The notes under the pieces: generated by a model
The model's database searches: none
Told to the model about the DNA's origin: nothing
What the model saw: the letters and a program-made list of their open reading frames with translations, nothing else
Position numbers and translations under genes: made by a program
Shown here: piece after piece, positions 1 to 64,000 of the stretch
Position numbering within the stretch: the stretch's first letter is position 1
How the letters are laid out: the number at the start of each line of letters is the position of its first letter
NCBI RefSeq assembly: GCF_029917005.1
Contig: NZ_CP123967.1
Location: forward strand, 2,976,001-3,040,000
DNA: 64,000 bases
Reading direction: 5' to 3'
Origin: Tessaracoccus lacteus
Lineage (GTDB): Bacteria > Actinomycetota > Actinomycetes > Propionibacteriales > Propionibacteriaceae

Positions 1-1408
1 CGCCCGCGTCGTTGGCGGCCTTCTCGACCTCGCTGGCGCCGTTGGTGATCTGCTGCGTCATGTCGACGAAGGCGGTGTTGATCGAGTCGGCGGTCGCCTT
101 CCGCAGCGTGACGGCAGGGCCGTACTGGTAGCTGAACTCGTTACGGATGGTCTGCGTGTCGCCGCGCGGCACGAACGTGTTGCCGTTGAAGGTTGAGTCG
201 AGCGAGAAGCCGTTGCGCAGCCCAGCGATGGTCGCGAAGGTCTTGAACGTCGACGCCGCCGGACGGTCGGTCGTCGCCCAGTTGCGCTGGTTCTTCACGT
301 AGTCAGGGCCGCCGTACTGCGCCAGGATCGCCCCGTTGGACGTGTCGACCGACGAGATGGCGACGTGCAGGTCGGCGGGATCCGGGTCGCCGTACGCGTC
401 CTCGGCCGCCTGCTTCGTGTAGGCCTTCGCTGTCTTGGCGGCCGCGTCCTGCATCGTCTTGTCGATCGTGGTGACGATGCGCAGTCCGCCGCCCTGGATC
501 TCCTCCTCGGAGAAGCCGTGCTCGACGAGTTCTTCCTCGGCCATCTTCACCAGGAAGCCCTTCGAGCCGCCGTAGCGGTTGTTGACGGGGACCTCGGGGA
601 ACTCGGGCAGCGAGCCGTACGCCTCGTCGTGCTCGGCCTGCGTGATGGTCCCCATGGACAGCATGCCGTCGAGGACGTAGGTGTAGCGGTCGTAGAGTGC
701 CTCGAGCTTCTCGTCGCCGCCGGACGGGTTGAAGGCGCTGGGGTTGTTCAGGATCGCCGCGAGCGCCGCCGCCTCCGAGAGGCTGAGGTCCTTGGCGTCC
801 TTCAGGAAGAAGGAGCGGGAGGCCGCCTGGATGCCGTAGGCGCCGCGGCCGAAGTAGATGGTGTTGAGGTAGCCCTCGAGGATGTCCTCCTTGGGCATCT
901 CGCGGCCCATCTTGGTGGCGAGCATCAGCTCGCGGACCTTGCGGGTGACCGTCTGGCTGGAGTCGAGGTAGAGGATCTTGATGTACTGCTGCGTGATGGT
1001 CGAGCCGCCCTGGAGCTCACCGCCGGTGGCGATGCTCCACGCGCCGCGCGCCATGCCGGATATGGAGAAGCCCGGGTCCTCCCAGAAGGACCGGTTCTCG
1101 GCGGCCACGACGGCGTCCTTCATGACCTGCGGCATGTCCTCGTAGTCGAGGCTGACGCGGTTCTGCACCGACAGGGAGCTCATCTGCGTCTCGCCGTCGG
1201 CGTAATAGATGAACGTGGTGTTCGTCGTGAAGTCGGAGTTGGGGTCCGGCAGGTCGGTGGTCGTGTAGAGGAAGAACAGGCCACCGAGCCCGGTCAGGCC
1301 GACGACGATGAACGCGACGAGGGCGCCGATGCCGATGCGGCCCCAGATCGTGCGGGCGCGGGACTTCGTCTTCCCGCGCTTGCCTCCGGAGCTTGGTGAC
1401 TTGGCCAT
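1..1408 (-). CDS. Class A penicillin-binding protein (bifunctional transglycosylase/transpeptidase), 3' end outside window
   Basis: Polymerises and cross-links peptidoglycan at the outer face of the membrane. The 469 visible residues begin at an ATG preceded by AAGGA. They show a basic cytoplasmic tail, one membrane segment at about residues 26-52 (IGIGALVAFIVVGLTG...), then a GT51 glycosyltransferase domain with AAENRSFWEDPG (catalytic Glu) and QGGSTITQQ. The penicillin-binding domain follows with the SxxK nucleophile in ASTFKTF and the second motif SIN in ADSINTAF. The KTG motif and C-terminus lie beyond base 1, so completeness cannot be judged. The family is usually 700-800 residues. The first glycosyltransferase motif reads ENRSFWEDPG where many homologues have EDxxFxxHxG, which is normal variation. 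Nothing in the window is co-transcribed with it. Confidence 0.93.
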   Translation of the reverse strand, partial: MAKSPSSGGKRGKTKSRARTIWGRIGIGALVAFIVVGLTGLGGLFFLYTTTDLPDPNSDFTTNTTFIYYADGETQMSSLSVQNRVSLDYEDMPQVMKDAVVAAENRSFWEDPGFSISGMARGAWSIATGGELQGGSTITQQYIKILYLDSSQTVTRKVRELMLATKMGREMPKEDILEGYLNTIYFGRGAYGIQAASRSFFLKDAKDLSLSEAAALAAILNNPSAFNPSGGDEKLEALYDRYTYVLDGMLSMGTITQAEHDEAYGSLPEFPEVPVNNRYGGSKGFLVKMAEEELVEHGFSEEEIQGGGLRIVTTIDKTMQDAAAKTAKAYTKQAAEDAYGDPDPADLHVAISSVDTSNGAILAQYGGPDYVKNQRNWATTDRPAASTFKTFATIAGLRNGFSLDSTFNGNTFVPRGDTQTIRNEFSYQYGPAVTLRKATADSINTAFVDMTQQITNGASEVEKAANDAG

Positions 1409-1472
1409 GTGACGTCCTTAAGATTCCTTCTCCCCCGACGGCCCACTGTGCGGGTCGCCCGTACCAGCGTAA

Positions 1473-1748
1473 GCGTCGGGGCAAGATCCGCCACATCCAC
1501 ACCGGGCGAAGCCGGCAGATCGGGGACCACGGCCCCGGCAGTCACGGCCCAGATGGAGACCGCTCACCCAGGCGGAGGAAGACGCCCTGCGATCTGCAAC
1601 TGAGACGGAGCTCGGTGAGCTCGTGCAGGAGCTGCAAGCCGACCGGGTCCCCTCCGCCCAAATTGGACGGGTCCTGGGGCACGGTCCGCAGTGGATGACC
1701 AACCGATTCCCGCGGCCTGAGTACAAACGAGGGACGGCCGCCCGCTAG
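1473..1748 (+). pseudogene. Orphan C-terminal coding remnant, unidentified
   Basis: An open frame ending at TAG 1746-1748 looks coding in its last 60 codons: it reads LTQAEEDALRS, then ELGELVQELQAD, then IGRVLGHGPQWMTNRF, then PRPEYKRGTAAR. This resembles a small helical, possibly helix-turn-helix, DNA-binding segment. The frame opens after a TAA at 1470-1472 and holds no ATG; the first in-frame GTG (1623) has only a weak ribosome site. An ATG at 1553 in another frame would need a shift to reach it. I therefore read it as a 5'-truncated or frameshifted remnant next to another broken gene. A short real gene from GTG 1623 is the alternative. No family assigned. Confidence 0.3.
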
Positions 1749-2520
1749 TCGCTGAGCCCCAACGAAGGAAGCCCTTTGACGATCTTGACGGTCTCCACCG
1801 AGACGGTGACGACGCGCTTGATCAGATCGATGATGTAGCGCGGATCGTCACTGTAGGTGTTCGGGTCGTTGACGATGTGAGAGTTCTTGTCGGTGCGGAT
1901 CCAGTAGCGGTCGATGATCCAGTCCAACGCGGAGCGTAACCCGAGCTGATACTCGTCTACCTCGGCCGGGATCCCGCGGAGCGTTACGTGGCTGTTGTAG
2001 ACCAGCACCGAGCGGTCCTTGGCCTTCCCCTTACCGCCGTAGGCCATCTTCTTCTCGACCCGGAACAGCTCCTCCTCGGTCATGCCCGCGGGGCCTGCAC
2101 GACCTCATCGAGCGGGTACGGGGCGACGTTCTCGTAGTTGATGTGCAGATCCATCAGCCGCTTGCCGGCAGCAACGAACGCGTCGAATGCTTCGGTGCTC
2201 GGGGCGAGGGGGATGCGGGGCAGCATCTTCTTCAGATCGGCCTCGAACCGTGTCCGGTACTCAGACGAGTGCAGAACGCCGTAGACGTAGTGGAAGATGT
2301 CGTCCTTGGAGACCTTGGTGCCGAAGGCCTTGCGGTACTCGGCCAGCGCGTGGTCGGTGATGTTGTCGATCTTCCGGTAGCCGTCGATGATCTCGCCAGC
2401 CCCTGGTTCCTGGAACAAGCCATCATCATCAGCTGCGTGCTTCACCGGCTCGTAGGACCAGCGGGCGAAGAACTGCCCACCCTCGGGTGCCTTCGCTCCG
2501 ACCTTCACCGCATCGGTGCC
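1745..2520 (-). pseudogene. Remnant of a type ISP restriction-modification enzyme (C-terminal specificity region), frameshifted
   Basis: Two consecutive reading frames give the C-terminal end of the large single-chain type ISP helicase-methyltransferase family. The upstream frame (2520-2080) has GYRKIDNITDHAL, then KDDIFHYVYGVLHSSEYR, then LKKMLPRIPLAP, then LHINYENVAPYPL. The downstream frame (2083-1745) continues with YRVEK-like FRVEKKMAYGGKGK, then VYNSHVTLRGIP, then ALDWIIDRY, then DDPRYIIDLIKRVVTVSVE. In intact relatives these blocks run together. Here the frames meet at an ATGA overlap; adding one C to the C-run at about 2088-2095 would restore one frame. The 5' side opens only after a TGA at 2521-2523, so nuclease, helicase and methyltransferase domains are missing. 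Family proteins exceed 1500 residues; about 250 remain. A sequencing error could explain the frameshift but not the truncation. Confidence 0.8.
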
Positions 2521-2675
2521 TCACATGTCGGACCCTCTCGATACGGTGACAGTGATGCATCTGCTTGCACTGGCCCGTGACGAGGTCAGGACGAACCGGG
2601 GTCGATCGCGACTACTTACTGGGTGAGAGCGCGAGCAGAGGCTTCGTCGACATTCACGTGGTTTGGGGAGTAGCT

Positions 2676-4445
2676 GTGGTAACGATTCATCGGGTCGATG
2701 ACGCTGGTGCGGCAGGTGCTCTTGCTGATCTGCTGAATGGTGGTTCGCGTAAGCGGCCGGTCGTGGTGGTGTCGATCCCGGCGACGCGCGAGGAGCCGTG
2801 GATCGATGTTGAGGAGATCGCGCGAGAGGCCGGGGAACTGGCAGATGTCTACCTCATGCCTACAGGAGAGGCTTCCTGGGAGTTCTCGGACCGGATGCCT
2901 GACGGAACGCAGGTCTACGGGGGTGCCGGGCGGGTCTATCCCGTGGGCCACGAGTGGTCGAGGGACCTGAGGATCTCGCCCCTGCACTTCGCCTGGGGAA
3001 GCAGGGACGGTGAGAAGGCGACACAGGACCTGATCTCCGACATGTTCCGGATGGCCGTGGCTGCAGGCCTCCTGCAGACCAAGCCGACGCGTTTCCTCCG
3101 GGAGGTCACTGCGCTGGTGAAGCTGGTTGTTGCGGGCCGCGCCTTGGTCGATGTGGGCAACCGACTGCCTGCCACGATCGCAGAGGAACTGACGGTTGAG
3201 GATGTGGCCATCGAGCGCCTGCTTGCTGCTGGCCAACGCGTTCACGGATGGTATGACCCGCAGACCAACCGTGTTGATGTCACCAAGAGCCTGATCGACC
3301 CTGCGACCGCTCTGGGCGCCTACTCGGTCGGAGACGTTGTCCTCGCACGGGTGTCAGCCGTTCACAACGAGTCCGCGGAGCTGCTCCTCTACCCGAAGAC
3401 ACTGGCTCCCGCCGTGACAGCGACCATTCGTCCAGAGGACGTCACGAGTAACCCGCTCGATGACCTCAACATACTGATGACCGTCGGAGAGGTCGTGACC
3501 GCGCGACTCGCTTCCACCGGCCCAGTCTGGGCGCTCACCCTCAGTGACGTCGACGATGACGAGACCGTCGTGCCGGCGCCGGCGCTCCTCGACGGCGGAC
3601 CACCATGGCTGATTGAGGATCCAGTCGAGCCGGACCCCTGCGACGAGGACGAAGCCGAGATCGTCCCACCGCTACAGGTAACCCCGCCAGCCGCGCCCGC
3701 GGAGCCAGTCACGGCCGTCGAACCGAGGCCGACGCCGCTGCAGATACCGCTTCCCGGTCCGCCCAGGCAGCGTGACATGAAAGCGCCAGCCGCGACGCCG
3801 ACGAGGACTCTGTTGCTGCAGATCGATGGGCTCAAGGCCGAGATCGGCCGCCTGAACAAGGAGGTGGCCACCTGGAAGAGTGAAGTCGATGCTGCGGCTG
3901 ACGAACGGGAGCAGCTCCGCTACCTGTACGAGCAGGCCGAGCGGCGTGCCAACCGTGCCGCGAGTGAGCTGAAGTCCACCAAGGCACGACTCCGTAAAGC
4001 TGGCAACCTGAACCCGGCCGGCGCGGACGATGAACCCCGTTTCGCTGATGCCGAGCAGGGCTTCCGCTATCGCGTCCTCGGCCAGTGGGCGAAGAGGACC
4101 ATCCAGAGCGAACAGGCCGAGCTTCAGCTGGGCGAGTACCTCATCGGCCCGCAGTTCCTTGAGTCAGTGGCCACCTTGGAGGGAATCAAGGCAGAAAAGA
4201 TCGCCGATGTGGTGGTCGAGATCGTCACCGGTCGAGCGTCGCAGATCACTGGTCGGGAAGTGCATCGCCTTCGGACAGGAACCGGCGGCGCTGATCCGGT
4301 CCGCGTCCGGGCGGACGGTGCAGTTGCCTGGAGGGCCAGCCTTCAGATCAATACCGCCTCCGCTCGCCGCATCCACTACTGGGCGCTCCCAGATGGTCGG
4401 TTCGAGCTGAGCCGGGTGGCGCTGCACGACGACTTCAGTATCTGA
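2676..4445 (+). CDS. Multidomain protein of unknown function (S1/OB-like middle, coiled coil, conserved C-terminal domain)
   Basis: I do not recognise a named family. The start is placed at GTG 2676 because GGGGAG lies 5 nt upstream; an ATG at 2565 in the same frame lacks this. The 589 residues divide as follows. Residues 1-150: compact domain with RPVVVVSIPATREEPWIDVEE and QVYGGAGRVYPVG. About 150-215: helical region. About 230-310: OB/S1-like stretch (YSVGDVVLARVSAVHNESAEL ... VGEVVTARLA), suggesting nucleic-acid contact. About 325-400: Pro/acid-rich linker. About 405-460: coiled coil. About 480-589: C-terminal domain ending RRIHYWALPDGRFELSRVALHDD, faintly like the last strands of RelE/HigB toxins. 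No signal peptide or membrane segment. It sits beside a broken restriction gene and ends at a strong hairpin. A defence or nucleic-acid role is only an inference. Confidence 0.75.
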   Translation: MVTIHRVDDAGAAGALADLLNGGSRKRPVVVVSIPATREEPWIDVEEIAREAGELADVYLMPTGEASWEFSDRMPDGTQVYGGAGRVYPVGHEWSRDLRISPLHFAWGSRDGEKATQDLISDMFRMAVAAGLLQTKPTRFLREVTALVKLVVAGRALVDVGNRLPATIAEELTVEDVAIERLLAAGQRVHGWYDPQTNRVDVTKSLIDPATALGAYSVGDVVLARVSAVHNESAELLLYPKTLAPAVTATIRPEDVTSNPLDDLNILMTVGEVVTARLASTGPVWALTLSDVDDDETVVPAPALLDGGPPWLIEDPVEPDPCDEDEAEIVPPLQVTPPAAPAEPVTAVEPRPTPLQIPLPGPPRQRDMKAPAATPTRTLLLQIDGLKAEIGRLNKEVATWKSEVDAAADEREQLRYLYEQAERRANRAASELKSTKARLRKAGNLNPAGADDEPRFADAEQGFRYRVLGQWAKRTIQSEQAELQLGEYLIGPQFLESVATLEGIKAEKIADVVVEIVTGRASQITGREVHRLRTGTGGADPVRVRADGAVAWRASLQINTASARRIHYWALPDGRFELSRVALHDDFSI

Positions 4446-4448
4446 ACT

Positions 4449-4479
4449 GGCTGCCTCGCCCCTACGTGGCGAGGCAGCC
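4449..4479 (+). terminator. Intrinsic terminator hairpin after the unknown multidomain gene
   Basis: Perfect 12-bp stem: GGCTGCCTCGCC (4449-4460) pairs with GGCGAGGCAGCC (4468-4479) around a 7-nt loop, starting 3 nt after the stop codon. There is no clear T-run, as is common for actinobacterial terminators. From here to 4712 I see no gene. Confidence 0.75.
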
Positions 4480-4712
4480 ACGTCAACAGAAGCGGGGCGG
4501 CTAGTCGCGCTGGAGGGGCGTCTGAGTAGGGGTTTTGCAACCAATGGCTTCTTGGGGCCCATCGTGGCGAGCGTCGGGACGGGGTCGGTACGGGTGAGAC
4601 GAGGGACGGAGAGTCCGGATGTCGCCCTGGGCTAACGGAAGCTGGTTGCGCGGGGCTTCTGTGGTCGCACAGCTCCCGCAAGGGACGTCGGTCGTGGAAC
4701 TAGTGGTCTGAT

Positions 4713-4892
4713 CTAGAAACCGAGGCGCTCGGGGTCCCAGTTGCCGTAATCGTCGTAGCCGTTCCCGTCGGGGTCCATCGCGTCCCGGCCGGCGGCGGCG
4801 AGTGACTCGTTACACATCTCGCAGTAACCATCCTCAAGCTCCACCAGGTCGAACTCTTCCCCGCACTCTTCACACGTAGCAGTAGATGGCAT
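4713..4892 (-). CDS. Small zinc-ribbon-like protein, 59 residues
   Basis: Short reading frame starting at ATG 4892 with GGAAGG 7 nt upstream. The protein has two knuckles, CEEC (residues 7-10) and CEMC (about 24-27), spaced 13 residues apart: a compact treble of Cys pairs expected to bind one zinc ion. The C-terminal half is acidic and aromatic (MDPDGNGYDDYGNWDPERLGF) with no membrane segment. The strong ribosome site, the Cys spacing and the clean stop argue it is a real gene. Function unknown; such mini-ribbons often act as adaptors. It stands alone between the unknown multidomain gene and the nitrilase gene, within the foreign-looking patch. Confidence 0.6.
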   Translation of the reverse strand: MPSTATCEECGEEFDLVELEDGYCEMCNESLAAAGRDAMDPDGNGYDDYGNWDPERLGF

Positions 4893-5031
4893 GAATCGAC
4901 CTTCCGAGAGGTGTGTGTACTAGTCAGTGCAGCTTAGTGCAGGAACACCAGAGGCTTGGTCTTCGCGCCAACTAGGTCAGGCAGTCCGGTGTCACCCCTC
5001 CCGCACAGGATCGGACCGCGGTCGCGGGCGC

Positions 5032-5832
5032 CTATCCGCGCGGTACGACCCGGTACCGGCGCAGCTCCAGGGCGGGGTTCCGCTCGCGCACCCGGCGGAC
5101 CTCGTCGGCCACTAGGAAGCCGACGGCGAGCCCGTCGCCCGCCCCGACGCCGGCGAGCGTCACGCCCTGCGGGTCGACCACCCGGCTGAGCCCGATGCCG
5201 TACTTCGGCGGGTGGTCGGCGGCCGCCACGTAGCAGGTGTTCTCGATGGCCCGCGCCGCGATCAGCGTCGCCCAGTGGTCCTCCTTGAGAGGGCCGCGGA
5301 CCCACTGCGCGGGCATCAGGACCGCGGTGACGCCCGCGTCGGCGAGCACGCGCGTCGACTCCGGGAACCGTAGGTCGTAGCAGGTGACCAGCCCGAACCG
5401 GAGGCCGTCGAGGTCGAAGGTCTCCGGCGCCGTCAGCTCGCCGGGTTCCACCCGGTCGGACTCGCGCTGCCCGAACGCGTCGTAGAGATGGGCCTTTCGG
5501 TAGGTGGCGAGCGGGCCGTCGGCCCCGACCGCGACGACGGTGTTGCGGACCCGCTCGCCCGATCCCTGCTCCAGCAGTCCGGCGACGAGCACCTGGTCGA
5601 GGCTAGCCGCCAGGTCGCGCAGGCCCGCGACGAAGGGGCCGTCGACGCTCTGGGCGTGGGCCGCCAGCGTGTCGTCGAACGGGTCGACGAAGTAGCTGGA
5701 GTATTCCGGGAGGACGACCACGCGGGCGCCGCGGCCGGCCGCCTGCGTGGCGAGTTCCCGGATGCGCTCGAGATTGGCGGCCTCGTCCGCGACGGGGCCG
5801 AACTGGGCTGCGGCAACGCCGATTTCCGACAT
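5032..5832 (-). CDS. Carbon-nitrogen hydrolase (nitrilase superfamily amidase)
   Basis: Cytoplasmic amidase of 266 residues, the usual size for this superfamily. All three catalytic residues are visible: Glu43 in VVLPEYSS, Lys113 in YRKAHLYD and Cys151 in VTCYDLRFPES. The substrate cannot be read from sequence. The form with CYDLRFPE and a downstream ARAIENTCYVAA resembles the Nit1/Nit2 and YafV-like branches that act on omega-amides or deaminated glutathione. Start chosen at ATG 5832, with GGGAGGAG just upstream. It is transcribed divergently from the CCA-adding enzyme; only 52 bp separate the two starts. No operon partner is visible downstream. Confidence 0.9.
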   Translation of the reverse strand: MSEIGVAAAQFGPVADEAANLERIRELATQAAGRGARVVVLPEYSSYFVDPFDDTLAAHAQSVDGPFVAGLRDLAASLDQVLVAGLLEQGSGERVRNTVVAVGADGPLATYRKAHLYDAFGQRESDRVEPGELTAPETFDLDGLRFGLVTCYDLRFPESTRVLADAGVTAVLMPAQWVRGPLKEDHWATLIAARAIENTCYVAAADHPPKYGIGLSRVVDPQGVTLAGVGAGDGLAVGFLVADEVRRVRERNPALELRRYRVVPRG

Positions 5833-5870
5833 CTGGGCTCCTCCCGGGGCTTGAGTGCGATGAGCGGCAC

Positions 5871-5876
5871 TAGAAT
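5871..5876 (+). promoter_or_regulatory. -10 box TAGAAT of the cca gene
   Basis: TAGAAT lies 8 nt before GTG 5885. No Shine-Dalgarno sits between them, so the transcript probably starts at or next to the start codon. Confidence 0.6.
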
Positions 5877-5884
5877 CGTGCCTC

Positions 5885-7318
5885 GTGCCCAGTCTGACCG
5901 AAGCCCAGACCAACGCGATGCGCCAACTCCTGCGCATTGCGCCCGTCATCGACGATCTGGGTCGCCTGTTCTCCGAGGCCGGACACGAGATCTTCCTGGT
6001 CGGCGGTTCCGTCCGCGACGCCCTGCTCGGCGAGCTGGGGCACGACCTCGATTTCACCACCTCCGCCACCCCCGACGAGACACACGCGCTGCTGAAGCAG
6101 TTCACCCCCGCGACGTGGGACATCGGCAAGGACTTCGGCACCATCGGAGCCCTCAAGAAGTCCGGAGGCACGCAGTGGCAGATCGAGGTCACCACCTTCC
6201 GCGCCGACGTGTACCGCAGCGAGTCCCGCAAGCCCGAGGTGGCGTTCGGCGACACGATCGACGGCGACCTGATCCGCCGCGACTTCACCGTCAACGCCAT
6301 GGCGATCAACGTCGCCACCAAGGCCTTCCTTGATCCCTACGGCGGCCTCGACGACCTCGCCGACGGCATCATCCGCACCCCGTCGACGCCCGAGATCAGC
6401 TTCTCCGACGACCCGCTGCGCATGCTGCGCGCCGCGCGCTTCGCCTCGCGGCTGGGGTTCAGCGTCGCGCCCGACGTCGTCGCCGCCATGAAGGGCATGG
6501 CCGATCGGATCGAGATCGTCTCCCCCGAGCGGATCCAGGCGGAGTTCTCCGGCCTGCTGCTGACCGACGCTCCCCGCGAGGGCATCGACCTGCTCGTGCG
6601 CACGGGTGTGGCAGACCACTTCATCCCCGAACTGTCCGCAATGCAGCTCGAACTCGACGAACACGCGCGCCACAAGGACGTCTACCAGCATTCGCTCACC
6701 GTCCTCGACCAGGCGATCGAGCTGGAGAAGGCCCGCGGCCACCAGCCCGACATCGTCAACCGCCTCGCCGCGCTGCTGCACGACGCCGGCAAGCCCGCCA
6801 CCCGACGGTTCGAGGGCTCGAAGGTCACGTTCCACCACCACGACATCGTCGGCGCCAAGCTCATCAAGAAGCGTCTGAAGGCCATGACGTACCCGGCCGC
6901 CGTCGTGAAGTCCGTCGCGAAGCTGATCGAGTTGCACCTGAGGTTCCACGGATACGGCGATGGCGGCTGGAGCGATGCCGCCGTCCGCCGCTACGTGCGC
7001 GACGCCGGCGACGAGCTTGAGCACCTGCACATCCTCACCCGCGCCGACTGCACGACCCGCAACCGCCAGAAGGCAACGCGGCTGCGGCGCAGCTACGAGG
7101 AGCTCGAGTGGCGCATCGACGAACTGGCCGCGCAGGAGGAGCTCCAGGCGCTGCGCCCGCACCTCGACGGCGACGAGATCATGGCCGTGCTGGGCATCAG
7201 GCCGGGCCGCGAGGTCGGCGAGGCGTACCGCTTCCTGCTCGAGGACCGCACCGAGAACGGCCCGCGCGAGCACGACGACGCCGTCCGACTGCTGAAGGAG
7301 TGGTGGGCCGCCCGCTGA
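5885..7318 (+). CDS. cca: CCA tRNA nucleotidyltransferase
   Basis: Adds or repairs the 3' CCA end of tRNA. The 477 residues carry the class II nucleotidyltransferase head: FLVGGSVRDALLG at about residue 37, then HDLDFTT with the two metal-binding Asp. The following RRDFTVNAMAI, FSDDPLRMLRAARFASRLGF and ERIQAEF blocks are typical of the family. An HD domain follows (HSLTVLDQAIE ... LLHDAGKPATR ... HHHD), as in many actinobacterial and other bacterial CCA enzymes, where it gives phosphohydrolase activity. Start is GTG 5885, probably leaderless. The downstream PfkB gene has its own -10 box, so the two may be transcribed separately. Confidence 0.95.
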   Translation: MPSLTEAQTNAMRQLLRIAPVIDDLGRLFSEAGHEIFLVGGSVRDALLGELGHDLDFTTSATPDETHALLKQFTPATWDIGKDFGTIGALKKSGGTQWQIEVTTFRADVYRSESRKPEVAFGDTIDGDLIRRDFTVNAMAINVATKAFLDPYGGLDDLADGIIRTPSTPEISFSDDPLRMLRAARFASRLGFSVAPDVVAAMKGMADRIEIVSPERIQAEFSGLLLTDAPREGIDLLVRTGVADHFIPELSAMQLELDEHARHKDVYQHSLTVLDQAIELEKARGHQPDIVNRLAALLHDAGKPATRRFEGSKVTFHHHDIVGAKLIKKRLKAMTYPAAVVKSVAKLIELHLRFHGYGDGGWSDAAVRRYVRDAGDELEHLHILTRADCTTRNRQKATRLRRSYEELEWRIDELAAQEELQALRPHLDGDEIMAVLGIRPGREVGEAYRFLLEDRTENGPREHDDAVRLLKEWWAAR

Positions 7319-7334
7319 CCGCCGGCCCCGCCGG

Positions 7335-7340
7335 TATCTT
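7335..7340 (+). promoter_or_regulatory. -10 box TATCTT of the PfkB kinase gene
   Basis: Six bases separate TATCTT from ATG 7347, inside the short gap after cca; no ribosome site is present. Confidence 0.5.
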
Positions 7341-7346
7341 GGCGCC

Positions 7347-8285
7347 ATGGCAGTCCTGCGCACCGTCACCCTGAACACCGGCTACGACGACTACTTCACG
7401 GTCAGCGGCCTGGCCTGGGGCGGCGTCGGGGCCATGCACGACTTCCGCTCGGTCTGCTCCGGCAAGGGCATCAGCTGCGCCAGGACCGCGGTCGCGCTGG
7501 GCCTCGACACGGTGGCGTACGCGCTCATCGGGGCCGACGACGAGGTCGACTACTCAGCGCGTCTGACGGCCGAAGGCATCGCGCACACGCTCGTCGCGGT
7601 ACCGGGCGCGACCCGGCACAACCTGACGCTCGTCGACCAGACGGGCGAGAAGGTCGCGGCGCACTTCGTCGGCGCCGGGTTCCACCTGGCCGACGAGGCG
7701 CCGCTGGACGACCTGGCGCGCCGCCTGCTCACCGACGTGGCCCCCGGGGATGTCGTCACCCTCAACGGGTCGACGCCGTCCGGGCTGCCCGCCACGACGT
7801 GGGCGGACCTGGCGCGCGCCTGCCTGGCCCGCGGCGCGCGGGTGATCGTCGACGCGCAGAAGGACGCGCTCGTCGCCGCGCTGAAGGTGCCGGGCGTGCT
7901 GGCGTTCAAGCCGAACGACGACGAGATCCTGGCCCTCCCGGCCGTGGCCGCAGCCGATCCCGCCGACCGGGTGCGCGTCGCGCTCGATGCCTTCGCCGCC
8001 GCCGGGGCGCGGCTGCCGCTGGTGTCGCTTGGAGCCGATGGCGTCGCGTTCCTCGACGGCGCCCGCGACGCGACCGCCGCGTGCCCCGTCGAGCGTCCGG
8101 TCCAGTCGGTGATGGCGGGCGACGCGCTGGTGGCGGGCCTCGCCTGGGGCGTGCTCGACGGGGACGAACCGACGGGGTGGGTGCGGCACGGCCTCGCGGC
8201 GGCCGCCGCGCACGTAGCCGGACACCGCGGCCCGGCCCTCGGCGAGGCGGCCCGGGCCAACCTGCCGCGGGTGGAGCTCGCCTGA
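7347..8285 (+). CDS. PfkB-family sugar kinase (1-phosphofructokinase-like)
   Basis: ATP-dependent kinase of 312 residues in the ribokinase/PfkB fold, closest in layout to 1-phosphofructokinase and tagatose-6-phosphate kinase: TLNTGYDDYFTV at the N-terminus, then GGVGAMHDF and SGKGISCARTAVALG for sugar binding, and FKPNDDEIL near residue 190. The signature normally written GAGDA reads MAGDALVAG at about residue 252; the catalytic Asp is kept but the first Gly is Met. That change would alter the anion hole slightly, and a non-canonical substrate is possible. No phosphotransferase genes are nearby to fix the substrate. Its stop codon lies 2 bases from the stop of the convergent VanZ gene. Confidence 0.85.
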   Translation: MAVLRTVTLNTGYDDYFTVSGLAWGGVGAMHDFRSVCSGKGISCARTAVALGLDTVAYALIGADDEVDYSARLTAEGIAHTLVAVPGATRHNLTLVDQTGEKVAAHFVGAGFHLADEAPLDDLARRLLTDVAPGDVVTLNGSTPSGLPATTWADLARACLARGARVIVDAQKDALVAALKVPGVLAFKPNDDEILALPAVAAADPADRVRVALDAFAAAGARLPLVSLGADGVAFLDGARDATAACPVERPVQSVMAGDALVAGLAWGVLDGDEPTGWVRHGLAAAAAHVAGHRGPALGEAARANLPRVELA

Positions 8286-8287
8286 CC

Positions 8288-9391
8288 TCAGGCCCGCGAG
8301 TCGACGACCGCCAGACCCGCGGCGCGGAACGACAGCCCGCGGCCGCTCCGGTCGACGATCAGCGCGATGAACGTGGCGCCGACGAGCACCGATGCGGCCA
8401 GCTGAAGCGCCGAGACGGCCCCGGCGGGCAGACCGGGCACCGTGGCGATCGTGCTGAGCAGAGCCCAGCCGCCAAACCCCATCAGGGAACGCGCAGCATG
8501 CCGCCAGAAGCCGGCCTTCTCCCCGCCCGGCGTCAGCCACACCGTCCGCTGGCCCAGCGACGCACCGCTCGCGGTGAACCAGGGGGCCACGACGACCAGC
8601 ATGAGGCCGACGACGCCGCCCCAGAAGACGCCGTCGACCTCGTCGAGGCGATTGGCTGGCACCTTGAGAATCCAGTACTGCGTCGCGCGCCAGCCCAGCG
8701 CGACCGACGCCTGCACCGCGGCCAGCAGCGCATAGTCGACCAGCATGCCGACCAGTCGACGGCTCCGGGTGACGAGACGGGGACGGCCACGTCGCCGCGA
8801 CTCGGAACGGGCGTCCGGAACGAAGAAGAACAACGCCCCCGCGAGGGCGGCGCCGATGAGGGCGCCGGTCGTGTTGAGGAACACGTCGTCCACATCGCCG
8901 ACCCGGTACGCGCAGGGCAGAAGGCCGAGGGCCCCCGTCGTCTGGGTGACCTCGATCGCCACCGACGCGCAGAACCCGAGCAGCGTCGCCGTGACGACCC
9001 GCCCGCCGAAGTACCGCCTCCACAGGCCGCCGAAGGGGAGGAACAGCACGACGTTGAACACGACCTGCAGGAACACGAAACTGCGCAGCAGCGAGCGGAG
9101 CCCGTTGGCCCGGTAGTAGTCGAGCAGGTCCCCGACGAAGCTGAGCGGCTTCAGGTTGCGCGGCGGCGACGGGTTGGCGGCGCACCACTGCCCATCGGGG
9201 ACGGGCAGCAGCGTGTAGGCGATCAGCGCGACCCCGTAGACGGCGACGGCCGCGGCCCCGACGACCCGCATCAGGCGGATCTGGCCCATCCGCCGCGACT
9301 CCCACACCAGGATGGGCACGAACAGCGCCACGAAGGCGGCAGCCCCCAGAAGGATGCCCACATAGGCGGGCCAGGTCCACGCGTCGATCAC
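8288..9391 (-). CDS. VanZ/RDD-domain integral membrane protein
   Basis: Polytopic membrane protein of 367 residues. The N-terminal half is a VanZ-like domain: helices at about 8-30, 42-62, 100-120 and 128-150, with FNVVLFLPFGGLWR and the conserved glutamate in SVAIEVTQ. VanZ-family proteins are linked to low-level teicoplanin resistance, but most members have no tested role. After a basic linker (RSESRRRGRPR) a second domain with RRLVGMLVDYALL resembles an RDD domain, which has three further helices and the conserved Arg/Asp pair. GTG start at 9391. The combination of VanZ and RDD is common in actinobacteria. No catalytic prediction is made. Confidence 0.85.
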   Translation of the reverse strand: MIDAWTWPAYVGILLGAAAFVALFVPILVWESRRMGQIRLMRVVGAAAVAVYGVALIAYTLLPVPDGQWCAANPSPPRNLKPLSFVGDLLDYYRANGLRSLLRSFVFLQVVFNVVLFLPFGGLWRRYFGGRVVTATLLGFCASVAIEVTQTTGALGLLPCAYRVGDVDDVFLNTTGALIGAALAGALFFFVPDARSESRRRGRPRLVTRSRRLVGMLVDYALLAAVQASVALGWRATQYWILKVPANRLDEVDGVFWGGVVGLMLVVVAPWFTASGASLGQRTVWLTPGGEKAGFWRHAARSLMGFGGWALLSTIATVPGLPAGAVSALQLAASVLVGATFIALIVDRSGRGLSFRAAGLAVVDSRA

Positions 9392-9435
9392 GTCATGAGT
9401 ATGTCAACGCCTCCCGGCGGGCCGCGACCAGCCGG

Positions 9436-10458
<1,023 letters not shown>

Positions 10459-10471
10459 GTGTAACTCCTTG

Positions 10472-11809
10472 TCAGAAAGCGAGCGAGAGCAGCATCACCG
10501 AGGCGAGGCCCGTGACGGACAGCACGGTCTCCATCAGCGACCAGGTCTTGAAGGTCTGGCCGACCGTCATGCCGAAGTACTCCTTGACCAGCCAGAAGCC
10601 CGCGTCGTTGACGTGGGAGAGGAACACCGAGCCGGAGCCGATGGCCAGCACGAGCAGCGCAAGGTGCGGGGAGGTGAGGTCTGTCGCCAGCGGGGCCATG
10701 ATGCCCGAGGCCGTGATGGTCGCGACGGTCGCGGAGCCCGTGGCGACGCGGATGAGCGCCGAGACGATCCAGCCGGCCAGGATCACGGGGATTGAGGCCT
10801 GCACGATGCCCGACGCGATGACGTCGGCGATGCCGGAGTCGACCAGCGTCTGCTTGAAGCCGCCGCCCGCCGCAACGATCAACAGGATGCTGGCGATCGG
10901 CGCGAAGGAGGAGCCGACGGTGTCGGAGACCTGCTTCAGGGTGCGGCCCAAGGTGTAGCCCAGGAGGAACATCGCGACGACGGTGGTGATGGTCAGCGCG
11001 ATCAGCGGCGTGCCCACGAACACGACGGCCTGGCCGAGCCCGGACTCCTCGGAGCCCGCCATCTCCACGACGGTGCGGGCGAGCATGAGGACCACGGGAA
11101 GCAGGACGACGATCAGCGCCGCGGCGAAGGAGGGCCTGCGGCCGTCGCGGGCATCCGTGTCGACCTCGCCGAGGAAGTTCTCGCGGGCCGGGATCGGGAC
11201 CCACTTCGCCATCACGCGGCCGAGGATCGGGCCGGAGATCGCGACGCAGGGGATGGCGACGAGCAGGCCGAAGCCCAGCGTCAGGCCGAGGTTGGCGCCC
11301 AGCGCGTCGATCGCGATCAGGGGTCCGGGGTGCGGAGGCACGAGGCCGTGCAGCGCGGAGAGGCCGGCGAGCGCGGGGATGCCGAGCAGGATCACGGGCA
11401 GCTTGGCGCGGTGCGCGGCGAACATCACGACGGGGATCAGGATCACGACGCCGACCTCGAAGAACAGCGGGATGCCGACGACGAAGGCGATGAGCGCCAT
11501 GGCCCATGGCAGCCGCTTCACGGGGGTCTTCGCGAGGATGGTATCGACGATCACATCGGCGCCGCCCGAGTGGACGAGCAGTGTGCCGATGATCGAGCCG
11601 AGCACGATCAGCAGGCCGACGCCCGCAATGGTGTCGCCGAGCCCCGTCGTGAAGGAGGAGAACAGGTCCTGGTAGGGGGTTCCGGCCGCGATGGCCATCG
11701 TGCCGGCGCCGGCCATCAGCGCCAGGAAGGGATGGATCTTGAGCCAGACGATGAGCGCGACGATGACGGCGATACCTGCCAGGGCCGCGAGAACGAGCTG
11801 AGTGGTCAT
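10472..11809 (-). CDS. gntP: Gluconate:H+ symporter, GntP family
   Basis: Imports gluconate across the cytoplasmic membrane. The 445-residue chain from ATG 11809 (GGAG 7 nt upstream) matches the usual GntP length and is almost wholly hydrophobic. Family blocks include LIVWLKIHPFLALMAG, GLVPPHPGPLIAIDALGAN, then GSATVATITASGIM and SVFLSHVNDAGFWLVKEYFG. A longer in-frame reading upstream overlaps gntK in another frame and is not real. Between gntK (14 bp upstream) and gnd; the order matches the reaction path from uptake to phosphogluconate. Confidence 0.94.
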   Translation of the reverse strand: MTTQLVLAALAGIAVIVALIVWLKIHPFLALMAGAGTMAIAAGTPYQDLFSSFTTGLGDTIAGVGLLIVLGSIIGTLLVHSGGADVIVDTILAKTPVKRLPWAMALIAFVVGIPLFFEVGVVILIPVVMFAAHRAKLPVILLGIPALAGLSALHGLVPPHPGPLIAIDALGANLGLTLGFGLLVAIPCVAISGPILGRVMAKWVPIPARENFLGEVDTDARDGRRPSFAAALIVVLLPVVLMLARTVVEMAGSEESGLGQAVVFVGTPLIALTITTVVAMFLLGYTLGRTLKQVSDTVGSSFAPIASILLIVAAGGGFKQTLVDSGIADVIASGIVQASIPVILAGWIVSALIRVATGSATVATITASGIMAPLATDLTSPHLALLVLAIGSGSVFLSHVNDAGFWLVKEYFGMTVGQTFKTWSLMETVLSVTGLASVMLLSLAF

Positions 11810-11823
11810 GGGTGACTCCGGTG

Positions 11824-12369
11824 TCAGTGGTGGGTGTGGTAGTCGGCAGCGACGAGGTGCAGCCGCGAGACGATCTCGTCGGTGATCTCCTCTGTGGTCT
11901 GGTTGACGTCGACGACGATGCCGTCCTCGTCGTCGCCCAGGGGTTCGAGCGTCGCGATCTGCGACGGCAGCAGCGAGGTGGGCATGAAGTGCCCCGCGCG
12001 GGCGGCCATCCGCTCGGCGATCAGCTTCTCGGCCCCGGCCAGGTGCACGCAGATCGTGCGGCCGGGAGCCTCGCGGAGCTTGTCGCGGTAGACGCGGCGC
12101 AGCGCGGAGCAGGTGACGAGCGTGTCCCTGCCCGCGGCGTCCTCGACGTGGGTCCACGTCACGATCCGCTCCAGCCAGGGCCAGCGGTCCTCGTCGGTGA
12201 GCGGGTGCCCGGCTTGCATCTTGGCGACGTTCGCCTCGGGGTGGAAGGCGTCGCCCTCCGCCACCGACCAGCCGAGCCGGTCTGCCAGCGCGTGCAGGAT
12301 CGTGGTCTTCCCGGAGCCCGCGACGCCCATGAGGACCAGGTGGATGCTCTGGTGGTCTGTATCCGTCAT
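11824..12369 (-). CDS. gntK: Gluconokinase
   Basis: Phosphorylates gluconate to 6-phosphogluconate. The 181 residues carry a P-loop at once (LVLMGVAGSGKTTI, residues 12-25), then EGDAFHPEANVAKMQAGHPLTDEDRWPWL, which binds the sugar, and CSALRRVYRDKLR. C-terminal HFMPTSLLPSQIATLEPL is the family's lid and adenine region. Start set at ATG 12369 with GAAGGG 8 nt upstream, which matches the family's typical length; in-frame codons further upstream fall in the promoter region. First gene of the operon, divergent from its probable regulator. Confidence 0.95.
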   Translation of the reverse strand: MTDTDHQSIHLVLMGVAGSGKTTILHALADRLGWSVAEGDAFHPEANVAKMQAGHPLTDEDRWPWLERIVTWTHVEDAAGRDTLVTCSALRRVYRDKLREAPGRTICVHLAGAEKLIAERMAARAGHFMPTSLLPSQIATLEPLGDDEDGIVVDVNQTTEEITDEIVSRLHLVAADYHTHH

Positions 12370-12515
12370 CTTTGACCCTTCTCGTCGGGCATCTGTGCCC
12401 GTCTGTGGGATGACCATAACCCGTAAAGGTGTTCCTTGACAAGAGAATCGTATTACCTTTCTTTGCACAGGGAGTCCGTGAGGCACGCAGGGTATGCCCT
12501 CACTAAACTCGGGTC
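12370..12515. promoter_or_regulatory. Divergent control region of the gluconate operon and its regulator
   Basis: The 146 bp hold two start sites. AAAGGT (12425-12430) and ACCTTT (12455-12460) form inverted arms that may be a FadR-type operator. On the minus strand TTGTCA followed about 18 bp later by TATGGT is a reasonable promoter for gntK. The regulator's own -10 is listed separately. Confidence 0.45.
12504..12509 (+). promoter_or_regulatory. -10 box TAAACT of the gluconate regulator gene
   Basis: TAAACT ends 6 nt before ATG 12516; the bases between (CGGGTC) contain no ribosome site. Confidence 0.6.
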
Positions 12516-13253
12516 ATGAGAATCGACGTCGATCCGGCCGGCGAAGCGACCGGCCCCGGAGGCCTCCTGCATGAGGGGGTCACCCGCACGCTGGGCATCG
12601 AGATCATCGACGGCGTCTGGGAGATCGGCCAGCCCCAGACGCTGGAGGACATCCAGGGCCGGTTCAACGTCTCCCGCACGGTCGCGCGCGAGGCGGCACG
12701 CCAGCTCGAGACGATGGGCCTGGTGCGGACCCGCCGACGGCACGGGCTGGTCGCACAGGAGAAGTCGCTGTGGCACGTGCTCGACTCCTCACTCATCGAT
12801 CTGCGGCTCCACTCCACGCGACGCGAGGAACAGCTCCGCTCCCTCACGCACCTGCGCCTGGCCGTCGAGCCGGCAGCGGCGGAAGGCGCGGCCCGCAACG
12901 GCGACGTGCACGCCCGTGCGCGGCTGATGCCCCTGGCCTCGGAGCTGCGCAGGCTCGGCGAGGCGGGCGAGCTGACCGAGTTCCTCCAGGTGGACATCGA
13001 CTTCCACCGCACGATCCTGGCGCTGAGCGGCAACGAGCTGTTCGCCGCGCTGAGCGACATCGTCGCCGTCGTGCTGACCGGCCGTACGGAGCTCGGCCTG
13101 ATGCCCCCCCGCCCACAGCCCGAGGCCCTCGACGGCCACGAGGCCGTCGCCGAGGCGATCTTCCGCGGGGACCCCGCGACCGCGCGCTTCGCGATGCAGG
13201 CCATCCTCGACGAGGTGCGCGACGCCGTCGTTCTACCGGGGTCGCCCACCTGA
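12516..13253 (+). CDS. FadR/GntR-family transcriptional regulator of gluconate genes
   Basis: DNA-binding repressor of 245 residues. The winged helix spans about residues 12-85: HEGVTRTLGIEIIDGVWEIG, then QTLEDIQGRFNVSRTVAREAARQLETMGLVRTRRRHG. The C-terminal FCD ligand domain (about 100-235) is all-helical with LTEFLQVDIDFHRTILALSGN, whose Asp and His positions usually bind a metal and an organic acid. The gene is divergent from gntK, and gluconate or 6-phosphogluconate is the likely inducer, by inference from position. Probably leaderless from the TAAACT box, which would let DNA binding in the 146-bp gap control both directions. Confidence 0.88.
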   Translation: MRIDVDPAGEATGPGGLLHEGVTRTLGIEIIDGVWEIGQPQTLEDIQGRFNVSRTVAREAARQLETMGLVRTRRRHGLVAQEKSLWHVLDSSLIDLRLHSTRREEQLRSLTHLRLAVEPAAAEGAARNGDVHARARLMPLASELRRLGEAGELTEFLQVDIDFHRTILALSGNELFAALSDIVAVVLTGRTELGLMPPRPQPEALDGHEAVAEAIFRGDPATARFAMQAILDEVRDAVVLPGSPT

Positions 13254-13304
13254 GGGCGTCCGCGCGTCGGGAGGCTTTGCTGCGGGGCCGCCGCGGCGTC
13301 CGAC

Positions 13305-13310
13305 TACCAT
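13305..13310 (+). promoter_or_regulatory. -10 box TACCAT of the DUF6049-like gene
   Basis: TACCAT, 6 nt (GAGACG), then GTG 13317. No Shine-Dalgarno. Confidence 0.5.
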
Positions 13311-13316
13311 GAGACG

Positions 13317-15212
13317 GTGATTTCCTCCCGGTTGCTGCGCGCAGCCCTCGCCGCCGCGCTGTTCGCCGTGACCCTCGTCAGCGCCTCCGCGCGCCCGGCT
13401 CTCGCCGCCGGAGAGTTCCTCGACGTCACCATCTCCTCGGTCTCGACGGCGACGATCGACCTCACGGAGCCGGACCAGGTCATCACGCTCAAGGGCACGG
13501 TCACCAACGTCTCCACGGTGCCGATCCGCTTCGCCAACGTGCACTTCTGGCGTTCCCCCACCCCACTGGCAAGCAGCGCCGCCGTCACCGCGGCGCTCGA
13601 GGCGCCGCCCGCGGGCGAACGCCTGAACCAGAGCGAGGACAACTACTTCACCATCTCGCAGGAGGACGAGTTCGGGCCAGGCGAACGAGTGGACTTCACC
13701 GTCAGCGGCACCGTCGCCCAGCTGACGGACGAGGGCACACCGCTGACCGCCACCGATGTGGTGTACCTGATCGGCGTCCAGGTCCGGGGGCTGCCCAACG
13801 ATGCGACCGGCCGCAGCGTCGTCGGCCGCGAAGCCATCGCGATGGCCGCCACCGGCCGGAGCGTCGAGTCCTCATCGGTGGTGCTGCTGACCGCCACGCC
13901 GACGTGGACGACCGACGGCACCTTCATCGACAACTCCCTCGAGGACGAGCTCGGCGGGCGACTCGAGACGCTGCTCGGCAGCGCGAGCCGCACCGACGTC
14001 GTGACCGCCCTCGACCCGGCCCTCTACGAGGCGGCCCAGAAGATGTCCGGCACCCACACCGTCGGGGAGGACGAGGAGTCGGGCAGCGGCGTCGCGCTGC
14101 GCTGGGTGCGCCGCGTCGACGAGCTGATCGCGGCGGGATCCGTCTGGCGGCTGCCCTACGGCAACCCCGACCTGGTCCGCGCCGCAGCAAGCGGCGCGCT
14201 CTCCCCGACGCTCGAAGCCGCCGCGTCCGCCACCCCCGAGGCGCTGCTCGACCTGCCGAGCGTTGCGGTCCTGTCATCCGGCGCCGACGAGTCGATGCTG
14301 GCGGACCTCAGCGACATCGACACCGTGATCGTCGACGGAGGCTCCGGCTCGCAGGCCGGCGCCCCCAGCGTCATCATGGCCGCGTCGCAGGCTGAGCTCG
14401 GCGGCCTCGAGGAGGGCGTGCAACTCGCGAGACAGGTGGCCGACGACCTGGTCGCCGACCGCACCCCCCTCTACCTGATCACCACGGCCGCCGAGGCGAG
14501 GCGCGATGCCGAACTCGACCACCTGCGCACCCGCACCGTCCCCACGACCATGCCGCAGTCCGCGCTGGTCTGGCCGACGGACACCACGGTGGCTGCCTGG
14601 AGCGACGTCGCCGATGCCCTGCACGATGCCCGCGGCAACGCCGGGCTGATCGGCGACCTGAGCGGAACCGAGCCCGCAGGGATCGACTCCCTCTTCGCGA
14701 CCGCCTTCAGCGCCGACTTCGCCACGCAGGCGGATGCGCTGGCCTGGACAAGGGCGAACGCCCCCGAACGCGTCTCGAATGACGCCGTCACCCTGCGCGC
14801 GGCGGCGTCCTTCGTGATGGGTTCGCGCACCAACACATTCCCGGCCACTCTGACCAACACGCTCGCCGTCCCCGTGACCGTGGACGTCCGCTTCACCTCC
14901 GACTCCCCCCAACGCATCCGCGTGCCCGACCTGGAGAGCGTCACCGTCCAACCGGGCGAGGCCCTGACGCTCGAGGTAGTGCCAGAGGCCTCCTCCAACG
15001 GCGTCTCACTGGTCCACGCCCAGGTGACAAGCACCGGCGGCGTGCCCATCGACGCTCCGGTGACCATCGAGATCACTGCGACGAACTTCGGGCGTGTCGG
15101 CTGGATCATCATCGTCGTCTCGGGTGCAGTGGTACTCGGCGGCACCGCGTGGCGGATCCGCACCGTCCGGCGCGAACGCGCCAGGGCGGAGTCCGAGGGG
15201 GTCCAGCCGTGA
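13317..15212 (+). CDS. Secreted, membrane-anchored DUF6049-like envelope protein
   Basis: Extracytoplasmic protein of 631 residues. A signal peptide occupies about 1-31 (LRAALAAALFAVTLVSASARPALAA). A beta-rich domain follows (about 35-170), then an alpha/beta middle part with LPYGNPDLVRAAASGALSP, and a late beta-sandwich-like region (about 500-585). One membrane helix near 594-613 (VGWIIIVVSGAVVLGGTAWRI) and a basic tail anchor it. In many actinobacteria such a gene precedes murJ, as here, where the stop overlaps the murJ GTG by 4 nt. The pairing suggests a role in peptidoglycan or envelope assembly, but no biochemical function is known to me. Confidence 0.85.
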   Translation: MISSRLLRAALAAALFAVTLVSASARPALAAGEFLDVTISSVSTATIDLTEPDQVITLKGTVTNVSTVPIRFANVHFWRSPTPLASSAAVTAALEAPPAGERLNQSEDNYFTISQEDEFGPGERVDFTVSGTVAQLTDEGTPLTATDVVYLIGVQVRGLPNDATGRSVVGREAIAMAATGRSVESSSVVLLTATPTWTTDGTFIDNSLEDELGGRLETLLGSASRTDVVTALDPALYEAAQKMSGTHTVGEDEESGSGVALRWVRRVDELIAAGSVWRLPYGNPDLVRAAASGALSPTLEAAASATPEALLDLPSVAVLSSGADESMLADLSDIDTVIVDGGSGSQAGAPSVIMAASQAELGGLEEGVQLARQVADDLVADRTPLYLITTAAEARRDAELDHLRTRTVPTTMPQSALVWPTDTTVAAWSDVADALHDARGNAGLIGDLSGTEPAGIDSLFATAFSADFATQADALAWTRANAPERVSNDAVTLRAAASFVMGSRTNTFPATLTNTLAVPVTVDVRFTSDSPQRIRVPDLESVTVQPGEALTLEVVPEASSNGVSLVHAQVTSTGGVPIDAPVTIEITATNFGRVGWIIIVVSGAVVLGGTAWRIRTVRRERARAESEGVQP

Positions 15213-18200
15213 GCCAGGTCAGCAGCACGAAGAAACTCCTGTCGGCCAGCGCCTTCATGGCCGCGGGCACCATGATCTCGCGCGTCCTCGGCGTCGTCCG
15301 CGTCATGATGGTCGCGTTCATCCTCGGCAACGGCACCCGCCAGGCCGACATGCTCAACATCGCCACGATGGTGCCCAACGCGCTCTACATCCTGCTGGCG
15401 GGCGGGGCGCTGAACACGGTCCTCGTGCCGCAGATCGTCAGGGCCATCAAGAACGACGACGACGGCGGCGAGGCGTACACCAACCGCATCATGACGGCCT
15501 TCATGATCGCCGTCACGGCCGTGGCGATCATCATCACGGCGGCCGCTCCGCTCGTCACACAGCTGTACACGTCGGCGGACTGGCGCGTCGAGGAGCTCTC
15601 GTCGCAGTACGCGGCGATGGTCGCGCTGACCTACCTGACGCTGCCGCAGATCTTCTTCTACGGCGCGTTCTTCCTGTTCGGCCAGATCCTCAACGCACGC
15701 GACAAGTTCGGCCCGATGATGTGGGCCCCCATCACGAACAACGTGATCTCCATCCTCACGATGGGCGTCTACTTCGTCGTCTGGGGCAACGGCGACGACC
15801 ACTCCCAAGCCTTCACCACCGCGCAGATCCTGGTGCTCGGCATCGGCTCGACGCTCGGCATCGCCGCCCAGCTCATCACCCTGCTGCCGTTCATCCGTCG
15901 CGTCGGGTTCAAGCTGCGGCCCCGCTTCGACCTGAAGGGGACGGGGCTGGGGAAGACGTTCTCGCTGACCAAGTGGACGTTCGGCTTCGTCGCGGTGAAC
16001 CAGGTCGCCCTGATGCTGGTCAACCAGCTGGCCACGTCGGCGACCGCGACCGGCCACGGCGCCGGCGCGACGGTGTACTCCAACGCCCACCTGCTGTGGA
16101 TCCTGCCGCACTCGCTCATCACCGTCTCGCTCGCCACCGCGATGCTCCCCAACGCCTCGCGGCTCGCGGCCAGCGGTGACAGCGCCGGCGTCGCGCAGGA
16201 GTTCACCAAGACCATCCGGCTGTCCCTGATCGCGATCGTGCCCGCCACCGTCGCGTTCATGTCGCTCTCCGGCCCGATGGCGATGCTCCTGTTCGGGCAC
16301 GGCACCGGCTCCGAGGACGCCAGCTGGATCGCCTGGACCCTCATGGGCTTCGCGATCGGTCTGATCCCCTACACGGTGCAGTTCGTCTGCCTCCGCACGT
16401 TCTACGCGCTGGAGGACACCCGGACGCCCTTCATGCTGCAGATCATCATCGCGGGCACCAACATGCTCGGCGCCTGGTTGCTCGTCTGGGTGGTCACCGA
16501 CCCGGGCTGGGTCGCGGCCGCGCTCGCCACGGCCTTCTCGCTCGCATACCTGATCGGTGTGTTCTTCTCGTGGCAGGCGCTCAAGAAGCGGATCCCCGAC
16601 CTCGACGGCGGCCAGCTGGTCCTCCACATCGTGCGGTTGCTGCTCGGATCCTCCATCGGCGGTGTCGCCGCGTACTTCCTGACGGACCCGATCATCAACC
16701 TGATCCCGAGCGCCGTGGTCGGCGACATCGTCGCGCTGATCGTCGGCGGGGTGCTGATCCTCGCGGCCTACCTGCTGATCGCCAAGGCCCTGCACGTGCG
16801 CGAGCTTGCCAACCTCGGTGAGCTGGTCCGCACCCGATTCGGCCGCCGCGGCACCGGGGACTCCGCCTCCGAGGAGGACGCGAGCGAGCTCTCCGCCCGC
16901 GAGCAGCTGTTCGACGACCAGCTGCCGACGCTCATCCAGCCGGCGATCGTCGACGAGTCCCCACGTCGGGGGGCCGATGACGTCCCCGACTTCGATCCGC
17001 CGACCGTCATCCGCACCAGGCCTGCGATGACAACACACACGTTCGAGGGCACCGAGGCCGGGCCGGCGACCGCGCCCATGGCCGCCGTGACCGAACCCGC
17101 CCCGCCTGCCGACGACGAGGGCTTCGACCTCGATTCCGTGTTCCGGCCCGCGGAGGAGCCCGAACCCGAGGCGGAGGCGACGCAGCGCATCGCCACCGTC
17201 GGCACGCTGCTGCAGACCCGCTACGAGCTGGAGGAGTTGCTCACCACGCGTCTCGGGACGGAGTCCTGGCGGGCTCACGACCAGGTGTTGTCGCGCGACG
17301 TCGTCGTGCACGTCGTCGCACCGGGCGATGCGCGCATCACGTCCCTGCTGGCTGCGGCCCGCAAGGGCGCCGCCGCCACCGACTCGCGGTTCCTGCGCGT
17401 CCTTGACGCGGACGAGATCGTGGATCCCACCGCCGGCATCGGCGCCTACGTCGTGGCGGAGTTCGCCCCCGGCCGCACGCTGGGTGATCTGCTGAGGGGG
17501 GGACCGCTGAGCGCCATCGAAGCGGCCTTCGTCGCCCGCGAGCTGGGCGATGCCCTGGTCGGCGTACACGCTCAGGGCCTCTTCCACGAGCAGATCAACC
17601 CGGAGTCGGTCATCATCACGACCGTCGGCGCGGTCCGGCTCGTCGGCTTCGGCATCGACGCGACGCTGGCGGCGGATGAGCGTCCGGTCTCCTGGTCGGA
17701 CCGCGAGTCCGCGGACGTCGTCGGCCTCGGCAGGCTCCTCTACGCGATGCTGGTCAGTCACTGGCCGGGGGACGACGAGTTCGGGCTTCCTGCCGCGCCG
17801 ATCATCGCCGGCGAGACCGCACCCGCGCACACCGTACAGGTGGGTGTCTCCCCCGCCCTCGACCGCATCTGCAGCGCCACGATCACCGAGCGGGGGGCCG
17901 CCGGGGAACGGAGGATCACCACCGCCGCTCAGTTCGTCACGGCCCTCGTCCAGGTGCTCGGCTCGGCCGACGCGTCGGCGGACCTCGAGGCCCGCGTCCG
18001 CTCCTGGGCACCCGCAGCACCGTCGTGGACCGCGGCCTCCGGTCAGCGGCCCGACCTGGCGCTCTCCCTGGCCCCCGGCGGTTCGGCGACGCGCTCAGAG
18101 GCTTCCGGCTCCTCGAGCGGCGAGGCCGCCGGAGCCGCTCTCGGCTCTTCTCGAGATGCGACGGACGCCGGCTTCCCAGGAGGCCCCACCGGCCAGCTGA

Positions 18201-18907
18201 GCCGACTCGACCGTCTGGCGGCAGGCAGCGACGCGGCCGGCGACCAGGACCCGGCCGAAGGCGATGCGGGGATGGCCGCGCGACGCGAGCCGGAATCCCG
18301 CCGCGGCCTGTGGATCGTGCTGATCCTCGCCACGGCGGCGCTCGTCATCTCGCTGATCCTCGTCGGCATGAACAGCATCCGCGACAACGCCGCCGATCCC
18401 GCAGCCTCCGTATCCGCGGGCGGCACCGCCTCGGCGGAGCAGTCCGGCGTCCCCGAACCCATCGCGATCGCCTCAGCGAGCGACTTCGACCCCGAGGCGG
18501 ACGGCGGTAACGGCGAGGAGAATCCGGACGGGGTCGCAGCCGTGATCGACGGCGACCCGGCGACCAGCTGGCAGACCATGCGCTACCTCAACCGGCCGAA
18601 CCTCGGCGGGCTGAAGCCAGGCGTCGGCATCGTGCTCGACCTGGGCGAGGAGCAGCAGGTGGCATCGGTCGATCTGCAGCTGACGGGCGGCACGACCACC
18701 GTCGAGCTGCGGGTGCCGAACGGCTCGGAGGCGTCGATGCGCACGTCGGCCAACTGGAACGTCGTCGCGACGGACAAGGTCAAGGGCTCGGGCACCATCG
18801 AGCTCGACGAGCCCGTCTCGACCCGGTACCTGCTCGTCTACTTCACCAATCTCCCCGAGGTCGACGGCGGCTACCGCGCCGAGGTCAACGAGATCACCGT
18901 CCGCTGA
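15209..18907 (+). CDS. murJ: Lipid II flippase MurJ fused to a pseudokinase and an extracellular domain
   Basis: Flips lipid II for peptidoglycan synthesis. Starts at GTG 15209 (GAGGGGG upstream, GTGA overlap with the previous stop); 1232 residues. About 1-530 is the MurJ/MviN core: MISRVLGVVRVMMVAFILG, then multiple helices. A charged linker leads to a kinase-like domain at about 667-930. It lacks the VAIK lysine, the HRD aspartate (HEQINPESV instead) and DFG (VGFGID instead), so it is a pseudokinase, as in mycobacterial MviN, where it recruits an FHA protein after phosphorylation. A helix at about 1033-1055 (WIVLILATAALVISLIL) then leads outside to a discoidin-like domain (about 1082-1232). 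Co-transcribed with the DUF6049-like gene. Confidence 0.93.
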   Translation: MSQVSSTKKLLSASAFMAAGTMISRVLGVVRVMMVAFILGNGTRQADMLNIATMVPNALYILLAGGALNTVLVPQIVRAIKNDDDGGEAYTNRIMTAFMIAVTAVAIIITAAAPLVTQLYTSADWRVEELSSQYAAMVALTYLTLPQIFFYGAFFLFGQILNARDKFGPMMWAPITNNVISILTMGVYFVVWGNGDDHSQAFTTAQILVLGIGSTLGIAAQLITLLPFIRRVGFKLRPRFDLKGTGLGKTFSLTKWTFGFVAVNQVALMLVNQLATSATATGHGAGATVYSNAHLLWILPHSLITVSLATAMLPNASRLAASGDSAGVAQEFTKTIRLSLIAIVPATVAFMSLSGPMAMLLFGHGTGSEDASWIAWTLMGFAIGLIPYTVQFVCLRTFYALEDTRTPFMLQIIIAGTNMLGAWLLVWVVTDPGWVAAALATAFSLAYLIGVFFSWQALKKRIPDLDGGQLVLHIVRLLLGSSIGGVAAYFLTDPIINLIPSAVVGDIVALIVGGVLILAAYLLIAKALHVRELANLGELVRTRFGRRGTGDSASEEDASELSAREQLFDDQLPTLIQPAIVDESPRRGADDVPDFDPPTVIRTRPAMTTHTFEGTEAGPATAPMAAVTEPAPPADDEGFDLDSVFRPAEEPEPEAEATQRIATVGTLLQTRYELEELLTTRLGTESWRAHDQVLSRDVVVHVVAPGDARITSLLAAARKGAAATDSRFLRVLDADEIVDPTAGIGAYVVAEFAPGRTLGDLLRGGPLSAIEAAFVARELGDALVGVHAQGLFHEQINPESVIITTVGAVRLVGFGIDATLAADERPVSWSDRESADVVGLGRLLYAMLVSHWPGDDEFGLPAAPIIAGETAPAHTVQVGVSPALDRICSATITERGAAGERRITTAAQFVTALVQVLGSADASADLEARVRSWAPAAPSWTAASGQRPDLALSLAPGGSATRSEASGSSSGEAAGAALGSSRDATDAGFPGGPTGQLSRLDRLAAGSDAAGDQDPAEGDAGMAARREPESRRGLWIVLILATAALVISLILVGMNSIRDNAADPAASVSAGGTASAEQSGVPEPIAIASASDFDPEADGGNGEENPDGVAAVIDGDPATSWQTMRYLNRPNLGGLKPGVGIVLDLGEEQQVASVDLQLTGGTTTVELRVPNGSEASMRTSANWNVVATDKVKGSGTIELDEPVSTRYLLVYFTNLPEVDGGYRAEVNEITVR

Positions 18908-18942
18908 CCCCCTCCCCCGCCCCGTGTTCCGCTCCTCCCCGG

Positions 18943-19059
18943 GCCGCGATGAGCACAACACACTTGTCATCGTCGGGAAAGGCCCGATCCGGGCCCCAAA
19001 TGCCCGATGGGCAGGAGGATCTGCTCATCCGACGGGCCGAACTCGGCCCCGCGACGACC
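18943..19059 (+). repeat. Short interspersed repeat, copy A (upstream of the PaiB-like gene)
   Basis: Shares GCCGCGATGAGCAC, ACACACTTGTC and, 66 bp from its start, GGGCAGGAG-ATCTGCT-ATCCG with copy B at 19809. Its first part is an imperfect inverted repeat (CGATGA ... TCATCG). It ends just before the -10 box of the next gene. Confidence 0.7.
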
Positions 19060-19065
19060 TGCGCC

Positions 19066-19071
19066 TAGTGT
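19066..19071 (+). promoter_or_regulatory. -10 box TAGTGT of the PaiB-like gene
   Basis: TAGTGT is followed by 7 nt and then ATG 19079; it supports this start over an in-frame codon at 19007 inside the repeat. Confidence 0.55.
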
Positions 19072-19078
19072 GGGTCGC

Positions 19079-19792
19079 ATGGATCCCGCGAGCTACGTCT
19101 ACATCCCCGCCAGCCAGGAGGTCGACGAGAAGGAGTGCCGCGCCCTGCTCGAGGAGGTCGGCGCCGCGCTGTGGATCACGGCCGACGGCGACGAGATCCC
19201 CTGCGCGACGCTGCTGCCGACGCTGTGGCGCGGCGACACCCTGACCGCCCACGCATCCGGGCACAACGAGCAGTTCACGAGGATCGACGACGAGGTTCCC
19301 TGCCGCGTCGTGATCCAGGGCCCGAACAGCTACATCTCGCCGCGGTGGCTGCCGAGTGTGCAGTCGAGCGAGAACGGGGGAGCCGCGCGCGGCCGCGCAG
19401 AGGGTCGAGGTGTCGGGACGTGGAACTACCAGCAGGTACAGATCGCCGGGATGCTGCGCGTCCACCGCGACACCGACCGCCTGCGCGACGAGATGACGAC
19501 GCTCGCCGAGGACTTCGACGAGAAGCGCATCGCCGACGGCTGCCCCTCCGACGCGCACCGCGGCCCGTGGACCCACGACGAAGCCCCCACCGCCTACTAC
19601 GAGGCCATGATGCACGGCGTCGTCGGGCTGGAGCTGCGCGTCACGGAGGTGAAGGGCCGCTTCAAGCTGGGCCAGAACCGCACGGAGCTTGACCGTTCCG
19701 GGGCAGCCGCGGGGCTGCGCGAACGCGGTCGGGGCCAGGACCTCGCCGTCGCCGACGCCATGGACGACGCCACCCCGCTCTACGAGGGGTAG
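19079..19792 (+). CDS. FMN-binding split-barrel protein, PaiB family
   Basis: Cytoplasmic flavin-binding protein of 237 residues. Family blocks are all present: YVYIPASQEVDEKECRALLEEVG at the N-terminus, LTAHASGHNEQF (the usual G-L-x-H-x-x-R-x-N-x-x-x region), VVIQGPNSYISPRWL, GTWNYQQVQIAGMLRV, then a final HGVVGLELRVTEVKGRFKLGQNR. PaiB-type proteins were first described as repressors in Bacillus, but most behave as general flavin proteins of unclear substrate. Two copies of a short repeat bracket the gene, 20 bp upstream and 17 bp downstream, which could mark its arrival as a cassette. Probably leaderless. Confidence 0.85.
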   Translation: MDPASYVYIPASQEVDEKECRALLEEVGAALWITADGDEIPCATLLPTLWRGDTLTAHASGHNEQFTRIDDEVPCRVVIQGPNSYISPRWLPSVQSSENGGAARGRAEGRGVGTWNYQQVQIAGMLRVHRDTDRLRDEMTTLAEDFDEKRIADGCPSDAHRGPWTHDEAPTAYYEAMMHGVVGLELRVTEVKGRFKLGQNRTELDRSGAAAGLRERGRGQDLAVADAMDDATPLYEG

Positions 19793-19808
19793 CCGGGTAA
19801 GCCCCCGT

Positions 19809-19930
19809 GCCGCGATGAGCACGACACACTTGTCGTCGCGACTAATCCGCAGAAAACCGCACAGAGCCGCGACGGGCAGGAGAATCTGCTTATCCGGCGG
19901 CAGTTGGTCAGGCCCGCGAGGGGACGACCC
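19809..19930 (+). repeat. Short interspersed repeat, copy B (downstream of the PaiB-like gene)
   Basis: Direct-orientation partner of the copy at 18943. Conserved blocks are GCCGCGATGAGCAC at the start and GGGCAGGAGAATCTGCT 65 bp in; the segment between them has diverged. It fills the gap to the convergent YbaK-like gene. Confidence 0.7.
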
Positions 19931-19937
19931 GACGAGT

Positions 19938-20414
19938 TCAGGCGACCCGCACTGCCTCGCCCCCGGTGAGGTGGAGGAGATCGTCATAGGTCATCGGCAT
20001 CAGGGTGTGCGGGGTGCCGGCTGCGGTCCAGACGACGGCATGGTCGGCAAGCGAGCCGTCGACGACGGTCCGCACCGGCGCCGGGTGGCCGACGGGGGCC
20101 ACGCCGCCGATGGCCTGGCCCGTCACCTCACGCACGCGCGCGGCGTTGGCCATGGCGATGGTGTTCGCTCCGACCTCGACGGCGAGAACGTCCGTGTCGA
20201 CCCGGTGCGCACCGCTCGTCATCACGAGCAGTGGCTCGCCGTCGGCGAGGAAGAGCAGCGAGCTGGCGATGGCGCCGACATCGCAGCCGAGCGCGTCTGC
20301 GGCTTCACGAGCGGTGCGCGTGGAGGCCGACAGCTCGCGGACCTCCACGTCGAGGCCGGCGTCGAGGACCGCCTTCGCGACGAGACGGCTGCGCTCGGGC
20401 AGGTGTGCGGTCAT
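19938..20414 (-). CDS. YbaK/EbsC-type aminoacyl-tRNA deacylase
   Basis: Hydrolyses mischarged tRNA (Cys-tRNA-Pro in the best known members). The 158 residues match the family: SASTRTAREAADALGCDVGAIASSLLFLADG contains the conserved start of the binding pocket, with MTSGAHRVDTDVLA and GQAIGGVAPVGHPAPV further on, the latter carrying the Gly-rich loop that positions the aminoacyl bond. Start at ATG 20414, with GAAGGGA 8 nt upstream. Stands alone; 190 bp without a gene separate it from ligD and I see nothing in that gap. Confidence 0.9.
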   Translation of the reverse strand: MTAHLPERSRLVAKAVLDAGLDVEVRELSASTRTAREAADALGCDVGAIASSLLFLADGEPLLVMTSGAHRVDTDVLAVEVGANTIAMANAARVREVTGQAIGGVAPVGHPAPVRTVVDGSLADHAVVWTAAGTPHTLMPMTYDDLLHLTGGEAVRVA

Positions 20415-20604
20415 CGGGGTCCCTTCGCGGTGCTGACTACGCCATTCGACGCCGAGGTCCCGGTCGGTCGCCCGAGCTGTCGACGTCTGCGCCATTCTCC
20501 CGGGACGCGGCCCGGCGATGGCCAACCGGTCCCACCATGCGAGCACCTGGGAAAGGGCTTGGATCAGGGTCCGGCATCGAGCCCGGTTCGTGAGCGACCC
20601 GGCA

Positions 20605-22785
20605 TCAGGTGCCGAGTACGTCGGCCAGGTCGTAGCTGAGGGGCTCCTCCAGCTGCTCATAGGTACACGAGTCCGGCTCGCGGTCATCGCGCCACCGCAC
20701 GAACTGCGCCGTGTGGCGGAACCGGTCACCCTCCATGTGGTCGAACCGCACCTCCACCACGCGCTCGGGCCTGAGTGGCGTGAACGACAGGTCCTTCTTC
20801 GCGTTCCAGCGTGAGTGCGCCGCAGCAGAGGGTGTCCTGGGCGCCGGCTGGTCGCGGTTGTCCGGCGACTCGGGCTCAGGGGCGGCCCACGCCCAGGGGT
20901 GGCCGTCGAAGTCGGTCACCAGTGGCTGCAGCTCCTCGAACAGCTCCCGACGGCGCTCCATCGGGAACGCTCCGATGACGCCGACCGAGTTAAGGTTCCC
21001 GTCGGCCGTGTAGAGGCCGAGCAGCAGTGACCCGATGACCCCCGGCTCGTCGCGGTACAGCCGGTAGCCGGCAACGACGCAGTCCGCCGTCCGCTCGTGC
21101 TTGAGCTTGTACATCACGCGCTTGTCCTCGGCGTACGGCTCCCCCAGCGGCTTGGCGATCACACCGTCGAGTCCGGCGCCCTCGAACGACGAGAACCACT
21201 CCATCGCCATGGCCTCGTCGCGCGTGGCGCGGGTGAGGAAGACGGGGGGCTTCGCGTCGGCGAGTGCCGCCTCGAGAGCGGCGCGCCGCTCGGCGAAGGG
21301 CCGCTCGGCCAGGTTCTCCTCGCCGCGAGCCAGCATGTCGAACGCGACGAACGTCGCGGGCATGGAGGCGCTCAGCTTGGCGATCCGCGACGCGGCCGGG
21401 TGGATGCGCTGCTGGAGCGCGTCGAAGTTGAGCCGGTCGCCGGTGGTCGGGTCGATCATAACGATCTCGCCGTCGATGACGCTGTGGTCGGGAAAGTTCG
21501 CGATCACAGCCTCGACGAGCTCGGGGAAGTAGCGGGTCATCGGGCGCGAGTTCCGAGACCCGATCTCCACCTGGTCCCCCGACCGCCAGATGATCGCGCG
21601 GAACCCGTCCCACTTGGGCTCGAACAGGTACTCGCCCTTGGGGAGCTTCTTCACCGGCTTGGCCAGCATCGGGCCGAACGGCGGGTGGATGGCCGTGCCC
21701 CACTGCGCGTCGCGCTCTGCCTTCGGGGGCATGTACTCCTCGTCGGCGCGGTCGGCCTTGCGGCGGCTTGGCGGGACCCGCGGCGGCTCGCCGGGCATCT
21801 TGGGGTAGTCGGGCGGGAAGTTCAGCTCACCGAGCCCGCGCTCCAGGTCGGCGTCCCAGAGTGCCAGGGCCGCTGCGATGTCGCCGACCTCGTCGTCGAT
21901 GTCCGCCCAGGGGCAGGGTCGTCGCTCGAGCAGGGCGGGCACGGTCCGGACGGTGAACTGGCGGGGGTCTGCGTCGGGCAGTTCCTCCCAGGTCAGCGGC
22001 GTAGAGACGGTGGCGGCTGGGAGGGGTCTCGGCGAGTAGGCGGCGGCGATGGTGCGGTCGCGGTTGGCCTGGTTGAAGTCGACGAACACCCGCTCGCCGC
22101 GCTCCTCCTTCCACCACGACGACGTGACAAGGTCCGGGAGTCGTCGCTCCAGCTCGCGGGCGATGCCGATCACCGCGTGCCGGACCTCCTGGAACTCGTG
22201 GTCGGGGCGGATGCGCGCGTAGACGTGGACGCCGCGGTTGCCGGAGGTCTTCGCGTAGGCCTTCAGCCCCAGTTCGGCCATGAGCTCCCGCAGTGCGAGC
22301 GCCGCCGTCACGGCGTCGGCGAACCCCCGGCCCGGTTGCGGGTCGAGGTCGATGCGCAGCTCGTCGGGGCTGTCGAGGTTCGCGGTGCGGACGGGCCAGG
22401 GATGGAAGGTGATGGTGCCGATCTGGGCAGCCCAGGCGAGCGCGGCGGGCTCGTCGAACACGAGCTGGTCGTGTCGTCGGCCGGACGGGTACGTGCAGGT
22501 GACGGTCCTCAGGTACGGAGGTGCGCCGCGCGGGGGCCGCTTCGCGAAGAACTCCTCGCCGTCGACCCCGTCGGGCAACCGCTGCAGCGTCATCGGCCGG
22601 TCGCCCGCCAACCGGAGGAACTCTCCCGAGACGGCCACCAGGTACCGGGCCAGCTCCTCCTTGGTGACTGGCCCGCCGTCGGCGTCGGGCCAGAGCACCT
22701 TGCCAGGGCTCGACAGCCGCACGTCGCGGGGCTCGGGCCCGTCGACGTGCAGGGTCAGTTCGCGTTTCCCAGCCTCCCCAGCCAT
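20605..22785 (-). CDS. ligD: Two-domain DNA repair ligase LigD (polymerase/primase plus ATP-dependent ligase)
   Basis: End-processing and sealing enzyme for non-homologous end joining. From ATG 22785 it has 726 residues. About 1-300: archaeo-eukaryotic primase-like polymerase domain with FFAKRPPRGAP, RIDLDPQPG (metal Asp146 and Asp148) and YAKTSGNRGVHVYARI. About 370-726: ligase domain with EPKWDGFRAI (adenylated Lys391), SRNSRPMTRYFPEL, VIDGEIVM, LDGVIAKPL and MYKLKHERTADCVV. The 3'-phosphoesterase module found in mycobacterial LigD is absent, and the order is polymerase then ligase. No Ku gene lies in the window. Its start is preceded by TACGGT 6 nt away rather than a ribosome site. Confidence 0.92.
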   Translation of the reverse strand: MAGEAGKRELTLHVDGPEPRDVRLSSPGKVLWPDADGGPVTKEELARYLVAVSGEFLRLAGDRPMTLQRLPDGVDGEEFFAKRPPRGAPPYLRTVTCTYPSGRRHDQLVFDEPAALAWAAQIGTITFHPWPVRTANLDSPDELRIDLDPQPGRGFADAVTAALALRELMAELGLKAYAKTSGNRGVHVYARIRPDHEFQEVRHAVIGIARELERRLPDLVTSSWWKEERGERVFVDFNQANRDRTIAAAYSPRPLPAATVSTPLTWEELPDADPRQFTVRTVPALLERRPCPWADIDDEVGDIAAALALWDADLERGLGELNFPPDYPKMPGEPPRVPPSRRKADRADEEYMPPKAERDAQWGTAIHPPFGPMLAKPVKKLPKGEYLFEPKWDGFRAIIWRSGDQVEIGSRNSRPMTRYFPELVEAVIANFPDHSVIDGEIVMIDPTTGDRLNFDALQQRIHPAASRIAKLSASMPATFVAFDMLARGEENLAERPFAERRAALEAALADAKPPVFLTRATRDEAMAMEWFSSFEGAGLDGVIAKPLGEPYAEDKRVMYKLKHERTADCVVAGYRLYRDEPGVIGSLLLGLYTADGNLNSVGVIGAFPMERRRELFEELQPLVTDFDGHPWAWAAPEPESPDNRDQPAPRTPSAAAHSRWNAKKDLSFTPLRPERVVEVRFDHMEGDRFRHTAQFVRWRDDREPDSCTYEQLEEPLSYDLADVLGT

Positions 22786-22791
22786 GCCGCA

Positions 22792-22797
22792 ACCGTA
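22792..22797 (-). promoter_or_regulatory. -10 box TACGGT of ligD
   Basis: Read on the minus strand, TACGGT then TGCGGC then ATG 22785. Confidence 0.45.
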
Positions 22798-22850
22798 TCC
22801 GCCCACCCGTCCTTCGCCTACCCCCTCAGCCCATCAACGCGGAGCCCCGC

Positions 22851-22927
22851 CCGTGCACAACAATGCCTGGGCTCCCCTAGCTGTTCGTATATCGCAGCGC
22901 TCCCGACATAGGCATCTTTGTGCACGG
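22851..22927. repeat. Palindromic intergenic repeat, family with CCGTGCACAA ends, copy 1
   Basis: Inverted arms of 18 bp (22851-22868 and 22910-22927), each starting CCGTGCACAA and running into ATGCCT, matched at 16 of 18 positions, around a 41-bp centre that contains CGTATATCGC and GCGCTCCCGAC. Copies 2 and 3 are at 40406 and 52800. It lies between ligD and a TetR gene. Confidence 0.7.
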
Positions 22928-22992
22928 AAGGGGGAGCGGTGGGATGAAGCAGGACGGCTGGGTGGGGCGAGCGAAGGGCGCAGCAGCGGGGA

Positions 22993-23637
22993 TCAGGGGC
23001 CGACGGGGATCCCGAGGCCGCGGAGAAGGACCCGGACGCGGGCCCGTAGGACCGCCCGGGGGTCGGGCGACCCCAGGCCGACGACCCCGCGCAGCAGCTC
23101 GGTCACCACCGTCGAGAAGAGCCAGCTGGCCACGTCGTCGAGGCCCATGCCCTCGAACTGCCCGTCATGGGGCGCGACGCCCTCGAACCGACCCCCGTAC
23201 GGCGCAAGCACGGCCGCGATCCTCCCCCGCAGTTCCGCGACGATCTCCAGCGACTCGGAGCGCTGCGGGCCGTCCTCGCCGAACAGCACCTCCCGCAGGA
23301 AGGGGGCAGCGTTGTCGGGCTGGTCGTGGGCCAGATCGATGATCGGGTCGAGGATCCCGAGCACCGCCTCGTCCGGGGCAGCCTCGTCGGGCAGGTCGGA
23401 CGCGGACTCCACCAGCGGCCGGAGGTGCTCGTTGATCACCATCAGCAGCAGCTCGGGCTTGGAGCTCGCGTACCTGAACACCGTCCCCTCGGCGACGTCG
23501 GCCACCCGGGCGACCTGCTGCGTCGTCGTGCCCGCATACCCGTGGGCCGCGAAAAGCTCGGCCGCCGCCCGCGAGATCGCGGCGCGCTTGGCCGCCTTGT
23601 TCCGGGCGCGGAGACCGAGGGTGCTGGGGACGTCCAT
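22993..23637 (-). CDS. TetR-family repressor of the ABC-YhgE cassette
   Basis: Repressor of 214 residues. The N-terminal helix-turn-helix is RAAISRAAAELFAAHGYAGTTTQQVARVADVAEGTVFRYASSKPELL (about 19-66), in the usual TetR form. The C-terminal ligand domain is variable and gives no clue to the inducer. Its start at ATG 23637 is 53 bp from the divergent ABC gene. Both genes appear leaderless, and their -10 boxes flank a near-perfect palindrome, so the protein very likely represses itself and the ABC-YhgE pair. The -10 TAGAAT ends 6 nt before its ATG. Confidence 0.9.
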   Translation of the reverse strand: MDVPSTLGLRARNKAAKRAAISRAAAELFAAHGYAGTTTQQVARVADVAEGTVFRYASSKPELLLMVINEHLRPLVESASDLPDEAAPDEAVLGILDPIIDLAHDQPDNAAPFLREVLFGEDGPQRSESLEIVAELRGRIAAVLAPYGGRFEGVAPHDGQFEGMGLDDVASWLFSTVVTELLRGVVGLGSPDPRAVLRARVRVLLRGLGIPVGP

Positions 23638-23643
23638 GACCAG

Positions 23644-23649
23644 ATTCTA
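23644..23649 (-). promoter_or_regulatory. -10 box TAGAAT of the TetR gene (minus strand)
   Basis: TAGAAT, CTGGTC, ATG 23637 when read on the minus strand. It abuts the operator on the other side of the divergent pair. Confidence 0.65.
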
Positions 23650-23650
23650 G

Positions 23651-23678
23651 CTCATTTCTGAGTGCACTCATTTATGAG
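23651..23678. promoter_or_regulatory. 28-bp palindromic TetR operator
   Basis: Outer arms CTCAT (23651-23655) and ATGAG (23674-23678) enclose a perfect 12-bp inner palindrome TGAGTGCACTCA (23659-23670); only the two 3-bp spacers break the symmetry. It fills the space between two divergent -10 boxes. Confidence 0.85.
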
Positions 23679-23684
23679 TATGCT
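23679..23684 (+). promoter_or_regulatory. -10 box TATGCT of the ABC ATPase gene
   Basis: TATGCT starts right after the operator and ends 6 nt before GTG 23691. Confidence 0.65.
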
Positions 23685-23690
23685 CGGATT

Positions 23691-24350
23691 GTGACTGGAA
23701 CACATAGCGAACCGCTGCTCACGGCCACCTCGCTGACCGTCCACACGCCGGCCGGTGAGGTCTTCCGACCGATCGACATCAACATCCCTGCGGGAGCTGT
23801 CGTGGCCGTCGTCGGGGATCCCGACTCCGGCAAGTCATCGCTCCTGCTGGCGCTCACGGGCCGAATGCGGGGAGTCAAGGGCGAACTGACCGTCGACGGG
23901 GTCGACGGTATCGCCCACCCGGGTCGGATCCGACGACTCACATCGGTCGCCAGGATCGACGAGCTGGTCGTCCCGGAGGGGTCGCTGTCGATCGAGGACT
24001 GCATCACCGAGCGCGGCCTCGCCGATGCCTGCCCGGCAAGGGCCAGGCTCGCCAACTACCTCCACACCGCCGGCGTGCTCGGCCTCGAGGCCAGGCTGAC
24101 GACGCTGTATCGGCAGCTCACCCCGGCCGACCAGACGCGGGCGGCCATCGCCTTCGCGACGATCCAGCCGCCGAAAATCGTAGTCCTCGACGACTTCGAC
24201 CACGGCGCGACGCTCGCCGACCAGGAGCAGCTGTGGGAGGGCCTGCTCGCCCTCGCCGCGGAGGGGATCACCGTGATCGCCGCAACCACCGAGCGGACGA
24301 CGATTCCCCCCGAGGCCATGACCATCGAGATGGAGGCGCATCATGCCTGA
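23691..24350 (+). CDS. Degenerate ABC-type ATPase partnered with a YhgE/Pip protein
   Basis: Short ABC nucleotide-binding protein of 219 residues. Walker A is intact (GDPDSGKSS, residues 42-50). The signature motif LSGGQ is replaced by LTPADQ (143-148). Walker B reads IVVLDD (163-168), where the catalytic Glu is Asp, and the H-loop histidine is missing (VIAATTE). Such changes predict weak or no ATP hydrolysis; it may act as a regulatory or scaffold subunit. The stop overlaps the YhgE gene start by 8 nt, so translation is coupled. Its fold and central region resemble the tail fused to the MMPL protein at 35286-37937, which has lost Walker A as well. Confidence 0.85.
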   Translation: MTGTHSEPLLTATSLTVHTPAGEVFRPIDINIPAGAVVAVVGDPDSGKSSLLLALTGRMRGVKGELTVDGVDGIAHPGRIRRLTSVARIDELVVPEGSLSIEDCITERGLADACPARARLANYLHTAGVLGLEARLTTLYRQLTPADQTRAAIAFATIQPPKIVVLDDFDHGATLADQEQLWEGLLALAAEGITVIAATTERTTIPPEAMTIEMEAHHA

Positions 24351-26496
24351 CCTGGACCGCAACAACCCGCTCACTCTGGCCCGCTTCGAGGTCAAGCGCT
24401 TCCGCGGCCCGCTGCCGCGCCTCGCCCTTGCCTTCATCCTGCTCATCCCGATGCTCTACGGCTGCATCTACCTGGCCGGCAACTGGGACCCCTACGGCCG
24501 GCTCGACAACGTCCCTGTCGCGATCGTGAACCACGACGAGCCCACCACCTTCAACGGCAAGGACATCCACGCGGGCCAGGACTTCGTCGACTCGCTGCAC
24601 GACGCGGGGACCTTCAAGTTCACCGACACCACCGAGCAGGAGGCGGCCGACGGTCTCGCCCGGGGAGACTACTACCTGGTCATCACGGTGCCGAAGACCT
24701 TCTCCGTCGATCTGACGAGCGGCGACAGCGACAACCCGCAGCGCGCCCAGATCATGCTGCGCCGCAACGACGCCAACGGTTTCGTCATCGGCACCATCAC
24801 GAACTCGGCCCAGACCTCCATCGCGAAGGCCATCGACGAGACGGCCGTGAAGAGCTACTTCGAGGCGGTCTTCGCCAACCTCGCGACGATCCGGGAGTCG
24901 CTCGTCGAGGCCGCCGACGGGGCCCAGCAGCTCGACGACGGGCTCGCCACGGCGCACGACGGCAGCACGAAGCTGGCCGACGGCGCCAAGGACGCCGTCA
25001 CGGGCGCGGACAAGCTCAACACCGGAGCCGCCCAGCTCGCGACCGGTGCCTCCACGGCCGCCGACGGCGCGTCCACCCTGACCAGCGGCCTCAGCGACCT
25101 CAACGACGGCGCCAGCCAGCTCGCCGACGGGTCGAAGCAGGTGGCCGACGGCACCCAGACGCTCGCCGACACCCTCGACCCGGTACTCACCCTGGCCGCC
25201 GACCGGCTGCCGGACATCCAGGACGCCGTCAACGACGCGGTCGACGCGGCCGCCGACCTGAGCAGCACCGTCGCGACGGGGTCATCCAGCGTCGCGGGAG
25301 TCTCCGGCGACATCAGCGACGCCGTCGACCAGCTCGGCGCCGACAACCCCGACATCTCCTCCGACTCCAACTACAAGGAGCTCAAGAGGCTCGCCGACAC
25401 GCTGGCCAACCGCGCCGACACGGCCGCCGGCCACGCGACGACCATCGCGGACGCCGTCAACGACGCGGACAAGGCCATCGCCAATGCCGGCGATCTGTCC
25501 TCCAAGGCGACCGAGGCCCAGAGCAAGATCGACCAGCTGAACGACGGGGCGCAGCAGGTGGCCGACGGCGCCTCAGACCTGTCGACCGGCGCCTCCCAGG
25601 CCTACTCGGGCGCCAAGACGCTGAGCAGCGGACTCGGCGACCTCGACGACGGCGCGCAGGAGCTCGCCACCGGCACCGACACCCTGACCGACGGACTCCA
25701 CACCCTCAGCGACGGCGCCACCTCCCTCGACGACGGCATCTCGCAGCTCGCCGACGGCGCCGACACTCTGGCGACCGGGCTGAGCTCCGGCGTCAAGCAG
25801 ATCCCCGTGCTCACCGACGACGAGGAGACCGACGCCGTCAGCGTCCTGTCCGCCCCTGTCGACGTCAGCATGACCGTCGACAACCCCGCCACCTACTACG
25901 GCCGCGGCCTGGCGCCGATGTTCTTCTCCATCGCGCTGTGGGTGATGGGCATCTCGGCGTTCTTCCTCGTCCGCCCCATCACGGGCCGCATCCTGGCCAG
26001 CCGCGGCAGCAACCTCCGCGTGGGGGTGACCGCCTGGCTGACCCTCGGCGCATTGTCGGTGGTGGCCAGCTGGATCATGCTCGCGGTCGCCTGGATCGGG
26101 CTGGGTCTCGACCCGATCCATCCGTGGCTGACGATCCTGCTCGTCACGCTCGTCGCCCTGGCCTTCTCCGCCGTCTCACACCTGATGAGAACGTCCTTCG
26201 GCCTCGTCGCGACGGCCGTGATGCTGGTCCTGCTGATCCTGCAGCTGTCCTCGGCCGGCGGCACCTATCCCCCCGAGCTGCTGCCACCACTGTTCGCGAC
26301 CATCGGGCACTTCATGCCGATGACCTACACGATCGACGCGTTCCGCATCGCCATCTCCGGCGGCCTGATGACCAAGTTCGTGCGCGACATCGCCCTGCTG
26401 GCGGTTCTGTTCGGCTCCAGCATCGGACTGCTGATGCTGGTGGTGCACCGTCGCCGCCGATTCTCCATGACTGACCTGCACCCGCCCTTCGACTGA
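24343..26496 (+). CDS. YhgE/Pip-domain membrane protein
   Basis: Large integral membrane protein of 717 residues. One membrane helix at about 23-43 (RLALAFILLIPMLYGCIYLAG). A long extracellular part (about 45-510) follows, first globular, then rich in repeating QLADG-, DGASTL- and QQVADGAS-like units typical of elongated helical stalks. Six C-terminal helices (about 520-705) form an ABC-2-like permease domain. Family members serve as phage receptors, antigens or parts of secretion machines; the substrate is not readable. Coupled to the degenerate ABC gene and probably controlled by the divergent TetR protein. Ends just before a strong two-way terminator. Confidence 0.9.
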   Translation: MPDLDRNNPLTLARFEVKRFRGPLPRLALAFILLIPMLYGCIYLAGNWDPYGRLDNVPVAIVNHDEPTTFNGKDIHAGQDFVDSLHDAGTFKFTDTTEQEAADGLARGDYYLVITVPKTFSVDLTSGDSDNPQRAQIMLRRNDANGFVIGTITNSAQTSIAKAIDETAVKSYFEAVFANLATIRESLVEAADGAQQLDDGLATAHDGSTKLADGAKDAVTGADKLNTGAAQLATGASTAADGASTLTSGLSDLNDGASQLADGSKQVADGTQTLADTLDPVLTLAADRLPDIQDAVNDAVDAAADLSSTVATGSSSVAGVSGDISDAVDQLGADNPDISSDSNYKELKRLADTLANRADTAAGHATTIADAVNDADKAIANAGDLSSKATEAQSKIDQLNDGAQQVADGASDLSTGASQAYSGAKTLSSGLGDLDDGAQELATGTDTLTDGLHTLSDGATSLDDGISQLADGADTLATGLSSGVKQIPVLTDDEETDAVSVLSAPVDVSMTVDNPATYYGRGLAPMFFSIALWVMGISAFFLVRPITGRILASRGSNLRVGVTAWLTLGALSVVASWIMLAVAWIGLGLDPIHPWLTILLVTLVALAFSAVSHLMRTSFGLVATAVMLVLLILQLSSAGGTYPPELLPPLFATIGHFMPMTYTIDAFRIAISGGLMTKFVRDIALLAVLFGSSIGLLMLVVHRRRRFSMTDLHPPFD

Positions 26497-26510
26497 CGGA
26501 GCGGACACGA

Positions 26511-26543
26511 CGAGGGGGCCCCGGCAGTGCCGGGGCCCCCTCG
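26511..26543. terminator. Bidirectional terminator between the YhgE gene and glpK
   Basis: Perfect 16-bp stem: left arm CGAGGGGGCCCCGGCA (26511-26526), right arm 26528-26543, with one base between. It serves the two convergent genes. Confidence 0.9.
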
Positions 26544-26562
26544 CTGTGGTTACCGAGTCAGA

Positions 26563-28086
26563 TCACTCGTTGCTGTCCTCGTCGACCCAGTCGAAGGTGC
26601 GGGTGACCGCCTTCTTCCACTGGCGGTAGAGGCGGGCGCGCTCGCCCTCCTCCATCTTCGGGCTCCAGCGCTTGGCCTCGGCCCAGTTGTCGATAACGTC
26701 CTGCTCGCCGCCCCAGAAGCCCGTCGCGATGCCGGCCGCGTACGCGGCGCCCAGCGCGGTGGTCTCGGCGACGACCGGGCGGACGACGTCCACACCCAGC
26801 TGGTCGGCCTGGAACTGCATCAGGGTCTCGTTGGCGGTCATGCCGCCGTCGACCTTGAGTTCGGCCAGCTTGACGCCCGAGTCGGCCTCCATGGCGTCCA
26901 GCACCTCACGGCTCTGGTAGGCGGTGGCCTCCAGGACGGCGCGGGCGATGTGGCCACGGTTGACGTAACGGGTCAGGCCGACGATCGCGCCGCGGGCGTC
27001 TGCACGCCAGTACGGGGCGAACAGGCCGGAGAACGCCGGCACGAAGTACGCGCCGCCGTTGTCCTCGACCGTGGCGGCCAGGGTCTCGACCTCGGGAGCG
27101 GAGTCGAACATGCGCAGGTTGTCGCGCAGCCACTGGACCAGCGATCCGGTGACGGCGATCGAACCCTCGAGAGCGTAGATGGGAGCCTGGTCGCCGATCT
27201 TGTAGCAGACGGTGGTCAGGAGGCCGTTCTTCGACGGGACGATCTCGGTGCCGGTGTTCATCAGCATGAAGTTGCCGGTGCCGTAGGTGTTCTTCGCCAT
27301 GCCGGGCTCGAAGCAGGCCTGACCGAAGGTAGCTGCCTGCTGGTCGCCCAGGATGCCGGCGATCGGGACACCCGCGAGGAGGCCCTGCTCACGGCCGACG
27401 CCGTAGGTCTCCGCCGAGCTGCGGATCTCCGGCAGCATCGACATCGGGATGGTCATGTCGGCGGCGATCTCGGGATCCCAGTCGAGGGTCTTCAGGTCCA
27501 TGAGCATGGTGCGGGAGGCGTTGGTCACGTCGGTGACGTGGACGCCGCCGTTGACACCACCGGTCATGTTCCACAGGACCCAGGTGTCCATGGTGCCCAT
27601 GATGAGGTCGCCGGCCTCGGCGCGCTCGCGGGCACCCTCGACGTTGTCGAGGATCCACTTGACCTTGGGTCCACAGAAGTAGGTCGCCAGGGGCAGACCG
27701 ACGCGGTCCTTGTACTTGTCCTGGCCGACCTCGCCGCCGAGCTCCTCGACGATCTTGCCGGTGCGGGTGTCCTGCCACACGATGGCGTTGTAGACGGGCT
27801 CACCGGTGTTCTTGTCCCAGACGACGGTGGTCTCACGCTGGTTGGTGATGCCGACCGCGTGGATCTCGTGCTTGTTCATCGAGCCGTTGGCGAGAGCCTC
27901 GCCGACGACCGCGCGGACGTTGTCCCAGACCTCGATCGGGTTGTGCTCGACCCAGCCGGCGCGCGGGAAGATCTGCTCGTGCTCCTTCTGACCCGTCGCG
28001 ACGATGGTGCCCTTGTGATCGAAGATGATGGCGCGGGAGCTCGTGGTTCCCTGGTCGATCGCCAGAACGTACTTCTTCTCAGCCAT
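26563..28086 (-). CDS. glpK: Glycerol kinase
   Basis: Phosphorylates glycerol to sn-glycerol 3-phosphate in the cytoplasm. The 507 residues match the family exactly: [20 protein letters not shown] (phosphate loop, residues 7-26), [32 protein letters not shown], the FGGY signatures [19 protein letters not shown] and [20 protein letters not shown], then [20 protein letters not shown] near the end. Start at ATG 28086, with AAGGAAGTGCTGATTA upstream. Downstream of glpF with a 53-bp gap, so the facilitator and kinase are made together. No glycerol-3-phosphate dehydrogenase is in the window. Confidence 0.97.
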
Positions 28087-28139
28087 TAATCAGCACTTCC
28101 TTGTGTTTTGTTCGTGATTGATGTGTCGGAACGGGTCGA

Positions 28140-28904
28140 TCAGCCGATCGCACCCATCAGCGGGGTGGCGAGCAGACCGGCCAGGACGCCGCCGATGATC
28201 GGGCCGACGACGGGGATCCAGGCGTAGCCCCAGTCGTTGCTGCCCTTGTTCTTCATGGGGATCAGAGCGTGGGCGATGCGGGGGCCGAGGTCACGGGCGG
28301 GGTTGATGGCGTAACCGGTGGGGCCGCCGAGACCGGTGCCGATCACGAACACCAGGAAGGCCACGGCCAGGGCACCGAGCGCACCGAGGCTGCCGGCGGT
28401 CTCGGCGCCGTTCCAGCGGCCGAAGGCGAGCACGACGAAGACCAGGACGAAGGTGCCGATGGCCTCAGTGACGATGTTCCAGCCGGTGCTGCGCACCTCG
28501 GGAGCGGTGGCGAAGACACCCAGCTTGGTGGGGCCGTCCTCGGTGGCGTCGAACTGCTTCTTGTAGGCCAGGTAGGCGAGGAAGGCGCCGAGGATCGCGC
28601 CGATCATCTGGGCACCGATGTAGGTGGCGATCGAGGCGAAGTTGACCGGGATGCCGGGGACGAACTCAGCGGCACCAGAGGAAGCCACGCCGATGGTCAC
28701 TGCCGGGTTCAGGTGGCCGCCCGAGCGGGCCGACACGAGAACACCGCAGAACACCGCGAAGCCCCAGCCGAAGTTCACGAACAGGAAGCCGGTGTTCTGG
28801 CCCTTGGACTTGTTGAGGGCGGTATTGGCGACCACGCCAGCACCAAGCAGGATCAGCATGGCCGTACCGACCAGCTCGCTGAGGAAGATGGTTCCCAACG
28901 TCAT
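28140..28904 (-). CDS. glpF: Glycerol facilitator / aquaglyceroporin (MIP family)
   Basis: Channel for glycerol, 254 residues with six helices and both half-helix signatures: LNPAVTIG at about residue 66 and INPARDLGPR at about 200. The Asp after the second NPA (NPARD) is typical of glycerol-conducting members. First gene of glpF-glpK. Start at ATG 28904 with GGAG about 8 nt upstream. A hairpin or operator candidate lies just before the ribosome site (28920-28935). Confidence 0.95.
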   Translation of the reverse strand: MTLGTIFLSELVGTAMLILLGAGVVANTALNKSKGQNTGFLFVNFGWGFAVFCGVLVSARSGGHLNPAVTIGVASSGAAEFVPGIPVNFASIATYIGAQMIGAILGAFLAYLAYKKQFDATEDGPTKLGVFATAPEVRSTGWNIVTEAIGTFVLVFVVLAFGRWNGAETAGSLGALGALAVAFLVFVIGTGLGGPTGYAINPARDLGPRIAHALIPMKNKGSNDWGYAWIPVVGPIIGGVLAGLLATPLMGAIG

Positions 28905-29300
28905 TGTGAAGCTCCATTTCTGACAGCTGTGTCAGGTTTGCGTCGAGCGACGCGCACAGTTTGGGACGCCCGAGCGGCGCCTTGGTCATCAGCAAAGCGC
29001 GGCCCTGCACGTCGTTGCAACTCTCGCGCACGATCGTGCAGAGGGCCCCCCGGCAGGGTGCACTTCGGATCAGAACCGACGGATAGGATTTACTCTGCAC
29101 GCGAACGTGTACTAATGTGCCGGACCCGCTACTTTCGGACACCGAAAACCCCTGCCGACTGGCCGCCCAGTTACTTTTCCGACCAGCGCGTTATGAGATT
29201 CCGCCCTCGCAACGCCTTGTCAGGCCCACTCACGGGCGAGAAATCCGCGCATGATCAATCCGTGTGCCCGACGCGGGGCGGCTGCGGGTCCGAACGTGGT
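28905..29300. promoter_or_regulatory. Gene-free 396-bp control region upstream of glpF
   Basis: No protein gene is visible. CTGACA/TGTCAG arms (28920-28935) lie just upstream of the glpF ribosome site and could be an operator or leader hairpin. A perfect palindrome GCACGATCGTGC lies near 29030. On the plus strand TTTACT (29089-29094), 18 bp, TAATGT (29113-29118) is a good sigma-70-like promoter that reads away from glpF into no annotated gene, so a small or antisense RNA is possible. Confidence 0.4.
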
Positions 29301-30452
29301 TCAGGCTCCGCCGATTCGCCGGGAGATGGCCGCGTTTTCGGCCTCGGCATCGGAGTAGGAACCAGCTGATTTCAGCAGCTTGTCCCCGATCGAGGCGTAC
29401 TCACCAGAGGCTGTCGCCGACCAGTGTGTTGACACGGCGGAGGTCTTCCCCGTGCCGAAATCCCCCACGAGTCCGAAGCTCGACGGAAGGGGCACCGATG
29501 CCGACTCCCTCACCTCGGCACTCGCGGCGTACCAGGTGTCGGCCGCGCTGCGCAGCCCATCCGTGCTGACCTGATAGCTGCCTGCGCCGGAAGCTGCTCC
29601 CGACGCAAGAACCGTCGATGATGAGCCACCAGACGTCGGTCCGGAGTAGCCCGACGATCCGCCCGACGACGAACCACCCGACGACCATCCACCGGAGGAC
29701 GAACCACCCGACGACGAGCCGCCCGAGGATGAGCCGCCCGAGGATGAACCACCGGACGAGGAGCCACCGGACGACGAACCACCTGGGTCGGCGCCGACAC
29801 CGACGCCGCTGCCTGGCCAGGTCCAGCCGCTCCCGTCCGAGCCGCCGGTTCCGTTTGACCCCGATCCGCTCTGTTCAGATCCGCCCGAGCCGCCACCGTC
29901 CTGCCACGGCCAGTCAGATGATCCCGACCCGGCAGATCCCGACCCCGTTCCGGCTCCCGGCACGCCATCGACCCCATCGACCCCGGAAGCCAGCGGCTGG
30001 CCCGCGAGTCCGGCACCGGCCCCGACGCCTGCGCCGAGACCAGCGCCCGACCCCAGGCCGGCCCCCGAGCCGAGTCCCGTGCCGACGCCGGATCCGCCGC
30101 CGAGACCGAACGTGGAGCTCGCTGTCGAGCCGGCGCCCAGCACCGAGGACGACCCGGAGCCCAGCGCCGTGCTGGCGGCACCCCCCGCGGCCGCGGAGCC
30201 GCCCGTCGCGGCGGGCCCGGCAGCCGCGGCAGTGGCGTTCCCGCCGCCGGATCCGCCCGCCACCATGGGCGGCATCGCGCCGGCCTGGCCGCCTTGCCTA
30301 CCCTTGCCGCCGGGCTTCGTGTTGGGGTTGATGAGGGCCTCACGCAGGTCGTCGTCGTGCAGGAGGTCGTCGCTGTCGGAGCGCAGACCGCTGAACCTTC
30401 CCTCGGCGACGCGGCGTGCCACGGCCTCCCAGGCCTTATCCGCTTCGGTCAT
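29301..30452 (-). CDS. Gly/Ser-rich WXG100-like protein (possible type VII-type substrate)
   Basis: Protein of 383 residues with three parts. The N-terminus (1-50) is charged (TEADKAWEAVARRVAEG). The middle (about 50-285) is low-complexity Gly/Ala/Ser, including a run of eight GGSSS-type units encoded by 15-nt repeats near 29650-29790. The C-terminus (about 290-383) is an amphipathic helical hairpin: STDGLRSAADTWYAASAEV, then STHWSATASGEYASIGDKLLKSAG, like EspC/WXG100 modules. No signal peptide. Last of four co-directional genes. I infer a secreted or surface role from the WXG-like part; no function is assigned. Length of the repeat tract may vary between strains. Confidence 0.6.
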   Translation of the reverse strand: MTEADKAWEAVARRVAEGRFSGLRSDSDDLLHDDDLREALINPNTKPGGKGRQGGQAGAMPPMVAGGSGGGNATAAAAGPAATGGSAAAGGAASTALGSGSSSVLGAGSTASSTFGLGGGSGVGTGLGSGAGLGSGAGLGAGVGAGAGLAGQPLASGVDGVDGVPGAGTGSGSAGSGSSDWPWQDGGGSGGSEQSGSGSNGTGGSDGSGWTWPGSGVGVGADPGGSSSGGSSSGGSSSGGSSSGGSSSGGSSSGGWSSGGSSSGGSSGYSGPTSGGSSSTVLASGAASGAGSYQVSTDGLRSAADTWYAASAEVRESASVPLPSSFGLVGDFGTGKTSAVSTHWSATASGEYASIGDKLLKSAGSYSDAEAENAAISRRIGGA

Positions 30453-30467
30453 CAGTCGCTCCTTCGC

Positions 30468-31409
30468 TCAGCGGTCCAGCCCCGGGACCGCGCCGCTCTT
30501 GTTCTCCAGGTCGCCGGTGTCGGGCGCCTCGTTCTCGTCGGGCATCGGGATGGTGTTGGTGTCGGTGGCCGGCACGTCAGCCTGGGCGGTGCCGGTGGGC
30601 CAGTCGCCCTCGTTGAGGAGCTCCGGCGCCGCGAGGGACTGGTGCAGCCTGCTGTCGAGCTCACGGCCGGCTGCCGCGACCGGTTCGCCTCGCGCGGCGC
30701 TCGACACACCGGTGAGGGCGCCCTGCACGACGCCGATCGCGCCGGAGGTGCGCTGGTAGTAGCGGCCGGGCGAGCAGACGATGGGGAGCTGCCGGACGCG
30801 GTGGGTGGCGTCGCCGAGCTCCTGCGACATCTTCGCGAACAGGGCTGTGTTGAAGTTGCTGAGGTGCTGCAGGGCGCCAGCCACCGACCCGGTCACGCCG
30901 CCGAGTTCGCGCGCCGCGCCGACCTGCACCTCCGCGGCGAGGCGGTAGGTGCCGGACGCGGCCCCGCCCCAGCCCGGAATCGTGCTGACGCCCTCCACAT
31001 CGGTGGCGGCCCGGTCGATCCGGGCGGCCGACGCGCTCCATTCCTGGGCCGCCCGCTCCAGCTCCGCAGCGGCCGTGCCGCCCTTGGAGATGGCGCCAGC
31101 AAGGACACCGTCGATCTGGTCGAGGAGCCCGCGGACCATGCGCTTGCGAGACTCTGCGGCCGCCTCGAACTCCTGCTTCTTCGACCAGTACTGGAAGCCG
31201 TGCTCGAACAGGGCGTTGAGCTCGACCCAGAAGCCGTTCGCCTCGGCATCATCCTTCGAGATGGCGGCCTCGACCGCGGCGCGCAGCGAGTCGGCCCTGG
31301 ACCGGACCACCGGAACGCTCCCGAGGCCGAGGTCCACGCCGCCCAACTCCAGCGAGGCCTTCCTGACCGCGTCGCTGATGCGTGATGCCGTGAGTCCGAG
31401 GCTGCTCAT
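30468..31409 (-). CDS. WXG100-like helical protein
   Basis: Helical protein of 313 residues. A long N-terminal part with LTASRISDAVRKASLE and GFWVELNALFEHGFQYW precedes a second helical block, LERAAQEWSASAARIDRAATDVEG, whose spacing resembles the WXG100/LXG helix pairs of type VII substrates. It contains GWGGAASGTYRLAAEVQ, where Trp-Gly marks a turn. The C-terminal 70 residues are disordered and acidic. No signal peptide. The start at ATG 31409 has AGGAG 7 nt upstream. Gaps to its neighbours are 13-15 bp, so it is in the same operon as the Gly/Ser-rich protein. No ESX ATPase or mycosin is encoded here. Confidence 0.55.
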   Translation of the reverse strand: MSSLGLTASRISDAVRKASLELGGVDLGLGSVPVVRSRADSLRAAVEAAISKDDAEANGFWVELNALFEHGFQYWSKKQEFEAAAESRKRMVRGLLDQIDGVLAGAISKGGTAAAELERAAQEWSASAARIDRAATDVEGVSTIPGWGGAASGTYRLAAEVQVGAARELGGVTGSVAGALQHLSNFNTALFAKMSQELGDATHRVRQLPIVCSPGRYYQRTSGAIGVVQGALTGVSSAARGEPVAAAGRELDSRLHQSLAAPELLNEGDWPTGTAQADVPATDTNTIPMPDENEAPDTGDLENKSGAVPGLDR

Positions 31410-31422
31410 CTCTGCTCCTGAT

Positions 31423-31908
31423 TCATCCGGGGGTGGCCTCTAGGAATGTAGCGGTCCAGGCGGCCAGGTCATCCACGCCGAGTGTGCCGACCAGATCCGT
31501 GAAGATCCACAGACGCAGGGAATCGGACTCTGTGATGCAGCTGGCCAGGCCGTCCTGTGTCTGGCAGAACACGCCCGGCGACGTCTCGTCGGCCGCGTCG
31601 AACCCGAGGAGGGTGCGGTTGATCGCGAAGTCCTCGGCCGAGCGCCCGAGGTCCTGCACGTTGATGCGGTCGATGTCGTCCCCGACGCGCTCGTACATCG
31701 GCACGCCGCCCTCCCAGTTGAACGTGAAGCCGTCGACCTGCCCGGGGTACGCGTCCTCGCCGAGCGTGCCGGCGTCGTTGGTGCGCGTCGCCGAGGGGGT
31801 GGAAGCGCTGGGCGCCGCCGTTCCGGTCGGCTCGGGGCTGGGCGTGCAGCCGGTCATCAGCGCGACAGCCCCCGCCAGGGCCAGGGCCGCCGTCCGCCAG
31901 CCCCTCAC
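31423..31908 (-). CDS. Predicted lipoprotein of the WXG-like operon
   Basis: Secreted lipid-anchored protein of 161 residues. It starts at GTG 31908, overlapping the previous stop by 4 nt (GTGA). The signal sequence ends in a lipobox: ALALAGAVALMTGC, with Cys21 as the lipidated residue. A Ser/Thr/Pro linker is followed by a globular domain of about 110 residues containing DGFTFNWEGGVPMYERVGDDIDRI and FCQTQDGLASCI, with two more Cys that may form a disulfide. I do not recognise the fold. Its place between cytoplasmic-looking and WXG-like partners suggests an envelope-associated part of the same system. Confidence 0.7.
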   Translation of the reverse strand: MRGWRTAALALAGAVALMTGCTPSPEPTGTAAPSASTPSATRTNDAGTLGEDAYPGQVDGFTFNWEGGVPMYERVGDDIDRINVQDLGRSAEDFAINRTLLGFDAADETSPGVFCQTQDGLASCITESDSLRLWIFTDLVGTLGVDDLAAWTATFLEATPG

Positions 31909-32720
31909 CGGTCCACCTCGTCGGCGCTCCGGGCGGAGCCCGGGGTGGCGCGGAAGGCGCGATGCGGCAACAGAGCGGCGAGATAGGCCCGGTTGAGGAG
32001 GTCCTGCTCGGCGGTCAGCTCGTCGAGCTCGGTGCGGTCGACCTCGGCCGGCGGCACGTAACGCTGTCGCGCCCGCCCGGCCGCCCGGAGGACGTTCGCT
32101 CCGATCGCACCCGCGTCTGCCCCGTCGAGCCAGCGACGGTCGAACGCGACCTCGAAGGGCCAGCCGGCCTCGTCGAGCGTGACCGTCGCCCCTCTGGACC
32201 TCGCGCTCACGCGTTGGGCGACGGGTTGAGGCACGGCGTCGGCGCGCTCGATGGCGGCCTCGAGCCGCGCGTCGAGGTCACGGAAGAGGGCGGTGAAGGC
32301 GGAGATCGTGCGCTTGTTGAGGGGCGGGATCCTCTCGAGCTCGGCCAGGGCGTCGTCCGGCAGGCCGGCCAGCGGATCGGCGGGTCCGTCGGGGGGCGCC
32401 GGAAGCGGGTCGTCGGGGGTCGCCAGGTCGATGGCGGCGAGCGCGAAGGCCTGCCGGAAGTGCCGCTCGAGCGTGTCCCGGCCCTTCAGCTTGTGGGTCC
32501 AGGAGGGAGATACCTGCACGCGCACGAGTGCCCCGGCGTCGATCCAGACGCGCAGGATCCTGTCCGCGTCGCTGAAGCACGGGACGCGGGTGGACAGCTC
32601 GTCCGCGTCGCCATAGTCGGGAGCCTCCGGCACCTCGACCGTCTCGGCGACGCGCATCTCGACCCCGGCGTCCGCCGGCGGCGCCTGTGGCACGTCGTCG
32701 TCGAAGAGGCGATTCGTCAT
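31905..32720 (-). CDS. Unknown 271-residue protein, first gene of the WXG-like operon
   Basis: Starts at ATG 32720 behind GGGGGAG; the in-frame sequence further upstream is not expected to be translated. The protein has no signal peptide or membrane helix. About 1-60 is acidic and probably flexible. About 60-125 folds as alpha/beta with ILRVWIDAGALVRVQVSPSW, then LERHFRQAFALAAIDLA. About 170-271 contains RSRGATVTLDEAGWPFEVAFDRRWL and ends with a long helix. This resembles YbaB/EbfC-like or ESX-associated chaperone arrangements in actinobacteria only loosely, so no function is given. A -10 box at 32753-32758 gives the operon its own promoter. Confidence 0.65.
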   Translation of the reverse strand: MTNRLFDDDVPQAPPADAGVEMRVAETVEVPEAPDYGDADELSTRVPCFSDADRILRVWIDAGALVRVQVSPSWTHKLKGRDTLERHFRQAFALAAIDLATPDDPLPAPPDGPADPLAGLPDDALAELERIPPLNKRTISAFTALFRDLDARLEAAIERADAVPQPVAQRVSARSRGATVTLDEAGWPFEVAFDRRWLDGADAGAIGANVLRAAGRARQRYVPPAEVDRTELDELTAEQDLLNRAYLAALLPHRAFRATPGSARSADEVDR

Positions 32721-32752
32721 GGGCTCCCCCGGGTAGTGGTGCGCTGGCTTCG

Positions 32753-32758
32753 AGACTA
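32753..32758 (-). promoter_or_regulatory. -10 box TAGTCT of the WXG-like operon (minus strand)
   Basis: TAGTCT lies about 32 nt upstream of ATG 32720, which has its own ribosome site; this gives a leadered transcript. Confidence 0.45.
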
Positions 32759-32874
32759 TGCCAGAGCCGACGCGCCCGCGACATGACGGTGGGGTTGTTC
32801 CACCATCGCCTCCCGGCACGCCGCACCGGAGCATCCACCGCCCCCGGGTCCGCCCGCCGATCGCGAGCCGGCCG

Positions 32875-35289
32875 TCAGGCTGCCTTGCGGAACTTCTCCG
32901 CGGTGAGTCGACGACGGGCGGTGATCGACATGATCGACAGCACCGCGCCGATGGCGGCCATCAGGATGGCGACGGCGGCCAGGCCGACCTCGCCGGAGCC
33001 GCCCGACAGCCACGTGCGCACCAACAAAAACGCGTTGTGCAGCGGCGAGATGGTGCCGAGCGGGCTGAGCCAGCCAGTTGCCGAGGACAGCCCGAGCGCG
33101 ACGGTCAAGGCGAGGAGGATCACCGAGATCGCGCGACCGACGTTGCCGAACCACGAGGCCAGCGCGTGGTTGGCGAACACGAACGACACGCCCGCGACCG
33201 CGAGCAGAGCCGACAGGCCGACCGTCGTGCCGATGCTCGTGTTGAGCACGGCCCCGCCGATAATGCCCATCACGACGCCCTGGCCGGCCACCACGACGAC
33301 CGGCAGCCACATCGTCCGGGCCCACAGCAGCAGGCTGGAGGCGCGGGACGTGACGACGTCGCGCGGTATGGGGCGGATGGCGACGAAGCTGGCCAGTGCA
33401 CCGAGCCACAGGGCGCAGGCGAGCAGCAGCGAGATCATCGGAATCGGCGACGACGAGATCAGGGAGTCCGACTGCTGGACAGGAGCCGCGACGACGGTCT
33501 TGAGGGCTTCGCGGTCGCTCTGGGAGTAGCTGGGCAGCTGGTCGGCGCCCTTGGCCATCTCGGACGCGAAGGTGGCGATGCCGTCGTCGAGCTGGTTCAC
33601 CCCGTCGCTCAGGTCCACCATGCCCGCGGCGAACTCGTCGGCCCCGTCGGCCGCCTGCATCACGCCCTCGGCGTACTGGGTGACGCCGGAGGTGTACGTA
33701 CCGACGCCGTCGGCGAGCTGGGATGCTCCGTCGGCGAGCTGGGTCGTGCCGTCGGCGAGCTGGTTCGTGCCGTCGGCGAGCTGCTCGATGCCATCGGGGA
33801 GCTGCCCGATCTGCGAGTCCAGCTGGTTGATGCCGTCGAGCAGCTGGGTGGCGCCGTCGCCGATCGCCGACGCGTTGTCGACGATGGGCTGGGACTTCTC
33901 CGACAGCTCATCGGCGCCGTCGCGGATCTGCGTCAGCCCCGTCTTGAGGGTGCCGAGCTGTTCCGCGGTCTGCTTGGGCAGCTCGGTGGCGAGCTGATCG
34001 ATGCCCGCCGCCAGCTGGGAGGCGCCGCTGACGAGCGACTGACCAGTCGAGGGGTCCTCGGTGGTCATGCCGTCCGCGATGCCGCCGAGCGCCTGGGCGC
34101 CAGCTCCGGTGCCCGCAGCCATACCCGCCTGAACGGCGCCCTGCACCATCTGGCACGTCGGATCCGTGCTTCCTGCAGTGCATCCGAACCGGGACAGGAT
34201 CTGGCCGTAGGTCGAGGCAAACTCGGCCGGAACGTTGCCATTGGCCAGCGAGCCGGTGTAACCGCTGAACGTCGACGCGGCTCCGCTCGCACCATCGCTG
34301 ACCTGCTGGACACCGGACGCGATCCCATCCGCGCCCGCGACCAGCTGGTCGAGCTGGCTGGTGTCGGTCGAGCTGGCCGAGTCGAGGCCGTCGATGACCT
34401 GGGTGAGTCCGTCGCTGATGGAGCTCACGCCTCCGATGGCCTGCGCGGCGCCGTCGGCGTAGTCGGGGATCTGGCCGAGGAGCTGGTCGGCTCCGTCGGC
34501 GAGCTGGCCCACTCCGTCGACGAGCTGCGGGGCCTGCTCGGAGAGCTCCCCCACGCCGTCGGCAAGCTGGGAGGCGCCGTCGGCCAGCTCGGAGGCGCCG
34601 TCGGCGAGGTCGTCGGCGCCGGAGGCGAGCTGTGCGCCGCCGTCGATCAGCTGCTGCGAGTTGTCACGCAACAGCCCGAGTCCGGAGGCGAGATGTGACG
34701 CGCCCTGCGAGGCCTGCTCGGTGCCGTCGGCGAGCTGGCTGGAGCCGTCGTGCAGCTGGTTCACGCCGTCGATGATGGTGACGAACTGGTCGCCGACGGT
34801 GTTGAAACCGACGTAGATGCCGTCGAGGTAGCTCTCGGTCAGCGTCGAGTTGATCGTGTCGACGGCGAGCCGGGCAACCTGCTGCGCGACCTGGGAGTCG
34901 GTGACGGGGGAGTTGTCCGAGACCTGCACCTTGATGGTGGCCTGCTCGGCCGCGTCGGCGTCGTTCTCGGAGAACGACGTGGCGGCCGCCGAGAACGTCT
35001 TCGGGATCGTCACGACGGCGGAGAACCGACCGGTCTTCAACCCCGCCGCGGCGCTGGGCGCATCGGCCAGCGTCCAGGAGACGTTGTCGCCATCGCGATC
35101 GACCATCGCCGCAGCCAGCTGGCGCCCCATGGGCACCATCTGACCGTCGATCGTGACGGCCTCGTCGAGGTTGACGACGGCGGCGCTGATGGCCTCGTCG
35201 TCGCGCGTGGTCAGGCCGATCAGCGCGGCGACCGCGAGCAGCGGCACAAGGATCAGCGCGATCAGCGCCGGAAGCTTGATGGACTTCAT
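32875..35289 (-). CDS. YhgE/Pip-domain membrane protein (second copy)
   Basis: Integral membrane protein of 804 residues, starting at ATG 35289 behind GAGGGGAG and overlapping the MMPL stop (ATGA). One helix at about 7-27 (LIALILVPLLAVAALIGL). An extracellular region to about 590 includes many QLADGASQLADG-type units forming an alpha-helical stalk. An internal pair of Cys (FGCTAGSTDPTC) lies near residue 365. Six C-terminal helices follow (about 605-795). Distant copy of the 24343 protein but longer. In Firmicutes the T7SS component EsaA has the same YhgE/Pip architecture, and this gene lies directly upstream of the WXG-like operon. Confidence 0.9.
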   Translation of the reverse strand: MKSIKLPALIALILVPLLAVAALIGLTTRDDEAISAAVVNLDEAVTIDGQMVPMGRQLAAAMVDRDGDNVSWTLADAPSAAAGLKTGRFSAVVTIPKTFSAAATSFSENDADAAEQATIKVQVSDNSPVTDSQVAQQVARLAVDTINSTLTESYLDGIYVGFNTVGDQFVTIIDGVNQLHDGSSQLADGTEQASQGASHLASGLGLLRDNSQQLIDGGAQLASGADDLADGASELADGASQLADGVGELSEQAPQLVDGVGQLADGADQLLGQIPDYADGAAQAIGGVSSISDGLTQVIDGLDSASSTDTSQLDQLVAGADGIASGVQQVSDGASGAASTFSGYTGSLANGNVPAEFASTYGQILSRFGCTAGSTDPTCQMVQGAVQAGMAAGTGAGAQALGGIADGMTTEDPSTGQSLVSGASQLAAGIDQLATELPKQTAEQLGTLKTGLTQIRDGADELSEKSQPIVDNASAIGDGATQLLDGINQLDSQIGQLPDGIEQLADGTNQLADGTTQLADGASQLADGVGTYTSGVTQYAEGVMQAADGADEFAAGMVDLSDGVNQLDDGIATFASEMAKGADQLPSYSQSDREALKTVVAAPVQQSDSLISSSPIPMISLLLACALWLGALASFVAIRPIPRDVVTSRASSLLLWARTMWLPVVVVAGQGVVMGIIGGAVLNTSIGTTVGLSALLAVAGVSFVFANHALASWFGNVGRAISVILLALTVALGLSSATGWLSPLGTISPLHNAFLLVRTWLSGGSGEVGLAAVAILMAAIGAVLSIMSITARRRLTAEKFRKAA

Positions 35290-37937
35290 GCGAGGCTCCC
35301 CTCGAGAGCGGTCGGCGCGGGGTAGACCCCGTCGACCGGCAGGTTGCTGAGTTGCTCCTCGGCGGCGGCGCAGAGCACCACCACTCCGGAGGGACGGACA
35401 CGCTCGATGAGGTCCTCCAGCGCGACGTGGGTGTCGGGGTCGGTGGAGAGCTCGACCGAGTCGATGAACACGACGGAGCCGGCGCCGATCTTGTGCAGCA
35501 CCCCGGGGCGGTCCTCGACCAGGGCCAGGTCGACGTAGTTGACGCGACGGTGGACCCGGCTGGCCCCTTCGGGGAGCAGCGCTCCGGCGACACGGGCCTT
35601 GCCGGACGTGGTCTCGAGCCTCCCGCTGAGGGCGAGCGCGGCGCCGGTGCGGGCGCTGACAGGCCCGACGAGACCCACCACGTTGCCCGGCACGAGCCGA
35701 AGGCTGATGGGGCCCACGACGCCGTCTACTGCCAGGTCGTCGGCGAAGACCAGGGAGTCGTCGCCAGGCCAGTCCTTGAGCCTCATCTCGGTGCTGAGGA
35801 CCTCGCCCTCGACGTCGAACGTCGGCAGGATCCGGTCGAGCCACTTCGGCAGCCACCACGCCTTGTCTCCGAGCAGCGCCATGACGGCGGGCACGAGCGT
35901 CATGCGGACGAGGAACGCGTCGACGGCGACGCCGACGGCGAGCGCGAACGCGATGGCCTTGATGGCGCCCATGCCTTCGGGGACGAAGAACGCGAAGACG
36001 GAGAACATGATGATCGCCGCGGCGGCGACGACGGGGCCGGAGGCCACGAAGCCGCTGCGCACGGCCTCGACGGCGGATTTCCCGTGCACGTACTCCTCGC
36101 GCATGCGGCTGACGAGGAACACCTCGTAGTCCATCGCGAGGCCGAACAGGATGCCCATCAGGAGGATCGGTAGGAACGAGATGACCGGCATCGGTTTCTC
36201 GAGGTTGATCAGCTCCTTGCCGACGCCGTAGTTGAACACCAGGGCCGTCGCGCCGAACGCGGCGCCGACGCTGAGCAGGTAGCCGAGCGTCGCCTTGACC
36301 GGCACCCACACGGAGCGGAACACGGCAGCGAGCAGGATCAGCGACAGACCGACGACGAGGACGCCGAAGGGCAGCAACGCGGCCGTCAGCTTCTCGCTGA
36401 TGTCGATCTGCACGGCGGTCATACCGGTGACGTTGGTGGCGACGCCGTACTCGGCCTCCCACTCGTCTGCACGATCAGCGAGGGCACGGACGAGATCGGC
36501 CGTCGCGGGGTCGGTGGGGCCGGTGGTCGGGATGATCTGGACCAGTCCGGTGTCGGCGTTCTCGTTCGGCGTGGACATCGGCACGGACGCGACGCCGTCC
36601 ATGGCCTCGATGTCCTCCTTGAGGCCGGCCATCACGCCGAGTGGGTCGGTGCTGCCGATGATGTCGGCGGTCACGATCAGCGGGCCGTTGATGCCGGGTC
36701 CGAAGTTCTCCTCCAGCAGGTCGAACGCGACCCGGGCGGGCGTGCCGGCCGTCTGCTGGCCGGCGTTCGGGAGCGAGACCTGCAGGCCGAGCGTCGGGAC
36801 GGCGAGCGCGCCGAGGGCCGTGATGACGATGACCATCGTCACGATCGGGTGCGTAGTGACGGTCTTGACCCACCAGGCGAAGCCGAAGCCCCCCTTCTTC
36901 TTCGCCTTCTTCGGCTTGCGGGCCTTGGGCGTCATCCGCGCGCCGAGCACGCCCATCAGCGCGGGCAGCAGCGTCAGGGCGATCGCGACGGAGAACGCGA
37001 CCGTCAGCGCGGCGAAGATGCCCATCACGGTCAGGAACGGGATGTTGGCGACGCTCAGGCCGAGGAGCGCGATGAACACCGTCAGGCCGGCGAACACCAC
37101 GGCCGAGCCCGAGGTGCCGACGGCGCGGCCGGCGGACTCCTCCGGGTCGATCCCCGCCGCGAGCTGGTCGCGGTGGCGCGACAGGATGAACAGCGCGTAG
37201 TCGATGCCGACCGCCAGGCCGAGCATGACCGACAGAAGCGGGGTCGTGGAGTTGATGTCAAAGATGCCGGTCAGCAGGAACAGCAGCGCCATGGAGACGC
37301 CCACGCCGATGATCGCGGTGATGAGCGGAAGGCCGGCGGCGACGAGCGAGCCGAGCACGATCGTCAGGACCACCAGCGCGACCAGCAGGCCGATCGCCTC
37401 GATGATCGTCAGCGCGGGCAGCTCGATGTTGTACGCCTCGCCGCCCATGCTGACGATGGTGCCTTCGGGGAGCGTCTCGGCGAGGTCGTCGGCGACGTGC
37501 GTGATGGGCTCGAGGTCGGCCTCGGTCGGGGTCTCCTCGAACGTCAGGGCGAGCTGGACGATGGCCGCGCGCTCGTCGTCGGAGATCAGACCGGTGACGT
37601 ACTCGTTCCAGGGGGAGGTGGCGGAGTCGACCTCGTCGAGCGCCTCGAAGTCTTTGACGGCGTCCTCGATCTCGCTCTTGTAGTCGTCGACGCTGTCGCC
37701 CTCCGGCAGCTCGATGACGGCCATCGCCGAGAGCGCCGCAGCCGACGGGAAGGTCATCGAGAGGCGGTCGAGAGCCTCCTGCGAGCTGGACGAGGGGATC
37801 TCGAACGCATTGTTGAACGAGCCGTGACCCACGAGGGCCGCGCCGCCCAAGCCGGCCAACAGGGCGACCCAGATCGCGATGACGGTGAGACGACGCCGGA
37901 AGCACCAGCGCCCGACGGCATAGAGCCAAGCTGACAT
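35286..37937 (-). CDS. MMPL-family transporter with a C-terminal dead ABC-ATPase-like domain
   Basis: RND-type membrane protein of 883 residues. About 1-700 is an ordinary MMPL exporter: two halves, each with an extracellular loop and six helices, with GIDYALFILSRHRDQL and AMDYEVFLVSRMREEY marking the two TM4 regions. From about 701 a cytoplasmic domain follows. Residues 718-883 align with an ABC nucleotide-binding domain (GPISLRLVPGNVVGLVGP ... LSGRLETTSGKARVAGALLPEG ... VVFIDSVEL). The Walker A Gly-Lys-Ser/Thr is gone (GPVSARTGAAL), so ATP hydrolysis is not expected. Coupled to a YhgE/Pip gene by ATGA. Divergent from a TetR gene and a palindromic operator. Confidence 0.88.
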   Translation of the reverse strand: MSAWLYAVGRWCFRRRLTVIAIWVALLAGLGGAALVGHGSFNNAFEIPSSSSQEALDRLSMTFPSAAALSAMAVIELPEGDSVDDYKSEIEDAVKDFEALDEVDSATSPWNEYVTGLISDDERAAIVQLALTFEETPTEADLEPITHVADDLAETLPEGTIVSMGGEAYNIELPALTIIEAIGLLVALVVLTIVLGSLVAAGLPLITAIIGVGVSMALLFLLTGIFDINSTTPLLSVMLGLAVGIDYALFILSRHRDQLAAGIDPEESAGRAVGTSGSAVVFAGLTVFIALLGLSVANIPFLTVMGIFAALTVAFSVAIALTLLPALMGVLGARMTPKARKPKKAKKKGGFGFAWWVKTVTTHPIVTMVIVITALGALAVPTLGLQVSLPNAGQQTAGTPARVAFDLLEENFGPGINGPLIVTADIIGSTDPLGVMAGLKEDIEAMDGVASVPMSTPNENADTGLVQIIPTTGPTDPATADLVRALADRADEWEAEYGVATNVTGMTAVQIDISEKLTAALLPFGVLVVGLSLILLAAVFRSVWVPVKATLGYLLSVGAAFGATALVFNYGVGKELINLEKPMPVISFLPILLMGILFGLAMDYEVFLVSRMREEYVHGKSAVEAVRSGFVASGPVVAAAAIIMFSVFAFFVPEGMGAIKAIAFALAVGVAVDAFLVRMTLVPAVMALLGDKAWWLPKWLDRILPTFDVEGEVLSTEMRLKDWPGDDSLVFADDLAVDGVVGPISLRLVPGNVVGLVGPVSARTGAALALSGRLETTSGKARVAGALLPEGASRVHRRVNYVDLALVEDRPGVLHKIGAGSVVFIDSVELSTDPDTHVALEDLIERVRPSGVVVLCAAAEEQLSNLPVDGVYPAPTALEGSLA

Positions 37938-38001
37938 GTGTCAACCAATCCTGTTGAGTGGATCCCTGCAGGTGGCCGCGGAGACAGGCGGCAACCGGTT
38001 C

Positions 38002-38026
38002 GATACATTAGTGTATCCACGGATAC
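38002..38026. promoter_or_regulatory. Overlapping palindromes, probable TetR operator of the MMPL-YhgE cassette
   Basis: GATACA/TGTATC (38002-38017, 4-bp centre) overlaps GTATCC/GGATAC (38013-38026, 2-bp centre). They lie in the 101-bp gap between the divergent MMPL and TetR starts. The TetR ribosome site GGAAGG is next to them. Confidence 0.75.
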
Positions 38027-38038
38027 GGAAGGTAAGAA

Positions 38039-38638
38039 ATGGAACCCGTGAGCACCGCCGCGCCGGAGAGCGCACGCCGCCGCGCGACGCGCGCCCGGCT
38101 CGTGCAGGCCGCGCAGCAGGAGTTCGGCAAGAACGGCATCGACGCGACCAGCGTGGAGCAATTGTGCGAGGCGGCCGGGTTCACCCGTGGGGCGTTCTAC
38201 TCCAACTTCGCGACCAAGGACGACCTGTGTGTCGCGATCGCGGAGCACTTCGCCGAGCAGACGATCCGCTCATGCCACGAGTCCCTCGCCTCGCTCCCCG
38301 ACCGGCCCACCCCCGTCGACATCGTCGCGAAGATCCTCGGCGCCGCAAGCCTCACGGAGGACCAGCACCGCACGCAGCTCGAACTGCAGTTGCGGGCGTG
38401 GCGCGACCCCGAGCTGGGCGCGAGGATGGCAGCCGTCCGTGCCGACACCCTTCCGCTGGCCGCAGAGGTCATCGCCCGCGCGACGGCCCAGGCGGGCGTC
38501 GAGATGCTCGTCGACGTCAACGACCTGATCCGCATCTTCGAGGCCCTGTTCTTCGCCCCCACGCTGGCCAGGGAGGGAACTAGCCTGAGGCTCATCGCCT
38601 ACGTCGCGAACCACCTGACGCGCGACACGCACCCCTAG
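38039..38638 (+). CDS. TetR-family regulator of the MMPL-YhgE cassette
   Basis: Regulator of 199 residues with a standard helix-turn-helix: RRRATRARLVQAAQQEFGKNGIDATSVEQLCEAAGFTRGAFYSNFATKDDL (about 12-62). The C-terminal domain is of the AcrR-like type. Start at ATG 38039 with GGAAGG 7-9 nt upstream. Divergent from the MMPL gene, with an operator between the two, so it most likely represses the transporter pair. The next gene, an MBL hydrolase, begins 8 nt after its stop and may be co-transcribed. Confidence 0.9.
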   Translation: MEPVSTAAPESARRRATRARLVQAAQQEFGKNGIDATSVEQLCEAAGFTRGAFYSNFATKDDLCVAIAEHFAEQTIRSCHESLASLPDRPTPVDIVAKILGAASLTEDQHRTQLELQLRAWRDPELGARMAAVRADTLPLAAEVIARATAQAGVEMLVDVNDLIRIFEALFFAPTLAREGTSLRLIAYVANHLTRDTHP

Positions 38639-38646
38639 GAGCAACC

Positions 38647-39267
38647 GTGACCGCACTCATCACCCGCGTCCTCACCGCCGGCAACAGCGACCCGGCCGGG
38701 CCGCCGATCCACGAGAACAACACGTGGCTGATCGGCGACGAGGCCGAGGTCGTCGTCATCGACCCCGCGCACGACGCCAACGCCGTCCTCGCCGTCGTCG
38801 GAGACCGTCGCGTCGTCGCGGTGCTGATCACGCACGGCCACTGGGACCACATCCGCAAGGCCGCCGAGCTCGGGCACAGGGTGGGTGTGACGCCGAGGAT
38901 GCACCCCGCCGACGCGTTCCTCTGGCGTGAGGAGCTCGGCGACGAACCCTTCGACGAGCTGGCCGACGGGGCCGTCGTCGAGGTCGCGGGGACCGGCCTG
39001 AAGGCGCGGCACACGCCGGGCCACACACCGGGATCGACGTCGATCCTCGCCGACGACCTCGGCGCCGTCTTCACCGGCGACACTCTCTTCCCCGGCGGTC
39101 CGGGCGCCACGCGCTGGGACTACTCCAGCTTCGACACGATCATCGAATCGCTGGAGGGGCTGTTCACGCTCCCCGACGACACCGTCGTGCACCCCGGGCA
39201 CGGGGATTCGACGACGATCGGCACCGAGGCTCCGCACCTCGAGGAATGGATCGAGCGGGGCTGGTAG
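38647..39267 (+). CDS. MBL-fold metallo-hydrolase (glyoxalase II-like)
   Basis: Zinc-dependent hydrolase of 206 residues. The metal motif THGHWDH lies at about residues 60-66, with HTPGHTPGST and FTGDTLFPGGPG further on and a final PGHGDST carrying the last His. This is the layout of glyoxalase II and related hydrolases; the second residue of THxHxDH is Gly, as in many members. Substrate not known. GTG start at 38647; the ribosome site AGGAG overlaps the TetR stop (TAGGAG), so the gene is translationally linked to the regulator. Confidence 0.9.
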   Translation: MTALITRVLTAGNSDPAGPPIHENNTWLIGDEAEVVVIDPAHDANAVLAVVGDRRVVAVLITHGHWDHIRKAAELGHRVGVTPRMHPADAFLWREELGDEPFDELADGAVVEVAGTGLKARHTPGHTPGSTSILADDLGAVFTGDTLFPGGPGATRWDYSSFDTIIESLEGLFTLPDDTVVHPGHGDSTTIGTEAPHLEEWIERGW

Positions 39268-39367
39268 TCCGCCGCCGGGCGTGGTCGCTCACCGATGGTG
39301 CGCGCCGGGGTGTGCCGCCAGAACCGACCACCCTAGGATGGATGGAGTCTGAGAAAGGGATACTCCA

Positions 39368-40357
39368 TTGTTGGTCCTGATCACCGGCGGCGCCGGCTAC
39401 ATCGGCAGCACCGTCGCATCGGCCTGTGAGGACGCCGGCCACCAGGTCGTCATCCTCGATGACTTCTCCACCGGACGCCGCGAGTTCATCGGCGACCGCA
39501 AGCTGTACGAGGGCGACATCGCCGACGTGGAGCTGATCGACCGGATCTGTGCCGAGAACCAGATCGACGCCGTCGTGGACTGCGCCGCGAAGATCGTCGT
39601 CCCCGAGTCCGTCGAGCAGCCCCTTTCCTACTACGAGAACAACGTGAGCAAGACGGTCAAGCTGCTCGAGGCGCTCGACCGCAACGGCGTGCACCGCTTC
39701 CTGTTCAGCTCCTCGGCCTCGATCTACGCGCCCGACGAGAACTTCATCGTCACCGAGGAATCCCCGCTGCGCCCTGGCTCGCCGTACGCACGTACCAAGT
39801 TCATGGTTGAGATGATCCTCGAGGACTTCACGAAGGCCTCCGACATGCGCGTGCTGTCGCTGCGCTACTTCAACCCCATCGGCACCGATCCGAAGCTCCG
39901 CTCCGGCCAGCAGCTGGAGCACCCGTCGCACGTGCTCGCCAAGCTGCTCGAGGCCTGGCAGAAGGGCGAGACCTTCACGGTCACCGGCGTCGACTGGCCG
40001 ACGCGCGACGGCTCCGGCATCCGCGACTTCATCCACGTCTGGGACCTGGCGCAGGCGCACGTCGCCGCGCTGGAGGGCTTCGACAAGGCCACGGCCGAGG
40101 AGCACTACCAGGTCTTCAACATCGGCACCGGCAACGGCGTCACGGTCAAGGAGCTCGCGGCATCGTTCGAGGAGATCTCCGGCGACCCACTGAAGGTCGA
40201 GTTCGGCCCCTCGCGCCCCGGTGACGTCGCGGGTGTCTACTCCGTCTCACCGAAGGCCAAGGACGTGCTGGGCTGGGAGGCCAAGCTCACCGAGCAGCAG
40301 GCCGTCCGCGACGCCATCGCCTGGCTCCCGGTGCGCAAGGAGATGCTCGGCTACTGA
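39368..40357 (+). CDS. galE: UDP-glucose 4-epimerase
   Basis: Interconverts UDP-glucose and UDP-galactose. The 329 residues start with the NAD fold GGAGYIGSTVASACEDAGH; the catalytic triad is in FSSSASIYAPDE (Ser) and SPYARTKFMVEMI (Tyr-x3-Lys). RYFNPIGTDP follows, then GSGIRDFIHVWDLAQAHVAAL and FNIGTGNGVTVKEL. Start at TTG 39368 (a second TTG follows at once), with GAAAGGG upstream; TAGGAT near 39334 is a likely -10. Not linked to other galactose genes here, so a role in sugar nucleotides for the envelope is as likely as galactose use. Confidence 0.93.
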   Translation: MLVLITGGAGYIGSTVASACEDAGHQVVILDDFSTGRREFIGDRKLYEGDIADVELIDRICAENQIDAVVDCAAKIVVPESVEQPLSYYENNVSKTVKLLEALDRNGVHRFLFSSSASIYAPDENFIVTEESPLRPGSPYARTKFMVEMILEDFTKASDMRVLSLRYFNPIGTDPKLRSGQQLEHPSHVLAKLLEAWQKGETFTVTGVDWPTRDGSGIRDFIHVWDLAQAHVAALEGFDKATAEEHYQVFNIGTGNGVTVKELAASFEEISGDPLKVEFGPSRPGDVAGVYSVSPKAKDVLGWEAKLTEQQAVRDAIAWLPVRKEMLGY

Positions 40358-40405
40358 GCCAGGCCCCCTCCCACACATCTGCCCGACGCCACCGGCGCCG
40401 CGCTT

Positions 40406-40482
40406 CGTGTACATGAGAGTGGCCAGAGCCCCAGCACCCGGATATACGCCGAGTGCTCCGACCCTGGCCACAGTTGTGCGGG
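40406..40482. repeat. Palindromic intergenic repeat, family with CCGTGCACAA ends, copy 2
   Basis: Diverged copy of the element at 22851. Left CGTGTACATGAGAGTGGCCAG, right CTGGCCACAGTTGTGCGGG, with the same centre elements (GGATATACGCC, AGTGCTCCGAC). The arms GTGGCCAG/CTGGCCAC pair perfectly. It lies between the convergent galE and rhaM genes and may act as a terminator. Confidence 0.6.
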
Positions 40483-40491
40483 AAAGGCGAC

Positions 40492-40830
40492 TCAGGAATC
40501 AGCAGCGGCGAGCTGCGACTCGAGGTGGAAGACCTCGTCCAGGAACTCCCACGCCTCGTCGGGAGAACCCTCGGAGGCGAACAGGCGGGCCATCTCGGCC
40601 TGCCAGCGACGGTTGACGTCGGTCGCCGCGACCCTCGCCTGGGCCGCGTCGAGGTCCTCGGACTCGACGTAGCCGACGAGCAGGCCGTCGTCACGCAGGT
40701 GCAGCGAGTAGTTGTGCCAGCCCGCGTCCCGCAGGGCGCGGAGCAGCTCCGGCCACACTGCAGCGTGGGCCTCGCGGTACTTCGCCAGGTTCGCCGGGTC
40801 GACGTGTCCGAGGAAGCAGTAGCGCTTCAT
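40492..40830 (-). CDS. rhaM: L-rhamnose mutarotase
   Basis: Interconverts the alpha and beta anomers of L-rhamnose so that the isomerase is supplied. The 112-residue chain matches the family: KRYCFLGHVDPANLAKYREAHAAVWPELLRALRDAGWHNYSLHLRDDGLLVGYVE, with the conserved His residue of the first helix and the Tyr-Ser pair, then RRWQAEMARLF. Start at ATG 40830, with AAGGA upstream. Separated from the ABC genes by 144 bp that contain a strong hairpin, so it may be expressed only by read-through. Confidence 0.93.
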   Translation of the reverse strand: MKRYCFLGHVDPANLAKYREAHAAVWPELLRALRDAGWHNYSLHLRDDGLLVGYVESEDLDAAQARVAATDVNRRWQAEMARLFASEGSPDEAWEFLDEVFHLESQLAAADS

Positions 40831-40857
40831 GCAGGTGTCCTTCCGTGGTGGATGGAT

Positions 40858-40890
40858 GAGGGGGAGGGCAGCGACGCTGCCCTCCCCCTC
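40858..40890. terminator. Strong palindromic hairpin between rhaM and the transporter genes
   Basis: Perfect 16-bp stem: left arm 40858-40873 (GAGGGGGAGGGCAGCG), right arm 40875-40890, one base between. It would partly stop transcription coming from the ABC genes before rhaM, a common way to set lower expression of the last gene. Confidence 0.8.
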
Positions 40891-40974
40891 GATCTGTCCG
40901 GTGGCCCGCTCAGGAGCCGCTCCGGATGCGCCGGGAGGTGTCTGCGTAGGCCAACCGACGCCGGACGCTACCGA

Positions 40975-42021
40975 TCAGAAGTCGAAGTCGTCGATGTTGT
41001 CGGCGTTGAAGCGGTAGGGATCGCCCAGGAGGACGGTCTGGTCCGCACCGACGGTGAAGGAGCCGAGGTCGCCGGCCTCGAAGGAGTCGCCCTCGGCGCC
41101 GGTGATGTCGCCCTTGATGAGCGCGGCGGCCGCGTAGGCGGACAGGGTGCCCAGGTCCTGCGGGTTCCACAGCGCGAACTCGGTGACGGTGCCGTCCTTG
41201 ACGTACTCACGCATCTGGTTCGGGGTGCCGAGGCCGGTGACGGCGACCTTGCCCTTGAACGACGAGGTGGAGACGTAGCGGGCGGCCGCGGCGATGCCGA
41301 CGGTCGTCGGGGACACGATGCCCTTCAGGTCGGGGTAGGTCTGCAGCAGGGCGGCGGTCTTGTCGAACGAGGTCTGGTCGTCGTCGTCACCGTAGGCAAC
41401 CTCGACGAGCTCGATGTTCGGGTGGTCGGCCTCGAGCTGCGACTTCATGTCCTCGATCCAGGCGTTCTGGTTCGTCGCGTTGGCGGACGCGGACAGGATG
41501 GCGATCTGGCCCTTGTCGCCGATCTGCTCGGCGATCATGTCGACCTGCGCCTTGGCGATGCCGGCGGCGTCGGCCTGGCTGACGAACAGGTCACGGCACT
41601 CGGCGTTGGTGTCGGAGTCGAAGGTGACGACCTTGATGCCGGCGTCGCGGGCCTCGTTGAGGGCGTCACAGATGGCGGCGGGGTCGTTGGCGGACACGAC
41701 GATCGCGCCGACCTGCTGCTGCGTGAGGGTGTTGATGTAGGAAACCTGCGCGTCGGCGGTGGCGGTGGCCGGGCCGACCTCGTTGAACGTGCCGCCGAGG
41801 GCCTCGATGGCCGCCTTGCCGCCGGTGGACGAGGCGTCGAAGTACGGGTTGCCCAGGTTCTTGGGCAGGAACGTCACCGACAGGTTGGCCGAGCCGGCAT
41901 CACCGGAAGCGGTGGAGTCGCCGCTCGAGGTCGTTTCGGAGGAGCCGCAGCCGGTGAGGGCCAGGCTGACGGCAGCGGTGCCGGCGAGCAGCTTGGCACC
42001 GAGGCGGGAGTTGAGCTTCAT
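40975..42021 (-). CDS. rhaS: Rhamnose ABC transporter substrate-binding lipoprotein
   Basis: Periplasm-side binding protein of 348 residues, lipid-anchored: signal ends LLAGTAAVSLALTGCGSSE, Cys at about 25. The periplasmic binding domain (pentose/hexose type) has VTFLPKNLGNPYFDASSTGGKAAIEALGG and IVVSANDPAAICDALNEARDAGIKVVTFDSD. Its sugar is inferred as L-rhamnose from the neighbouring permease, isomerase, kinase and mutarotase genes. Last gene of the transporter operon before the hairpin. Confidence 0.93.
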   Translation of the reverse strand: MKLNSRLGAKLLAGTAAVSLALTGCGSSETTSSGDSTASGDAGSANLSVTFLPKNLGNPYFDASSTGGKAAIEALGGTFNEVGPATATADAQVSYINTLTQQQVGAIVVSANDPAAICDALNEARDAGIKVVTFDSDTNAECRDLFVSQADAAGIAKAQVDMIAEQIGDKGQIAILSASANATNQNAWIEDMKSQLEADHPNIELVEVAYGDDDDQTSFDKTAALLQTYPDLKGIVSPTTVGIAAAARYVSTSSFKGKVAVTGLGTPNQMREYVKDGTVTEFALWNPQDLGTLSAYAAAALIKGDITGAEGDSFEAGDLGSFTVGADQTVLLGDPYRFNADNIDDFDF

Positions 42022-42057
42022 TGTTCTTCTCTCTGGGTGGTGGTGGGTGGTTGGTGA

Positions 42058-43107
42058 CTAACCGGTCGTGGCCGGTTGCTGGGTTGCTGACCGCAACGCC
42101 CGGCGGGCGCGCTGCCTCTTGAACCAGTCGAGGACCGAACTGGCGATGACGGACGCCACGAGGAGGACGCCCGTGATGATGTTGATGACATCGGAGGTGA
42201 CGTTGGCCAGGCGCAGCGCGCTGGACAGGGCACCGATCAGGAACACGCCGGCGATCACGCCGTGCAGCGCCCCGCGGCCGCCGAAGACGGACACGCCGCC
42301 CAGCACGACCGCCGCGATGACCTGCAGCTCGAGGCCGGTGGCGTTGTCACCGCGGGCCGAACCGTAGCGCAGGGTGAAGTACACGCCCGCCAACGCCGCG
42401 ATCGTGCCGCTCAGCACGAACAGGATCAGGCGGGTCCTTGCGACGTCGACGCCGGAGAAGGCGGCCGCCTCCTTGCTCAGGCCAATCGCGAAGATGCCGC
42501 GGCCGAACTTGCTGAAGTGCAGCATCCACACCGCGCCGATGAGCAACACGACGAACAGGATCATGATGACGGGGATGGGGCTGTCGCCGATCTTCGCGCG
42601 GGCCAGCTTGGTCCACTCCTGCGGGAACCCGGTGACGGCCGTCGTGCCGAGCAGTCCGACGGCGATGCCGCGGAACAGCGCCATCGTGCCGATGGTGACG
42701 GCCAGGGCCGGCAGGTCGATGTGGGTGATGAGCCAGCCGTTGAACAGGCCGCCGACGGCGCCGACGACCAACGCGAGGACGATGCCGACGGGGACTGGGA
42801 GCCCGGCCTGGAAGGCGACACCGAACACCACGGAGCTCAGCCCCACCATGGAGCCGACCGACAGGTCGATGTCCCCGGTGATCATGATGGGCGCCATGAG
42901 GAGCGAGATGAGCAGGATCGTCGCGACGTCGAGCATCAGATAGGTGGCGGTGGCGGCCGAGGCGAAGCTCGGCACGATCAGCGACGCGCCGATCAGGACG
43001 ACGATCAGCAGGGCGATGATCGCCGACTCGCGGGTGAGCAGCAGGCGCCGGACGATCGGCTGCGCGAAGTCCTTGTAGGTGCGCGGGGCGGTGGTCTCGC
43101 TCATCAT
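42058..43107 (-). CDS. Sugar ABC transporter permease (rhamnose importer)
   Basis: Inner membrane permease of 349 residues, ten predicted helices, with the family's cytoplasmic coupling stretch VVLGGVSVFGGRGALHGVIAGVFLIGALSSAL. PIMITGDIDLSVGSMVGLSSVVFG is the usual N-terminal block. Partner of the 43104 permease, with which it overlaps by 4 nt. It follows that gene in the operon and forms the heterodimer channel with it. Confidence 0.92.
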   Translation of the reverse strand: MMSETTAPRTYKDFAQPIVRRLLLTRESAIIALLIVVLIGASLIVPSFASAATATYLMLDVATILLISLLMAPIMITGDIDLSVGSMVGLSSVVFGVAFQAGLPVPVGIVLALVVGAVGGLFNGWLITHIDLPALAVTIGTMALFRGIAVGLLGTTAVTGFPQEWTKLARAKIGDSPIPVIMILFVVLLIGAVWMLHFSKFGRGIFAIGLSKEAAAFSGVDVARTRLILFVLSGTIAALAGVYFTLRYGSARGDNATGLELQVIAAVVLGGVSVFGGRGALHGVIAGVFLIGALSSALRLANVTSDVINIITGVLLVASVIASSVLDWFKRQRARRALRSATQQPATTG

Positions 43108-44152
43108 CGGTCTCGCTTCTCGAGGAGCTTCTGGTGGTTGCGCTTCGCCATCACCCGGTCGAGCACGATCGCGCCGAGGATCAGGGCGCCGACCACGGCC
43201 TTCTGCCAGAAGTCCGGGATGCCGAGGACGGGCAGCGCGCGGTTGATGGTCACCAGCAGGAAGGCGCCGAGCGCCGCGCCGATGACGGTGCCGGTGCCGC
43301 CGGTGATGGCGACGCCGCCGATCACCGCCGCGCCGACGGCCTGGAGTTCGAACCCGTCGCCGGCCTGGGAGTTGATCGTGCCGTAGCGCGCCGCGTACAG
43401 GACGCCGCCCAGGCCGGCCATCGCGCCGGAGAACACGAAGGCCATCAGCACGCGCTTGGTCTTCTGCAGGCCGTACAGCTCTGCGGCCTCGGGATCGGAG
43501 CCGATCGCGTAGAACTCGCGGCCGCCGCGGGTGTTGTGGAGGTACCAGGCGACGACGACGAGCGCGACCAGCGCGATGATCGTCAGCACCGGGATGCCGA
43601 GGATCTGCTGCGTGCCGAGCTTGAGGAAGCCCGACGGCATGTCGGAGGCGTTGATACGGTTCGAGCCGGTCCAGGCGACGTTGATGCCGCGGAAGGCGTA
43701 CAGCGTGCCCAGCGTGATGACCATGGCCGGCACCCGCCCGAAGGCGACCAGCGCGCCGTTGATCAGGCCGAGGAGGCCGCCGAACGCGAGGCCGATGAGG
43801 AACATCAGCGGGATCGGGATCGACGGGAAGGCCACGAACAGCGTGCCGACGAGGTAGGCGGTCAGGCCGAGCACCGAGCCGACCGACAGGTCGACGCTGC
43901 GCGTGATGATGACCACCGCCTGGCCGAGCGCGACGACCAGCAGGATCGACGGGGTAACGAGCAGGTCCCGGAACCCGTCGGCGCTGGTGAGGAACGTGGG
44001 GTTCCGCAGCGTGGTGACGGCGATGATCAGGATCACCGCGATGGCGATGCTGGTCTCGCGGGAGGCGAAGATGCGCGTCAGGGGGCTCTTCTTCTTGAAC
44101 GCCGGGTCGGCGGGCTTCTTGCCCACGACGGACGGCTTCTCAGCGGTGCTGG

Positions 44153-44156
<4 letters not shown>
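43104..44156 (-). CDS. Sugar ABC transporter permease (rhamnose importer)
   Basis: Second permease, 350 residues. A charged cytoplasmic start (TSTAEKPSVVGKKPADPAFKKKS) precedes about ten helices with VVIITRSVDLSVGSVLGLTAY and AVIGGVAITGGTGTVIGAALGAFLLVTINRALPVLG. Start overlaps the ATPase stop by 4 nt (ATGA); its stop overlaps the next permease start. Similar in layout to RhaP of rhamnose importers. Confidence 0.92.
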
Positions 44157-45661
<1,505 letters not shown>

Positions 45662-45741
45662 ACCCAGCCTCCTTGCTTCTCGACGTCGGGCTCATCCTTG
45701 AGCCGACGCGGGTAGGTTGAGGAGGACACTACGTGGTGAGA

Positions 45742-45755
45742 TTGAAACGTGTCAA
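45742..45755. promoter_or_regulatory. LacI-type operator O1 upstream of the rhamnose transporter operon
   Basis: TTGAAACGTGTCAA, palindromic about the central CG. Its half-site TTGAAACG is the same as in O2 at 46913. Confidence 0.8.
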
Positions 45756-45807
45756 TCACTTCGAAGATAACGAATTGATTACTGTGGCGACTTCCGCATC
45801 CGCGCCC

Positions 45808-45813
45808 TAGAGT
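45808..45813 (+). promoter_or_regulatory. -10 box TAGAGT of the LacI regulator gene
   Basis: TAGAGT, 7 nt, then GTG 45821; a GTG at 45812 is inside the box, which argues against using it as the start. Confidence 0.6.
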
Positions 45814-45820
45814 GTCCGAC

Positions 45821-46873
45821 GTGACCACCCCCGGACGCGACGGCCACGGGCGCCGCCAACGCATCAGCACCCGCGAGGTTGCCGCGCGCGCCCAGGTCTC
45901 GATCGGCACGGTCTCCAACGTCCTGAACTACCCCGACCGCGTCCTGCCAGCCACGCGCGAGCGCGTCGAGGAGGCCATCCGCGAACTCGGCTGGGTACCG
46001 AACAAGCAGGCGCGCGACCTCCGGGCCGGCCGGAGTCAGACCATCGGGCTGGCCGTGATGGACGTCACGAACCCCTTCTTCGCCGACCTCCTCCGCGGCG
46101 CCAACTCCGCCCTCGAAGCAGCCGGCTACCGCACGGTGATCGGCGATGCCGACAACGACCTCGACCGCCAGCAACGGATCCTGCACGGCTTCCTCGAGCA
46201 ACGCGTGCGCGGCGTCATCCTCGGCCCGATCGGCCTGGAGGCGGCGGACCTCGACGAGCTGACGCACGCGGGCATCAACACCGTCCTGGTCGACCGCGTC
46301 CTCGAGGGGGGCATTTGCTGCACCGTGGGCGTCGACGACGTCGCGGGCGGCCGGATCGCGGTCGAGCACCTCCTGGAGCGCGGGCATCGCCGGCTCGCCA
46401 TCGTCGGCGGCAGGTCGACGCTTGCCCAGGTCCGCGACCGCCGCCTCGGGGCCCAGGATGCCGCCGACGCGGCCGACGCGAGCCTGCTGTCGATCTCCAC
46501 GGACCAGCTCGACTTCGCCGGGGGCCGCCGGGCAGCCGGGGAGCTCGCTCTGATGGACCCGCACGAGCGCCCGACCGGGGTCTTCTGCACCAACGACCTC
46601 GTCGCGGTCGGGCTGCTGCAGGGGCTCATCGTCCACGGCCTGCGCGTGCCGGACGACGTCGCGATCGTCGGCTACGACGACATCGACTTCGCCGCGGCCG
46701 CGGCGGTGCCGCTGTCGTCTGTCGGGCAGCCGCGCCGCAGGCTGGGTATCACTGCGGCCGAGCTGCTGATCGCAGAGTTCGACGCGACCGCGAACGGGCC
46801 GGCGCACGTCCACCAGGCCGTCCAGTTCACCCCCGAGCTGGTCGTCCGCGATTCCAGCGCCCCCGCACACTGA
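45821..46873 (+). CDS. LacI-family repressor of rhamnose genes
   Basis: Repressor of 350 residues, counted from GTG 45821 because a -10 box overlaps the earlier GTG 45812. The helix-turn-helix and hinge read STREVAARAQVSIGTVSNVLNYPDRVLPATRERVEEAIRELGWVPNKQARDLRAG (about 15-70). The periplasmic-binding-like core follows, ending GYDDIDFAAAAAVPLSSVGQPRRRLGITAAELL. Divergent from the transporter operon and directly upstream of rhaI; two matching operators lie in front of these. Inducer unknown, probably rhamnose or rhamnulose. Confidence 0.93.
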   Translation: MTTPGRDGHGRRQRISTREVAARAQVSIGTVSNVLNYPDRVLPATRERVEEAIRELGWVPNKQARDLRAGRSQTIGLAVMDVTNPFFADLLRGANSALEAAGYRTVIGDADNDLDRQQRILHGFLEQRVRGVILGPIGLEAADLDELTHAGINTVLVDRVLEGGICCTVGVDDVAGGRIAVEHLLERGHRRLAIVGGRSTLAQVRDRRLGAQDAADAADASLLSISTDQLDFAGGRRAAGELALMDPHERPTGVFCTNDLVAVGLLQGLIVHGLRVPDDVAIVGYDDIDFAAAAAVPLSSVGQPRRRLGITAAELLIAEFDATANGPAHVHQAVQFTPELVVRDSSAPAH

Positions 46874-46912
46874 TCCTTGACTCATCCGGAGGCGGAGGGT
46901 ACCTTCTCATTA

Positions 46913-46926
46913 TTGAAACGATTCAA
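46913..46926. promoter_or_regulatory. LacI-type operator O2 in front of rhaI
   Basis: TTGAAACGATTCAA, symmetric about CG. It begins 33 bp before ATG 46946, so a bound repressor would cover the likely transcription start of the catabolic genes. Confidence 0.8.
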
Positions 46927-46945
46927 CCCTTCGATGAGGAAGAGC

Positions 46946-48112
46946 ATGACTGCATTCGACGCCATCACGGACCAGCTCGCGCAGCAGGTCATTGAGGTCC
47001 CCTCGTGGGCCTACGGCAACTCTGGTACCCGCTTCCGCGTCTTCGGCTCCCCCGGGACCCCGCGCACGGTGTTCGAGAAGCTGGCCGACGCCGCCCAGGT
47101 CAACGCGTACACCGGCCTGGCGCCGAGGGTCGCGCTCCACTACCCCTGGGACAAGGTGGACGACTGGAAGGCCCTGTCTGACTATGCGGCGGAGGTCGGC
47201 GTCGAGCTCGGCACCGTGAACTCGAACACGTTCCAGGACGAGGACTACAAGTTCGGCAGTCTCGCGCACCACGACCCCGCCGTGCGCCAGAAGGCCATCG
47301 ACCACCACCTCGAGTGCATCGAGATCATGGACATCATCGGCTCCACCGACCTCAAGATCTGGCTGGCCGACGGCACGAACTACCCGGGCCAGGGCGACAT
47401 CCGCCGTCGCCAGGACTGGCTCGCCGACTCGCTGGCGAAGATCTACGCCTCACTCGGCGCCGAGCAGCGCCTCGTGCTGGAGTACAAGTTCTTCGAGCCG
47501 GCGTTCTACCACACCGACGTCCCAGACTGGGGCACGTCGTTCGCACACGTCAGCGCGCTGGGCGAGAAGGCGTTCGTCTGCCTCGACACGGGCCACCATG
47601 CCCCCGGCACCAACATCGAGTTCATCGTCGCGCAGCTCCTGCGGCTCGGGAAGCTCGGCTCCTTCGACTTCAACTCGCGCTTCTATGCCGACGACGACCT
47701 GATCGTCGGCGCCGCCGACCCCTTCCAGCTGTTCCGCATCATGTACGAGGTGCGTCGCGGCGGCGGCTTCGACCCGAACTCGGGTGTCGCGTTCATGCTC
47801 GACCAGTGCCACAACGTCGAGGACAAGATCCCCGGCCAGATCCGCTCCGTGCTCAACGTGCAGGAGATGACGGCCCGCGCGCTGCTCGTCGACACAGTCG
47901 AGCTGGAGGCCGCGCAGACCGCAGGCGACGTGCTGGGCGCGAGCGCGATCTTCATGGACGCGTTCTACACCGACGTCCGCGGCGACCTGGCTCGCTGGCG
48001 TGAGTCGCGGGGTCTGCCCGCCGACCCGATGAAGGCCTTCCGCGAGTCGGGCTACCTGGCGAAGATCGCCGAGGAGCGTGTCGGCGGCACCCAGGCCGGC
48101 TGGGGCGCGTGA
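46946..48112 (+). CDS. rhaI: L-rhamnose isomerase (RhaI type)
   Basis: Converts L-rhamnose to L-rhamnulose. The 388-residue chain starts at ATG 46946 behind GAGGAA; in-frame codons 46877 and 46934 are less well placed, one before the operator. Family blocks: PSWAYGNSGTRFRVFGSPGTPRTVFEKLADAA, then ALHYPWDKVDDW, LKIWLADGTNYPGQ and LVLEYKFFEPAFYHTD (metal Glu), CLDTGHHAPGTNIEF (metal His/Asp), SFDFNSRFYADDDL and VAFMLDQCHNVEDKIPGQIRS. This is the isomerase branch of Pseudomonas stutzeri and actinobacteria rather than E. coli RhaA. Confidence 0.95.
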   Translation: MTAFDAITDQLAQQVIEVPSWAYGNSGTRFRVFGSPGTPRTVFEKLADAAQVNAYTGLAPRVALHYPWDKVDDWKALSDYAAEVGVELGTVNSNTFQDEDYKFGSLAHHDPAVRQKAIDHHLECIEIMDIIGSTDLKIWLADGTNYPGQGDIRRRQDWLADSLAKIYASLGAEQRLVLEYKFFEPAFYHTDVPDWGTSFAHVSALGEKAFVCLDTGHHAPGTNIEFIVAQLLRLGKLGSFDFNSRFYADDDLIVGAADPFQLFRIMYEVRRGGGFDPNSGVAFMLDQCHNVEDKIPGQIRSVLNVQEMTARALLVDTVELEAAQTAGDVLGASAIFMDAFYTDVRGDLARWRESRGLPADPMKAFRESGYLAKIAEERVGGTQAGWGA

Positions 48113-48113
48113 C

Positions 48114-50579
48114 GTGGCGGTCATCGCCGTTGATCTCGGGGCGACGAGTGGCCGGGTCGTCCTGGCCACCGTCGCCGACGGGTCCGTCGCGCTGACCGAG
48201 GTCCACCGCTTCTCCACGGCCGCCCGCCAGACCGACGACGGGCTGCGCCTCGACATCGAGGGCGTGTTCGCCGAGGTCCAGCGCGGCATCACCGCCGCCG
48301 TCGAGGCCGCCGAAACGCCGGTGACAAGCGTAGGCATCGACTGTTGGGCCGTCGACTACGGTCTCCTCGACGCCGACGGCGCACTGCTCGACGAGCCGTA
48401 CAACTACCGCGACCCGCGCACCGCCGCGGGGCTGGCGGCCGTCCGCGAGCGCATCGGGCACGAGGAGCTCTACGCGCGTGTCGGCATCCAGGACAACGCG
48501 ATCAACACCATCAACCAGCTGATGCACGACGCCACGTCGGGTCGGCTGGCCCGGGCCGCAAGGTTCCTCATGCTGCCGGACCTGATCGGCTACTGGCTGA
48601 CCGGTCGCGCCGTCGCCGAGCGGACCAACGCGTCGTCGACGTCGCTGCTGAGCCCCGTCACGCGCGACTGGGACTGGGACGTCATCGACCGCCTCGGCCT
48701 GCCTCGCGGCGTGTTCCCCGAGTTGGTCGATCCGGGCGAGGTCGTCGGGACCATCACCGTCGGCGCGGCCGCCGGGGTGCCGCTGGTCGCCGTCGGCTCG
48801 CACGACACCGCGTCGGCGGTGGTCGCCGCACCGCTGCTGCGTACGGGCGACGTGTACCTGTCGTCGGGTACCTGGTCGCTCATCGGGATGGAACTCGACG
48901 CACCGGTCCTCACCGAGGCGGCGAGCGCCGCGAACCTCACCAACGAGGGCGGCGTCGACGGGACTGTCCGCCTGCTGAAGAACGTCATGGGCATGTGGAT
49001 CCTCTCCGAGGCGCTGCGCACCTGGGAGGCCGATGGCGCCCCCGAGGAGCTCACGGACCTCATCGCGCGGGCGGCCCACGTGAGTGACGCGCCGCGCTTC
49101 GACGCCACCAGCCCGGCCCTGCTCGCGCCTGGCGACATGCCGGCGCGGGTGAAATCCCTAGTCGGGGGCGATCCGCGCCTTGACGACCCGGCCATGTTCA
49201 CCCGCTCGGTGCTGGAGTCGCTCGCCGACGCCTACCGTGACACCGTCGACGAGCTGGTCGCGATCACCGGGCACCGGCCCGGCCGCATCGCGGTGGTGGG
49301 CGGCGGATGCCTGAACTGGCTGCTGTGCCGACTGACCGCGGAGCGCACCGGCGTCGCGGTGACCGCCGGCCCCGTCGAGGCAACCGCCATCGGCAACGTG
49401 CTCGTCCAGGCCCGGGCAACCGGCTTGATCACCGGAACCCTCGACGACCTCAGAAGGATCGTGATGAACTCTTTCCCCCTCACGCACTACCTCCCCCGTC
49501 CGACCGAGGAGCTCGCTGTCATCACCGCTCTGAGCAACGAGTTCGGCGCCGATCCCGCGTTCACCCGGGCCGGCGGCGGGAACTCGTCAGCCAAGGCCGA
49601 CGGTGTGCTGTGGATCAAACCGAGCGGAACCTCGCTGGCGACCATGACCGCCGAGGACCTGGTGCCCCTGGACCTCGACGTGCTCAACGGCTCACTCGAG
49701 GCCCCGGACCCCGACCCGTCGTTCGGTGACCCGGTCAACCACATCGCGGGCCTGGCTCGGCGCGACGAGGGCCCGCGTCGGCCCTCTGTGGAGATCCTGT
49801 TCCATGCGCTGATCCCCGACACGTACGTGTTGCACACGCATCCACTGATGATCAACGCGGTCACCTGCAACGCCGACGGTCGCGAGCTGACGGCACGCCT
49901 GTTCGGCGACGAGGTGCTGTGGGTGGACTACGTGGATCCTGGGCTACCGCTGGCCCGCCTGATCAAGCAGGAGCGCGAGGCGTTCACGGCTCGCACGAGT
50001 CAGGAGCCCCCGCGCGCCACGTTCCTGATGAACCACGGACTGATCGTCTCCGGCGCCACCGCCGAGGAGGTGCGCGAGACGAGCTATGCGATTCTCGGCA
50101 GGATCGAGACGGAACTGGCCGGGGCGAAGTCCCTTGTCAGCGCCGCTGAGGCGTTCCGCGCCGCGCGCGGGGCGGCCGCCGTCGCGACCGACGCCGGTCC
50201 GCTGGCCCGCGAGTTCCCGGTCTCGGAGGCGGGGGCCGCGTTCCTGACGGCCGGTCCGCTCATCCCGGACCAGATCGTCTACGCCGGCTCGTTCCCGCTG
50301 GTGGCCGCCGACGCCGAAGCCGTGCCCGCCGCGCTCGAGGCGTACCGGGCCGAGCGGGGTCTCGACCCCGTCGTGCTGGTGGTCCCTGGGGTCGGGGTGG
50401 CCGCCGTCGGGGACGCGGAGAAGACGGCCCGCACCGCCCTGGAGGTCTACGTCGACGCCCTGACGGTCGCGGAGGCCGCCAGCCGCCTCGGATCGGTGCG
50501 CGCCCTCGACGAGCGCGAGCGTCGCTTCATCGAGACCTGGGAGGCCGAGGCCTACCGCAAGCAGGTCGCCGCGTCGTAG
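48114..50579 (+). CDS. Fused rhamnulokinase and rhamnulose-1-phosphate aldolase
   Basis: One 821-residue chain performs two consecutive steps of L-rhamnose breakdown. Residues 1-450 are an FGGY kinase (RhaB type): AVDLGATSGRVVL, IDCWAVDYGLLD, LLPDLIGYWLTG, GSHDTASAV, SSGTWSLIG and the late IAVVGGGCLNWLL. Residues 451-821 form a class II aldolase: RAGGGNSSAKADGVLWIKPSGTSLA, the zinc pair HTHP (574-576) and NHGLIVSG. The kinase ends LDDLRRIVMNSF with no stop. An in-frame ATG (49464) exactly at the junction has AGAAGGA 6 nt upstream, so a free aldolase may also be made. Start at GTG 48114, 1 nt after the rhaI stop. A long helical terminator follows. Confidence 0.9.
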   Translation: MAVIAVDLGATSGRVVLATVADGSVALTEVHRFSTAARQTDDGLRLDIEGVFAEVQRGITAAVEAAETPVTSVGIDCWAVDYGLLDADGALLDEPYNYRDPRTAAGLAAVRERIGHEELYARVGIQDNAINTINQLMHDATSGRLARAARFLMLPDLIGYWLTGRAVAERTNASSTSLLSPVTRDWDWDVIDRLGLPRGVFPELVDPGEVVGTITVGAAAGVPLVAVGSHDTASAVVAAPLLRTGDVYLSSGTWSLIGMELDAPVLTEAASAANLTNEGGVDGTVRLLKNVMGMWILSEALRTWEADGAPEELTDLIARAAHVSDAPRFDATSPALLAPGDMPARVKSLVGGDPRLDDPAMFTRSVLESLADAYRDTVDELVAITGHRPGRIAVVGGGCLNWLLCRLTAERTGVAVTAGPVEATAIGNVLVQARATGLITGTLDDLRRIVMNSFPLTHYLPRPTEELAVITALSNEFGADPAFTRAGGGNSSAKADGVLWIKPSGTSLATMTAEDLVPLDLDVLNGSLEAPDPDPSFGDPVNHIAGLARRDEGPRRPSVEILFHALIPDTYVLHTHPLMINAVTCNADGRELTARLFGDEVLWVDYVDPGLPLARLIKQEREAFTARTSQEPPRATFLMNHGLIVSGATAEEVRETSYAILGRIETELAGAKSLVSAAEAFRAARGAAAVATDAGPLAREFPVSEAGAAFLTAGPLIPDQIVYAGSFPLVAADAEAVPAALEAYRAERGLDPVVLVVPGVGVAAVGDAEKTARTALEVYVDALTVAEAASRLGSVRALDERERRFIETWEAEAYRKQVAAS

Positions 50580-50590
50580 CCCGGACGCAC

Positions 50591-50626
50591 GTCGGCCCGC
50601 CGTCCTCCAGGGGACGGCGGGCCGAC
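50591..50626 (+). terminator. Terminator after the rhamnose catabolic operon
   Basis: Perfect 15-bp stem GTCGGCCCGCCGTCC (50591-50605) with its complement (50612-50626), 6-nt loop, 12 nt after the stop codon. Confidence 0.9.
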
Positions 50627-50638
50627 GGCGTGTCTGGG

Positions 50639-50758
50639 TCAGTCGGTGGCTTCGGCCCACAACTCCCGGCGGCGCCTGGCCGCACTGCGGTCGACGAGGC
50701 CGGTCACGGAGATCGCGATGGTCACCATCGCCATCAGCCAGAAGAACTTTCGGAACAT
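50639..50758 (-). CDS. Small membrane protein, 39 residues
   Basis: Short gene from ATG 50758, with a strong GGAGG at -8. The protein is FRKFFWLMAMVTIAISVTGLV followed by a basic, Arg-rich tail: one membrane helix with positive residues on both sides and no lipobox. The gene is convergent with the rhamnose operon and shares its terminator. Function unknown; similar short one-helix proteins often tune a membrane partner. Confidence 0.55.
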   Translation of the reverse strand: MFRKFFWLMAMVTIAISVTGLVDRSAARRRRELWAEATD

Positions 50759-50896
50759 GCCTCCACCATAGGCAGACGACGGGACCCCGTGGAAGGGGTG
50801 TTGGCGAAGATCAGACCGCGGTGCACCGTCGCGCCGCGGTTGGCAGTCCCAGGTCTGACCACCCCTGAGGACCCGCCGCATAGTCTGTGAGGCATC

Positions 50897-52108
50897 ATGT
50901 TCGACTTCCACTGGTCCACGGACGGCCGCCTGCTGACGCGAGACCTTGCCTTGGCCGGTGCGCTCGCGGCGGCGAGCATCCTGCCGCTGACGGTGGTGCC
51001 GGATGCGGGCTTCCTACCCAGGGCGGCCCTGTGGTCCGCGCTGATGTGTCTCTCGGTCGTCGCCCGGAGGGTGGCCCCGCGGCTGGCGCTGGGGATCGTC
51101 GCCGCTGCCGGCATCGGGATGGCTGTGACGGTGTCGGCGCCGGTTCCGGCGCTGTTCGCCGTGCCTGTCGTCGTGTACTCCGTCGGCCGATACGACAGGC
51201 TCTCCATGATGGCGCCCGTCGCACTGCTCGGAGTCGTCGGATCGATCGTCGGGCCCATGGTGTGGACGAGGACCCTCGAACAGGGCTATCAGTTCGTCGG
51301 CACCGCGCTGCTCGTCCTGGTGTGCGCGGCCGTCGTCGCGCTCTCCTACCTGGCCGGTCGGTTGGTGCGTCTGCGTCACTACACCGAGTCTCTGGACCGC
51401 GAGATCGCCACGGAGAAGTTCGTCGCTGCCCAGCGGCAGTCCGCGCAGGAGCTGGCGATCGCCGAGGGGCGGGCGCGCACCGAGGTGGCGCAGGAGCTGC
51501 ACGACGTGCTGGCCCACTCCCTGTCGATCATCGTCGTGCAGGCCGAGGGCGCGAAGGCCCTGACCACCAAGCGCCCGGAGGCCGCCGTCGAAGCTCTGGG
51601 TGTGATCGCGGACACGGGACGCAAGTCGATCGCCGAGGTGCGCCGCATCGTCGCGGTGATGCGGGGCGAATCGGAGACTCCCGACTTCGGCCCAGCCCCG
51701 ACGCTGAGCCAGATCCCGGACCTGGTCGCCGCATCCGGGGGCAGGGTGAGCCTGCGCGTCGAGGGGGAGCCGCCCGTAGTTCCGGAGTCGCTGGGGCTGG
51801 CCGGGTTCCGGGTCGTGCAGGAGTCTCTGACGAACGTCCTGAAGCACGCGGGGCCGACGGCGCATGCCGAGGTTGTCATGACCTACTCCCCACAGGAGGT
51901 CGACATCGTCGTGCGGGACGATGGGATCGGCGTGCTCTCGAGCAGCGATGGCCACGGCTCCGGTGTCCGCGGGATGCGGGAGCGCGTCCAGGCGATGGGC
52001 GGCACGTTCCGGGCGGGGCCGCGATCGGGGGGCGGCTTCGAGGTGCACGCACGACTGCCGCTACCGAGCCAACTGGGCACGAGCTGGCTGAGAGGAACGA
52101 ACAGATGA
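50897..52108 (+). CDS. Sensor histidine kinase, NarL-partner type
   Basis: Membrane sensor of 403 residues. Five or six helices occupy about 15-160. The dimerisation/phosphoacceptor helix has EVAQELHDVLAHSLSIIVVQAEGA with phosphorylated His202. A short ATPase domain at the end shows the N box (VVQESLTNVLKHAG) and DDGIGVLSS, then GVRGMRERVQAMGG. The signal is unknown. The start at ATG 50897 follows TAGTCT at 50881 by 10 nt. Stop overlaps the regulator start (ATGA), so the pair is translated together. Confidence 0.93.
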   Translation: MFDFHWSTDGRLLTRDLALAGALAAASILPLTVVPDAGFLPRAALWSALMCLSVVARRVAPRLALGIVAAAGIGMAVTVSAPVPALFAVPVVVYSVGRYDRLSMMAPVALLGVVGSIVGPMVWTRTLEQGYQFVGTALLVLVCAAVVALSYLAGRLVRLRHYTESLDREIATEKFVAAQRQSAQELAIAEGRARTEVAQELHDVLAHSLSIIVVQAEGAKALTTKRPEAAVEALGVIADTGRKSIAEVRRIVAVMRGESETPDFGPAPTLSQIPDLVAASGGRVSLRVEGEPPVVPESLGLAGFRVVQESLTNVLKHAGPTAHAEVVMTYSPQEVDIVVRDDGIGVLSSSDGHGSGVRGMRERVQAMGGTFRAGPRSGGGFEVHARLPLPSQLGTSWLRGTNR

Positions 52109-52752
52109 TCAGGGTGTTGCTGGCCGACGACCAGGCGCTGGTGCGCTCCGGATTCCGGATGCTCATCGACTCCGCGGACGACATGACCTGCGTCGGCGAG
52201 GTCGAGAATGGACGCGACGCGGTGGCGCTCGTGAAGACCCGCCCGGTCGACGTGGTGCTGATGGACATCCGCATGCCGATCATGGACGGCACTGAGGCGA
52301 CGCGCCAGATCGCGGCGCTGGGACTCGACACCAAGGTTCTCGTGCTGACCACCTTCGACCTGGACGAGTACGTCTTCGCGGCCATCCGCAACGGGGCAAG
52401 CGGGTTCCTGCTGAAGGACGCACTCCCCGACGAGTTGCTCGGCGCCATCCGCGCTGTGGCGGAGGGCGACGCGGTCGTCGCACCGTCGACCACGCGGCGC
52501 CTGCTTGACCACTTCGCCGACCTGCTTCCCCAGGCGGGAGCGAAGCAGGACGACCGGCTGGCCGTGCTGACCGAGCGCGAGCGCGAGGTGCTCGTCGAAG
52601 TGGCCCGCGGGTCGAACAACCAGGAGATCTCGCAGCACCTCTACATGGCCGAGGGAACCGTCAAGACGCACATCGGCCGGCTGCTGAGCAAGCTCGGAGC
52701 CCGCGACCGCGTCGGCCTTGTCCTGATCGCCCACGAGGCCGGCATCCAGTAG
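52105..52752 (+). CDS. NarL/FixJ-family response regulator
   Basis: DNA-binding partner of the histidine kinase, 215 residues. The receiver has RVLLADDQALVRSG (acidic pair at 9-10), phosphorylated Asp54 in VVLMDIRMPIMDG, then TTFDLDEYVFAAI and GFLLKDALP with Lys near 103. The C-terminal LuxR-type helix-turn-helix is LTEREREVLVEVARGSNNQEISQHLYMAEGTVKTHIGRLLSKLGARDRVGLV. Target genes are not visible; no transporter of the usual kind is adjacent on this strand. Confidence 0.95.
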   Translation: MIRVLLADDQALVRSGFRMLIDSADDMTCVGEVENGRDAVALVKTRPVDVVLMDIRMPIMDGTEATRQIAALGLDTKVLVLTTFDLDEYVFAAIRNGASGFLLKDALPDELLGAIRAVAEGDAVVAPSTTRRLLDHFADLLPQAGAKQDDRLAVLTEREREVLVEVARGSNNQEISQHLYMAEGTVKTHIGRLLSKLGARDRVGLVLIAHEAGIQ

Positions 52753-52799
52753 GGGCCGGCCCCGCCTGCCACCCTCGCAGGTCCCTCCCCCTTGCCCTC

Positions 52800-52829
52800 A
52801 CCGTGCACAAGAGTGGCTTTTGTGCACGG
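52800..52829. repeat. Palindromic intergenic repeat, family with CCGTGCACAA ends, copy 3 (short)
   Basis: Only the ends are kept: CCGTGCACAA, a short centre (GAGTGGCTT), TTGTGCACGG. Probably an internal deletion of the longer copies at 22851 and 40406. It lies between the convergent response regulator and MFS genes. Confidence 0.65.
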
Positions 52830-52877
52830 AACGGAACTGGGGTGGGGCGTCTGGGCAAGAGTGGAGCAGGCCGGACG

Positions 52878-54218
52878 TCAGGCCCGGGTCGGGACCAGGT
52901 CCTCCGTGCCCTTCTCGAACTCAGCGGCGCCGAGGCGACGCCGCGACGCTGCCAGAACCGCCGCACAGCCGAAGTAGACCAACGCCATGACGACGAAGGC
53001 GGTGGTGGACAGGCCGCTCGACGGGAGGACGAACGCCGCGACGACTCCCGCCAGCACGAAGGCGCCGTTGAAGGTCATGTCGTAGAACGTGAAGACCCGC
53101 CCCTTGTAGCCCTCGTCGATGTGCGCCTGCACGATGGTGTCGACGCAGATCTTGAACGACTGCACACCCAGGCCGATGAGGAAACTCCCGAGGTACAAAG
53201 CCCACTGGGCCGACGTGCCGGACACGGCCACCGTGACGACCCCGGCGCCCACCAGCAGCGCGAACCCGGTGCGGGCCAGCCCCAGCCGGCGCACCAGCAC
53301 GGGCACCAGAGGGGCCGACAGGATGAACCCGGCACCGGTGAAGACGCCCCACACGGTCAGGTCGGCGAGCGCCGCGTCGGGCTGGTCGATCGGGTGCCAG
53401 ATGTTGCGCGCGGCCAGGATGATCGCGACGCTGAGCAGCCCGAACAGCAGCCTGGTCACGCCCATCAACGACAGCGCGACGACGGCCACCCCGCGCGACG
53501 CCAGGTGTCGGCCCGCCTCACCGAGCCCGGACAGGACCTCCCGCACGCCTGAGGAGTCGCGTGATTCCGTCGCCGACGGGCCGAGCGCGTCTCGCGCGAA
53601 CCCGCGGCACCGCAGCACCGAGCCGACGAACAGCACCGCTGCCAGCCAGAAGACCAGGGCGTTGGCCCCGTCGGCGCCCAGTGTGTCCGCGAAGGCGAAC
53701 CGCGCGGCGATTCCCACGACTGCGCCGATGACGACGCCGAGCGGGCCGACCGTCGGCACGATCGAGCTCGCGGTGAGGTACTCATCCTCCTCGACGGTGT
53801 GCTGCAGCCCAGCCGACAGGCCGGCCAGCATGAACCGGTTGATGCTCATGGCCACGAGCAGCGCCCCGAACAGCACCACGCTCCAAACCCCGCCGGTGCT
53901 CCCGGTGAAGATGACGACGCCGATGGTCACGGACAGCACCGCCCGCGCGACATCAGACCACAACGCCACGTCGCGTCTCGACCAGCGGTCTAGTAGCGGT
54001 GACACGAAAGGCCCGATGACGGTGAACGGCAGCAGCGTCAGGGCAAGCACGCCGGCGATGGCCCATGCGTCGGGCTGGGATGTCGGCGAGAAGAGGATGT
54101 AGCTCGCCATCCCCACCTGCAGCGTGCCGTCGGCCGCCTGGCTCAGGATGCGCAGGGTCAGCAGACGGCGGAAGGCTGCGTGCCTCCACAGGCGCCGCAG
54201 GGCAGAGATGAGCGTCAA
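52878..54218 (-). CDS. Major facilitator superfamily transporter
   Basis: Twelve-helix transporter of 446 residues. The A-motif region between helices 2 and 3 reads SPLLDRWSRRDVALW and a matching stretch lies in the second half, VLVRRLGLARTGFALL. Start is probably TTG 54218, 3 nt after the TerC stop, with GGGGA nearby. Because of that spacing it is most likely co-transcribed with terC and thus under the same leader element. The substrate is unknown; a metal-related role is only suggested by the company. Confidence 0.85.
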   Translation of the reverse strand: MTLISALRRLWRHAAFRRLLTLRILSQAADGTLQVGMASYILFSPTSQPDAWAIAGVLALTLLPFTVIGPFVSPLLDRWSRRDVALWSDVARAVLSVTIGVVIFTGSTGGVWSVVLFGALLVAMSINRFMLAGLSAGLQHTVEEDEYLTASSIVPTVGPLGVVIGAVVGIAARFAFADTLGADGANALVFWLAAVLFVGSVLRCRGFARDALGPSATESRDSSGVREVLSGLGEAGRHLASRGVAVVALSLMGVTRLLFGLLSVAIILAARNIWHPIDQPDAALADLTVWGVFTGAGFILSAPLVPVLVRRLGLARTGFALLVGAGVVTVAVSGTSAQWALYLGSFLIGLGVQSFKICVDTIVQAHIDEGYKGRVFTFYDMTFNGAFVLAGVVAAFVLPSSGLSTTAFVVMALVYFGCAAVLAASRRRLGAAEFEKGTEDLVPTRA

Positions 54219-54221
54219 GGA

Positions 54222-55427
54222 TCAGTTCCCCGTCGCCTGCGCGTGCAGCTTCTCGGCCTTCTGGACAGCCAGCGTGGCGCCGGTCTCCTCCATCATCTGC
54301 TCGATCTGCGGCTGCCTCGCGGCATCGAACGCCGCCAGCTTCTCGACGGAGGCCACCATCTTCTGGAAGTACTCCTCCCGCTCGCCCTCATCCCCGTGGT
54401 ACTCGGTGTGAAGGTAGCTGTGCGCATTCCGCTCGACGGAGCGAACGGCGGTCATGACCTTCCCCTTGGGCGAGACGAGCGACGCGATGACCGTGAGGGT
54501 CAGGACGGCGATGATGACGATCAGAGAGTGGGCCGGGTCGAACGTGTAGACGTGGACCGGCTCTCCGCCGTTGATGAAGCCGACCTGGTTGGTGTGCAGC
54601 GCCTCGAGCACCAGCTTGACGCCGATGAAGCCCAAGATGATCGCCAGCCCGTACTTGAGGTATACGAGGCGGTCGAGGAGTCCGTCGATCAGGAAGTACA
54701 GCTGACGCAGACCCATCAGCGAGAACGCGGTCGCGGCGAAGACGATGTAGACATTGGTCGTCACGGCGTAGATGGCGGGGATGGAGTCCAGGGCGAAGAG
54801 AATGTCGGTACCGCCGATGGCCACCATGACAAGCAGCATCGGGGTCAGGACCCTCTTGCCGTTCTCGACGGTGAACAGCTTGTCGCCGTCGTAGTGGTCG
54901 GTGGTGCGCAGGAAGCGCTTGGCCAGCCGGATGACGAGGTTGTTCGAGTCGTCGTGGTCCTCGTCCTCGGGGGCGAGGAGTTTGCCGGCCGTCAGCAGGA
55001 GGATCAGGCCGAAGAGATAGAAGGCCCAGGTGAAGTGGTCGATCAGGGCCATGCCGGCGAAGATGAACAGGCTTCGCATGATGAGCGCGAACACGATGCC
55101 GAACAGCAGCACCTTCTGCTGGTCCTTGCGCGGGACGGCGAAGCTGGAGATGATCACCAGGAAGACGAACAGATTGTCGACCGACAAGGCCTTTTCCAGG
55201 ATGTACCCGGAGAAGTACTCGATGCCGAGGTGGTGGTCGCCGACCGCGAGCAGCACCAGGCCGAACACGATCGCGATGCCGACGTAGAAGGCCGACCACC
55301 AGGCCGCCTCCTTCAGCGTCGGCTCGTGCGCCTTGCGCACGTGGAAGAAGAAGTCGAAGGCCAGGAGTCCGAGGATCACGACGAGCGTGATGGCCCAGAC
55401 CCATGCGGGCATGTTGGTAGTCGTCAA
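54222..55427 (-). CDS. TerC-family integral membrane protein
   Basis: Membrane protein of 401 residues, start taken as TTG 55427 with AGGAG 8 nt upstream; ATG 55412 is the alternative. It has about nine helices with acidic residues inside them, which is the family mark: FDFFFHVRKAHEP, ALSVDNLFVFLVIISSFAVP (Asp-Asn), LFALDSIPAI (Asp-Ser), then GLRQLYFLIDGLLDRL. TerC relatives such as Alx and MeeF/YkoY export or handle manganese, some together with exoprotein metallation. A helical, charged tail of 60 residues (EEYFQKMVASVEKLAAFDAARQP) is added. The leader looks like a manganese-sensing riboswitch. Confidence 0.92.
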   Translation of the reverse strand: MTTTNMPAWVWAITLVVILGLLAFDFFFHVRKAHEPTLKEAAWWSAFYVGIAIVFGLVLLAVGDHHLGIEYFSGYILEKALSVDNLFVFLVIISSFAVPRKDQQKVLLFGIVFALIMRSLFIFAGMALIDHFTWAFYLFGLILLLTAGKLLAPEDEDHDDSNNLVIRLAKRFLRTTDHYDGDKLFTVENGKRVLTPMLLVMVAIGGTDILFALDSIPAIYAVTTNVYIVFAATAFSLMGLRQLYFLIDGLLDRLVYLKYGLAIILGFIGVKLVLEALHTNQVGFINGGEPVHVYTFDPAHSLIVIIAVLTLTVIASLVSPKGKVMTAVRSVERNAHSYLHTEYHGDEGEREEYFQKMVASVEKLAAFDAARQPQIEQMMEETGATLAVQKAEKLHAQATGN

Positions 55428-55449
55428 AGCAACTGCTCCTGAATACGGG

Positions 55450-55540
55450 CAAGAAAACGGGTTTCTGCCACCGGTACCCTTCAGGGCCAACGTCGATGAC
55501 CCCACCAGGGTACCGGCGAAGCGGGGCTTCCCCCAATGCG
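55450..55540 (-). ncRNA. Candidate yybP-ykoY (manganese) riboswitch ahead of terC
   Basis: On the minus strand, a stem CCGGTACCC/GGGTACCGG (plus positions 55508-55516 and 55471-55479) encloses GGGGTCATCGACGTTGGCC. The 5' side has TTGGGGGAAGCC and the 3' side GGTGGCAGAAACC, resembling the conserved GGGGAGUAGC, GUCAUC and UGGCAAGACC blocks of this class. TerC genes are its classical partners. The fit is not exact, so treat as provisional. Confidence 0.5.
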
Positions 55541-55574
55541 ACGGTGCCCGTCCCAGGCCGTCTCCGGCGGCCGG

Positions 55575-55580
55575 TAGCCT
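55575..55580 (+). promoter_or_regulatory. -10 box TAGCCT of the transpeptidase gene
   Basis: TAGCCT, 25 nt before ATG 55606; a GGGAGG ribosome site lies between, so this transcript is leadered. Confidence 0.45.
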
Positions 55581-55605
55581 TGGGCCCGACGACGGGAGGT
55601 CCTTG

Positions 55606-57501
55606 ATGCGACGTCTACTGACGGTGCTGCTGGTGACGACGCTGTGCCTGGTCGGATGCGCCCCGGACGGCGACGACGGAGAATCGACCCCAACGTCGAC
55701 GGCGCAGCCACCGGCCGACCTGCCCGCCGCGGACGACGCCGTCACGTCCCTGGTCGCGGCGCTCAACGAGCACGACGTCAGCGAGCTGACCACCGTCAAC
55801 GCCGCCTCCGACGCCCAGGCCGACTTCACCACCATCTTCACGGGGATGGACGAGATCTACCCCAGCGTCACGGCCGGCGCCATCACGTATGACGGGGCCG
55901 ACGGGGCGTCGGCGACGCTGAATATGGACTATCCGCTCGGTCTGAACGGGTGGTCATACACGTCGACGGCCTCGTTCCGCTATGTCACCGACACCTGGCG
56001 CCTCGACTGGCAGCCGTCCATCATCCATCCCGATCTGACATCCGCCTCGCGGATGCGGCACACCCAGACGGCCGCAAAGCGGGGTGCCATCAACGACCGC
56101 GACGGCAATGCCATCGTCGAGGAGCGTTCGCTGTACGAGATCGGGCTCGACAAGTCGAAGGTCGAGGAGGCCGAGTGGGAGACCGCCGCGGGTGACCTCG
56201 CTGACCTCCTGGACATCGACAAGAAGTCCTACGTCGAGAAGGTCCTCGCCAACGGGCCGAAGGCCTACGTCGTCGGCGCGAAAGTGCGGCAGAGCGCCAT
56301 CCCCACCAATATCTCCGACGTGCCGGGGGCCATGGTGCGCGAGGTGCGCGCCGTCCTCGGCCCCAGCGACTCGTTCGCCGTCCCCATCCTCGGCGCGGTC
56401 GGCGCGCCGAGCGCCGAGCAGATCGAGGAGTCCGCGGGCACCCTGACGAGCGCAGATATCGTCGGCACGAGCGGCCTGCAGGCCCGATACGACGAGACGC
56501 TGCGCGGCGTGCCGCTGGTGAAGGTCGACCTCGTCGCACGCAAGGTCGCCGCGGGCGAGACCGCGGAGCCCGTCGAGGAGAAAACCCTGTTCCAGCAGGA
56601 CGCGTCCGTGTCGTCGTCCATCAGCATCAGTCTGGACCGCAACCTCCAGACCAAGGCCGAGAAGGTCCTGAAGAGCCAGAAGGGCACCGCGGCGCTCGTC
56701 GTCATCGACCTGCACGACGGCGGGGTGCTCGCCGCCGCGCAGTCCGAGGCCGCCGGAACCTACCCGTACGTCACCTACGGCAAGTACGCGCCTGGGTCGA
56801 CGTTCAAGGTCGCGACGTCGCTCGCGATGCTCCGCAAGGGCAAGGAGCCGTCGTCGACGGTGAACTGCCCCAACTCACTGAAGGTCAACACCTACACGTT
56901 CGGCAACTACTCGGGATACCCGTCGTCCGCGACGGGCAAGGTGCCGATGGAGACCGCCTTCAAGTACTCGTGCAACACGGCGTTCGCCGGCGCCAACGTG
57001 TCCGCGAAGCAGCTGCACGCCGCCGCGGCCTCGCTCGGCGTCGGCGTCGACTACGACGCGGGGTTCACCGCCTACTTCGGCACCGTGGATCCGGGCAACA
57101 AGATCGACCTCGCCGCGTCGAAGATCGGCCAGGGCCAGGTCACCATGTCGCCGCTCGGCATGGCCGCCGTCGCCGCGTCGGTCGGATCCGGCCAGACGAC
57201 CATCCCGTGGCTCGTCGAGGGTGAGGCGGCGAAGTCGACCGCCGCACCGCTCTCGTCGACGGAGACCAAGCAGCTCCGGCAACTGATGAAGGCCACCGTC
57301 GACTCGGGCACGGCCACGAAGCTGCAGGGCATCATGACCGGCGCGAAATCCGGCACGGCGCAGTGGGGCAAGACCGGCGACCTCAAGACGTCGGCGTGGA
57401 TGATCGCCTACAACGACGACGTCGCGGTCGCCTCGTTCGTCGAGGTCGGCGACTCCGGCGGCACCACCGCCGCCCCGCTGATCGTGAAGCTGTTCTCGTA
57501 G
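55606..57501 (+). CDS. Lipoprotein class B penicillin-binding protein (MecA-N type)
   Basis: Transpeptidase of 631 residues exported and lipid-anchored: LLTVLLVTTLCLVGCAPDGD, Cys18 in the lipobox. An NTF2-like MecA N-terminal domain covers about 40-145 (VTSLVAALNEHDVSELTT ... YVTDTWRLDWQPSIIHPDL), then a dimerisation-like region with RGAINDRDGNAIVEER, and the transpeptidase from about 340. Motifs: S398-TFK401 (nucleophile), S455-CN457 and K581-SGT584. This arrangement of MecA-N plus PBP dimer plus transpeptidase is usual in actinobacterial PBPs. Start at ATG 55606 with GGGAGG 8 nt upstream. The first repeat array starts just after the stop. Confidence 0.93.
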   Translation: MRRLLTVLLVTTLCLVGCAPDGDDGESTPTSTAQPPADLPAADDAVTSLVAALNEHDVSELTTVNAASDAQADFTTIFTGMDEIYPSVTAGAITYDGADGASATLNMDYPLGLNGWSYTSTASFRYVTDTWRLDWQPSIIHPDLTSASRMRHTQTAAKRGAINDRDGNAIVEERSLYEIGLDKSKVEEAEWETAAGDLADLLDIDKKSYVEKVLANGPKAYVVGAKVRQSAIPTNISDVPGAMVREVRAVLGPSDSFAVPILGAVGAPSAEQIEESAGTLTSADIVGTSGLQARYDETLRGVPLVKVDLVARKVAAGETAEPVEEKTLFQQDASVSSSISISLDRNLQTKAEKVLKSQKGTAALVVIDLHDGGVLAAAQSEAAGTYPYVTYGKYAPGSTFKVATSLAMLRKGKEPSSTVNCPNSLKVNTYTFGNYSGYPSSATGKVPMETAFKYSCNTAFAGANVSAKQLHAAAASLGVGVDYDAGFTAYFGTVDPGNKIDLAASKIGQGQVTMSPLGMAAVAASVGSGQTTIPWLVEGEAAKSTAAPLSSTETKQLRQLMKATVDSGTATKLQGIMTGAKSGTAQWGKTGDLKTSAWMIAYNDDVAVASFVEVGDSGGTTAAPLIVKLFS

Positions 57502-57507
57502 TCGGTC

Positions 57508-57696
57508 CCCTGAGCCGCACCCCGGTTCCCTGAGCCACACCCGGTTCCCTGAGCTCGTCGAAGGGCGCCGAGCGCAGCGAGGCGCAACTCGGGTTGACCC
57601 TTCGCTCCGCTCAGGGCGTTTCGACAGGCTCAACGACCCGGAATCGGTTCCCTGAGCCGCACCCGGCTCCCTGAGCCGCACCCGGTTCCCTGAGCT
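57508..57696. repeat. Left part of a palindrome-rich repeat array
   Basis: Holds CCCTGAG units separated by Pro/His-like CCGCACCC segments, then one copy of GTCGAAGGGCGCCGAGCGCAG ... CCCTTCGCTCCGCTCAGGGCG and TTTCGACAGGCTCAACGACC. The two halves of GAAGGG...CCCTTC can pair. Interrupted by the IS element at 57697 and resumed at 59159. Confidence 0.8.
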
Positions 57697-57714
57697 TGAT
57701 GCTCCTATGTGGTG

Positions 57715-58923
57715 TCAAGCGGTTGTGAGCCATTCTCTGTAGCGGGTGGTGAGGGTGTCGTTGCGCAGTGTTCCGCGTTCGATGCCGGAGATGCGGGCTG
57801 GCCAGACGCCGAGTGCGTGGCCGGCTTGGGTGGTGGTGAGGCCTTTGGCGTGGCGGAGGGGTCTGAGGTCGTTGATGGGTGGGACCACGGGTGGGGTCCA
57901 GATCGCGGTGATGATCAGGTGGGAGATGTAGCGCTTGAGGCAGCGGGTCGCTTCGCGGCGGGTTTTGCCTTCTGCTTGTTTCTTCGCGAGGTAGGCGATC
58001 GTGTCAGGATCGATGCGGGCTCTGGCCAGGGCGATGGTGTGTAGGGCCCGGTTCGCGCGTCGGTCTCCGCCGCGGTTGAGGCGCATCCGGTGGGTTTTGC
58101 CGGAGGAGGCGGGGATCGGGGCGACGCCGCAGAGTTTCGCGAACGCTGCCTTCGAGTGGATCCGGGTCGGGTCGTCGCCGACGGTGACCAGCAGTTGGGC
58201 GGCGGAGATCACCCCGACCCCGACGAGATCGAGGACGCCGGGTGCTGTCTGGGCGACCAGGGTCTGCAGCTGGGGGTTGAGGAGGTTGATCTCGTCGTCG
58301 AGGTCACGGATCCGTCGCGCCAGGGACCGCAGCGCGGTCATGGTGGAGGACTGGTCGACGGGGCCGTGGGGTCGGCAGGCGGCCAGCTTCGCGTGGAGGG
58401 CCTTCCCAGTGAGTCGGCGGTAGGTGTCGCGGACCTGGTCCGGGGCGGTCACGAGCAGGCTTTTGAGTTGGACGATGGCCTGGGTGCGGGCCTTGACCGC
58501 GGACTCCCGCGCCGTCAGGAGGACCCGGATCGCTTCAACATTGCCGGTGCCGGGTTTCGGCAGGGGGAGGGTCTCGCCGGTCAGGAGGGTGCGGGCGGCC
58601 AGGATCGCGTCCAACGGGTCGGTCTTGCCATGGAGTCTGCGGGCGGCGCGTTTCGGGCGGATCACCTCACGCACTGCGATCCCGGCCCGGGTCAGGAACC
58701 GGGACAGGCCCGCCCCATACGACGAGGTTCCCTCGACCCCGACCAGTGCGACCGTCCCGAACGAAGTGACGAAGTCCAGCAGCTGGCGGTACCCGGTGAG
58801 ACTGGTCTCGATCTCCAGGTCGCCGAGGAGTGCCCCGGTGGTGTGGTCGAGGACCGCGACGTGGTGGGTGGCGAGATGGGTATCGACTCCCGCTACCACT
58901 GTGGATGGATGGGTTGGCATCAT
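57715..58923 (-). CDS. IS110-family transposase (DEDD type) with a C-terminal helix-turn-helix
   Basis: Recombinase of about 402 residues. The RuvC-like N-terminal domain has AGVDTH (Asp14), VGVEGTSSYG (Glu64) and KTDPLDA (Asp102, Asp105). The Tnp20 domain follows, with the nucleophilic serine in APIPASSGKTHRMRLNRGGDRRANRALH (about 269-296). The last 50 residues add LRHAKGLTTTQAGHALGVWPARISGIERG, a Cro/C1-like helix-turn-helix, not part of the core family. Start at ATG 58923. IS110 enzymes use a bridge RNA from the element's non-coding end to pick target and donor; the long upstream end (58924-59158) is the likely source. Confidence 0.92.
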   Translation of the reverse strand: MMPTHPSTVVAGVDTHLATHHVAVLDHTTGALLGDLEIETSLTGYRQLLDFVTSFGTVALVGVEGTSSYGAGLSRFLTRAGIAVREVIRPKRAARRLHGKTDPLDAILAARTLLTGETLPLPKPGTGNVEAIRVLLTARESAVKARTQAIVQLKSLLVTAPDQVRDTYRRLTGKALHAKLAACRPHGPVDQSSTMTALRSLARRIRDLDDEINLLNPQLQTLVAQTAPGVLDLVGVGVISAAQLLVTVGDDPTRIHSKAAFAKLCGVAPIPASSGKTHRMRLNRGGDRRANRALHTIALARARIDPDTIAYLAKKQAEGKTRREATRCLKRYISHLIITAIWTPPVVPPINDLRPLRHAKGLTTTQAGHALGVWPARISGIERGTLRNDTLTTRYREWLTTA

Positions 58924-59158
58924 GTGAGGTGTCGCCTTTCAAGGGGGGTGACACCTGCTCGGGGACCAGGCAGTCAGGACGCTGACGGCGGCTTGCCAAT
59001 CAAGCCCCAGGCTCCTATCAAGACATGCCACGGGTCCCCGGGCAGGACTCCGAGAATGTGTCCCCGCCCCGGGCGGAGTGGACAGATCAAACCCAAGACA
59101 CGAAGTCAGTCGAAGGGAGAGCCACACCCCGCCGAGACGAGGACCTAACAAGTATCAG
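58924..59158 (-). ncRNA. Putative bridge RNA region of the IS110-family element
   Basis: 235-nt non-coding end upstream of the transposase, on the same strand. It contains GC-rich inverted stretches (CCGCCCCGGGCGG around 59065; GGTGTCAC/GTGACACC near 58950). On the minus strand it includes CCCTTCGAC (plus 59109-59117), identical to one side of the target repeat, as a target guide would be. No such RNA is shown to exist; this is inferred from the family. Confidence 0.45.
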
Positions 59159-59882
59159 CGTCGAAGGGCGCCGAGCGCAGCGAGGCGAAGACCCGGCCCC
59201 GAGGCATTCACCCACCAGGACCCTTCGCTCCGCTCAGGGCGTTTCGACAGGCTCAACGACCCGGAATCGGTTCCCTAAGCCACACCCGGCTCCCTAAGCC
59301 ACAACCGGCTCCCTGAGCTCGTCGAAGGGCGCCGAGCGCAGCGAGGCGAAAACCCGGCCCCGAGGCATTCACCCACCCAGGACCCTTCGCTCCGCTCAGG
59401 GCGTTTCGACAGGCTCAACGACCCGGAATCGGTTCCCTAAGCCACACCCGGCTCCCTAAGCCACACCCGGTTCCCTGAGCTCGTCGAAGGGCGCCGAGCG
59501 CAGCGAGGCGAAAACCCGGCCCCGAGGCATTCACCCACCCAGGACCCTTCGCTCCGCTCAGGGCGTTTCGACAGGCTCAACGACCCGGAATCGGTTCCCT
59601 AAGCCACACCCGGCTCCCTAAGCCACACCCGGTTCCCTGAGCTCGTCGAAGGGCGCCGAGCGCAGCGAGGCGAAAACCCGGCCCCGAGGCATTCACCCAC
59701 CCAGGACCCTTCGCTCCGCTCAGGGCGTTTCGACAGGCTCAACGACCCGGAATCGGTTCCCTGAGCCGCCCCGGTTCCCTGAGGCGCACCCGGTTCCCTG
59801 AGCCACAACCGGTTCCCTGAGGCGCACCCGGTTCCCTGAGCCACACCCGGTTCCCTGAGCCTGTCGAAGGGCCCCGAAGCGA
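59159..59882. repeat. 162-bp tandem repeat array, right part
   Basis: GTCGAAGGGCGCCGAGCGCAG starts at 59160, 59321, 59483 and 59645: periods of 161, 162 and 162 bp. Each unit holds facing segments (GAAGGGCGCCGAGCGCAGCGAGGCG against CCCTTCGCTCCGCTCAGGGCG) able to form a hairpin, then TTTCGACAGGCTCAACGACCCGG and a run of TCCCTAAGCCACACCC-type units. The tail (59755-59850) is about five 19-bp GGTTCCCTGAG units and closes with CCCTGAGCCTGTCGAAGGG. Short frames here are artefacts of the repeat. Confidence 0.9.
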
Positions 59883-59918
59883 AGCGAGGGGGAGGCTGAC
59901 CTCAGCGCCCCAACGGCC

Positions 59919-60263
59919 TCAGTGTTCCGCCACCGAGGCATCGAGGCGCTTCAGGCCGACGACGCAGCCGATGATCGCCGCGAGGAACATCACCTTCAGC
60001 CATGACAGCTCCTCGTTGCCCGTCGCCGCGGCATACGCAACCGTCAGCACCGTACCGACGCTGGTCCACACGGCGTAGGCCGTCCCTGTCGGGATGTGGC
60101 GCATGGCGGCGGCCAGGCCGATCATCGACCCAACGACCGCGACGGCGAACACCACCGTCGGCAGCAGCACGCTGAACCCGGCGCTCGCGGACAGCGCGTT
60201 CGCCCACACGGCCTCCAGCACGGCGCTGGCGAGCAGCACCGGCCACGCGTAGCCCGGCTTCAC
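59919..60263 (-). CDS. SMR-family exporter subunit (guanidinium exporter, second gene)
   Basis: Small four-helix membrane protein of 114 residues from GTG 60263. It has the conserved membrane Glu of helix 1 in ASAVLEAVWANALS, with PTVVFAVAVV and HIPTGTAYAVWTSVGTVLTVAYAAATGNEE. That TGTAYAVWT block is shared with guanidinium exporters (Gdx) rather than with drug-type EmrE. Its start overlaps the stop of the other SMR gene (GTGA). The pair probably works as a heterodimer. Confidence 0.88.
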   Translation of the reverse strand: MKPGYAWPVLLASAVLEAVWANALSASAGFSVLLPTVVFAVAVVGSMIGLAAAMRHIPTGTAYAVWTSVGTVLTVAYAAATGNEELSWLKVMFLAAIIGCVVGLKRLDASVAEH

Positions 60264-60574
60264 GAGATCACCTTGAGCCCGATGACGCTGACCACGATCC
60301 CAGTCAGCAGCAGCACCTTCTTCACGCTGGCCGACTCGGCGCCTGTCAGCATCGCCCAGGCGACGGTGAGCGACGCCCCGGTCGCGGTCCACACGGCGTA
60401 CGCGGTGCCGGTCGGCAACGTCGCCAGGGCAGTGCCGAGACCGACGAGGCTCAGCACTCCGGCGACGATGAAGACAACCGTCGGCACGGGCCGTTTGAGC
60501 CCGTCGGAGCGCCCGAGCGCCGTCGCCCAGACGGCCTCGAGCACTCCAGAGCCGATGAGAATGACCCAGGCCAT
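60260..60574 (-). CDS. SMR-family exporter subunit (guanidinium exporter, first gene)
   Basis: First of the SMR pair, 104 residues: ILIGSGVLEAVWATALGRSDG carries the membrane Glu13 and the SDG found in Gdx-type exporters; LPTGTAYAVWTATGASLTVAW is the second helix pair. Start at ATG 60574 with GAAGGGG about 8 nt upstream, which a hairpin in the leader may hide. A guanidine-III riboswitch lies just ahead, which assigns guanidinium as the likely substrate. Confidence 0.92.
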   Translation of the reverse strand: MAWVILIGSGVLEAVWATALGRSDGLKRPVPTVVFIVAGVLSLVGLGTALATLPTGTAYAVWTATGASLTVAWAMLTGAESASVKKVLLLTGIVVSVIGLKVIS

Positions 60575-60604
60575 GAGAGTTTCCCCTTCGCACGTGAACC
60601 CCCT

Positions 60605-60655
60605 GAGGGGTGGCCAGTCGTGCGTAACCGGGTACTGAACCGTCGTCCGGGGCGG
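60605..60655 (-). ncRNA. Guanidine-III (ykkC-III) riboswitch
   Basis: Minus strand shows the consensus first half CCGGACGA, then GUACCCGGU 8-10 nt later, then ACGACUGGCC. The two CCGG pair, and GGUUCAGU can pair with ACUGGCC (one mismatch), forming the known pseudoknot. CCCCU/AGGGG (about 60598-60612) lies just downstream, before the ribosome site. This class occurs in actinobacteria ahead of SMR exporter genes, as here. Inducer: guanidine. Confidence 0.75.
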
Positions 60656-60701
60656 GGTCGCCGGGGTCCATCCTACCCGACGTCGCCCCCGTCGCCCCTG
60701 A

Positions 60702-60707
60702 TAGTTT
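60702..60707 (+). promoter_or_regulatory. -10 box TAGTTT of the DUF885 gene
   Basis: TAGTTT, 7 nt (CGGGAGC), ATG 60715. The GGGAG may still be used as a weak ribosome site. Confidence 0.5.
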
Positions 60708-60714
60708 CGGGAGC

Positions 60715-62376
60715 ATGAGTGAGACCCGCACCCCCCTGGATCAGATCGCCGACGCGTATGTCGACACCATGGTCAGCCTCAGCCCGACCCTTGCGACGCA
60801 CCTCGGCTTCGAGGGCGACCACACCGCGCTCGACGACTACTCCCCCGCCGGCCTCAAGGCCGTCGCCGACGCGACCCGCGCGACTCTGCGCAAGGTCGAG
60901 GACGCCGAGGCGCTCAACGCCAACGATGTCGTGACGCGCAACGCGATGATCGAGCGGCTCTCGCTCGAGCTCGAGCTGTTCGACGCCGGCGAGACCTACG
61001 CGGCGCTGAACAACCTCGCCTCCCCGCTGCAGGACATCCGCAGCATCTTCGACCTGATGGCCACCGACACCGAGGACGACTGGCGCACGATCGCCGGCCG
61101 CATGGCAAACGTCGGCGGCGCGATCGACGGCTACATCGAGTCGCTGCGCTACGCCGCCGAGCGTCCCGAGCTGCCATTCCCCGCGATCCGCCAGATCAAC
61201 ATCGGCATCCAGCAGTCCGACGAGCTGGCCGGCGACACGTCGTTCTGGAACCAGCTGGCCGACGACGACCGCGCGCCCGACTCGCTCCGCGTGGACCTCA
61301 AGGCCGGCGCCGACGTCGCCCGCGCCGCCTACGCGCGCCTGGCCGACACGTTCCGCTCGCTGACCGACCGCGCCCCCGTCGCCGACGGGGTCGGGCGCGA
61401 GCGCTACCAGCGCTTCTCGCGGGAGTTCCTCGGCGCCACCGTCGACCTCGACGAGACCTACCAGTGGGGTCTCGAGGAGCTGCAGCGGATCATCACGGAG
61501 CAGGAGGCCATCGCCGTCGAGCTGTACGGCGACGGCACCACCCCCGAGGAGGCCATGAAGCGTCTCGATGAGGACCCCGGCCGCCAGCTGCAGGGCACCG
61601 ACGCGCTCCAGAAGTGGATGCAGACCACCGCCGACGCGGCCGTCGACGCGCTGGCGGGCGAGAGCTTCGACATCGCCGACGAGCTGCGTCGCCTCGAGTG
61701 CTGCATCGCCCCAACGCAGGACGGCGGAATCTACTACACCGGCCCGACGGCCGACTTCTCCCGACCGGGTCGCATGTGGTGGTCCGTCCCGCCGGGCGTG
61801 ACCGAGTTCGCCACCTGGCGCGAGAAGACCACCGTCTACCACGAGGGCGTTCCGGGTCACCACCTGCAGATCGGGCAGGCGACCTACCGCGCGAAGGACC
61901 TGAACAAGTGGCGTTCGCTGCTGTGCTGGGTCTCCGGGCATGGCGAGGGCTGGGCCCTGTACGCGGAGCGGCTGATGGCTGACCTCGGTTTCCTCGACGA
62001 TCCGGGCGACCGCATGGGCATGCTCGACGCGCAGCGCATGCGCGCGGCCCGTGTCGTCCTCGACATCGGCGTCCACGTCGGCAAGGAGTGTCCCGAGGAG
62101 TGGGGCGGCGGCATCTGGGACGAAGCGAAGGCCTGGCCGTTCCTGAAGGCCAACGTGAACATGGCCGAGGAGTTCGTGCGCTTCGAGCTCGACCGCTACC
62201 TCGGCTGGCCGGGACAGGCACCGTCGTACAAGGTCGGGCAGCGGCTGTGGGAGCAGGCGCGCGACGAGACCGCGGCCCGCGAGGGTGACGAGTTCAGCCT
62301 GAAGGCGTTCCACTCCCGGGCGCTCGACCTCGGGTCGGTCGGGCTCGACGTCCTGCGCGAGGCGCTGGCCGGCTGA
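60715..62376 (+). CDS. DUF885-family predicted metallopeptidase
   Basis: Cytoplasmic protein of 553 residues. The putative active site reads HEGVPGHH (residues 376-383), the HExxGHH form of DUF885. SGHGEGWALYAERLM with the third ligand follows at about 411, and MLDAQRMRAARVVLDIGVH near 441. Similar to M32-like peptidases but the substrate is unknown. No signal peptide. Its -10 box is 7 nt before ATG 60715, back to back with the riboswitch-SMR unit. The next gene starts 8 nt after its stop and may be co-transcribed. Confidence 0.9.
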   Translation: MSETRTPLDQIADAYVDTMVSLSPTLATHLGFEGDHTALDDYSPAGLKAVADATRATLRKVEDAEALNANDVVTRNAMIERLSLELELFDAGETYAALNNLASPLQDIRSIFDLMATDTEDDWRTIAGRMANVGGAIDGYIESLRYAAERPELPFPAIRQINIGIQQSDELAGDTSFWNQLADDDRAPDSLRVDLKAGADVARAAYARLADTFRSLTDRAPVADGVGRERYQRFSREFLGATVDLDETYQWGLEELQRIITEQEAIAVELYGDGTTPEEAMKRLDEDPGRQLQGTDALQKWMQTTADAAVDALAGESFDIADELRRLECCIAPTQDGGIYYTGPTADFSRPGRMWWSVPPGVTEFATWREKTTVYHEGVPGHHLQIGQATYRAKDLNKWRSLLCWVSGHGEGWALYAERLMADLGFLDDPGDRMGMLDAQRMRAARVVLDIGVHVGKECPEEWGGGIWDEAKAWPFLKANVNMAEEFVRFELDRYLGWPGQAPSYKVGQRLWEQARDETAAREGDEFSLKAFHSRALDLGSVGLDVLREALAG

Positions 62377-62384
62377 CGGGGATC

Positions 62385-63128
62385 GTGGTCAGAAGGCGCG
62401 CCCTGCTGGCGGCGGCGGTGACGCTGCCGCTGACGGGGTGCGTCGACGTCGGTTCGTTCGACGGGTCGACGCTCGGCGGCTGCCGGACCCCGGACAGCCT
62501 GGTCTCGTTCGACACCGTCGGCGGGGCGCCACTGGCCTACGAGCTGTCGGGGAACCGGCAGGCGTTCCGCGCCGACCCGCGATTCATCGAACTCCTCGAC
62601 GCCTGGGCCGCCGACTGGGAGTCGGCGGCCGGGCTCGGACAGCTGACGGAGATCTCGACCTACGGCGCCTATGTCGACCGCTGCGAGTCCTGGCACGCGG
62701 CGGGACGCGCCTTCGACTTCGCCGTCGTGCGACACGAGGACGGCGAGGTGTCGTGCCGCTACGACGAGTGGGGCGACGACGCGGGTCGGCTGCGGGACTA
62801 CTGGCGGCTGGCCGCCTCGCTCGCGGCGCACCTCACGTACACGCTGACACTCAGCTACAACGCCCAGCACCACAACCACATCCACGTGGACAACGGGGTG
62901 AGCGGCTACGACGCCCCCCGGTTCCGGGAGCAATCACGCGCCCAGGTGCAGGTGATCCAGGGCGTGGTGCGCCACGTGTTCGGCCGCGACTGCCCCGAGA
63001 ACGGAAGCTATGACGACGCGACCCGCGACGCCGTGCGCTCCGTCCAGTCCCAGCTGGGCATCACCGCCCCGCTGGCCGACGTCGACGGCTGGCGCCAGTT
63101 CCTCACCCGCGCCGCCTCGGGAGGCTGA
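62385..63128 (+). CDS. Extensin-like lipoprotein (predicted murein hydrolase fold)
   Basis: Predicted extracellular lipoprotein of 247 residues from GTG 62385. An Arg-rich start (VRRRALLAAAVTLPLTGC) with lipobox Cys follows; the twin Arg would fit Tat export. The extensin-like C-terminal domain spans about 35-185: STYGAYVDRCESWHAAGRAFDFAVV with the His/Asp pair and QHHNHIHVDNG, typical of D-Ala-D-Ala peptidase relatives. The last 60 residues (RHVFGRDCPENGSYDDATRDAVRSVQSQLGI) form a peptidoglycan-binding-like helix bundle. Probably trims cell-wall peptides. Four Cys are present for possible disulfides. Confidence 0.82.
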   Translation: MVRRRALLAAAVTLPLTGCVDVGSFDGSTLGGCRTPDSLVSFDTVGGAPLAYELSGNRQAFRADPRFIELLDAWAADWESAAGLGQLTEISTYGAYVDRCESWHAAGRAFDFAVVRHEDGEVSCRYDEWGDDAGRLRDYWRLAASLAAHLTYTLTLSYNAQHHNHIHVDNGVSGYDAPRFREQSRAQVQVIQGVVRHVFGRDCPENGSYDDATRDAVRSVQSQLGITAPLADVDGWRQFLTRAASGG

Positions 63129-63129
63129 C

Positions 63130-63274
63130 CCGCCTGCTCACTGGGGTGCGACGGCAGGATGAACCCGTTGCACGAGTCAGCCGGGACGCCGCCGACGACT
63201 TCAGCCCAGAACTCGGCCAGAGCGGTCGGGGTGACGGCGTTGATGGTGATGCAAAGGACGGTGAGAAGCGCCAT
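63130..63274 (-). pseudogene. 5' fragment of a VOC/glyoxalase-like gene
   Basis: From ATG 63274 the frame reads LLTVLCITINAVTPTALAEFWAEVVGG, which is the usual N-terminal strand and helix of small VOC-family proteins (hydrophobic strand, then FW and a Gly pair). After GFILPSHPSEQAG it runs into the extensin-like gene in antisense and stops resembling the family. No C-terminal metal-binding strands follow. A deletion or rearrangement next to the extensin gene probably removed them. Confidence 0.5.
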
Positions 63275-63333
63275 GCCCCGGGGCTATCGGGGCGGTTCGC
63301 CCCTCCCTCGTCGGGCCGCGCGCTGATGGCGGC

Positions 63334-63819
63334 CTACAGCTCGACGAGTTCCTGCGCCCAGGCGCGGGCGGCCGCCCGGTCGACGTTGTCCTGCTCCGGC
63401 TTCCGCAGGATCCTGAGCAGGAGCCGGCCGAAGAACCCGGTCTTCGACTTCTCGTACCGGCCCGCGAAGGTCGCGCTGGCCGCGGCTCCGATCGGCTCGA
63501 CGGCCGAGGCGTTGTACCCGAGGGCCTCTTCCTGCTTGCCGGGGTCGGCCGCGTTGAGGCAGGTGTTGAACACGGCGACGGTGGTCGACTCGAGGTTCGG
63601 CTGATTGGCGTTCAGCCACGCCACGGCCTCGGGGTAGAAGCGTCCGGCGTTGATGCCTGAGCCCACCACGACGAGTTCGGCGTCACGCACCTGGGGCGCA
63701 TCCTGCAGGCACTCGACGCGCACCTGGTCTCCGTTGGACCGCAGCTCCCGGGCGATCGCGTCGGCGATCTCGTGGGCAGCGCCGAGTCGGGTTGCGTAGG
63801 CGATCAGGACGTTGCGCAT
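63334..63819 (-). CDS. Flavodoxin-domain protein
   Basis: FMN-binding protein of 161 residues, start at ATG 63819. The phosphate loop is YATRLGAAHEIADAIA (about 8-23), followed by LVVVGSGINAGRFYPEAVAWL and VAVFNTCLNAADP, the usual flavin-contact segments. The C-terminal basic helix (KSKTGFFGRLLLRILRKP) is typical of HemG/protoporphyrinogen-like flavodoxins in actinobacteria. Role not known. The -10 TACTGT is 6 nt from its ATG. Confidence 0.88.
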   Translation of the reverse strand: MRNVLIAYATRLGAAHEIADAIARELRSNGDQVRVECLQDAPQVRDAELVVVGSGINAGRFYPEAVAWLNANQPNLESTTVAVFNTCLNAADPGKQEEALGYNASAVEPIGAAASATFAGRYEKSKTGFFGRLLLRILRKPEQDNVDRAAARAWAQELVEL

Positions 63820-63825
63820 GGATCG

Positions 63826-63831
63826 ACAGTA
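63826..63831 (-). promoter_or_regulatory. -10 box TACTGT of the flavodoxin gene
   Basis: Minus strand: TACTGT, CGATCC, ATG 63819. Confidence 0.55.
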
Positions 63832-63898
63832 ACGCCCGTCGTCGCGGTAAGGCTTGCCTGGGGTCCGCAACAGGCGACCCCAGGCATGTCGCAGCTTG

Positions 63899-64000
63899 TC
63901 AGTCGAAGATCGGGTCGACGGTGCGGGTGCGCTTCAGCTCGAAGAACCCGGGGTAGGCGGTGACCTTCACGAAGCCGTCGAACAGATCGCCGGCTGCCTC
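63899..64000 (-). CDS. C-terminal end of an unidentified gene, 5' part outside window
   Basis: The last 33 codons of a gene entering from the right edge: they include DLFDGFVKVTAYPGFFELK and end RTRTVDPIFD, then TGA. In frame and coding in character; too short to assign a family. It is 79 bp upstream of the flavodoxin start, on the same strand. Confidence 0.6.
   Translation of the reverse strand, partial: EAAGDLFDGFVKVTAYPGFFELKRTRTVDPIFD

Follow-up and report, generated by a model that had tools for sequence, protein, structure and literature searches.

An IS110-group insertion sequence in Tessaracoccus lacteus, probably guided to a high-copy repeat by a bridge RNA, and a possible one-base core

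The 64,000-nucleotide stretch of the Tessaracoccus lacteus genome analysed here (the window) contains an IS110 element beside a repeat, and nine bases of that repeat, CCCTTCGAC, recur in the non-coding end of the element. The initial annotation read the recurring string as the left target guide of a bridge RNA and offered two outer ends for the element, with the string being flank and not guide if the inner end were the true one. The locus raises the question of where the element ends and whether the second CCCTTCGAC directs it to its target. Both strings are present, the flanking one and an exact second one at 59109-59117 that occurs once in the element, as is the annotated transposase gene, whose domains are found. 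The element, its gene and its junctions are as follows.

57698-59159, minus strand: whole insertion sequence, 1462 bp (six identical copies, and unoccupied repeats at loci L004, L005 and L006)
57715-58923, minus strand: IS110 transposase/recombinase, 402 aa (DEDD RuvC domain, Tnp domain with serine motif, weak C-terminal HTH)
59160-59168, minus strand: left target flank CCCTTCGAC, target outside the element (flank comparison of copies)
57688-57697, minus strand: right target flank AAGCTCAGGG (flank comparison of copies)
57698-57706, minus strand: right end AGGAGCATC (left donor), the final base of which is the shared C

The transposase matches PF01548 (E=1.7e-23) and PF02371 (E=5.8e-19), and NF033542 above its cut-off. 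Residues D14, E64, D102, D105 and S274 do not vary among 12 aligned proteins (the window protein and 11 relatives), and a G--P----SG motif is present at residue 266. HTH_31 at residues 353-386 falls just below its cut-off (25 bits, with a cut-off of 27), and this HTH-like tail (window 57715-57869), which lies beyond the usual IS110 domains, is matched in four of the 12 members, window protein included, or in 4/7 of the proteins covering the region, as five are cut before it. A single-sequence search of PDB sequences with the transposase gave no match; its profile matches the solved ISCro4 and IS621 proteins. The non-coding DNA comprises 236 nt upstream of the transposase gene and 17 nt downstream, and long subterminal inverted repeats were not found (no 11-13 bp inverted match with two or fewer mismatches within 30 nt of the ends), the longest exact inverted match in the 70 nt of the ends being 6.

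A DNA search of the 3.05-Mb single-contig genome finds six identical 1462-bp copies. In the frame of the initial annotation all have CCCTTCGACG to the left and (A/G)GCTCAGGG to the right, with divergent sequences further outward, and none is at a site unrelated to the match: all six sit in CCCTTCGAC^ARGCTCAGGG sites of one repeat. Cutting after the C of CCCTTCGAC gives the joined flanks CCCTTCGAC^AAGCTCAGGG at five copies and CCCTTCGAC^AGGCTCAGGG at L006, and the 48-nt joined-flank junction is identical to nearby unoccupied repeats at L004 (three places), L005 (two) and L006 (four). Because the joined flanks are identical to unoccupied repeats at three of the six copies, the ends are placed at 57698 and 59159; the other copies and empty sites proposed as the means of fixing them do exist. 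The annotated end at 59158 was right as the outer of the two candidates and wrong by one base (57697-59158 becomes 57698-59159), and the inner end at about 59108 is refuted by the six copies, which are identical while their flanks diverge outside the repeat. As the copies exclude the inner end, the CCCTTCGAC at 59109-59117 belongs to the element. Behind a further CCCTTCGAC lies a 54-bp left-end relic (L007:1501-1554, genome 3049569-3049622), with one base of the guide stretch changed.

The target is abundant. There are 279 genome occurrences of CCCTTCGACNNGCTCAGGG (intact copies), 220 of them with A first, and none of the reversed pattern; CCCTTCGAC alone occurs 395 times versus 46 for the reversed pattern, and, judged by sequence, the six element copies account for 12 of the 395 with their left flanks and guides. 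That all six insertions have the right half carries little weight, since 279 of the 395 have it anyway, and neither does the A at all six, which 220 of the 279 sites have. The annotated palindromic target is indeed a repeat, but an imperfect palindrome, with 10 of 19 positions equal to its own reverse complement. The window copy adjoins and interrupts a tandem array of four 162-bp units (59159-59803), and arrays of a 19-bp unit flank the element on both sides (in the regions 59159-59803 and 57503-57695). A REP-associated tyrosine transposase (PF01797), a possible spreader of the repeat, has no match in the genome, and is present in five of 14 control genomes.

The left end of the element appears to encode a conserved structured RNA, with the following predicted parts.

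58946-59165, minus strand: predicted bridge RNA region, match of covariance model R1 (outermost 6 bases fall in the flank)
59109-59117, minus strand: left target guide (LTG) CCCTTCGAC, 9/9 match to the left target, covariation over 27 elements
59088-59096, minus strand: right target guide (RTG) TTGGGTTTG, able to pair with CAAGCTCAG by six Watson-Crick pairs and three wobbles
59007-59018, minus strand: probable left donor guide (LDG) ATAGGAGCCTGG, resembling the right end ATAGGAGCATC in sequence only
58978-58986, minus strand: right donor guide (RDG) GTCAGCG with handshake bases TC, positions 10-13 of which covary with the left end

The aligned left ends of 21 elements, including the window element, have a consensus of two stem-loops with internal loops, in keeping with the two internal guide loops that folding was expected to reveal. 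Changes on both sides are found in 22 of the 31 consensus pairs, a number reached in none of 500 shuffles and far lower in slid controls, and paired cells amount to 90.6% in the consensus structure, versus 73.5% in shuffled and 33-46% in slid alignments. The single-RNA fold of the window element is modestly better than its shuffles (z -2.5, 1/200), and the target-loop part folded alone gives z -1.7 (11/200). With covariance model R1, made from 21 relatives with the window element held out, the sole significant match in the 64 kb of the window is 58946-59165 (73.5 bits, E=1e-16), the next having 8 bits (E=0.86); in the genome, where 150 of 3689 first-look candidates were scored, the six matches at E<=0.001 are the six copies. 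Among 28 further loci, 16 relatives absent from the model match at E<1e-10, with other non-model relatives, such as the distant kin of L012, weak or absent among the covariance matches listed. The model matches upstream of the transposase gene only, and an Rfam search of the element and its surroundings gave six matches, none at gathering score. The CCCTTCGAC at 59109-59117 is predicted to lie in the first internal loop of the bridge RNA.

Guides and targets were compared over 27 elements, one copy per element, having the right-end motif TAGGAGC[AGT]TC and a placeable left end; further copies, elements lacking the motif, and elements with an unplaceable left end are outside the set, and 14 were checked afterwards. 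The left-end rule was drawn up after guide matches were already visible, the candidate agreeing with relatives was chosen where the rule gave two, the left ends of L042, L067, L068, L096, L111 and L138 were set by eye, and the RTG anchors used in anchored tests were likewise read by eye. For multi-copy elements divergence fixes the left end only to a few bases, because the targets share bases. Relatives have the same layout as the window element, with other sequences.

The LTG stretch of the window element matches its own flank at 9/9, and the best of 26 other flanks tried in the same left end matches at 8/9. Over the 27 elements the LTG matches its own left target at a mean of 8.41/9 versus 6.77 when permuted (none of 20000 as high; exact in 13/27), although these permutation counts overstate independence because the elements are akin to one another, and cluster tests answer this only in part. 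The result is the same (0/20000) when each 60% cluster contributes one element (n=12), without the six elements placed by eye (n=21), and for elements seen in at least two copies (n=9); it holds also for 19 cluster representatives and without the window element. In the 14 elements outside the set the LTG is exact in three and not exact in four with C at the model start, and seven lack a clean start. The reading of the match as a left target guide is thus borne out: it lies within the element and in the loop of a conserved RNA structure that is predicted to bind the target, and across relatives the guides covary with the targets.

The other guides behave similarly in anchored tests of the 27 elements, in which the RTG covaries with right-target positions 10-14 and the RDG with right-donor positions 10-13; when the entire left end was scanned unanchored for the right target there was no excess, so the signal comes from the anchored test only. 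The LDG is assigned by resemblance, the right end hardly varying among elements. L001, the window's copy, and L114 have the same RTG and right target AAGCTC, and differ in LTG and left target. L114, L115 and L116, in G275, are a related element at another repeat, GGTCTCGAC^NAGCTCGACC, with 101 sites in G275. The Microvirga elements L038 and L042 are a natural reprogramming pair, with 90.5% identity between their transposases and a left target guide that has changed along with the flank.

What do donor and target share? CT stands at both junctions as annotated, but fails as a core dinucleotide, only the C being common to donor and target. We number this C position 9, because the top strand of IS621 is cut after position 9 in the text available from PMC11208158. 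Position 8 is A in 25/27 targets and T in 27/27 donors; the U at this position of the donor loop pairs with the target in 25/27 and with the donor in 0/27, and the target-loop base is A in 20 of the 27 and G in five, both able to pair with the donor, with variation too small for a permutation test. At position 7 pairing of donor loop with target is seen in 27/27, with three kinds of pair (0/5000 permutations; 43/5000 for 12 cluster representatives), and pairing of target loop with donor in 23/27 (3/5000), cognate comparisons over the 27 elements being null. There is no handshake at position 6, where target loop versus target is slightly high (76/5000). On the other side of the cut, the right-hand N10 pairs with the RTG in 26/27 and the left-hand N10 with the RDG in 27/27, and the crossed comparisons are null. 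Together these patterns suggest a one-base core (C), in contrast to the CT core of IS621 described in the available parts of PMC11208160 and PMC11208158.

Empty sites speak to the same point. The left base after the cut is G in 6/6 copies. L002 is without a comparable unoccupied neighbour, and the neighbours of L003 differ at six bases, yet have the expected A. At L001 the base directly following the cut is G in four near-identical neighbours, in accord with the offset first annotated, and also in 3/3 genome sites that share the wider context; these are ambiguous, counting against the A rule at L001 unless its own unit carried A. The retrieved flanks of G043 contain eight distinct unoccupied sites, all with the right-hand base C and none with the left-hand T. 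G275 is mixed at the junction: three sites in retrieved flanks all have G, although most listed target sites have A (74 A, 23 G and 3 C by hand count among 100 matches listed), and an empty-site search for G142 gave no match.

We conclude that a bridge RNA very probably guides this IS110-group insertion sequence, with the life cycle proposed below. Its ends, its target, the conservation of RNA structure, and the covariation of guides with target and donor and at the handshake are read here from the sequences themselves; transcription, processing, cleavage position and present activity of the element we infer. The transposase would excise the element as a circle, and the joining of right and left ends would create a promoter from two half-sites.

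57713-57718, minus strand: -35-like TTGACA, right end
59151-59156, minus strand: -10-like GATACT, left end

The junction of such a circle has a sigma70-like TTGACA-18 nt-GATACT arrangement with 10/12 consensus bases, judged by its letters, and the linear ends of the window element score 8. Over 27 elements the junction score averages 9.26, compared with 7.33 for linear ends, at which two relatives reach 9, and 6.46 for shuffled sequences; a scan of the linear window found no promoter scoring 9/12 or more. From the junction, GCATC|GCTGATAC under a one-base core, this promoter would drive a bridge RNA that starts near 59145, ends near 58950 and is some 190-200 nt long; its donor-binding loop would pair with the joined ends of the element. 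The recombinase would then cut the two top strands immediately 3' of the one C they share and swap them, whereupon each loop could pair with its partner's bases at positions 7-8. This should yield CCCTTCGAC|element|A(A/G)GCTCAGGG without net duplication of the target, and in this model the joined flanks of insertions restore CCCTTCGAC(A/G)(A/G)GCTCAGGG.

Several other explanations were weighed. If the outer end lay at about 59108, the CCCTTCGAC at 59109-59117 would be target flank and no guide, and the relic at L007 does stop close to that point; the chance of this is practically nil, with six copies identical out to 59159 and differing beyond the shared target, and with the same layout recurring in relatives with other sequences. 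There is a very slim chance that protein contacts suffice for the transposase to recognize the repeat, and that the left end resembles the repeat as a leftover or by coincidence. The HTH-like tail would suit such contacts, and for REP-targeting insertion sequences of other families target choice is attributed to the transposase itself (available text of PMC1525189), but guide and flank change together across elements, and they also shift jointly between L038 and L042 despite 90.5% identity of the transposases. We regard it as highly improbable that the six copies do not move and spread only as passengers when the repeats were copied: all are in repeats, some of them in arrays, but the six are identical, intact and well separated, and have different flanking repeat units.

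A two-base core C-N, as in IS621, with the N mismatch resolved afterwards, is unlikely, but has the CT precedent (in the accessible parts of PMC11208160 and PMC11208158) and is compatible with the G-bearing neighbours of L001 and the three G sites in the G275 flanks, which fit a G target. Against it, the left N tracks the donor guide and the right N the target guide, with null crossed comparisons, the empty sites of L004, L005 and L006 together with the eight G043 sites indicate that the right N derives from the target, and the left N is G in 6/6 copies. Returning to the one-base core, we think it reasonably likely that a broad IS110 lineage extending across the order and class of the window's host and into Microvirga recombines at a single base pair (C), with crosswise reading of positions 7 and 8 after strand exchange compensating, and that at least two members have been naturally reprogrammed to different high-copy repeats (279 sites here, 101 in G275).

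The features tested place the element in the bridge-RNA IS110 group, where it would work like IS621 except for the CT core. It has a DEDD domain and Tnp serine, a long upstream non-coding end without long subterminal inverted repeats, a promoter-like junction sequence, and two internal loops with guides matching target and donor. According to the portions of PMC11208160 and PMC11208158 that describe it, IS621 likewise has a DEDD and serine Tnp recombinase with the bridge RNA in its left end, the guide order LTG, RTG, LDG, RDG with a nine-base LTG, a circle-junction promoter, non-cognate pairing at position 7, and, in E. coli, insertion in high-copy palindrome-like repeats; non-cognate covariation at position 7 is also described for IS110 orthologues in the text available from PMC11208158. 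The window element differs in its target and in sharing one base (C) between donor and target rather than CT, with the L001 junction noted as an exception. Position 8 belongs to the core in IS621, whereas in this lineage donor and target differ there and pair crosswise as at position 7. The window protein, of 402 aa with an HTH-like tail, compares with an IS621 chain of 328 aa, to which it is linked by profile only and not by single-sequence search.

The ISEc21 seekRNA system of the IS110 group, as far as PMC11187229 is available, resembles the window element in its upstream non-coding region, circle-junction promoter, lack of target duplication, and the placing of the bottom-strand match 5' of the top-strand match in the RNA, but its target is a linear stretch in other insertion sequences, not an extragenic palindromic repeat as here. 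ISPa11, ISPpu9, ISPpu10 and ISRm19 are IS110-family elements that also lie in REP sequences, although in Pseudomonas and Sinorhizobium hosts and in other repeats (available text of PMC1525189). ISPa11 is treated as an IS1111 member in the part of PMC11187229 available; of the features of that group, the window element shows neither the subterminal inverted repeats of about 11-13 bp nor a guide RNA downstream of the gene.

Among the open-licence PMC papers listed by literature searches, none names the window element or a one-base core in its title or the opening of its abstract, and one comparison of natural guides and targets kept CT-core guides only (in the section available of PMC11208160). 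In the elements described here, natural target and donor guides can be read outside the CT-core group, and an insertion sequence is aimed at a repeat with hundreds of sites. If the one-base core is true, donor and target sequences of such recombinases would be less constrained than those of IS621, and the crosswise pairing rule could be tested in a second lineage. In plasmid records the best full-length match to the element is 50.4% identical (Paenarthrobacter), and 15 records reach 60-80% identity, by ranking necessarily over shorter stretches. The same genome also codes for four more distant IS110 transposases, at 494648, 653024, 935758 and 2353291, with 33-37% identity over part of their length.
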